Origin: Natronospiraceae bacterium | GTDB taxonomy: Bacteria > Pseudomonadota > Gammaproteobacteria > Natronospirales > Natronospiraceae | Assembly (NCBI GenBank): GCA_007133205.1 | Contig: SLND01000176.1 | Span: forward strand, 1 to 38,697 | Direction: 5' to 3' | DNA length: 38,697 nucleotides | Shown here: positions 1 through 38,697 of the stretch, piece by piece | Layout of the letters: each line of letters starts with the position of its first letter | Numbering within the stretch: the first letter of the stretch is position 1 | Made by a program: the position numbers and the translations under genes | Notes under the pieces: generated by a model | Databases searched by the model: none | Told to the model about the DNA's origin: nothing | Seen by the model: only the letters and a program-made list of their open reading frames with translations

Positions 1-2
1 AT

Positions 3-896
3 GCGCCGCGCGAGATCATGAATCTGCCCGGCGAGAAGGTCATGATCCCGATGGAGAGCGAGGAGGAGGCGCGCGAGGCAGTGCGCTATGTGGCCTCGCT
101 CGAGGCCGATGCGGCCAAGCTCTGGTTCCTGCCGGTGGCCGAGGCCGATCAGCAGGAGGCAATCGATACCCGGGTGGCGGCCCTGGCCGAAGCCGCAGAC
201 AAGCACGGCATCCCGCTGGTCACCCATGCCACCAGCCTGCGCGAGGCCAAGGTGGCGGTGGAAGCCGGCACCGATGTACTGGTCCACGGCGTCTTCGACG
301 AGGAAGTGGATGAGACCTTTCTGGCATCGGCGCGTGAGGCGGACGTGGTCTACGTGCCCACCATGATCGTGACCCGCGGCTACCTCGACACCTACCGCGC
401 CATGACCGGCGATCATCCCTTCGAGCTGGACGACCCGCACGACTGCGTGGACGAGGACACCCGTGCGTTGCTGGAGGGCGCCGACCGCTTCGCCGACCAC
501 GAGGCAGTGGCGCAGCGCGATTCAGAATGGCAGACGGCCTTCGAGGAGCGGATCGAGGCCCAGGAGGAGAACATGGCGAGCAATCTGGCCGCCGTTCACG
601 AGGCCGGGATCACGGTTGCCGCCGGCACCGATGCCGGCAATCCGGGCACGGTGCACGGGCCCTCGATCTACGCTGAACTCGAGACCATGCAGGCCGCCGG
701 GATCGAGCCCGCCGAACTGATTCCGATGGCGACCGCGAACGGCGCGCAGGCGATGGGACGTGAGGATTTCGGGATAGTCGAAGCCGGCCGGAAGGCCGAC
801 CTGATCGTACTGGATGCAGATCCCGGCGAGGACATTGGCAATCTGCGCGAGATGAGCGGCGTGATGCGCGGCGGTCAGTGGTTCCGCGAGCCCTGA
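3..896 (+). CDS. Amidohydrolase family protein (imidazolonepropionase-like), 5' end truncated by window
   Basis: Open frame runs to the window edge (…APREIMNLPGEK…); metal-hydrolase-like segments LVTHATS, VLVHGVFDEE, TVAAGTDAGNPGTVHGPSIYAELETM, GRKADLIVLDADP. Confidence 0.85.
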   Translation, partial: APREIMNLPGEKVMIPMESEEEAREAVRYVASLEADAAKLWFLPVAEADQQEAIDTRVAALAEAADKHGIPLVTHATSLREAKVAVEAGTDVLVHGVFDEEVDETFLASAREADVVYVPTMIVTRGYLDTYRAMTGDHPFELDDPHDCVDEDTRALLEGADRFADHEAVAQRDSEWQTAFEERIEAQEENMASNLAAVHEAGITVAAGTDAGNPGTVHGPSIYAELETMQAAGIEPAELIPMATANGAQAMGREDFGIVEAGRKADLIVLDADPGEDIGNLREMSGVMRGGQWFREP

Positions 897-904
897 GTCG
901 AATA

Positions 905-929
905 CGGGTCCTGCCGCCGGCAGGACCCG
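905..929. terminator. Perfect palindrome CGGGTCCTGCCG-C-CGGCAGGACCCG between convergent genes; likely bidirectional hairpin terminator
   Basis: Seen directly between the stop codons of the amidohydrolase (+) and phhB (-); no clear U-tract, so moderate confidence. Confidence 0.5.
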
Positions 930-941
930 TGTACGCAATCC

Positions 942-1277
942 TTACTTGAACAGCGCGTCCACCTTGGCGGCGCAGATGAAGTCGTTGATCGACAGGCCGT
1001 CGATGGCGTGGGTGGACCAGTTCATCTCGCAGTAGTTGAAGCCGAGCTTCATGTCGGGATGGTGGCCTTCGGCATTGGCGATCCAGGCCACGGCGTTGAC
1101 GAAGCTCATGGTCTTGTTGAAGCCCTTGAACTTGAAGGTCTTGCGGATGGTCTTGCCATCCTCGAGCAGTTCCCAGCCTTCGTCGAGTTCCTTGAGCTGT
1201 TTTTCGGCCTCGGCCCGATCCATCGGTTTGACACCGCCCTCGCAGGGCGCGCAGTGCTGTTCACTGAGTGCGCTCAT
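942..1277 (-). CDS. phhB: Pterin-4a-carbinolamine dehydratase
   Basis: 111 aa; …FKFKGFNKTMSFVNAVAWIANAEGHHPDMKLGFNYCEMNWSTHAIDGLSINDF typical of PCD; directly downstream of phhA. Confidence 0.95.
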   Translation of the reverse strand: MSALSEQHCAPCEGGVKPMDRAEAEKQLKELDEGWELLEDGKTIRKTFKFKGFNKTMSFVNAVAWIANAEGHHPDMKLGFNYCEMNWSTHAIDGLSINDFICAAKVDALFK

Positions 1278-1365
1278 CGTTCTTCCTCTCTGGTGGTTTG
1301 TGCGTATTCATCAACGGCAAGCGGCGGCCCATCGGAGCCGCCGCGCCGGGTTCTCGCCTACTGGT

Positions 1366-2211
1366 TCAGGAAGCTTCCTTGAGCATCTTGCGGAAGCGCT
1401 CCTGTTTTTCCTCGGGCAGATCGTCGAAGGGGAAGTTCGGCGGATGCATGCCCTTGCGCTTGGCTTCCTCGACCAGGCCCATCAGGTCCTGCCTGGCGAC
1501 ATCGAACAGGTCGTCGAGACTGTCGATGACGAAGTAGGTGCGCTGGTAGATGTCGATCCGGTAGGGGGTGCGCATGCACTCCACCGGGTCGAAGGGCTTG
1601 CGCTCGGGCTCGTCGCTTTCCACCGAGTAGACGGTTTCCCCGGGCGAGGAGACCACCCCGGCGCCATAGGTGCGCAGGCCTTCCTCAGTATTGATCAGAC
1701 CGAATTCCACCGTGAACCAGTACAGCGCCGCGAGGTACTTGCGGTCTTCCTTGCTGGCGCTGAGACCCGCCTTGCCATAGGCATGGGTGAAATCGGCAAA
1801 GCGCTGGTCGGTCAGCAGCGGTGTGTGCCCGAAGATTTCGTGGAAGATGTCCGGTTCCTGGAGGTACTCCATTTCCTCGCGGGTGCGAATGAAGGAAGCC
1901 GCCGGGAACTTCTTGTCGGCCAGCAGGGCGAAGAACTTGTCGAAGTTGATCAGGGCCGGCACCGGCGCGACTTCCCAGCCGGTGTGATCCCGCAGGACTT
2001 CGGAGACTTCCTTGCACTGCGGTACCCGGTCCTCGGGGAATTCCATCCGCTCCATGGCTTCCATCCAGATCGGCGAGGCCCGGCCCGGCAGGATTTCCTT
2101 CTGCTGGGTGATCAGCTCGTGCCAGATCTGGTTCTCTTCTTCCGTGTAGTGAATGTAGCCATTCTCGTCAGGCGTCTTGGCGGTGTACTTGGTGCCTTTC
2201 ATCGGACTCAC
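1366..2211 (-). CDS. phhA: Phenylalanine 4-monooxygenase
   Basis: 281 aa; iron-site motif FHEIFGHTPLLTDQRFADF and WFTVEFGL. Confidence 0.96.
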   Translation of the reverse strand: MSPMKGTKYTAKTPDENGYIHYTEEENQIWHELITQQKEILPGRASPIWMEAMERMEFPEDRVPQCKEVSEVLRDHTGWEVAPVPALINFDKFFALLADKKFPAASFIRTREEMEYLQEPDIFHEIFGHTPLLTDQRFADFTHAYGKAGLSASKEDRKYLAALYWFTVEFGLINTEEGLRTYGAGVVSSPGETVYSVESDEPERKPFDPVECMRTPYRIDIYQRTYFVIDSLDDLFDVARQDLMGLVEEAKRKGMHPPNFPFDDLPEEKQERFRKMLKEAS

Positions 2212-2328
2212 CTCCCCTGAATGCTTGCGGTCGCGCTCCGCCCACTGGGCGGGCCCGGCATGCTGTGCCGCGGATTCTACAGCCTTTGACCTGCTTTCGC
2301 AGAATCTGTTCGTTGCTCCGAACGGGTG

Positions 2329-3567
2329 TTAAACAGCTGTCTTTTGCTTTGATTTGTAGCGTTTTTTCACGTACTCCTCAACCAGAGCCTGGAACTCCCG
2401 GGCGATGTCGTCGCCCTTGAGGGTGACTGTCTTCTCGCCGTCCTCGTAGACCGGTGCCACCGGGCGTTCGCCGGTCCCCGGCAGGCTGATGCCGATGTTG
2501 GCGTGGCGCGATTCGCCGGGACCGTTCACCACGCAGCCCATCACCGCCACGGTCATGTCCTCGACACCCTCGTGCTGGCGCCGCCAGCGCGGCATCTGTT
2601 CGCGCAGCCAGCCTTCGATGTCGGCCGCCAGCTCCTGGAAGAAGGTGGAGGTCGTGCGCCCGCAACCGGGGCAGGCGACCACCTGGGGGGTGAAGGCGCG
2701 CAGGCCCATGCTCTGCAGGATCTCCTGGGCCACGATCACTTCGCGGGTGCGCGCACCCCCGGGTTCCGGTGTCAGCGAGATGCGGATGGTGTCGCCAATG
2801 CCCTGTTGCAGCAGCACGGCGAGGGCCGCAGTGGAGGCCACGATCCCCTTGCTGCCCATGCCGGCTTCGGTCAGGCCCAGGTGCAGCGGGTAGTCGCAGC
2901 GTTGGGCCAGCTCGGAGTAGACCCGGATCAGGTCCTGCACGCCGCTCATCTTGGCCGAGAGAATGATGCGGTCGCCGGCCAGGCCCAGTTCCTCGGCCTT
3001 GGCGGCGCTGTCCAGCGCGGAACGGATCATGGCCTCGAACATCACTTCGCGGCCGTCGCGCGGGCTGGCCGCGCGGGCGTTTTCGTCCATCAGCCGGGTG
3101 AGCAGGTCCTGGTCCAGGCTGCCCCAGTTGACGCCGATACGGACCGCGTTGCCGTGCTCGATCGCGGTATCGATCATTTCGGCGAACTGCGGATCCCGCT
3201 TGCGGCCCTTGCCCACGTTGCCGGGGTTGATTCGCAGCTTGGCCAGCGCCGCCGCGCAGGCCGGTTCGGCCGCGAGCAGCTTGTGGCCGTTGAAGTGAAA
3301 ATCCCCTACCAGGGGCACACTCACCCCCATGCCGTCGAGGCGCTCGCGGATACGCGGGACGGCGGCGGCCGCCTCGCGGTTGTTGACCGTCACCCGTACG
3401 ATCTCGGAGCCGGCGCGGGCCAGCTCGGCGACCTGGGTCACCGTGGCCTCGATGTCGGCGGTGTCGGTGTTGGTCATGGACTGGATCACGATGGGGGCAC
3501 CGCCGCCGACGGGAACGTCGCCGACCATGACCTGGCGGGCGTGCTGTCGCATTACGGGCTCGTTCAT
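2329..3567 (-). CDS. ispG: 4-hydroxy-3-methylbut-2-enyl diphosphate synthase
   Basis: 412 aa; [26 protein letters not shown], Fe-S region CPGCGRTTS … [22 protein letters not shown]. Confidence 0.97.
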
Positions 3568-3629
3568 GGTCTTCGCCTGCCGGCCTGCGGTAAACGTGAC
3601 ATTTTACCTCAGCGACCCGGGGGCGAGCA

Positions 3630-4856
3630 TCAGGTGCCTGCCGTGGGCGGCAGGCGTTTCCAGCGCCGGTCGAGGATCAGAAGCGGGATCATGACCAGGA
3701 AGATGGCCGCCGAAAGCCCCGGCAGGGCCCAGCCCAGAAGCCCCAGCAGCCCCGCCGCGTCAATCAGCGCCGCACCCAGCAGCGGTCCGGTCAGCGAGGC
3801 CCAGCCATAGGCGGCGGAGAAGGCAGCATTGGCGGCGGGCAGGCTCTCGGAGGGCACGCGGTCGCCGAGAATCTTGAGACAGACCGGGTAGGCGCCGCCA
3901 CCGGCCAGGCCGATGAAGAAGAAGCCGACGAGAGTGGCTGTGAAGCCGACCCCGGTCCAGGCGATCCAGCCGGTCGCCAGCGAGGCTGCGAGGCCGATCA
4001 CGCCGAGGGCCGCGAGCACCCGCTTGGCGCCGATACGGTCGGCAATCATTCCGCAGAAGGGCTGGATCAACACCGAGGCAATCAGCATCACGCCGACGAT
4101 GTTGAGCGCCTCCACCCGCGAAAAGCCGAGTCGCTGCCCCTCGACCGGATAGACCCCGGTCATGCCGTTGTCGAGTACACCGAACAGCACCGCGCCGAAT
4201 ATGCCGAGCGCCGCCACCCGCCACACCAGCCGCCCCCCGTCACGCTGTCGGCTGCGCGCGGGATCCGGCCTGGGCAGGCTCTTCATCCCCCACAGGCAGA
4301 CCGGCGTCATGACGATGGCAATGATCCCGACCAGGGCAAAGCAGACCAGGCCCAGCCATTCGTAGGCCGGGCCCGAGGCAAGGACGCCCCCGCCGTAGCC
4401 GAGTCCGAGCACGGTGCCGTAGGCAGCCATCGCCCGGCCCCGGGTGTAGGCCGGCACGCCACGCAGCAGGGCCGTTTCGGCAGCGACGAAAGTCATGCAC
4501 GCGGCCAGGCCGAGCAGAAAACGCACCGGGAAGAGCAGATCCTCGTGCACCGCCAGGGCGAGCCCGAGCGCGGAAAAGCACACGCCCTGGAGGATGATGC
4601 CGGCCACGGCGATGCGGCGCGCTCCGGATCGTGCCACCCAGCGACCGGCGAGGGGACTGAGCAGGGCAATGGCCAGGGACAACGCCGCCGAAACGCCGCC
4701 GGTGTAGTACTCGGAAAAACCCCGTTCCTCCAGGATCGAGGCCACCAGCGGCGCGCTCGCGCCAAAGCTCACCCCCACGAGCCCCATGGACAGGATCAAT
4801 GCCGCTACTGCGGGCAGCGTCAGGGCGTGGCTTTCGTCGCGGGGTTGGGGGGTCAT
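3630..4856 (-). CDS. MFS transporter
   Basis: 408 aa, about 12 hydrophobic segments; loops LAGRWVARSGARRIAV and GMIADRIGAKRVLAALG. Confidence 0.85.
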   Translation of the reverse strand: MTPQPRDESHALTLPAVAALILSMGLVGVSFGASAPLVASILEERGFSEYYTGGVSAALSLAIALLSPLAGRWVARSGARRIAVAGIILQGVCFSALGLALAVHEDLLFPVRFLLGLAACMTFVAAETALLRGVPAYTRGRAMAAYGTVLGLGYGGGVLASGPAYEWLGLVCFALVGIIAIVMTPVCLWGMKSLPRPDPARSRQRDGGRLVWRVAALGIFGAVLFGVLDNGMTGVYPVEGQRLGFSRVEALNIVGVMLIASVLIQPFCGMIADRIGAKRVLAALGVIGLAASLATGWIAWTGVGFTATLVGFFFIGLAGGGAYPVCLKILGDRVPSESLPAANAAFSAAYGWASLTGPLLGAALIDAAGLLGLLGWALPGLSAAIFLVMIPLLILDRRWKRLPPTAGT

Positions 4857-4870
4857 TCAGGCGTTAACCG

Positions 4871-4969
4871 ATGCAGGAGCCCTGTTCCAGGGGCGAACCG
4901 ATCCAGGGGCGAGCCGGCCGACGGCGATGCCGCCGGCCGGTCGGGACAGGAATGTCCCTCCTACTGCTG
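4871..4969. repeat. REP doublet (REPIN-like) no. 1: two inverted TAGGAG-stem-TTCC-stem'-CGA arms
   Basis: Left arm 4871-4896 atgcaggagccctgttccaggggcga; right arm 4941-4969, reverse complement cagcagtaggagggacattcctgtcccga. Confidence 0.75.
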
Positions 4970-6742
4970 TTCTTCAATCCACTCCGCGATGATGTCTTCC
5001 AGCACCTCCAGCGGCACCGCCCCCTGGAGCAGGACCGCGTCGTGGAATTCGCGGATGTCGAAGTCGTCGCCCAGTTCGTCCTCGGCCTTCTGGCGCAGTT
5101 CGCGAATGCGCAGCTCGCCGATCTTGTAGGCCAGGGCCTGGCCCGGCCAGGCGATGTAGCGGTCGACTTCGTTGCGGATGTCGTGGGAGGCGCGCGGGGC
5201 GTTTTCCTCGAAGAATTCGATCGCCTCGTCGCGCTCCCAGTCCATCATGTGAATGCCGGTGTCGAGCACCAGGCGCACCGCCCGCCACATCTCGTAGGCG
5301 AGCTGGCCCATCTCCTCGTACTCGTCCCGGTAGACGTCCATCTCGTGGGCCAGGTACTCGGTGTATAGCGCCCAGCCCTCGGTGAAGGCGGTCGGACTCA
5401 TGTGCCGGCGGAACTGGGGCACGTCCTCGAGTTCCTGGGCCAGAGCGATCTGGAAGTGGTGACCGGGCACCGCCTCGTGCACCGACAGCGCCGGGACTTC
5501 CCACTTGGGCCGGGTCTCGGGGCGGTAGAGGTTGACGTAGTAATAGCCGGCGCGGCGCCCGTCACCCGAAGGGCGCGAGTAATAGGCGGTGGTGGTGTCG
5601 GGCGCGATCTCGTCCGGGATCGGGCGCACCCCGTAGGGCATGCGCGGCATGGTCTTGAAGAAGGCCGGCAGCTTGGGGTCGATGCGCTTGGATTCGGCCT
5701 TGTAGTACTGCAGCAGGTCGTCCGGGTCCTCGAAGAAGAACTTCTCGTCGGTGCGCAGATACTCGAAGAAGTCGAGCAGGTCACCGTCGAAATCGAGTTC
5801 CTGCTTGATGTCCTTCATTTTCGCCCGGATGCGCTCGACCTCGTCGAGGCCGATCTCGTGGATCTCTTCCGGGGTCAGCTCGGTGGTGGTGTGACTGGCC
5901 GCCACGTGGGCGTAGTATTCCTCGCCATTCGGGAAGTCGCGTGCACCCAGGCTTTCCTTGGCCCCGGGGATATATTTCTCGGTGAAGAACTCGTGGAAAC
6001 GCTCGTAGGCGGGCAGCACCACATCCTCGACCGCCGCCAGGCCGCTTTCCCGCAGCGCCTCGCGCTCGTCATCGTCAATGCGTTCGGGCATGTCCTTGAA
6101 GGGCGCGTAGAAGCCGCTGTCCTCGGGCTCATCCACCAGCTGCGATTCGATCTGCGGCGGGATTCGCTCGGCAATTATTTGCGGCAGGGTCCAGCCGGTC
6201 TCCAGCCCGCGCTCCATGAGCGCGATGGTCTGGTCCATGTACTCACCGAAGCCTTCCAGGCGCGCGATCCAGTCCTCGTAGTGGTGGGCGCGGTCGAAGT
6301 CGAGGGCATCGGTGATGCGATGGGCGTTCTGGATGCCGCCACGCTGGTTGAGCGGAATCAGGTGCGAATCATGCTCGAAACCCGCGATGCTGTTCTCGTA
6401 GTCGTAGCGGAACAGGTCGTAGTTGAGCTGTTCCTTCTCCGGCAGGACCTCGCGGTCGATGGCCAGCAACCGGTCGAGCGCGTCCCGGGTAGCCTCGCGC
6501 CGGGCCTCGATCGCCTCCGCGCTCTGGTCCGGCCAGCGGTCGTTGTAGCGTTCGTCGCCCTGGCGCGCGGCGAAGGTCGGATTTTCCTCCAGCCGCCGCT
6601 CCCACTCGTCGTCGAACAGCGCGTGGAGGTCCTCAACCGCCTGTTCGGCATCATTGTCGGCCTCGTCCGGCGCATCTTCGGGCGCGCAGGCGGCCAGCAG
6701 GACGGCCACCATGATCAGCAGGAATGTACGGGAAAGCTGCAT
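4961..6742 (-). CDS. DUF885 family lipoprotein (putative metallopeptidase)
   Basis: Start placed at MQLSRTFLLIMVAVLLAAC (lipobox LAAC); ALSVHEAVPGHHFQIALAQE motif and C-terminal AYKIGELRIRELR typical of DUF885. Confidence 0.88.
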   Translation of the reverse strand: MQLSRTFLLIMVAVLLAACAPEDAPDEADNDAEQAVEDLHALFDDEWERRLEENPTFAARQGDERYNDRWPDQSAEAIEARREATRDALDRLLAIDREVLPEKEQLNYDLFRYDYENSIAGFEHDSHLIPLNQRGGIQNAHRITDALDFDRAHHYEDWIARLEGFGEYMDQTIALMERGLETGWTLPQIIAERIPPQIESQLVDEPEDSGFYAPFKDMPERIDDDEREALRESGLAAVEDVVLPAYERFHEFFTEKYIPGAKESLGARDFPNGEEYYAHVAASHTTTELTPEEIHEIGLDEVERIRAKMKDIKQELDFDGDLLDFFEYLRTDEKFFFEDPDDLLQYYKAESKRIDPKLPAFFKTMPRMPYGVRPIPDEIAPDTTTAYYSRPSGDGRRAGYYYVNLYRPETRPKWEVPALSVHEAVPGHHFQIALAQELEDVPQFRRHMSPTAFTEGWALYTEYLAHEMDVYRDEYEEMGQLAYEMWRAVRLVLDTGIHMMDWERDEAIEFFEENAPRASHDIRNEVDRYIAWPGQALAYKIGELRIRELRQKAEDELGDDFDIREFHDAVLLQGAVPLEVLEDIIAEWIEEQQ

Positions 6743-6932
6743 GTCTCGGACTCCTCGGGTTGTCCAGCTCGGGTCAGTCAAGCGCGCTCCGCGGGAGAAA
6801 ATCTCCCCTTGTCCGCGGGCGCGGATGGATTGATCCGAGCTTACTTAGGTATCATTACGCTCTTCCATCGAATTGAAGAATAAAGGGTCGGCGCCCCGAC
6901 CACCAATCCACGCGATCCAGAGGAAACCCCGC

Positions 6933-8021
6933 ATGGGCCGGAAAACGCCGCTGTATCAGAGGCATGTGGACCTTGGTGCCCGCACCGTCGATTTCGGCGG
7001 ATGGGACATGCCCGTCAATTATGGCTCCCAGATCGAGGAGCATCACCGCGTCCGCCGCGAGGCCGGGGTGTTCGATGTGTCGCACATGACCGTTGTCGAT
7101 ATCGAGGGCGAGGGCGCGCGGGAGTTCCTGAGAAACTTGCTCGCCAATGACATCGACAAGCTGAAGGGTCCCGGCCGGGCGCTGTATGGCTGCATGCTCA
7201 ACGAGCAGGGCGGGGTGATTGACGACCTGATTACCTACTGGCGCGAGGAAGGCCGCTACCGCATGGTGGTCAATGCGGCCACGCGCGAGCGGGACCTGGC
7301 ATGGATCCGCGAGCAGGCCGATGGGCACGCGGTGGAAGTGGTGGAGCAGGCCGACACCGCCATGCTCGCGGTCCAGGGCCCCGAGGCGCGCGAGCGGGTC
7401 GCCGGCCTGCTGCCCGAAGGCGACCGCGAAGCGGCATTGGCACTCAAGCCCTTCCAGTGCGGCGATTTCGGCGATCTGTTCATCGCCCGCACCGGCTACA
7501 CCGGGGAGGACGGTTTCGAAATGGTCCTGCCCGCCGACCAGGCCGAGCGCTGGTGGGACGGGCTGATGGAGGCGGACGTGGCCCCGATTGGTCTCGGTGC
7601 ACGCGATACCCTCCGCCTGGAAGCCGGGCTGAACCTCTATGGCCAGGACATGGACGAGGACATCACGCCGCTGGAGTGCGGCCTGGGCTGGACGGTGGCC
7701 TTCGAGCCCGAGGCGCGTGACTTTGTCGGTCGTGCGGCCCTGGAGCGCCAGCGCGAGGCGGGGGTGGCCACAAGCTTCGTGGGCCTGGTGCTGGAGGGTC
7801 GCGGCGTGCTGCGTGCCGGGCAGGTGGTGAAGAGCTCGGCCGGGGAAGGCAAACTGACCAGCGGCAGCTACTCGCCGACACTGGAGCGCTCCATCGGTCT
7901 CGCGCGGATCCCCCGGGACGCCGGCGAGCAGGTGGAAGTGGCCATCCGCAAGCGCGAGGTGCCGGCACGCGTGGTCAAGCCGCCCTTTGTCCGCAAGGGC
8001 AAGCCGAATATTGATCTCTGA
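6933..8021 (+). CDS. gcvT: Glycine cleavage system T protein (aminomethyltransferase)
   Basis: Start at MGRKTPLYQRHVDLGARTVDFGGWDMPVNYGSQIEEH; GRTGYTGEDGFE-type and GLGARDTLRLEAGLNLYGQDMDE. Confidence 0.97.
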   Translation: MGRKTPLYQRHVDLGARTVDFGGWDMPVNYGSQIEEHHRVRREAGVFDVSHMTVVDIEGEGAREFLRNLLANDIDKLKGPGRALYGCMLNEQGGVIDDLITYWREEGRYRMVVNAATRERDLAWIREQADGHAVEVVEQADTAMLAVQGPEARERVAGLLPEGDREAALALKPFQCGDFGDLFIARTGYTGEDGFEMVLPADQAERWWDGLMEADVAPIGLGARDTLRLEAGLNLYGQDMDEDITPLECGLGWTVAFEPEARDFVGRAALERQREAGVATSFVGLVLEGRGVLRAGQVVKSSAGEGKLTSGSYSPTLERSIGLARIPRDAGEQVEVAIRKREVPARVVKPPFVRKGKPNIDL

Positions 8022-8090
8022 GCATCCTGATCTTTGAAATGGCGCCTCCAGCAGGGCGAATCCGTGAACTGCAGCAGGGAGTAACTGGCA

Positions 8091-8483
8091 ATGAGCGATG
8101 TTCCCGCGGAACTCAAGTACACCAAGAGCCACGAATGGGTGAAGGTCGGCGATGACGGCACCCTGACAGTGGGTATTACCGATCACGCTCAGGCCGCGCT
8201 CGGTGATCTGGTGTATGTGGAAGCGCCCGAGACGGGCGAAAGTTATGCGCCCGGTGACGCCTGTGCCGTGGTCGAATCGGTAAAGGCGGCGTCCGATATC
8301 TATTGCCCGGTCGCCGGCGAGATCGTCGAATCCCACGAATCCCTGGCCGATGAGCCGGAGCACGTGAACGAGGACCCCTACGGCGACGGCTGGATCTTCA
8401 AGCTCAAGCCGGAAAATCCCGGTGACGTGGACGAGCTGCTGGACGCCGATGCCTATCAGAAGGTGATCGACGAAGAGGACTGA
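8091..8483 (+). CDS. gcvH: Glycine cleavage system H protein
   Basis: [41 protein letters not shown] and lipoyl-lysine region [12 protein letters not shown]. Confidence 0.98.
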
Positions 8484-8545
8484 GACTGACTGCCACGACC
8501 GTGGCAGGCAGGAGTCCATGAACTGAAACAGAACAGGTAGTGCAG

Positions 8546-9919
8546 ATGCCCTTCATACCCCATACGGATAACGAAGTCCGGGAAATGCTCGATGCCATTG
8601 GTGTCGAGAATATCGAAGCGCTGTTTGATGAAATCCCGGATTCCCTGCGGATTCATGATGTTCCCGGTGTTCCGGAATCCCTGTCCGAAATGGAAATCTC
8701 CCGGCTCATGCATGAACGGGCCGGACGGGATGGGCAGCCGGCCTGCTATATCGGTGCCGGTGCCTACGAACATCATGTGCCCGCGGCCGTATGGGAAATC
8801 ACTACCCGGGGCGAGTTCTACAGCGCCTACACTCCCTATCAGGCCGAAGCCAGCCAGGGCACCCTGCAGCTCATCTACGAGTACCAGACCATGATGGCGG
8901 AGCTGACCGCCATGGATGTGTCCAATGCCTCCCTTTACGACGGTGCCACGGCACTGGCCGAGGCCTGTCTGATGGCGGTGCGGGCGCATCGCAAGTCGAA
9001 ATCACGACGCGTCCTGGTGCCCAAGTCACTGCATCCGCTTTACCGGCGGGTCACCGAGGTCATCGCCGGGACACAGAATCTGGAATTCGTGGACCTGCCC
9101 TACGACCCGACGACCGGGACGGCGGATCTCGAGGCGCTCAGGCAGTGGCAGGGCGAGGATGTCACCGCAGTGGTGGTGCCGCAGCCCAACTTCTTCGGCT
9201 GCCTGGAGGATGGCGACGCACTGACCGACTGGGCGCACGAGAATGGCGCCATGGTGATCGGGGTGGTCAACCCGACCAGCCTGGCGGTGTTGCAGCCGCC
9301 GGGCGACTGGGGCCAGGCCGGGGCCGACATCGTGGTCGGGGAAGGCCAGCCCCTGGGGATTCCCCTGTCCTCGGGCGGGCCCTATTTCGGCGTCCTGTGC
9401 TGCCGCCAGAAGTTTGTTCGCCAGATGCCCGGACGCCTGGTGGGGCGCACGGTGGACGAGGAAGGCCGCGAAGGTTTCACGCTTACGCTGCAGCCCCGCG
9501 AGCAGCATATCCGCCGTTCCAAGGCCACCTCCAATATCTGCACCAACCAGGGCCTGATGGTCACCGCGGCCACCATCTACATGGCGATGCAGGGGGCCGA
9601 GGGCCTGGCGCGGGTGGCGGCGGCAAGTCATGACCGCACCCGCAAGCTGGTGGGGTTGCTGGAAGACATCGACGGAGTGGAGTCGGTCTTCGACGGACCC
9701 TTCTTTCACGAGCGGGTGATTCGCCTGGACCGTGCCGCCGATGAGGTCCTCGCCGGGTTGTCCGAGCGCGGCATCCTGGGCGGGCTGTCACTCAAGGAAT
9801 GGTATCCCGAACTGGGTGAGGCGATTCTGGTCTGCGCTACCGAGACCAAGACGGACGAGGATCTTGCCGCCTACCGTGATGCCCTGCGCGATGTCATGGC
9901 GGAGAACCGGGCGGCCTGA
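8546..9919 (+). CDS. gcvPA: Glycine dehydrogenase (decarboxylating) subunit 1
   Basis: [19 protein letters not shown]…; [59 protein letters not shown]. Confidence 0.96.
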
Positions 9920-9960
9920 AACAGTGGGCGTTCGCAGACATAACTCAAGGAGTCATACTG

Positions 9961-10455
9961 ATGGCCGATTTCAAACTGGATGGCAAGCCGATGCAGACCG
10001 TCGGGGAACTCCCCGCCGCGGGTGACAAGGCCCCGGACTTTCGTCTTGCCGACAAGCATGGCGAGGTGAAATCCCTGGCCGATTTTTCCGGCAGGAAGAA
10101 ACTGCTCTACATCTTTCCCAACATCAACACGCCGGTCTGTGCCACCAGTGCATCGGAGTTTGACCGGCACGCACAGGACAATCCCGATATCGAGATGCTG
10201 ATGGTCTCGGTGGATCTGGATTTTGACGTGTTCTGCGAGGGTGGTGGACGTGCCAACGTGACCCCCCTGTCGATTTCCGGTGACAGCAGTTTTGCCACCG
10301 ACTACGGCGTACTGGTCGAACAGGAACCGCTGACGGGGCGTACCGCACGGGCGGTTGTCGCCGTGGATGAGCAGGACAAGGTGATCTATTCCAGGCTGGT
10401 TCCCGATGTAGCCCAGGAACCGGATTATCAGGAAGCGATTGCCGCCTTTCGCTGA
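9961..10455 (+). CDS. tpx: Thiol peroxidase (atypical 2-Cys peroxiredoxin)
   Basis: 164 aa; [16 protein letters not shown] (peroxidatic Cys region), DFDVFCEGG (resolving Cys region), [30 protein letters not shown]. Confidence 0.92.
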
Positions 10456-10496
10456 ATCGACAAGCTGCAAGCCGAACCACTACAGGTAGCAAAAGC

Positions 10497-11957
10497 ATGC
10501 TGATTTTCGAGCATTCCCGAGAAGGACGCCGGGCCTATGCCCAGGCGCCGCAGGAACGTCCCGAGCTGGAAGACATTCCAAAGCAGTTCCGGCGCAAGAG
10601 TGCGCCCGGATTGCCCTCGGTTTCGGAGTTGCAGGTGGTGCGCCATTACACCCGCCTGTCGCAGCTCAACTTCTCGATCGACACCCACTTCTACCCGCTG
10701 GGCTCCTGCACGATGAAATACAACCCGCGGGCCTGCAATCAGCTCGCGATGCTGCCCGGCTTCCTGTCGCGCCATCCCCTTGGCCCGGAGGAGCATGGCC
10801 AGGGCTTTCTTGCCTGCATGCATGAATTGCAGGAAATGCTGCGTGAAGTGACCGGCATGACCGATGTCTCCCTGACGCCGATGGCCGGCGCCCAGGGGGA
10901 GCTTGCCGGCGTGGCCATGATCAAGGCCTATCACGACAAGCGCGGCGATCATGAGCGCGATGAGATCATTGTTCCGGACGCCGCTCACGGCACCAATCCG
11001 GCCACCGCCACCATGTGCGGACTCAAGGTACGGGAAATCCCCACCGGACCGGACGGGGATGTGGATCTGGATGCGCTCAAGGAAGTGGTGGGGCCGAAGA
11101 CGGCCGGCATCATGCTGACCAATCCCTCCACCGTGGGCGTATTCGATCGCAACATCGAGGAAATCGCCCGGGTAGTGCACGAGGCCGGTGGCTTGCTGTA
11201 TTACGATGGCGCTAATCTCAATGCCATCCTGGGCAAGGTGCTGCCCGGTGACATGGGCTTCGATGTCATTCACATGAATCTGCACAAGACCTTCTCCACG
11301 CCCCACGGCGGAGGAGGACCGGGAGCCGGTGCGATCGGAGTGAGCAAGCGCCTGCAGACCTTCATGCCCGGGCCGGTGGTCAGGAAGGAAGGTGATCGCT
11401 ACCGCTGGAGCCGTGCAGATGAGCTGCCGGACAGCATCGGCCGTCTGTCGGCCTTCATGGGCAACGCCGGGGTGCTGCTGCGGGCCTATGTATATGCCCG
11501 CATGCTCGGGCGGGAAGGTATGAAGCGGGTAGGCGAATACGCCACCCTGAACGCGAATTACATGATGGAGCGCCTTCGCGAGGCCGGATTTGCTCTGGCC
11601 TATCCGAAGCGGCGCGCCTCCCACGAATTCATCATCACGGTGAAGCGCCAGGCGAAGGAACATGGCGTTACCGCCAATGACTTTGCCAAGCGCCTGCTGG
11701 ATCATGGCTATCACGCACCGACCATGTACTTCCCGCTGCTGGTGCCCGAGTGTCTGTTGATCGAGCCGACCGAGACCGAGGCCAAGGAGGAGATCGACGG
11801 TTTCGTGGATGCCATGGCCTCGATCGACGCCGAGACACGGGAAGATGCGGACAAGGTGCGCGGCGCGCCCTACACCCTGCCGGTCCGGCGCCTGGACGAT
11901 GTCAAGGCCGCCAAGCAGCTGGATCTGGTCTGGCGGGAAGGCAGCAAGGCGGCCTGA
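10497..11957 (+). CDS. gcvPB: Glycine dehydrogenase (decarboxylating) subunit 2
   Basis: 486 aa; [37 protein letters not shown]-lysine region [23 protein letters not shown]. Confidence 0.97.
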
Positions 11958-12014
11958 GGCCGCCACTGTGGCAGAAGCTTTCCAATTTCGGCGCGATCGC
12001 GTCATGAAACACCG

Positions 12015-12096
12015 CTGTAGGAGGCCCTTTCCAGGGCCGATTACGGTCGGCGGCCACGCAGCCGGCCGAATCGCGGCTGGACAGCCGCTCCTGCAG
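12015..12096. repeat. REP doublet (REPIN-like) no. 2
   Basis: Left arm ctgtaggaggccctttccagggccga (12015-12040); right arm tcgcggctggacagccgctcctgcag (from 12071), reverse complement ctgcaggagcggctgtccagccgcga. Confidence 0.8.
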
Positions 12097-12128
12097 CAAC
12101 TTGCAGATTCAGAAACCAGGGAGTTCCA

Positions 12129-13064
12129 ATGTCAGCACTGATTTGTGGTTCCTACGCCTTCGACACCATCATGGTTTTCGATGGTCGCTTTCGTGATCAG
12201 ATTCTTCCCGACCAGGTACACATGCTCAATGTGGCCTTCCTGGTGCCTGCCCTGAGACGGGAATTCGGCGGCACCGCCGGCAACATGGCCTACAACCTCA
12301 AGATGCTCGGCGGGGATGGCATGGCCATGTCCACGGTCGGTGCTGACTTTGACAGCTACTGGGAATGGCTTGACCGCAACGCCATTCGACAGGATTTCAT
12401 CAAGCAGATTGACGAGGAATACACCGCACAGGCCTATATCACCACGGACAAGGATGACAACCAGATCACGGCCTTCCATCCCGGCGCCATGAATCTTTCC
12501 CACACCCAGGAAGTGCCGCGGGATGCGGGTATCAGCATGGGGGTGGTCGCGCCGGACGGTCGTGACGGCATGATCCAGCACGCCCAGCAATTCGCCGATG
12601 CCGGAATCCCCTTCCTGTTCGATCCCGGCCAGGGCCTGCCCATGTTCGACGGGGAGGAGCTGAAGCGCTTCGTGGATCAGGCGACCTGGGTGGCGGTCAA
12701 TTCCTACGAGTCCGAAATGATGCAGGAGCGGACCGGCCTCAGCGAGGCGCAGATCGCCGAGCGGGTGAATGCCATGATCGTGACCCATGGCGGCAAGGGG
12801 TCGACCATCCGGACCAATGGGGAGTCCGTGGAAGTGGAACCCGTGAAGCCGGAGGCGGTCAATGATCCCACGGGCTGCGGTGATGCCTACCGCGCCGGTC
12901 TGATCTACGGCATCATGAACGATATGGACTGGGCGACGACCGGGCGGATTGCGTCCCTGATGGGCTCGATCAAGGTGGCCCACAACGGCACCCAGAATCA
13001 CAGCTTCAGCCCGGATGAGTTCGAGGCACGGTTCCGGGACGCATTTGGCTACAGTTTCGACTGA
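12129..13064 (+). CDS. PfkB-family carbohydrate/nucleoside kinase (adenosine kinase-like)
   Basis: GGTAGNMAYNLKMLGG near the N-terminus; C-terminal VNDPTGCGDAYRAGLIYGI anion-hole/catalytic motif. Confidence 0.9.
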   Translation: MSALICGSYAFDTIMVFDGRFRDQILPDQVHMLNVAFLVPALRREFGGTAGNMAYNLKMLGGDGMAMSTVGADFDSYWEWLDRNAIRQDFIKQIDEEYTAQAYITTDKDDNQITAFHPGAMNLSHTQEVPRDAGISMGVVAPDGRDGMIQHAQQFADAGIPFLFDPGQGLPMFDGEELKRFVDQATWVAVNSYESEMMQERTGLSEAQIAERVNAMIVTHGGKGSTIRTNGESVEVEPVKPEAVNDPTGCGDAYRAGLIYGIMNDMDWATTGRIASLMGSIKVAHNGTQNHSFSPDEFEARFRDAFGYSFD

Positions 13065-13127
13065 CCGACGGATGCCCGCGCACCGGGTGGATGGGGGACG
13101 GCTCCCGGGTCGGCAGTCAATGGAGTG

Positions 13128-15929
13128 ATGATGAGAAGGCACCTCCTCTGGCTTGTACTGACCCTGGTCTTCCTGCCGCTGTATTCGGCGGCGACGCTTG
13201 CGGGTGACGAGGGTGACCGCTGGGCCCGGACCCTGGAGCGGATCTCTCCCGGCGTGGTGCAGATCCGCGTGGACGCACCACGCCCCTTCGACACCGAGTG
13301 GGAGAACACTACCGAGGCGACCGGCTTCGTGGTGGACGCCGAGCGTGGTCTGATCCTGACCAACCGCCACGTGGTCTTTCCCGGGCCGGTGGTGGCCGAA
13401 GCGGTGTTCCAGAACTCCGAAGAAGTGGAGCTCACCCCCGTGTATCGGGATCCGGTCCACGACTTCGGATTTTTCCGTTATGACCCGGACGAGCTGAACT
13501 ACATCCAGCCGGTAGAGATCCCGCTCTCTCCCGAGCGGGCGGTGCTGGGGCGCGAAATCCGGGTCGTGGGCAATGACGCCGGTGAACGCCTGTCCATTCT
13601 TGCCGGCACCATTGCGCGTCTGGACCGGGAGGCGCCGGATTACGGGCGCGGCCGCTACAACGATTTCAACACCTTCTATATCCAGGCCGCTTCCGGCACC
13701 AGCGGCGGGTCCTCCGGCGCGCCCGTGATTGATGCCGACGGACATGCCCTGGCCCTGAATGCCGGAGCACGCATCGATGCCAAGTCCAGCTATTTCCTGC
13801 CCCTGGACCGGGTGGTCCGGGCGCGTGACCGGATTCTCAACGGCGAGGAAGTCACCCGGGGGACGCTGCAGACCACCTTTGTCCGTCAGTCATTCGATGA
13901 GCTGCGCCGTCTTGGCCTGCCGGATGATCTGGAACAGGCCGCCCGCCTGGAATTTCCCGACCAGACCGGCATGCTCGTGGTGGACCTTGTGGTGCCGGAA
14001 GGCCCGGCCTACGAGGCACTTGAAACGGGCGATATCCTGATCCGCGTCAATGGCCGCATGGTGACCCGGTTCACGCCGCTGGCCGAGGTGCTGGATGAAT
14101 CCGTGGGCGAGTCCGTCCAGCTCGAGATCGTGCGTGGCGGGGATCGCAAGCAGGTAGAACTGACCGTCGACGACCTCAAGGGGATTACGCCGACTCGCTA
14201 CATCGAGGCCGGCGGTGGTGTCCTCAATCCGCTTTCCTATCAGCAGGCACGGCATTTCAACCGCCCGCCCGGGGGCGTGTATCTCGCCTACGGTGGCTAC
14301 ATGTTCGGCCGCTCGGGCATCCCGCGCGGCTCCATGATCCGCAGCATTGCCGGCGAGGAAGTGAACAGCCTGGACGAGTTCCGCCGGGTCTTCGAGGGCC
14401 TGCCCGACGGTGACCGGGTGCCGATTCGCTATACGCGCATCGATGAGCCGCGCCGGGAGGTGCTGGCGACCCTGACGGTGGACCGCACCTGGTTCCCCGC
14501 GCGCGAATGCGAAATGAACCCGGAGTCCGGTTACTGGCCCTGCGAGGATTTTGCCGGGGCAGGGCGCAAGCAGTCGCTGGGGGCGGGCAATGTCCGCTTC
14601 GGTGACTACAGCGACGAGCGAGAGCATCGCCTGGCCCGCTCCCTGGTCTGGGTCGAGTTTGACGCGCCCTTCCGGGTCGAGGGCCTCAATCGCAGCAGTT
14701 TCCAGGGCACCGGCCTGGTGGTGGACGCGGCCGAGGGCCTTGTTCTCACCGACCGGGCCACGGCGGCCTCGCAGCTCGGCGACCTGCGCCTGACCTTCGC
14801 CGGTTCGCTGGAACTGGAAGGCGAGGTGAAATTCCTCGATCCGCTCAACAACCTCGCCCTGATCAGTTATGACCCGTCCATGCTGGTGGGATCCGAAGTC
14901 CGCTCTGCGGAATTCAATACCGCACGGCCGCTGTCCGGGGATGATGTCTGGATCATTGGGCACCGGGAAGATCAGAGCCTGGTCTCGCGGCGTACCGAGA
15001 TGGAGGGCTTCGAACCCCTGCGCCTGCCCCTGTCCAACGGCTTCGGCTTTCGCGACGTCAATCTGGAGACCTTCGCGGTGTCGAATCCGCCTTCCAATGT
15101 CGGCGGGGTGAGTGTGGATCAATCCGGGCGGGTACTGGGCTTCTGGGCCAATTACAAGGAACAGGCCCGGGAGGGCAATTCCCACCGTGGTATTCCCGCG
15201 GACGTGATCCAGAACCGGCTCACGTATTACCGGGAGCGGGACAGCATCCGTTCCCTGGAAGTGGAGCTTCTGGAGATGCCTCTCTCCAGTGCCCGTCGGC
15301 TGGGCCTGTCGGAAGAATGGGCCTCACGCATGGCAAATCTGGACGATCTGCGGCGCAGTGTCCTGCAGGTGGAACGGATCGTGGCGGGCAGTCCCGCAGA
15401 GGATGTACTCAAGTCCGGAGACCTGGTGCTGGCGGTGGATGGCGAGCCGGTCAATGATTTCCGGCGTCTCAATGAGGCCAGCCAGTCAGACACCGTTGCC
15501 CTGAAGATATTCCGCGATGGTGAAATCAAGGAACTGGAAGTCGAGACCGTGGCCCTGGACGGGCGCGGAATCGACCGGGTGATTACCTGGGCCGGCGCGG
15601 TACTGCATGAACCCCATCGTGCCATGGCCGCTCAGCGCGGTGTCCCGCGCGAGGGTGTCTATATCTCCGATTTCCATTACGGGTCACCGGCAAGCCGGTA
15701 CGGGCTCAATCCGGGTCGCCGCATCATCGCGGTGGACGGCGAGGATATCGAGAACATGGATGAATTTCTCGACGCCGTCTCCGGGCGCAGTGACCGTGAC
15801 CCGGTTCGGGTCAGAATCGAGGACTGGGACGGCACCCGCAAGATGGTGACCCTGAAACTCGACCTTCGCTACTGGCCGACCACCGAAGTCCGCCGTGACA
15901 ACGGCCAATGGGTACGGGAAGAACACTGA
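13128..15929 (+). CDS. Secreted tandem trypsin-like protease with PDZ domains, Nma111/Deg7-like; second protease half degenerate
   Basis: N-terminal signal-like segment; first domain ILTNRHVV / DPVHDFGFF / SGTSGGSSGAP (His, Asp, Ser); second domain VLTDRATA / DPLNNLALI / PPSNVGGVS lacks the triad; several PDZ-like segments. Confidence 0.9.
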   Translation: MMRRHLLWLVLTLVFLPLYSAATLAGDEGDRWARTLERISPGVVQIRVDAPRPFDTEWENTTEATGFVVDAERGLILTNRHVVFPGPVVAEAVFQNSEEVELTPVYRDPVHDFGFFRYDPDELNYIQPVEIPLSPERAVLGREIRVVGNDAGERLSILAGTIARLDREAPDYGRGRYNDFNTFYIQAASGTSGGSSGAPVIDADGHALALNAGARIDAKSSYFLPLDRVVRARDRILNGEEVTRGTLQTTFVRQSFDELRRLGLPDDLEQAARLEFPDQTGMLVVDLVVPEGPAYEALETGDILIRVNGRMVTRFTPLAEVLDESVGESVQLEIVRGGDRKQVELTVDDLKGITPTRYIEAGGGVLNPLSYQQARHFNRPPGGVYLAYGGYMFGRSGIPRGSMIRSIAGEEVNSLDEFRRVFEGLPDGDRVPIRYTRIDEPRREVLATLTVDRTWFPARECEMNPESGYWPCEDFAGAGRKQSLGAGNVRFGDYSDEREHRLARSLVWVEFDAPFRVEGLNRSSFQGTGLVVDAAEGLVLTDRATAASQLGDLRLTFAGSLELEGEVKFLDPLNNLALISYDPSMLVGSEVRSAEFNTARPLSGDDVWIIGHREDQSLVSRRTEMEGFEPLRLPLSNGFGFRDVNLETFAVSNPPSNVGGVSVDQSGRVLGFWANYKEQAREGNSHRGIPADVIQNRLTYYRERDSIRSLEVELLEMPLSSARRLGLSEEWASRMANLDDLRRSVLQVERIVAGSPAEDVLKSGDLVLAVDGEPVNDFRRLNEASQSDTVALKIFRDGEIKELEVETVALDGRGIDRVITWAGAVLHEPHRAMAAQRGVPREGVYISDFHYGSPASRYGLNPGRRIIAVDGEDIENMDEFLDAVSGRSDRDPVRVRIEDWDGTRKMVTLKLDLRYWPTTEVRRDNGQWVREEH

Positions 15930-15953
15930 GCTGCCTGCCCGGCACTGCTCTTG

Positions 15954-16046
15954 ACCACGAAGAGCACGAAGAAGGCACGAAGCTCGCGAAGAAGATTCCT
16001 GATTCCCTTCGTGTCCTTGTGGTTTTTCTTCGTGTGCTTCGTGTCA
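15954..16046. repeat. Inverted CACGAAG short-tandem-repeat element no. 1
   Basis: Left arm accacgaagagcacgaagaaggcacgaagctcgcgaagaag; right arm cttcgtgtccttgtggtttttcttcgtgtgcttcgtgtca. Confidence 0.8.
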
Positions 16047-16075
16047 GGAATCCCGGGTAATGGAAGCCCTCACCA

Positions 16076-17272
16076 TCACCAGCTCATCAGCACCCGCAGG
16101 AACAGCGTCTTGAGATAGGCGGTCTCCGGGATTGCAGGATGAACGGGGTGGTCGGGACCCTGGTGGCCCGTCTCCAGTAATTGCAGGGCCCGGTCGAGGT
16201 GCTTGCCCGCCGCCTGCACCGTCCGCAGCAGCTCCCTTTCCGGCATGTGGAATGAACAGGAACTGGTGACCAGCAGTCCGTCCGGGGCGACGAGCTGCAG
16301 CGCGGCCTGGTTGAGCTGGCGGTAGGCGCGGCGCCCCGGTTTCCAGTCCTTGCGCCGCCGGATCAGGGCGGGCGGATCGCAGATCACCACGTCGAACTTG
16401 CGCTCCTCGGCGCGCAGCGCCCGCAGGACATCCATCACCTCGCCCTGCCGGGTCTCCACGTCCAGATTATTGCCACGGGCATTGGCCGCGGCCTCGGCGA
16501 GGGCAGCCTCGCTCTGGTCCACGCACAGCACCTCCGCCGCCCCGGCGGCCGCCGCTTGCAGCCCCCAGGCCCCAGCGTAACTGTAGAGATCCAGCACCCG
16601 GGCCCCGTCGGGCAGATGCCGGGCCAGGCGGCGCCGGTTGTCGGCCTGATCAAAGAACCAGCCGGTCTTCTGTCCCGCCCGGGGATCCACCGTGAAATTC
16701 AGTCCGCCTTCTTCGATGGTGACCCGTTCGGGGACGGTTCCGTCGGCCACCTCGCAGAATTCTTCCAGGTTTTCCAGGCGGCGCACCGGATTGTCGTTTC
16801 GAAGCACGATGCCGTCGGGCTTCAGGCTTTCTTTGAGGGCCGCGATGATGGCGTCCGTGCGCCGGTCCATGCCGGCGGTGGTGGTCTGGACCGCGAGCAC
16901 GTTCGCCATGCGGTCGACCACCAGTCCCGGCAGGCCGTCGGCCTCGCCGAAGACCAGACGGCAGGAAGCGCCATCCCCGTAGAGGCGGCGGCGCAGTCCG
17001 GCGGCGATATTGATCCGGTGCTTGATCAGGGACTTGTCCAGCACCATCCCCGTCGCGCGTCCGATCAGGCGGGCACAGATCAGCGAGTGCGGGTTGACCA
17101 CCGCCGTCCCCAGGGGCCGGCCATTCCGGGCGACGACGTCCACCAGGCTGCCCGTCTCCAGGCCCGTCAGGGGCGTGGCTCCGGTGTCCACTTCATTGCT
17201 GAATATCCACAGGTGGCCGGCGCGCAGCCGGCGATCCTCGTTCTTTTTCAATTGCAGTTTCGGGTGATTCAT
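16076..17272 (-). CDS. rlmI: Class I SAM-dependent rRNA methyltransferase, RlmI-like
   Basis: Start placed at MNHPKLQLKKNEDRRLRAGHLWIFSNEVD; RVLDLYSYAGAWGLQAA, VICDPPALIRRRKD, LVTSSCSFHM. Confidence 0.85.
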   Translation of the reverse strand: MNHPKLQLKKNEDRRLRAGHLWIFSNEVDTGATPLTGLETGSLVDVVARNGRPLGTAVVNPHSLICARLIGRATGMVLDKSLIKHRINIAAGLRRRLYGDGASCRLVFGEADGLPGLVVDRMANVLAVQTTTAGMDRRTDAIIAALKESLKPDGIVLRNDNPVRRLENLEEFCEVADGTVPERVTIEEGGLNFTVDPRAGQKTGWFFDQADNRRRLARHLPDGARVLDLYSYAGAWGLQAAAAGAAEVLCVDQSEAALAEAAANARGNNLDVETRQGEVMDVLRALRAEERKFDVVICDPPALIRRRKDWKPGRRAYRQLNQAALQLVAPDGLLVTSSCSFHMPERELLRTVQAAGKHLDRALQLLETGHQGPDHPVHPAIPETAYLKTLFLRVLMSW

Positions 17273-17517
17273 GCGCTGTGGCTGGTCCTTGTTCCGCCCG
17301 TGGCAGGTTGTTGCCCACAAGGGGGCGGGCATCGCGGCCTGCGTATGGTACCAGCCGGGGCAAGCGGCCATCCGGCCCCAACTGCGCCTGGCGGCCGGGC
17401 GGCACCCCAAAAACGCCGGCATATCCGGTACACTCCCTTTTTTCCTAAGGATCCTCTGATCCATCCATTCGCCGCCTGCAGACGCGAACGGATTGATCAG
17501 AGCTTCCCTGAGACCCT

Positions 17518-18345
17518 GTGCCGGGAGATGCGATCTTGACTTATCCCGATCTGAATCCTGTTGCCATAGAACTGGGCCCGATTGCGATCCACTGGTACGG
17601 GCTGATGTACGTGCTGGGCATTGCCTTCGCCTGGTGGCTGCTGGCCCGACGCATGCGCCGGCCGGATGTCCACTGGAATGCCGACCAACTGGCCGATCTG
17701 GCCTTTCACGTGGTGCTGGGCCTGATCGTGGGCGCCCGTCTCGGCTACATCCTCTTTTACGATTTTGCCACCTTCGCCGAGGAGCCCGGACGAATCCTGC
17801 GGGTCTGGGAGGGCGGCATGTCCTTCCATGGCGGCCTGGCGGGGGTACTCGCGGCGGTCGGTGTCTATGCCTGGCGCAACAAGCGCCACTATTTCGATAT
17901 CACCGATTTCATCGGCCCGGTAGTGCCCATCGGCCTCGGTCTGGGCCGGATCGGCAACTTCATCAACAGCGAGCTGTGGGGCAAGCCGACCGATGCGCCC
18001 TGGGGCATGGTGGTCGACGGCGTCTCACGTCACCCCTCCCAGCTCTACCAGTCCTTTCTCGAGGGCCTGGTGATGTTCGTGGTGCTGTTCTGGCTCACCA
18101 CCAGGCCACGGCCTCGCATGCTGGTGACGGGCCTGTTCATGATCATGTACGGCAGTTTCCGCTTCCTGGTGGAATTCGTGCGCCTGCCCGATGCCCATAT
18201 TGGTTATCTGGCCTGGGACTGGCTGACCATGGGACAGGTGCTGTCCGTGCCGATGATCCTGTTCGGGCTGGTGTTGCTGTATCTGGTCTGGCGCAATCCG
18301 GTCTATCCCGAAGCACCTGAATCACAAGACTCCGAAAAGAAATGA
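17518..18345 (+). CDS. lgt: Phosphatidylglycerol-prolipoprotein diacylglyceryl transferase
   Basis: [50 protein letters not shown]. Confidence 0.97.
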
Positions 18346-19136
18346 AGGCGTATCTCGATTTGATGGGACACGTGCGCCGGCATGGCGTACGCAAGGATGA
18401 TCGCACCGGAACCGGTACCCTGAGTGTCTTCGGCCACCAGATGCGGTTCGATCTGGCCAAGGGTTTCCCGGCGGTTACCACCAAGAAACTGCATTTTCGC
18501 TCGATCATCCACGAACTGTTGTGGTTCCTGCGGGGCGATACCAATATCGCCTACCTGAAGGAAAACAAGGTCCGGATCTGGGATGAATGGGCGGATGAGT
18601 CGGGGGACCTCGGGCCGGTCTACGGCTATCAGTGGCGCTCCTGGCCGGCGCCGGACGGTCGCCACATCGACCAGATCAGCCGGGTCGTGGATCAGATTCG
18701 CAACACCCCCCATTCGCGGCGGATCATCGTCAGCGCCTGGAATGTCGGGCAGCTCGATGAAATGGCCCTGGCGCCCTGCCACGCCTTCTTCCAGTTTCAC
18801 GTGGCCGATGGGCGTCTGTCGTGCCAGCTCTACCAGCGCAGCGCCGACATCTTTCTGGGACTGCCATTCAACATCGCCTCCTATTCGATACTGACCCACA
18901 TGCTGGCGCAGCAGACCGGGCTGGAGCCGGGGGAGTTCATCTGGACCGGGGGCGACTGCCACCTGTATCTCAATCATCTGGAGCAGGCGGATGAGCAGCT
19001 CACACGCGAGCCGCGACCGTTGCCGCGACTGGTTCTGAACCGCTGTCCGGAGTCGATCTTCGACTATCGTTTCGATGATTTCGAGATCGCCGATTACGAC
19101 CCGCACCCGCATATCAAGGCGCCGGTGGCGGTCTGA
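18342..19136 (+). CDS. thyA: Thymidylate synthase
   Basis: 264 aa; [56 protein letters not shown] overlap with lgt. Confidence 0.98.
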
Positions 19137-19153
19137 GCCCTTCGCGGGGCAAC

Positions 19154-19183
19154 TTGAGTCGGGGTTCGTGTCGGCTCTATAAT
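19154..19183 (+). promoter_or_regulatory. Candidate sigma-70 promoter TTGAGT-18 bp-TATAAT
   Basis: Motifs read in the thyA/19521 intergenic region; about 330 nt upstream of the next start codon. Confidence 0.5.
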
Positions 19184-19520
19184 GCCGAGGACGTCCGGAA
19201 CAAGAGGTGAAAAGCGAAATTGAACAGTTCGAGCAGTTTGCCGGTCAGCAGTAGGAACGCCTGACCCCGGTTTCGCCCCTCTCCCTCCCGAATTCGAGCA
19301 GGGTCGCTTCACCGGTGTCAGGCCGGGAGCGGCCTTGCGTGAACCCGCAGAGTCTCACTCAGCAGAGTCCGATAAAAGGGTTCAGCGCAAGTTCACTTCC
19401 AGATGCAGTATCCCGACGGTCGATCGCCGACGTGTGCGACCTCGATCCGCGCTGATCTGCGTCCACCCCTTTCCGCTTCTGATCGGCTCTTTCGATAACA
19501 ATAACGAAGGAGTTGATGAG

Positions 19521-20243
19521 ATGCGCAAGACTCAGCCTTCAACCCGGGAGCGGTCCCTGGTCGGTGCATTGTCACTGGGCGGATCCCTGTTTGTGCTTGC
19601 GCCGCAGGCCATGGCCTCGGGCGGGCACTGGATGGTCGACGATGCTGCTGTCTTTCCGAAGGGCACCCCGGCCATTGAGGGCTGGCACGAAGATTTCGGG
19701 GATTCGGCCAGTGCCACCACGCTCCAGCCTGCCTATACCTTCCGAAACGGTGTCGAGATCACCGGTGTGATTGAGTCCTTTTCTCCCAATGGATCCAGCG
19801 AGGAAGTCTTCGGCCTGGAGGCCAAGGGACTCTGGTATGACTTTGAAGGGGGCGATGACTTCGGCCTGGGTTGGGTTGTCGGTACCGCATTCGACGATGA
19901 TGCCGATCTTGAAGAAATCTTTGTCTATGTGCCTTACAGCCAGCCCATTGGTGACGCCGGCATGCTGTTCCATGCCAATGTGGGCTGGGAACAGGATCGC
20001 ACCGGGCCGGACAATGAAGACAACTTTTTCTTCGGCGCAGGCAGCGAGATCCCGGTTGGCGGACCCGCTTCGGCCATTGTCGAGGTGCTCGGGAATTCCG
20101 ATGACGATACCTTTGCCCAGGCCGGGGCCCGCTTCGAACTGGGCGCTTCCCCCGGCCTGCTCGACCTGAGCTACGGCCAGAACCTGGATGAGAGTGATGA
20201 TGACTGGATCACCATTGGGTTCGCGTGGGAATTCGGTGGCTGA
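19521..20243 (+). CDS. Hypothetical acidic exported protein, possibly an outer-membrane beta-barrel
   Basis: Start at MRKTQPSTRERSLVGALSLGGSLFVLAPQAMASGG (signal peptide-like) with upstream aaggag; alternating strands and aromatic-rich C-terminus DDWITIGFAWEF. Confidence 0.65.
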   Translation: MRKTQPSTRERSLVGALSLGGSLFVLAPQAMASGGHWMVDDAAVFPKGTPAIEGWHEDFGDSASATTLQPAYTFRNGVEITGVIESFSPNGSSEEVFGLEAKGLWYDFEGGDDFGLGWVVGTAFDDDADLEEIFVYVPYSQPIGDAGMLFHANVGWEQDRTGPDNEDNFFFGAGSEIPVGGPASAIVEVLGNSDDDTFAQAGARFELGASPGLLDLSYGQNLDESDDDWITIGFAWEFGG

Positions 20244-20354
20244 GAACGGATTCGGTGCGTTTGGTAGAACGGAATAAACGCGCTTTTTGTTCCAATATTG
20301 AACGCGGCCCGGCCCTGTCGTGGGTCGGGCACTGAAAGCGGAAGGAGATTCCCA

Positions 20355-21716
20355 ATGGATGAACTCAACGAGCTGTTGGAGAAGGTAAATGAGCATGTAA
20401 AGGCGGGAGACCTGGCCAGGGCCAGGCAACTTCTCGACGAATACCGGGTGCAGGACGTTGCCGCCGTGCTTTCGGAACTGGATCGCGATGATGCCCTCGC
20501 ATTGTTCCGGGAGCTGGATCGTGAGCTCTGGGCAACTGCCTTTTCCTACCTGGAACACGATTATCAGGTGCCCTTGCTGGATACACTCGAACAGGAAGAC
20601 GGGCGATTTATCCTGTCCAGCATGGATCCCGATGACCGGACGGCCTTTTTTGAAAAGCTTCCCGAAGCAGAGCGCAAGCGCCTGCTCCGCCTGATGCCGG
20701 CACGGGATATCAAGCAGGCCCTCAGGCTGCTTGGCTACCCACCGGAAAGCACCGGGCGGCGGATGACGCCGGATTTTGTCGCCGTACGTCCCGACTGGAG
20801 CGTGGGTGAGGCCCTGGATCACCTCAGACAGCGGGGTGAAGAAGGAGAGACCATCAACGTGGTCTACGTGACTGACGCACAGGAACGACTGGTCGGTATT
20901 GTCCCACTCAAGCGATTTGTGCTTGGCAAGCCTGACAGGCAGGTCAGCGAGATCATGACCAGTGACGTGATCAGTGCGGAGGTTTCGGAGGACCGCGAGG
21001 ATACCCTGCAGACCATCCAGCACTATGACCTGGCAGCCGTGCCCGTTGTCGACGAAAACCATCGGCTGGTGGGGATCGTGACCTATGACGACATGATGGA
21101 CGTGGCCGAGGCGGAGAGCACGGAGGACTTCCACAAGATGGGTTCGGTGGGTGTGCTGAACCTGAACCTGAACGCCGCCAGTCCCTGGTTGCTCTTCCAG
21201 AAACGTGTTGGCTGGCTGCTGATTCTGGTCTTCGTCAACATGTTCGCGGGCGAGATCATCGGGGCCTACGAAGATGCCCTGGAAGGGCTGTTCGTCCTGA
21301 TGACTTTCCTGCCACTGGTGGTGGACAGTGGTGGTAACGCCGGTACTCAGTCGGCCACATTGATGGTGCGCGCATTGGCGACCGGCGACGTCAAGATGGG
21401 CGACTGGTTCCGGCTGCTTGCGAAGGAACTTGGGGTAGCCCTGGCCCTGGGTTTGGCCATGGCCATTGCGGTATTCATGGTGGCCTATTTCTGGAGAACC
21501 GAGGCCGTGTTCGATGTCTCGGCGGTGATTGCGCTCGGGATGATCGGTGTGGTGACGGTCGGGTCATTGGTCGGGATGCTGTTGCCCTTCGGCCTGGCCA
21601 AGCTCAATCTGGACCCGGCCACTGCCAGTGCGCCGTTGATTACTTCCATCGCGGACCTGGCCGGCATTGCCATGTACTTCGGCATCGCCGCCTGGATCCT
21701 GGGATTGACCGTATAG
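20355..21716 (+). CDS. mgtE: Magnesium transporter MgtE
   Basis: Start at MDELNELLEKVNEH; MgtE N domain, CBS pair (VSEIMTSDVISAEVSED…YDLAAVPVVDENHRLVGIVTYDDMMDV), LPLVVDSGGNAGTQSATLMVRALATGDV. Confidence 0.96.
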   Translation: MDELNELLEKVNEHVKAGDLARARQLLDEYRVQDVAAVLSELDRDDALALFRELDRELWATAFSYLEHDYQVPLLDTLEQEDGRFILSSMDPDDRTAFFEKLPEAERKRLLRLMPARDIKQALRLLGYPPESTGRRMTPDFVAVRPDWSVGEALDHLRQRGEEGETINVVYVTDAQERLVGIVPLKRFVLGKPDRQVSEIMTSDVISAEVSEDREDTLQTIQHYDLAAVPVVDENHRLVGIVTYDDMMDVAEAESTEDFHKMGSVGVLNLNLNAASPWLLFQKRVGWLLILVFVNMFAGEIIGAYEDALEGLFVLMTFLPLVVDSGGNAGTQSATLMVRALATGDVKMGDWFRLLAKELGVALALGLAMAIAVFMVAYFWRTEAVFDVSAVIALGMIGVVTVGSLVGMLLPFGLAKLNLDPATASAPLITSIADLAGIAMYFGIAAWILGLTV

Positions 21717-21743
21717 CCGACACAGGATGGCCCTGGCAATCTG

Positions 21744-21785
21744 AAAGCCGCCACTCCCTTCTTTCGGGGGTGGCGGCTTCGTTTG
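21744..21785 (+). terminator. Rho-independent terminator of mgtE
   Basis: aaagccgccactccc-ttcttt-cgggggtggcggctt followed by cgttt. Confidence 0.8.
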
Positions 21786-21796
21786 CCCGCGTTTTT

Positions 21797-21906
21797 GAAC
21801 ACGAAGACCACGAAGGAAAAACAGAAGGACACGAAGGAGATTACGTAATTTTGAAATAATCTTTCTTCGTGATCTTTTGTTTCCTCTTCGCGTCCTTCGT
21901 GTCGAT
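21797..21906. repeat. Inverted CACGAAG short-tandem-repeat element no. 2
   Basis: Left arm gaacacgaagaccacgaaggaaaaacagaaggacacgaagg; right arm ctttcttcgtgatcttttgtttcctcttcgcgtccttcgtgtcgatt. Confidence 0.8.
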
Positions 21907-21928
21907 TCAATCCATTTAATCGAAGCCT

Positions 21929-22498
21929 TTAACCCCAGAAGGCTTCTCCAATCAGCCATCCACCAATGGCCACGAAGACCACCGCGGCAAGCACGCGCAC
22001 CAGGCGGATCGGGACACGGTCGGCGAACTTGTGACCCAACCAGATGACGGGCAGATTGACGAGTATCATCGCGCCGGTCGCACCCAGAACCACCGGGATG
22101 ATGGTGTCGAAGCGGGCGGCGAGGGCCATGGAGGCGAGCTGGGTCTTGTCGCCGACCTCCATCAGGAAGAAGGTCACCAGGGCGGTCCAGAAGGCGCCAT
22201 GTCCGGTTTCGCGTGGACGGTCGCCGGTATGCGTGCCCTCCGGAATCAGTACCCAGACCCCCATGCCGACAAACAGCAGGCCGACGACCCAGTTGAGTAT
22301 CCTGTCGTCGATGAGCTGGCCCAGGCCCATGCCGACGCCGGCCGAAATGGCGTGAATCCCGACTGCCGCGATCGTCAGCCCGGCCAGGATCGGCCAGGGT
22401 TTGCGGAACTTGACTGCCAGCAGCAGGGCCAGCAACTGGGTGCGGTCGCCCAGCTCGGCCAGGGATACGGTGGCGAGACTGAGAAAGAAGGCTTCCAT
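21929..22498 (-). CDS. TMEM165/GDT1 family (UPF0016) putative Mn2+/cation exporter
   Basis: Start at MEAFFLSLATVSLAELGDRTQLLALLLAVKF; two family motifs ELGDRTQ and EVGDKTQ in hydrophobic context. Confidence 0.93.
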   Translation of the reverse strand: MEAFFLSLATVSLAELGDRTQLLALLLAVKFRKPWPILAGLTIAAVGIHAISAGVGMGLGQLIDDRILNWVVGLLFVGMGVWVLIPEGTHTGDRPRETGHGAFWTALVTFFLMEVGDKTQLASMALAARFDTIIPVVLGATGAMILVNLPVIWLGHKFADRVPIRLVRVLAAVVFVAIGGWLIGEAFWG

Positions 22499-22576
22499 GA
22501 TCGCGAATCCTCTGGGGAGCCGGCACCTGGACACAATGACACCGCACTGTCGCCGGCTCCCGGCGGGACAGGGCAG

Positions 22577-22682
22577 TGCCAAAGGTCTTGCCAGGCCGTG
22601 GAGGCTGCCCGCGCCATGGTCTCTGGACCAAGTCTGTTGACGCGAACCCCCGTGGGGACGGGGCGGCTACTCCCCAATGGCA
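22577..22682 (-). promoter_or_regulatory. yybP-ykoY (manganese) riboswitch aptamer
   Basis: Minus strand: TGCCATTGGGGAGTAGCCGCC…GCGTCAACAGACTTGG…GGCAAGACCTTTGGCA; conserved GGGGAGUAGC and GCAAGACCUUU with closing P1 TGCCAxxGG/CCxxTGGCA; upstream of a TMEM165-family gene. Confidence 0.88.
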
Positions 22683-22691
22683 GCGGCGGCG

Positions 22692-22720
22692 ATTCTAATT
22701 CCAACCGGGCTGCCGGGCAA
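22692..22720 (-). promoter_or_regulatory. Candidate promoter for the riboswitch transcript: TTGCCC-17 bp-TAGAAT
   Basis: Minus strand TTGCCC (22715-22720) and TAGAAT (22692-22697), placing a start just upstream of the aptamer. Confidence 0.55.
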
Positions 22721-22781
22721 GGCCCCGATGAATGCGATAATGGCGACAACTCTGACTTTGACGAAATCCGGGAGAAGGCTC

Positions 22782-23276
22782 ATGCGCATTACCCTGGTAG
22801 CGGCAATGACGCGAAACCGGGTCATTGGTCGCGACGGCGGCATGCCCTGGCATCTGCCCGCGGATCTGGCCCATTTCAAGCGGGTCACGCTGGACCACCC
22901 GGTCATCATGGGTCGAAAGACCTTCGAGTCCATCGGTTTTGCCCTGCCGAGACGGCGCAACATCGTGGTGACCCGCAATCCCGATGCGGAGTTCGAAGGT
23001 GCCGAGACGAGCACGTCGCTGGACGAGGCCCTGAGCCTGCTCGATGGCAGTGAGGATGTCATGGTGCTTGGAGGCGGTGAGTTGTATCGCCAGGCCCTCC
23101 CGCATGCCGACGCGATGGAGCTGACCTTCATAGATGCCGAGGTAGACGGTGACACGACGTTCCCTGAGTGGTCGCCCGGGGCGTGGCGGGAAGTCAGCCG
23201 TGAGCATCGTCCGGCCGATGAGCGTAACGCCCACGCGATGGACTTCGTTCGCCTGGAGCGGATATCGGCGGAGTGA
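22782..23276 (+). CDS. folA: Dihydrofolate reductase
   Basis: Start at MRITLVAAMTRNRVIGRDGGMPWHLPADLAHFKRVTLDHPVIMGRKTFESIG; VMVLGGGELYRQAL. Confidence 0.97.
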   Translation: MRITLVAAMTRNRVIGRDGGMPWHLPADLAHFKRVTLDHPVIMGRKTFESIGFALPRRRNIVVTRNPDAEFEGAETSTSLDEALSLLDGSEDVMVLGGGELYRQALPHADAMELTFIDAEVDGDTTFPEWSPGAWREVSREHRPADERNAHAMDFVRLERISAE

Positions 23277-23333
23277 GCCCAGCGGCCAGGTACCCGGCAC
23301 GGCCGATGGATTCCGGCGCCCGGGGCGGGGTGT

Positions 23334-23346
23334 GTTACATTGTAAC
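23334..23346. promoter_or_regulatory. Candidate Zur/Fur-family operator GTTACA-T-TGTAAC
   Basis: 13-bp palindrome ending 32 nt before the ATG of the Fur-family gene. Confidence 0.5.
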
Positions 23347-23378
23347 GAAATACGGCAGAGTCATACGGGAGACATGCC

Positions 23379-23864
23379 ATGGCCGGGTCCGGGAAGGCCG
23401 CCCACAGCCACGATCATCAGCACTGCATACGGGAGGCGCTGACGAGTGCCGAACGTGTCTGCGCCGAACGCGGTGCCCGCCTCACGCCGCTCAGAAAACG
23501 CGTCCTGGAACTGATCTGGGACAGTCACGAGGCGATCAAGGCCTATGAACTGCTTGAGTCCCTGGGCGCTCTGGGCGAAAGCACCAAGCCTCCCACGGTC
23601 TACCGGGCCCTGGAATTCCTGCTCGAACAGGGCCTGATTCACCGCATCGAAAGCGAGAATGCCTACGTCGGTTGCCGCCATCCGGAAGAGGCCCACGACT
23701 ATCAGCTATTGATCTGCGATGGCTGTCGCCACGTCGAGGAAGTGGAAGTGCCCGGCGTCGGTGCCGCGCTCAAGGATCAGGCCAGCCAGCTCGGTTTCCG
23801 GGTACACCAGAAGACAGTCGAGATCCACGGTCTGTGCGCTCAGTGCGTAGCCAACCCGCGTTAG
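23379..23864 (+). CDS. zur: Fur-family transcriptional regulator, probably Zur
   Basis: LTPLRKRVLELIWDSHEAIKAYELLESL, KPPTVYRALEFLLEQGLIHRIES, CDGCRHVEEVE and HGLCAQC cysteine pairs; His-rich N-terminus. Confidence 0.88.
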   Translation: MAGSGKAAHSHDHQHCIREALTSAERVCAERGARLTPLRKRVLELIWDSHEAIKAYELLESLGALGESTKPPTVYRALEFLLEQGLIHRIESENAYVGCRHPEEAHDYQLLICDGCRHVEEVEVPGVGAALKDQASQLGFRVHQKTVEIHGLCAQCVANPR

Positions 23865-23867
23865 AGC

Positions 23868-24090
23868 TCCCGCAGAGGCGCTGAGACGCAGAGAAACTCA
23901 TGAGCACTGGCGAAATCTCGCCGCCTTCCGTTGGCTGCTGTAGGAGCGGCTTTCCAGCCGCGACTAGCGGGTGGCACAGCTGTCCCCTGGCATCGGCCCT
24001 GGAAAGGGCCTCCTACACAGCGTTGAAACACAGCCGGTGGAATATCTCCTGAGGAATTAGTGCTCTGCGCCTCCGCGTCTCTGCGGGACC
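23868..24090. repeat. Composite nested palindrome: CGCAGAG arms enclosing a REP doublet
   Basis: Outer arms tcccgcagaggcgctgagacgcagagaaact (23868 on) and tgctctgcgcctccgcgtctctgcgggacc (24061-24090); inner REP doublet 23938-24020. Confidence 0.8.
23938..24020. repeat. REP doublet (REPIN-like) no. 3
   Basis: ctgtaggagcggctttccagccgcga … tcggccctggaaagggcctcctacacag; same two arm types as no. 2 in opposite orientation. Confidence 0.8.
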
Positions 24091-24091
24091 A

Positions 24092-25447
24092 TCACAGGGA
24101 TGTCAGCCGTTCCTGGATCAGTCTGTCGGCGTAGGCGAAATCCACTCCATCCACCGAATCGGTGTCCCGGGTCAGCTCGTCCAGGATTTCGGCCTGCACT
24201 TCCCCGCGGCGACGGGCTTCGGCATAGGGCAGGTGATGGAACATCACCATGGAATAGCGGGGAATGAAACGGTCGGGGTGGCGTTCTTCCAGTTTCCAGC
24301 CGAGTTTCTTGCGCAGGATGAACTCCGGGTCACGGACCGAGTCGCGCATTTCCACGTAGTTTTCCAGCGCCATGTCGGCAATGGCCTCGGCATTGGGACG
24401 GCGGCGTTCTTCCAGCATGGCGAAGGCCGCTTCCCAGTCATCCTCGCTTGCCGTCAGGCAACGATCCAGCTCCTGGCAGTCCTCGAAGGCGCAGTTCATG
24501 CCCTGGCCGTGGAAGGGCACGATGGCATGGGCCGCGTCGCCAATCAGCAGGGCGAAATCATCCACCCGCCAGCGGGGACAGCGCACGGTGCCGAGCTCGC
24601 CGGTGGGATTGCTCAGAAAGGTATCGGTCAGATCCGGCATCAGCCGGGTGGCATCGGGAAAGTCCTGCTCGAAGAAGGCGCGGATTCGGTCCGGATCCGT
24701 GCCCAGTGCCTCAAAGGAAGGGGTTCCCTGATAGGGCAGGAAGAGGGTGACCGTGAAACTGCCATCGAGATTGGGCAAGGCGATCAGCATGTAGCCACCC
24801 CGTGGCCAGATGTGCAGGGCGCCGCGTTCCATCTGCCACTGCCCGTCGCCATCGGCCGGGATGCTTAGCTCCTTGTAGCCGTGCTCGAGCATGTCGATGT
24901 CGACGTCCATCCCGGTATGCGCGGCCATCGCGCCGCGCACCGGCGAGCCGGCACCGTCACAGGCAATCACGCGGGCGCATTCGATCGTCTCGCGCGTGCC
25001 GTCACTCCCATCTCTCACGTTCAGGCGCCGGGCCTTGAAGTCGACATCCTCAATGGCCTTGTTGAAATGGATCGTGACACGGCCGGTGGCTTCGGCGGCA
25101 TCCATGAGCCGGCAATTGAGTTCGGAGCGCGAGACCGAATTGATCACTTCATGCGGCTTGTTCCCGTAGGGCTGCAGATCCAGACCGCCGTCCTGGTCAT
25201 GAATCATGCGACCCCGCATGGGGATCAGCAGCGGCTCGATCCGGTCCATGACCCCGGCGCCTTCCAGGGCGGCAATCCCGCGATTGGCCAGAGCCAGGTT
25301 GATCGAGCGTCCCGCGGGAATATCCTCGCGCCGCATGTCCGGTCGTTTCTCGAATACGGTGACTTCCAGTCCCCGGCGTGCCAGGTAAAGCGCCAGCAGC
25401 GAGCCGGCAAGTCCCGCGCCGGCAATGACCACGTCCTTCCTGCTCAT
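24092..25447 (-). CDS. kmo: Kynurenine 3-monooxygenase
   Basis: 451 aa; VVIAGAGLAGSLLALYLARRG, GRSINLALANRGIAAL, LLIGDAAHAIVPFHGQGMNCAFEDC. Confidence 0.95.
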   Translation of the reverse strand: MSRKDVVIAGAGLAGSLLALYLARRGLEVTVFEKRPDMRREDIPAGRSINLALANRGIAALEGAGVMDRIEPLLIPMRGRMIHDQDGGLDLQPYGNKPHEVINSVSRSELNCRLMDAAEATGRVTIHFNKAIEDVDFKARRLNVRDGSDGTRETIECARVIACDGAGSPVRGAMAAHTGMDVDIDMLEHGYKELSIPADGDGQWQMERGALHIWPRGGYMLIALPNLDGSFTVTLFLPYQGTPSFEALGTDPDRIRAFFEQDFPDATRLMPDLTDTFLSNPTGELGTVRCPRWRVDDFALLIGDAAHAIVPFHGQGMNCAFEDCQELDRCLTASEDDWEAAFAMLEERRRPNAEAIADMALENYVEMRDSVRDPEFILRKKLGWKLEERHPDRFIPRYSMVMFHHLPYAEARRRGEVQAEILDELTRDTDSVDGVDFAYADRLIQERLTSL

Positions 25448-25477
25448 GCCTGCGATTCCCTCATGGCTGCGAATGAT

Positions 25478-26782
25478 TCATTGGGATGTGCCCTTGATGT
25501 GGACGGCGGTTTCGAGTCGGTCCACGAAGTGAAACAGGTCCTCGAAGCGGTTGTAGAGAGGCACCGGCGCGATACGAATGACATCCGGTTCCCGCCAGTC
25601 CGCGACCACGCCGCGTTGCTCCAGGGCCTGGAAGATCCTGCGTCCGTCACCCTGTCGAAGACGCAGCGACAGTTGGCAGCCGCGCGCCTTCTCCGCCCGT
25701 GGCGTGATTACTTCCACCGCATCTCCCAGGCGTTCATCCAGCCAGTGCAACAGGGTCGCGCTCAGGCGCAGGGATTTGCTTCGCAGACTTGCCATGCCGA
25801 CCTCGTCGAAGATCCGCAGTGAGGCGAGAAGCGGGGTCATGGACAGGATTGGCGGGTTCGACAGTTGCCAGCCTTCGGCGCCGGCCATGGGATGGAACTC
25901 GGGCCCCATCTGGAAACGGGTGTTCTTGTCGTGGCCCCACCAGCCGGCAAAGCGGGGCAGGGACTCATCCTCCGCGTGTCGCTCATGCACGAAGCAGCCC
26001 GCCACCGCGCCGGGCCCGGCATTGAGGTACTTGTAGGAGCACCAGGCAGCGAAGTCCACTCCCCAGTCGTGCAGTTCGAGCGGGATATTGCCGGCGGCGT
26101 GGGCGAGGTCGAAGCCTACCCGGCAGCCCTCCGCGTGCGCTGCCTCGGTGATCGTGGCCATGTCGAACACCTGGCCGCTGTAGTACTGGACGCCCGGGAG
26201 CAGGACCAGGTTGATGCGGTGGCCCTCGCGGCGGATCAGTTCCAGCAGGTCCTCGTCGCGTATGCTCGCTTCCCCTTCACGCGGCCCGATCTCGATCAGG
26301 TCCCGTTCGGGATCGAAGCCGTGAAAGCGTACCTGGGACTCGGCCGCATGACGGTCGGAGGGAAAGGCCGGCTTTTCGATCAGGATGGCCGGGCGCTCGG
26401 GCGTGGGGCGGTAGAAACTGACCATCATCAGGTGCAGATTCACCGTCAGGGTGTTCATCTGCACCACTTCGACCGGTTTCGCCCCCACCAGGCCCGCGGC
26501 GAGTTCGGTGAAGTTCTCGTGGTAGGGCATCCAGGGGCGCCGTGCCCGGGTATGGCCGTACACCCCCAGCCGGGCCCAGTCGTCCAGTTCCTCCTGAATC
26601 AGATCCCGCACGGCCCTTGGTTGCAGGCCAAGGGAGTTGCCACAGAAATAGAGGCTCTCTGAGCCGTCGGGTGCCGGCGGAACAAAAAAACTTGCCCGCA
26701 TGCCAGCCAGTGGATCGGCCCGATCGATTGCCCGGGCGGCCTTGAGGGAAAATTCTTCGGGGGGCGAGAACTGATCATTCAT
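25478..26782 (-). CDS. kynU: Kynureninase
   Basis: 434 aa; YFCGNSLGLQPRAV, VVQMNTLTVNLHLMMVSFYRPT, VGFDLAHAAGNIPLELHDWGVDFAAWCSYKYLNAGPGAVAGCFVHERH. Confidence 0.97.
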   Translation of the reverse strand: MNDQFSPPEEFSLKAARAIDRADPLAGMRASFFVPPAPDGSESLYFCGNSLGLQPRAVRDLIQEELDDWARLGVYGHTRARRPWMPYHENFTELAAGLVGAKPVEVVQMNTLTVNLHLMMVSFYRPTPERPAILIEKPAFPSDRHAAESQVRFHGFDPERDLIEIGPREGEASIRDEDLLELIRREGHRINLVLLPGVQYYSGQVFDMATITEAAHAEGCRVGFDLAHAAGNIPLELHDWGVDFAAWCSYKYLNAGPGAVAGCFVHERHAEDESLPRFAGWWGHDKNTRFQMGPEFHPMAGAEGWQLSNPPILSMTPLLASLRIFDEVGMASLRSKSLRLSATLLHWLDERLGDAVEVITPRAEKARGCQLSLRLRQGDGRRIFQALEQRGVVADWREPDVIRIAPVPLYNRFEDLFHFVDRLETAVHIKGTSQ

Positions 26783-26800
26783 GGGCGCTGATTGTACCGT

Positions 26801-28429
26801 TTATTCGTCCTCCCGCAGCACTTCCCGCAGACGATCCAGCGCGTCCTCGTCCCAGCCCTCCGGTTCGGTCAGGGCATGCCAGGCATCGAGGTAGTGCTCT
26901 GCCGCGAAATCATGGCCAAAGCCACGCGGCGACGAGCCGGCTGCCATGTCGGCGGCAAGTTGCAGGCCGGTCACGATCGGATACCAGCGAAGATGCTCGG
27001 AAACGTCCGGTCCACGCGGTGCTTCCATCCACTCGGGCTTGCGGTAAAAGGCTTCCGGTTCAAAGAAGGTGACCGGATCACTTGCATACTGCAGGTAGGC
27101 AATCCGGAAGGAACCCCATTCGGCGGCGCCGGTTTCAAGACCGCCGTGCTGGTTGGCGAAGCGCACCACCGAGTCGTCCCGGAACCGTGGCAGCCAGGCA
27201 GGGGAGTCGGCTTGTCGGCGTTCGGTGACCGTGCGCCAGGTTTCCTTTCGGAACGGTGGGCCGCTCCACAATGCCCCGTGGAAGGGGTCGTCGATGATGT
27301 CGAAGAAATCGAAGGAGCGGTCGGAATTGAGCGCTCCCAGACTGAGGCCGTGCAGGTAAAGGCGCGGTCGTTCCTCCTCGGGCAGCTCACTCCAGTGGCC
27401 ATAGATCTTCTCGAACATGGCCTGGGCCATTTCCACCCCGTACTCGCCTTCCACCATCAGCGAGAGATGGCTGGGAAGATAGGAATACTGGGCGGCGACG
27501 GTGGCGACATCCCCGTGATGCAGGTATTCCAGAGGGGTCATGGAGGCCTGGTCCACCCAGCCGGTGCCGGTAGGCGTGACCAGGACCAGCAGCGAGCGAT
27601 CGAAGGCGTCCAGGCGTTTCAGTTCCGCAAGCGCCAGCTCGGCCCGTTCTTCCGCCGTGTCGGCGGCATTCAGGCCGACATAGACACGGACCGGTTCCCG
27701 GGGGGTGTCTTCGCTGAAGGCTTCGAGCTCCTCCGTGGTCAGACCGCGGGAGAGGAATCGGCGGCCGTGACGTCCCATGTCGTCCCAGTCCAGCAGGGAT
27801 TCGCGGCTGCCTGCCCGCATGGCGTCGGTGGGCTTGTCGTATTCGGCTTCCAGCAGGGCATCCACCTGCTGGTAGGACGCATCGGCACTGCGCAGGGCGA
27901 GGGAAAACAGGATGCCGTCAATGATCGCCCAGAAGAGAACGAAAGCGGCAACGAGCCCGAAGACATGGGAGACGCGGCGTGGCACGAAACGCTGCATACG
28001 GCGTGACAGTGCCAGGAAGAGCCGCCGAAACAGCTTCGCCAGCAACCACAGGCCCAGGAACACGATGATTGCGACCAGCCCCACGGTCACGGGATGAACG
28101 CCCCCCGCGGGCTCCATTTCCATCAGCGCGCGAACCGAGTTCTGCCAGCCGCCTGCCCGCCACAGGAAGCTCACCGCAATCAGGCCGCAAATACCCGCCG
28201 CAATCCCCTGCAGGATGCGTTGGTTCCGCTCGTGCGGGACCGGTAGTTCAAGGTAACGCCACAGCCAGTGGGCGAAGACCCCCAGACCATAGCCGGCAGT
28301 GAAGGAGAGCCCGGAAATGATGCCCTGGACGACGTCCGTTCGTGGCAGGAGAGTCGGAGTCAGCGACAGGGCGAACAGAAAGGTGCCCAGCAGCAGGCCG
28401 GCGGTATGAAAGGGGCGTCCAATGCGCAT
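26801..28429 (-). CDS. Integral-membrane alpha/beta-hydrolase (Abhydrolase_9-like)
   Basis: N-terminal membrane segments, then VYVGLNAADTAEERAELALAELKR, TGTGWVDQASMTPLEYLHHGDVATVAAQYSYLPSHLSLM, nucleophile elbow LHGLSLGALNS; 18 bp from kynU. Confidence 0.85.
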   Translation of the reverse strand: MRIGRPFHTAGLLLGTFLFALSLTPTLLPRTDVVQGIISGLSFTAGYGLGVFAHWLWRYLELPVPHERNQRILQGIAAGICGLIAVSFLWRAGGWQNSVRALMEMEPAGGVHPVTVGLVAIIVFLGLWLLAKLFRRLFLALSRRMQRFVPRRVSHVFGLVAAFVLFWAIIDGILFSLALRSADASYQQVDALLEAEYDKPTDAMRAGSRESLLDWDDMGRHGRRFLSRGLTTEELEAFSEDTPREPVRVYVGLNAADTAEERAELALAELKRLDAFDRSLLVLVTPTGTGWVDQASMTPLEYLHHGDVATVAAQYSYLPSHLSLMVEGEYGVEMAQAMFEKIYGHWSELPEEERPRLYLHGLSLGALNSDRSFDFFDIIDDPFHGALWSGPPFRKETWRTVTERRQADSPAWLPRFRDDSVVRFANQHGGLETGAAEWGSFRIAYLQYASDPVTFFEPEAFYRKPEWMEAPRGPDVSEHLRWYPIVTGLQLAADMAAGSSPRGFGHDFAAEHYLDAWHALTEPEGWDEDALDRLREVLREDE

Positions 28430-28701
28430 GTGTCGGGAGCCATGCAGTCAGTTCGACACCTACCGTAACACGCTGGCGGAGAGCCTCGCCCGACAGTGGG
28501 TCCGTCAACGAGTTGATCGAATCGGGCCAATTTGGAGCAAACGGGGTCTCTGACTTCAATTGCTGAGGCGACATTGCGGTAACGAATGACAGGGTCACAG
28601 GTGTCAGAAAACCCCCCGGTTTGTCGTATTACCTCGTAGCGATGTCTTCTTGTTGATCTCTGATCGAAGCAGAGAATGATCGGTTTCCCCGGAGGTGTGT
28701 G

Positions 28702-31314
28702 ATGGGTTCTCGTTTTCAAGGCCGGATGAATCCCGGCAGGGTTTGGCCTTTCCTGTCTGTTCTGCTGTCTGCTGCCTTTCTGGCGGGTTGCCTGGCAGAC
28801 GATGTGGACCTCGATGAACCGGAAATTGGTGATCCGGAACCGCCGCTCCCCGAGCTGGAAGCATCATCCGGCGTGATGAGCATGCAGTTGCGCTGGGAAG
28901 GTCCCGATACCGTGGATCTGGTTTTTTCCTCGGACCCCGGGTGCGACTGGGACAATTATTCTCTCTGCGAGGATGGCGGCCGTCTCACCGGGCAGTCGGG
29001 TGGCGAGCGCGAGCTCGGGGCCGTGGTGGACGAGTTTGATTCGGATACCGGGTGGTATTTCGTCGCCGAATCGGAAGGCGGCCGTTCCCAGCCGGTGGCC
29101 GCACGCCCATTGCCCATCGCGCTGGACGGGGTGCACGGCATAGAAGCCATCAAGGAACCCCCGGTAAACGCCCTGGAACGGGGAGAGTCGCTGTACGTGG
29201 GGGGAAGCTTCAGTCGGGTCGGTCCCCTGACCGGGGGCGGTGCCATGCTTGATCGGCAGGAAGGTCGACTGCGTGGCGTCGTGGCCCATGTGGAGGGAGA
29301 GGTCAAGGCGACTGTCTCGGATGGCGAAGGCGGATTCTTCATCGGCGGCGAGTTCGAAGCCGTCGGGGGGGAGGAGCGCATCAACCTCGCGCGAATCCGC
29401 TCCGACGGGGCCGTCGATCGCGACTGGCAGGCCGATGCCGATGCTCCGGTACACGCCCTTGCCCGCATGGGTGAGCAACTGCTGGTCGGCGGCGAATTCA
29501 CCGAGATTGTTCATGACGAACTTGACCCGTCCGGTGCCCACATTGCCGTCCTGGAGGCGGATTCCGGTGCCGTCGATCCTGATTGGGGTCCGGATCTCAA
29601 TGATCGGGTATTGGCTCTGAAGGCAGATGATGAACGGGTCTATGCCGGTGGCGATTTCACCGAGGTGAATGGTGCGAGCCGTGACTATCTCATCGCGCTG
29701 GATGGGACGACCGGGAGTCTGGAGGAAGACTGGGAGCCGGAGCTCGATAATACCGTATTCGCGCTGGCTACCCGGGGAGAGCGGGTCTTCGTTGGTGGCG
29801 CCTTCCAGGCGGTGGATGACGAACATTCCACTTCCCTGGCCGCCCTGGATGCGGAGACCGGTGAGATGGACTCCGCCTGGGATGTCGAGCTTTTCGGAGA
29901 AGCCGTCAGGGCTCTGGCGATTGCGGAGAACCGGCTTCATGTCGGGGGCGCTTTCGGCACCATCAACGACGAGTCGGGTTACAACAATTTTGCGGTACTG
30001 GATCTTGATTCCGCCAGCGTGATGGACGCGTTCGTGGCAACCGGTATTGCAGGCACGATTTCCGACCTGGCCGTGGCTGATGGGCGGGTCTACATGAGCG
30101 GGAATTTTGCAGAGGCGGTCGGTGGTCGGCGCGATAATCTGGTTGCCTTCGATGCCGACACCGGTGAGCTGAGTGATGAGTGGAATCCGGGGGCGAATCG
30201 TGAACTGGGTAATGGTGCAATCGCACTGAGCGACAACGCCATCTACGTAGGTGGCAATACAACGGAAATCAGTGGCGAGAGCCGTCAAGGTCTGGTCGCA
30301 TTGGATCCGGAAACGGGCCTCATTGACGACGACTGGCAGGCCTCGGTCAAGCCCGGTGTGATGGATATGGCGCTCAAGGATGGAATCTTGTACGTGGCCG
30401 GCGATATTACCGAAGCGAACGGGGAACCAGCAGACCACCTGGTCGCCTTTGACGCGAATACCGGTGAGCGTGACAGCGACTGGTCGCCCGAGGCGGACGA
30501 TGCCGCAACCTCGCTGCTGGTGACGGAAGATGTAGTGTTTGCGGGAGGCGCATTTTCCCGGATCAATGACGATGAACAGCATCAGGGCCTGGTTGCCCTG
30601 GATGCCTTTTCCGGAGCGCCTCTGGTCAACTGGGATGCCGGTGAAATCAGTGGTGCCACTGCTGTGGCCAGCGTGCGTTCAATGGCAAGCTCGGGAGACA
30701 GCCTCTTCATTGGTGGCAATTTCCAGTCGGTGGATGACACCGCCCGTGACCATATTGCCGCGCTGGATCTGACGGATGGCTCTCTTGAAGAGGACTGGGA
30801 TCCGGGCACCGATGGGATGGTGAATGCGCTGGTGATCGAGGATGGGCGCCTGCATGCGGGTGGCAGCTTTACCGGCGCCGGCGGTGGCAGTGTGACATTT
30901 GCGGGGTCTCCACAGCATGAGGATCGCGCCCACATGGCTGCCTTTGATCCGGAGGATGGGTCTCTGGACGAGACCTGGGTTCCTTCCAGCGATGGTGTGG
31001 TCATGGACCTGGTCTCGAATGAGGGCCAATTCTACGCTGTGGGTGGATTCAGCGAAGTCAATGAGGGCACGGAGCGGGAGCGCATTGCCCGTTTCGGTTC
31101 TGAGAGTGGTGCACTCGATCTCGATTGGGATCCCGCGCTACCCGGTGCGGATCTGTTCTTCAGCCCATTGCGGGTTGTTCTGGTCACCTCGGAGCAGATA
31201 TTCGTGGGCGGCGAAATTCCCCTTGCCGGGGGCGATTCGGGCAGCGACTCGGGTCATCAACTGCGCGGGAACCTGGTTAGCATTGATCCGGAGACCGGTG
31301 ACTTGGTCTGGTGA
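28702..31314 (+). CDS. Lipoprotein with delta-60-type / beta-propeller repeats
   Basis: Lipobox LAGC; about 14 repeats of (L/V)(Y/F)VGGxFxxV…DxxxGxxDxxWxP. Confidence 0.85.
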   Translation: MGSRFQGRMNPGRVWPFLSVLLSAAFLAGCLADDVDLDEPEIGDPEPPLPELEASSGVMSMQLRWEGPDTVDLVFSSDPGCDWDNYSLCEDGGRLTGQSGGERELGAVVDEFDSDTGWYFVAESEGGRSQPVAARPLPIALDGVHGIEAIKEPPVNALERGESLYVGGSFSRVGPLTGGGAMLDRQEGRLRGVVAHVEGEVKATVSDGEGGFFIGGEFEAVGGEERINLARIRSDGAVDRDWQADADAPVHALARMGEQLLVGGEFTEIVHDELDPSGAHIAVLEADSGAVDPDWGPDLNDRVLALKADDERVYAGGDFTEVNGASRDYLIALDGTTGSLEEDWEPELDNTVFALATRGERVFVGGAFQAVDDEHSTSLAALDAETGEMDSAWDVELFGEAVRALAIAENRLHVGGAFGTINDESGYNNFAVLDLDSASVMDAFVATGIAGTISDLAVADGRVYMSGNFAEAVGGRRDNLVAFDADTGELSDEWNPGANRELGNGAIALSDNAIYVGGNTTEISGESRQGLVALDPETGLIDDDWQASVKPGVMDMALKDGILYVAGDITEANGEPADHLVAFDANTGERDSDWSPEADDAATSLLVTEDVVFAGGAFSRINDDEQHQGLVALDAFSGAPLVNWDAGEISGATAVASVRSMASSGDSLFIGGNFQSVDDTARDHIAALDLTDGSLEEDWDPGTDGMVNALVIEDGRLHAGGSFTGAGGGSVTFAGSPQHEDRAHMAAFDPEDGSLDETWVPSSDGVVMDLVSNEGQFYAVGGFSEVNEGTERERIARFGSESGALDLDWDPALPGADLFFSPLRVVLVTSEQIFVGGEIPLAGGDSGSDSGHQLRGNLVSIDPETGDLVW

Positions 31315-31347
31315 AGTCGGGTCGACTTGCTGTAGCGCTGCGGATAT

Positions 31348-32172
31348 TCAGTCCGACAGTTGCGGATGCAGTATGGGCCGGCTGGGTACGGCGTCGGTTT
31401 CCAGTGGGGGATACTGGAGATTCAGGAGCCATAGCCCGTCTTCAATCGTGTCGGGCACGAAAACCATTTCGGTGATCGAGGCATGGGGATGTGCCGCCCG
31501 GCTCAAATCCCGCGTGCCCTCCGGCAGGCCCCAGAAGCTCCGGTGGGCGAGCAGCTCTCCGCCATCATCGGGCCGGTCCACCGAGGGTTGATCGGTCAGC
31601 AAATGACAGATCCCCTGGCCCGCAAGCCACTCGGCCGCTTCCGCCGTAAGCCAGGTCGAGGGTGGCCCCGACATCCAGTCCCGGACACATTTTTCCGGTG
31701 CATTGGGCAGGGTCCGCAGGATGATTGCGGCCGGTGCGATCCCGGGCGCTGCCGTTTCCCAGGCTGCACGCAGGCGCGCCCGGGAAATGACCGGATCGCC
31801 GGCCTCGGCAGGGCCGGGACCACGTTCGCCACTGGCTGCGAACTGACCCGGTTCCAGCGACAGGAGCAGGGCCGGAACCAGGACATTGCCGACCAGGTCG
31901 GGCACCGTGGCCCGGTCGTCGGTGATGTGGCCGACGCACTCGGTGTGGGTGCCATTGCAGTGGGGAATGATCTCGAGGACTTCACAGTTGCAGCTTCCAC
32001 CTTCGCGCGTGTCGCCGGTGAAACTGCCACTGCTCAGTGGCTTGCGTTGCGCGGGCGGTGCACCGAAGAAGCTCGGCTGCGGCCCGTCAAAATCCATGCT
32101 GATGGCGATCGAGTGTGCCGCCGTCGGCGACAGGTCAAAACGCAGTCCGTCGAGATCCGCCACCGCGCTCAT
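31348..32172 (-). CDS. Cyclase-family protein, putative kynurenine formamidase
   Basis: HCNGTHTECVGHI cyclase-like metal motif; ATGA overlap with the ACMSD gene within the kyn block. Confidence 0.75.
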   Translation of the reverse strand: MSAVADLDGLRFDLSPTAAHSIAISMDFDGPQPSFFGAPPAQRKPLSSGSFTGDTREGGSCNCEVLEIIPHCNGTHTECVGHITDDRATVPDLVGNVLVPALLLSLEPGQFAASGERGPGPAEAGDPVISRARLRAAWETAAPGIAPAAIILRTLPNAPEKCVRDWMSGPPSTWLTAEAAEWLAGQGICHLLTDQPSVDRPDDGGELLAHRSFWGLPEGTRDLSRAAHPHASITEMVFVPDTIEDGLWLLNLQYPPLETDAVPSRPILHPQLSD

Positions 32173-33194
32173 GCGCGAAACCGCTCCGGTGACAGACCGA
32201 GCCATTCCAGCGCCGTGCCGTGCAGCAGACGCTCGCGCTCCGCTTCTTCCAGTGACATGCTCTCGATCAGTTTGCCCGGCTCCAGTTCTCCCAGCGGGAA
32301 AGGATAGTCGGTACCCAGGGCGATGCGTTCGGCACCGACCATGTCGAGCATGAGCTGCAACACCTTCGGTTCATGGGTCAGGGAATCGAAATAGAGCCGG
32401 TCCAGGTACTGGCGTGGATCAATGTCATTGTCCACCGCACACAGGTCCGGGCGGACATTGAAACCATGTTCAATGCGCCCGATGGACGGCAAAAAACTGC
32501 CTCCACCATGGGCGAAGGCCACCCGCAGCCGGGGGAAACGTTCAAACACGCCCCCGAAGATGATGGAGCAGATGGCGCGGGTCGTCTCTGCCGGCATGCC
32601 CACCAGCCAGGGCAGCCAGTATTTCGACATGCTCTCGGCGCCCATCATGTCCCAGGGGTGGACGAAGATGGCGGCGCCCAGTCTTTCGGCCGTGGCCCAG
32701 ACCGGATCCAGCACCCGTTCGTTGAGGTTCCAGTCGTTGATATGTGAGCCGATCTGGATACCGGCCAGGCCCAGTTCACCGATACAGCGTTCCAGCTCGC
32801 CGGCCGCCCGGTCAGGATCCTGCATGGGGACCGTGCCAAGACCGACGAACCGGGTCGGATGGGCCGCCACCACTTCGGCGATGTGATCATTGAGAAAGCG
32901 GGAAAGGTCCAGGGCGTGTTCCGGTTTCGCCCAGTAACTGAACATCACCGGGACGGTGGAGAGCACCTGGACATCCACGCCGTGTTCGGCACAATCCGAC
33001 AGCCTCGCTTCCGGGTCCCAGCAATTGGGCTCGATCTCCCGGAAGGTCTTGCCGTCCCGAACCATCCGCTTGTTGCAACCGGTCTCGCAGGGTTCGAGCT
33101 GAACAAAGCCCCCGTAACCATAGCGTTCCTTCAGATCCGGCCAGTTCGGGGGCAGGATGTGGGTGTGGACATCGATCTTCAGTGAATTGGGCAC
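32169..33194 (-). CDS. 2-amino-3-carboxymuconate-6-semialdehyde decarboxylase (ACMSD)
   Basis: KIDVHTHILPPNWPDLKERYGYGGF, NCWDPEARL, VQVLSTVPVMFSYWAKPEHALDL, FVHPWDMMGAESMSKYWLPWLVGMPAETTRAICSIIFGGVFERFPRLRVAFAHGGGSF; GTG start inferred. Confidence 0.95.
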   Translation of the reverse strand: MPNSLKIDVHTHILPPNWPDLKERYGYGGFVQLEPCETGCNKRMVRDGKTFREIEPNCWDPEARLSDCAEHGVDVQVLSTVPVMFSYWAKPEHALDLSRFLNDHIAEVVAAHPTRFVGLGTVPMQDPDRAAGELERCIGELGLAGIQIGSHINDWNLNERVLDPVWATAERLGAAIFVHPWDMMGAESMSKYWLPWLVGMPAETTRAICSIIFGGVFERFPRLRVAFAHGGGSFLPSIGRIEHGFNVRPDLCAVDNDIDPRQYLDRLYFDSLTHEPKVLQLMLDMVGAERIALGTDYPFPLGELEPGKLIESMSLEEAERERLLHGTALEWLGLSPERFRA

Positions 33195-33236
33195 GAGCTG
33201 AATTTCCGGTTTCCAATTGATTTGTTTAGGAGTGAC

Positions 33237-33390
33237 GAGCTTCAAGCTACAAGTTACAAGCGTGACTCCGTGTGCTTTGGAGGTTACGCAAGACCGCCGG
33301 GATAGCTTTTGTCTCGTCGCACACGACTTCTTGTTCTCCAACGGGATGAATTTGTCGGCTTGTAGCTTGTGGCTTGAAGCTTGTAGCTGA
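33237..33390. repeat. Inverted heptad (GCTTGTN) short-tandem-repeat element no. 1
   Basis: Left arm agcttca agctaca agttaca agc; right arm ggcttgt agcttgt ggcttga agcttgt agct. Confidence 0.85.
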
Positions 33391-33394
33391 AAAT

Positions 33395-33910
33395 TTACGG
33401 CTTCTCAGGCATCACATGCCCGCAATTCCCGCAGGTACGGTGTTCCTCGCTGCCGAAAAAACGGTCGAAGACCGGCGGGAACTGGGTCTCGATGTTTTCA
33501 AGGTGGAAGTATTCCTCGTAGAGCTTGTGATTGCATTCATCACAGAACCACATCAGCCCGTCCTGTTCATCAGGACGGCGCTCCCGTTCCACCACCAGGC
33601 CGATGGAGTTCTCGTGACGCTGGGGCGAATGGGGCACGCGTGGCGGCAACAGGAAGATTTCTCCTTCCCGGATAGGGATGTCCCGCACCTTGCCGTCTTC
33701 CTGGATCTTGAGGGTCATGTCGCCCTCGAGCATGTAGAAGAATTCTTCACCTTCATCGTAATGGTAGTCCTTGCGGTAGTTGGGCCCGCCGACCACCATG
33801 ATGATGAACTCGGTGTCCTTGAATACCCGCTTGTTGCAGACGGGCGGCTTGAGTTCGTCGCGGTGTTCGTCAATCCACTTCTGGAAATTGAATGCGCCAG
33901 GCAGTGCCAT
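33395..33910 (-). CDS. 3-hydroxyanthranilate 3,4-dioxygenase
   Basis: 171 aa; [60 protein letters not shown]-terminal CDEC and CGNCG metal-binding pairs. Confidence 0.96.
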
Positions 33911-33946
33911 GATTCCCTCCCGGGTCCGACCCTGTCGATGTCTGGA

Positions 33947-34372
33947 TCAGTCCATGGTAGCAATACATTTCAGTTCGATCGCAATGGGCGTGGGCAGCCG
34001 GTTGACCTCCACGGTGGTGCGCGCCGGCTGGTTGTCGGCGAAGTATTCCGCATAGACCCGGTTGAAGGCCTCGAAATCCCGCGGGATATCGGTGAGAAAG
34101 ACGGTGACATCGATCAATTGGTCCCAGCTGGAGCCGGCTTCCTCCAGGACGGTGCGCACGTTGCGGAATACCGAGTGGCACTGGGCCTCGATGTCGTAAT
34201 CAATCACCTGGCCGTCGGCGTCCCGGTTCAGGCCGGGGATGGTCTTGCCATCGGCCTCGCGCGGACCCAGGCCCGACAGGAACAGCAGATTGCCGGCACG
34301 GCGGGCGTGGGGGTAGAGGCCGACCGGGGCCGGCGCCCCGCCGGCACGGACACGACCGGAATCGTCGCTCAT
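33947..34372 (-). CDS. RidA/YjgF-family protein, putative 2-aminomuconate deaminase
   Basis: Start MSDDSGRVRAGGAPAPVGLYPHARRAGNLLFLSG; FRNVRTVLEEAGSSWDQLIDVTVFLTDI; TTVEVNRLPTPIAIELKCIA; ATGA overlap with the dehydrogenase. Confidence 0.88.
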   Translation of the reverse strand: MSDDSGRVRAGGAPAPVGLYPHARRAGNLLFLSGLGPREADGKTIPGLNRDADGQVIDYDIEAQCHSVFRNVRTVLEEAGSSWDQLIDVTVFLTDIPRDFEAFNRVYAEYFADNQPARTTVEVNRLPTPIAIELKCIATMD

Positions 34373-35826
34373 CCTTCGTTCTCCTCGAATCGAATACAGA
34401 CGTTCTTGGCTTCGGTGAAAAAGCGCATGGCCTCGAAGCCGCCCTCGCGGCCGACGCCGGAGTGCTTCATGCCTCCCATGGGCACCCGCAGGTCGCGCAG
34501 CATCCAGGTATTGACCCAGACCAGCCCCGTTTCGAGTTCGCGGCTCATGCGATGGGCGCGGGATATGTCCGCGGTCCACAGGCTCGCGGCGAGGCCATAA
34601 TCGACCTCGTTGGCAATCGTCAGGGCTTCGGCTTCGTCCTCGAAGGGCGCCAGGGTGACCACCGGGCCGAAGATTTCCTCCCGGACGGTGTGGCAATCAC
34701 GCGGCAGGCCCTCGATCACGGTGGGCGCGATGAACCAGCCCCGGGCGCAGCGTCCCTTCGGCTGCACCGCTTCGCCACCACAGAGGATCTCACCGCCTTC
34801 TTCCCGAGCCCGCTGGATGCAGGAAAGCACCTTCTCGTGGTGCGCGGCGGAGACCACCGCGCCCTGGCGGGTGGCTTCTTCCATCGGGTCGCCCGGCTGC
34901 AGCTCCCGGGCGCGTTCCACGAAGGCGTCCCGGAATCTGTCGTAGATGCCGCGCTGGACCAGCAGACGGGAACCACACAGGCAGATCTGGCCCTGGTTGG
35001 CAAAGGCCGCCTTAAGACTGCCCTCGAGCGCCTTGTCGAAATCGCAGTCGTCAAAGACGATATTGGGATTCTTGCCCCCCAGCTCCAGCGAGAGTTTCTT
35101 GAACATGGGCGCGGCGCTGCGGGCGATCTCGGCACCGGTGGCGGTGCCGCCGGTGAAGGAAATCGCCCGGACCTTCGGGTGGGCGACCAGCTCGGCGCCG
35201 ATGCCCGCGCCGCGCCCGTGGAGGATGTTGAGCACGCCCTGCGGCAGTCCCGCCTCGATGCAGAGTTCAGCCAGGTGGCAGGCGGTGACCGGAGTGACTT
35301 CGGAGGGCTTGCCGATCACGCAATTGCCCGCGGCCAGCGCCGGGGCAATCTTCCAGGTGAACAGGTAGAGCGGCAGGTTCCAGGGCGAGATACAGCCCAC
35401 CACGCCGTGGGGTTCGCGCAGGGTCCAGTTGATGGCCCCGTCTTCCATCAGATGAGACTCGCTTGCGAAATGACCGGCGGCGCCGGCAAAAAAGCGCAGG
35501 TTGGCCGCCGCACGGGGAATGTCCAGGCTGCGCGCGACACTGATCGGCTTGCCGGTGTCGCGCGATTCGGCGGCGGCCAGCTTTTCCAGGTCCCGTTCCA
35601 CCAGCTCCGCCAGGCGATACAGCCAGCGGCCGCGCTCGGGCCCCGGGGTCCTGCGCCAGGCAGGAAAGGCCGCTTCGGCGGCGGCGACGGCATCCTCCAG
35701 TTCCGCCCGTCCGGCATCCGCAATCCGGCCGTATACCTGCCCGGTAGCCGGCTCGAAGTTGTCCAGCCAGGCATCTTCCCGGGAAGTCCGCAGTTCGCCG
35801 TTGATGTAGTGTCGGATGGTTTCCAC
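34369..35826 (-). CDS. Aldehyde dehydrogenase, probably 2-aminomuconate 6-semialdehyde dehydrogenase
   Basis: 485 aa; SPWNLPLYLFTWKIAPALAAGN, SLELGGKNPNIVFDDCD, NQGQICLCGSRLLVQ; flanked by deaminase and HAAO genes. Confidence 0.9.
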   Translation of the reverse strand: METIRHYINGELRTSREDAWLDNFEPATGQVYGRIADAGRAELEDAVAAAEAAFPAWRRTPGPERGRWLYRLAELVERDLEKLAAAESRDTGKPISVARSLDIPRAAANLRFFAGAAGHFASESHLMEDGAINWTLREPHGVVGCISPWNLPLYLFTWKIAPALAAGNCVIGKPSEVTPVTACHLAELCIEAGLPQGVLNILHGRGAGIGAELVAHPKVRAISFTGGTATGAEIARSAAPMFKKLSLELGGKNPNIVFDDCDFDKALEGSLKAAFANQGQICLCGSRLLVQRGIYDRFRDAFVERARELQPGDPMEEATRQGAVVSAAHHEKVLSCIQRAREEGGEILCGGEAVQPKGRCARGWFIAPTVIEGLPRDCHTVREEIFGPVVTLAPFEDEAEALTIANEVDYGLAASLWTADISRAHRMSRELETGLVWVNTWMLRDLRVPMGGMKHSGVGREGGFEAMRFFTEAKNVCIRFEENEG

Positions 35827-35846
35827 GGTGTTCTCTATTGTGAGAA

Positions 35847-36035
35847 AGCTTCAAGTTTCAAGCTTCAAGCTGCAAGCTACAAGACGGGACGATCGGGCTT
35901 GAGGGTCAACTGCACCGCAAACAGGTGAGCTGAGCACATCGAATTATTTCCTCCCCCCACTGGGGGAAATCTGTCGGCTTGTCGCTTGTAGCTTGCAGCT
36001 TGTGGCTTGTGGCTTGTGGCTTGTAGCTTGTAGCT
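35847..36035. repeat. Inverted heptad (GCTTGTN) short-tandem-repeat element no. 2
   Basis: Left arm agcttca agtttca agcttca agctgca agctaca ag; right arm eight uninterrupted heptads ggcttgt cgcttgt agcttgc agcttgt ggcttgt ggcttgt ggcttgt agcttgt agct. Confidence 0.9.
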
Positions 36036-36040
36036 ATTAC

Positions 36041-36835
36041 TCAAATGCTTCGCGTTCGTCCGCCATCCACCGGGATACTATGGCCGGTGATGTAGGCAGC
36101 GGCGGGAGAGGCCAGGAAACCGATCGCGGCCGCCACTTCCTCCGCCTCGCCGAATCGCCCCATGGGCACCTGGGTCAGGGCCTCGGCCTCGACCTGCGCA
36201 AAGTCCTTGCCCGTCTTTTCGGCCTTGCCTTCGAACAGCTTCTTCAGGCGATCAGTCCGGGTAAAGCCGGGCAGGACATTGTTCACGGTAATCCCGTCCG
36301 GTGCCAGTTCGTGGGCAATGGTCTTCGCCCAGGAGGCCACCGCGCCGCGCACCGTATTGGACACCCCGAGACCGGGGATGGGTTCTTTCACCGAGGTGGA
36401 AATAATGTTGATGATCCGTCCGTAGCCGGACTCGCGCATGCCGGGCAACAGCGCCTGGAGCAGGATCTGGTTGCAGATCAGATGCCGTTGAAAGGCGGTG
36501 GTGTAGGCATCGCGCTCCGCGGTGTGCGCCGGTCCGCCCGGGGGGCCACCGCTGTTATTGACCAGGATCTGAAAGGGCCCCTGGTCCGCCACCCGCTCCC
36601 TGATCAGGCATTCCAGCGCCTCGGGCTGGTCGAAGTCGGCGGCGAACCAGTCGTGCTGCTGTCCTTCGCCGCCGGCCAGGTCCCCGCATACCTCGGCAAG
36701 GGCCTGTTCGTTGCGCGCGGTCAGGGTGACCGAAGCGCCCTGTTCCGCCAGGGTCCGGGCGGCGGCCCGCCCGATGCCCTGGCTTGCCCCGCAGACCAGA
36801 GCACGTATTCCGCCAAGCTTGATGTCCATTCCCAT
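36041..36835 (-). CDS. Short-chain dehydrogenase/reductase
   Basis: Start at MGMDIKLGGIRALVCGASQGIGRAAA; LVNNSGGPPGGP; C-terminal FLASPAAAYITGHSIPVDGG. Confidence 0.9.
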   Translation of the reverse strand: MGMDIKLGGIRALVCGASQGIGRAAARTLAEQGASVTLTARNEQALAEVCGDLAGGEGQQHDWFAADFDQPEALECLIRERVADQGPFQILVNNSGGPPGGPAHTAERDAYTTAFQRHLICNQILLQALLPGMRESGYGRIINIISTSVKEPIPGLGVSNTVRGAVASWAKTIAHELAPDGITVNNVLPGFTRTDRLKKLFEGKAEKTGKDFAQVEAEALTQVPMGRFGEAEEVAAAIGFLASPAAAYITGHSIPVDGGRTRSI

Positions 36836-36945
36836 GCGTCTCCCATCAGCGATTGCAAGATTCACGCCGCGCCCGGGAATGTACCAGAGATGGGGGATCA
36901 GGGAATGCTTTGGCTGGGCTGAGGCAGAAGCGGGTGTCTGCTTGC

Positions 36946-37782
36946 CTATTTCTGGCCGGGTTCCTGATAGCCGCGGCAGTCGATGCTGATCCAGCCTCCG
37001 TCGCTGTCGAGCCGCAGGCCGGTGAGGGCACCGCCCCAGACACAGCCGCTGTCGAGTGGATAGACATTGTGGCCGTGGATTTCCCCGACGGTGGACCAGT
37101 GTCCGAAGACGATGTGATCGTCGGCCGTGCGTCGACCGGGTACCGCATACCAGGGCAGCAGCCCCTCGGGCTGGCTGCCCGGCGGGCCTTTTTCCTTCAG
37201 GTCCAGGCGGCCTTGTGGCGTGACAAAGCGCATGCGGGTAAAGCAATTGATGATGAAACGCAGCCGATCATACCCGCTTAGTCCGGAATCCCAAAGATCG
37301 GGTTGGTTGCCGTACATGTGTTCGAGGAAATCACGAAAATCCGGGCCCTGCAGGACGGCTTCCAGTTCGGCTGAACGCTGCGCACTCTCGGCCAGGTCCC
37401 ATTGCGGCGGCAGACCGGCGTGCACCATGGCAAATCCACGGTCCGCCTCGTGATGAAAGAAGGGTCGACGCCGCAGCCATTCGAGCAGTTCTTCCGCATC
37501 CGCGGCATCGAGGATGTCGGTGAGCGTATCCTTGCTCCGGGGTTGATGGGCATCGCTGTAGGCAATTGCCAGCAGGTGCATGTCGTGATTGCCCAGCACG
37601 GTGACCGCATCTTCACCCAGGGATTTCACCAGGCGCAGCGCAGCGAGGGAATCGGGACCACGATTGACGATGTCGCCGGCGAACCACAGGCGGTCCCGCC
37701 CGGGATCGAAACTGATCCGGTCGAGAAAACGCTGCAGCTCTTCATGGCAGCCCTGGATGTCACCGATCGCGTAGGTGGCCAT
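36946..37782 (-). CDS. apaH: Bis(5'-nucleosyl)-tetraphosphatase (symmetrical)
   Basis: MATYAIGDIQGCHEELQRFLDRI, WFAGDIVNRGPDSLAAL, VLGNHDMHLLAIA. Confidence 0.97.
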   Translation of the reverse strand: MATYAIGDIQGCHEELQRFLDRISFDPGRDRLWFAGDIVNRGPDSLAALRLVKSLGEDAVTVLGNHDMHLLAIAYSDAHQPRSKDTLTDILDAADAEELLEWLRRRPFFHHEADRGFAMVHAGLPPQWDLAESAQRSAELEAVLQGPDFRDFLEHMYGNQPDLWDSGLSGYDRLRFIINCFTRMRFVTPQGRLDLKEKGPPGSQPEGLLPWYAVPGRRTADDHIVFGHWSTVGEIHGHNVYPLDSGCVWGGALTGLRLDSDGGWISIDCRGYQEPGQK

Positions 37783-37793
37783 GCCCTGTTGGC

Positions 37794-38177
37794 TCAGTTG
37801 ATGACACCGGGAACGGCGAGTCGAAACGCCTCGATCGGCGCTTCAAATTCACTGCCGTCGTCCCCTTCCATCTGGTAGCGGCCCTCCATGGATCCCACCG
37901 GTGTGGCGAGGATGGTGCCGCTGGTATAGCGATAGGATTCGCCGGGGTCCAGGTGGGGGAATTCGCCGACCACGCCTTCGCCCGACACTTCCTGTACCTT
38001 TCCGTTGGCATCCGTGATGCGCCAGCGCCGCCCGAGCAGGCGGGCGGGGATGCTGCCCTCGTTGCGCATGGTGATGGTGTAGGAGAAGACGTAACGCTCC
38101 TGCTCCGGATCTGACTGATCGGCCAGATAGCGAGTTTCCACGTCGACTTGTATCTCGTGAGTGCCTGGATCGCTCAT
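37794..38177 (-). CDS. apaG: ApaG domain protein
   Basis: 127 aa; YVFSYTITMRNEGSIPARLLGRRWRITDANGKVQEVSGEGVVGEFPHLDPGESYRYTSGTILATPVGSMEGRYQM. Confidence 0.97.
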   Translation of the reverse strand: MSDPGTHEIQVDVETRYLADQSDPEQERYVFSYTITMRNEGSIPARLLGRRWRITDANGKVQEVSGEGVVGEFPHLDPGESYRYTSGTILATPVGSMEGRYQMEGDDGSEFEAPIEAFRLAVPGVIN

Positions 38178-38292
38178 TGCGCCTGGGTCTTTTGCCTGGG
38201 TCTTGTGCCAATGTCGGGGAGTGGGCCGGGAGATCTCCCGGCGCCTGCGGTGAACCCCCCATTGTAACCTACCTTGCGAACCGGAGCGGAGT

Positions 38293-38697
38293 TCAGGCTC
38301 CGGTGTCTCGCAGGCGTACGGCGAGCACGTCGCAGGGCGCGCGGTGCACCACCGAGCGCTCGGTCGAGCCCAGCAGGAGGGCGAGGCCGTGGCGTTCGCG
38401 GCTGCCGAGGACCAGAAGATCCGCGCCCAGTTCGCCGGCAGTGCGCTTGAGTTCGCTCTTGGTCTGGCCGATCTCGACCAGTTGATGCTCCGGCTTGATG
38501 TCCATGCGCTCGATCAGCTTCTCCAGACGCTGGCGCGCGCTGTCGATCAGTTCTTCTTCCATGTCGACCGGGGGTGGGAGCAGGGCCTCGCCGGCGGGAT
38601 CGACCGGAATGTACTCGACCACGTGCAGCAGTGAGAGGCGGGCGCCGGTGGCGCGGGCAATATCCCGGGCCCGTTCGACCACCGCATCGCTGTCTTC
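38293..38697 (-). CDS. Universal stress protein family, N-terminus beyond window
   Basis: Open frame to window edge; ARDIARATGARLSLLHVVEYIP … ADLLVLGSRERHGLALLLGSTERSVVHRAPCDVLAVR. Confidence 0.9.
   Translation of the reverse strand, partial: EDSDAVVERARDIARATGARLSLLHVVEYIPVDPAGEALLPPPVDMEEELIDSARQRLEKLIERMDIKPEHQLVEIGQTKSELKRTAGELGADLLVLGSRERHGLALLLGSTERSVVHRAPCDVLAVRLRDTGA

Follow-up and report, generated by a model that had tools for sequence, protein, structure and literature searches.

The window, by which we mean the whole 38,697-nucleotide stretch of DNA that was analysed, comes from a bacterium of the Natronospiraceae and contains minus-strand genes assigned by Pfam to SDR, aldehyde dehydrogenase, Endoribonuclease L-PSP (RidA-like), 3-hydroxyanthranilate dioxygenase and amidohydrolase. 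By our reading, this gene set is a kynurenine-type (tryptophan degradation) cluster, and two of its junctions hold inverted arrays of a tandem heptad, referred to here as elements A and B. Both elements are flanked by genes that point in the same direction and form part of one putative operon.

Element A, to which no strand is assigned, spans positions 35847 to 36035. It lies between the aldehyde dehydrogenase gene (PF00171; 34369 to 35826, minus strand) and an open frame (36041 to 37246, minus strand) that holds the SDR domain (PF13561/PF00106) at residues 149-397. The left arm (35847 to 35883) consists of five heptads of the CAAGC type, reading AGCTTCA, AGTTTCA, AGCTTCA, AGCTGCA, AGCTACA and a final AG, while the right arm (35977 to 36035) consists of eight GCTTGNN heptads and a final GCT, reading GCTTGTC, GCTTGTA, GCTTGCA, GCTTGTG, GCTTGTG, GCTTGTG, GCTTGTA, GCTTGTA and GCT. 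TRF assigns period 7 to both arms, with 5.4 copies and a score of 55 on the left and 8.4 copies and a score of 83 on the right. The arms enclose a core of 93 bp (35884 to 35976) without an IVP ORF, and the right inner end of this core, AAATCTGTCG, is common to other copies. An earlier note on this DNA had described an array of eight units facing five, about 90 bp apart, between a dehydrogenase and an SDR gene. This array is real, and its outer coordinates are exact AGCT...AGCT ends. The in-register, period-7 arms also stand, but the proposed unit N-GCTTGT with a variable first base is better written as GCTTGNN, as it is positions 6 and 7 that vary. When up to two mismatches are allowed, GCTTGNNGCTTGNNGCTTG has 17 matches in the window, compared to 0.07 expected from shuffles.

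The same note reported a single array and overlooked a second copy, element B, at 33238 to 33388 (no strand assigned), with arms at 33238-33261 and 33358-33388 and a core of 96 bp. It is located between the gene for 3-hydroxyanthranilate dioxygenase (PF06052; 33395 to 33910, minus strand) and an open frame (32169 to 33341, minus strand) that contains an amidohydrolase, with its PF04909 domain starting at residue 56. The 5' end given for this frame is merely that of the longest open frame and, as the frame crosses the left arm of element B, the true start lies downstream of that arm. In RNA folding of the operon strand, elements A and B are far more stable than shuffles, with z of -5.3 and -4.8. 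Elsewhere in the window are two more inverted tandem elements, at 15956-16049 and 21798-21910, in which CACGAAG faces CTTCGTG with a period other than 7.

Copies in the genome and its relatives

The genome from which the window derives (G000; 2.07 Mb, 84% complete) encodes a dehydrogenase 77% identical to its counterpart in a Natronospira MAG. Across this genome, the heptad triple has 33 forward and 30 reverse matches, compared to one and none for the reversed-pattern control, and these matches amount to about 18 elements when halves at contig edges are counted. Three genomes of the same family have 101 (G001), 15 (G002) and 7 (G003) matches, and there are none in 15 order-mates. Further arrays, the search for which had been proposed in the earlier note, are present well above chance. 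Among the loci read outside the family in a pattern search of 369 genomes, there was one paired copy (G218), with a 52-bp core and no IVP.

Among 25 paired elements of G000-G003, the gaps between arms are mostly 84-110 bp, with one of 130 bp and three 11-bp mini-hairpins, and the number of heptads per arm in elements of these genomes ranges from 2 to 9. AGCT directly follows the outermost exact heptad on its outer side at 31 of 50 ends. The cores group loosely and show two inner motifs, TGGCCGTGCC and CGACAGATTT. A chance origin of the arrays was rejected, given the shuffle expectation, the nearly empty reversed control and the result of a detector of inverted arrays, which under strict settings found pairs at period 7 only. 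Decayed coding sequence, raised earlier as a possible source of the arms, was likewise rejected; no sign of it was seen in these copies, in which in-register arms and the same ends recur.

At the site of element A, the syntenic gap between the aldehyde dehydrogenase and SDR genes in G001, G002 and G003 contains no heptads. Other repeats are found in this gap (L105, L234, L235, L237), namely GGAGCGG/CCGCTCC hairpins in G001 and G003 and a CACAGATGAACACAG repeat in G002. The heptad-free gaps fit an insertion in the genome of the window. As the flanks have diverged and other repeats are present, no precise empty site could be read at nucleotide level in this gap. No target-site duplication was seen by eye.

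Inverted heptad arrays around IVP genes

ORFs of the S23/IVP type frequently lie between repeats, and PF05635 was therefore searched in 144 relatives. This family, 23S-IVP/S23p, is an Avd-like four-helix bundle, and the flanks of its genes were examined independently of their sequence. The best complementary flanks are mostly tandem heptads, among them AGGGAGT, CAGTTAT, AGTGTTC, GTGCTGC, GTGAGGG, AGTTCTG, GTGATTG and TTAATTG, with the heptad varying from one IVP element to another. Under a strict test, inverted period-7 arrays bracket the IVP ORF at 53 of the 88 loci tested across several phyla: 20 of 28 in gammaproteobacteria, 11 of 30 in other phyla and 22 of 30 in Xanthomonadaceae, the last set having been fetched once the test was already fixed. 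Many of the 35 loci that fail the strict test show irregular inverted arms. The controls gave 2 of 336 shifted positions, 0 of 1601 intervals at dehydrogenase loci and 4 of 2600 in G001, and the other periods over 90 loci (5, 6, 8, 9, 10, 11 and 12) gave 0, 1, 4, 3, 0, 0 and 0, respectively.

The detector uses only lag-k self-similarity and the complementarity of two arrays, and is blind to the letters of the heptad. In 800 kb of G001 it found six inverted pairs at period 7 and none at periods 5, 6 and 8-12 with strict settings, and nine at period 7 with one each at periods 6 and 9 with looser settings. In chosen stretches of G002 (L214-L230), periods 6 and 11 likewise gave inverted pairs, 18 each.

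At 51 of the 53 bracketed loci, G outnumbers C in the arm upstream of the ORF, indicating that the ORF and its arms are oriented together as a single unit. The two arms at these loci lie a median of 397 bp apart. The CAAGC-type arms of the window are not G-rich in the sense of the IVP arms, and resemble the CAAGTNN arms of one IVP locus (L160). IVP pairs with more than 60% identity mostly have the same heptads; overall, the co-variation between heptad and protein is weak, with a correlation of 0.12 that was reached by 8 of 500 permutations and is confounded by taxonomy. The nearest solved relative of one G002 IVP is 2GSC (XCC0516), which we take to be a protein of Xanthomonas campestris. A location of the IVP elements inside 23S rRNA was rejected, as Rfam searches of 15 loci returned no LSU rRNA and just tRNAs and one RtT RNA. 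Within the 3-kb locus, tRNA genes are found at 5 of these 15 (L156, L149, L160, L161 and L170), and a site preference is possible.

Copies with and without the ORF occur together in single genomes. G142, a genome in one contig, has a single IVP match with CAAGTNN arms and 266 genome-wide matches of that triple (control 0), and most of the CAAGTNN arrays sampled there pair, with gaps of 7-205 bp. In all ten Xanthomonadaceae genomes with IVP, the GGGAHYC triple has 16 to 238 matches (control 0), a count of arrays irrespective of pairing and of ORFs. On contig 3 of G002, an IVP element shares a stretch of 10 kb with three ORF-less copies; all four have AGTGAAC arms, and their cores begin alike, with CTGGCCGTGCT, CTGGCCGCGCC, TTGGCCGTGCC and CGGGCCCTGCC. 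In addition, G002 contains a GTGAGGC-arm element nested inside an AGTGCTG-arm element. The stretch G002:C6:9251-19221 (L214), which includes the nested element, is a cluster of the heptad families GTGAGGC, AGTTCTG/AGTGCTG and AGGAGCA.

For the GCTTGNN heptad of the window, the connection to IVP goes via these other heptads, as none of the 30 IVP loci read from the 144 relatives has GCTTGNN arms. The motif TGGCCGTGC is common to the IVP element on contig 3 of G002 and to several ORF-less GCTTGNN elements in G000-G002. With at most one mismatch, it is found just inside the GCTTGNN arms at 9 of 50 ends, compared to 0.28 in shuffles, a comparison that is generous because the motif was chosen after inspection. 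Even so, the motif joins elements whose heptads differ, and one of these elements codes for an IVP. Searches of G000 and of G001 (97% complete) yielded no IVP ORF, although G001 is the richest in copies; with many copies and no IVP match, activity in G001 may have ceased or may require other genes.

Comparison with known repeats

The 23S rRNA IVS is cut by RNase III, and that of Coxiella burnetii has GACAGAT heptamers, in a number that varies among strains, 5' of the S23p ORF (PMC4990558). Similar to the 23S rRNA IVS, elements A and B have inverted terminal arms that give a long stem in the predicted RNA folds, and ORF-carrying relatives of the window elements, for example in G002, contain a PF05635-type ORF. 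In contrast, the window elements are intergenic between metabolic genes rather than inside 23S rRNA and, unlike the Coxiella IVS, have no IVP ORF and carry heptads in both arms. In Xanthomonas, about 70-75 intergenic pairs per genome of two opposed GGGAATC heptamer arrays lie close together (Rehm et al., 2015, PMC4692102). A quadruplex reading was offered for these pairs, and IVP is not mentioned in the searched portion of the article text (Rehm et al., 2015, PMC4692102). The opposed layout matches that of the window, and GGGAATC-type heptads bracket IVP ORFs in Xanthomonadaceae, whereas the GCTTGNN heptad of the window is no G-quadruplex former. Many intergenic arrays of the heptamer TAACTGA are found in Beggiatoaceae; unlike the window elements, nearly all of these stand alone as direct arrays ahead of start codons and do not form inverted pairs (MacGregor, PMC4679880).

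Like simple heptamer repeats (LSSR/STRR), the window elements are intergenic and built of tandem 7-nt units, although their paired inverted layout exceeds that definition. They resemble MITEs in being short, intergenic, ORF-less and dispersed in many copies with terminal inverted repeats, and differ from them in having arms of tandem heptads, no known transposase partner and no visible target-site duplication. For other heptads, the ends are common to ORF-carrying and ORF-less copies (G142 and G002); for GCTTGNN, this applies to just the inner motif.

Origin of the elements

Of the readings offered in the earlier note, the one with the best support is a mobile non-coding repeat, in view of the dispersed copies, the AGCT ends, the heptad-free syntenic site in three relatives and the nesting. 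A slippage-prone hairpin is plausible as well, given the strong RNA folds and the variable number of heptads per arm. Slippage by itself would go further: replication slippage and hairpin-templated repair would create and expand arrays wherever an intergenic inverted repeat exists, without transposition, and IVP elements would be one more such repeat. That heptads differ widely among elements while both arms of one element match agrees with this, as do the range of arm lengths and the strain variation of the Coxiella IVS heptamers (PMC4990558). However, the many dispersed copies of one heptad per genome, the common inner motifs and AGCT ends, the nesting and the constant orientation of the arms with respect to the ORF are left unexplained, and slippage alone is an unlikely origin.

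Movement by a Y1 (RAYT) transposase, as in REP/BIME elements, is scarcely plausible. The window elements share with REP/BIME their small intergenic hairpins and high copy number, and Y1_Tnp genes are present in G001, G002, G003 and G142, but Y1_Tnp has no match in G000, period-7 pairs bracket none of the 22 Y1_Tnp loci examined, and GCTTG/CAAGT arrays are absent from these loci save one chance doublet. The GGAGCGG hairpins located close to several RAYT genes belong to another type of repeat. A hairpin with a cis-regulatory or mRNA-stabilising role, maintained by selection at these operon junctions, would agree with the position of both window copies in one putative operon and with their folding on the operon strand. 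Yet the same junction holds other repeats in G001-G003 and copies occur on many other contigs, so that a local effect on mRNA is possible while the family is not explained by it, making this a very improbable account of the elements as a whole.

Inverted tandem-heptad arrays form the ends of the elements and are associated with IVP ORFs. The same end architecture is found around genes of the widespread IVP family in many bacteria, suggesting that the orphan repeats are related to this selfish element but lack its gene. Elements A and B are probably ORF-less, MITE-like members of a small dispersed hairpin family whose ORF-carrying members encode 23S-IVP/S23p (PF05635). The ORF-less copies presumably descended from ORF-carrying ones and spread, now or formerly, along with them.

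For such a family, a read-through transcript would fold into a single long stem from both arms, as in the 23S rRNA IVS, and this stem could make the element tolerable within an operon. Like the IVS, which RNase III cuts, the elements may be tolerated or processed at the RNA level. The RNA hairpin, or a DNA cruciform, could then be the substrate from which either the IVP protein or an enzyme of the host copies the element elsewhere, and IVP may aid the spread. Slippage in the tandem heptads would lengthen or shorten the arms, with pairing kept in any register.

More tentatively, inverted heptad arrays could be the characteristic termini of a class of mobile hairpins that spans phyla and has gone unrecognised, in which the Avd-like IVP bundle is the sole protein and ORF-less copies number tens to hundreds per genome; we hold this broader proposal to be a serious possibility short of a probable one. 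Its separate parts, the Coxiella IVS heptamers and the Xanthomonas GGGAATC pairs, are already known; no paper linking inverted heptad arrays with IVP ORFs was found in a literature search that had most subscription journals outside its scope and leaves priority unproven. Heptamer repeats are the commonest long simple repeats reported in many bacterial genomes. To our knowledge, there is no accepted reason for this abundance, and we know of no established function for the IVP/S23p protein. The bracketing rule connects these two questions and makes both testable. If the proposal is true, the mobile hairpin class would account for orphan heptamer repeats between genes, as in Xanthomonas, and the 23S rRNA IVS would be one special insertion site of this class.
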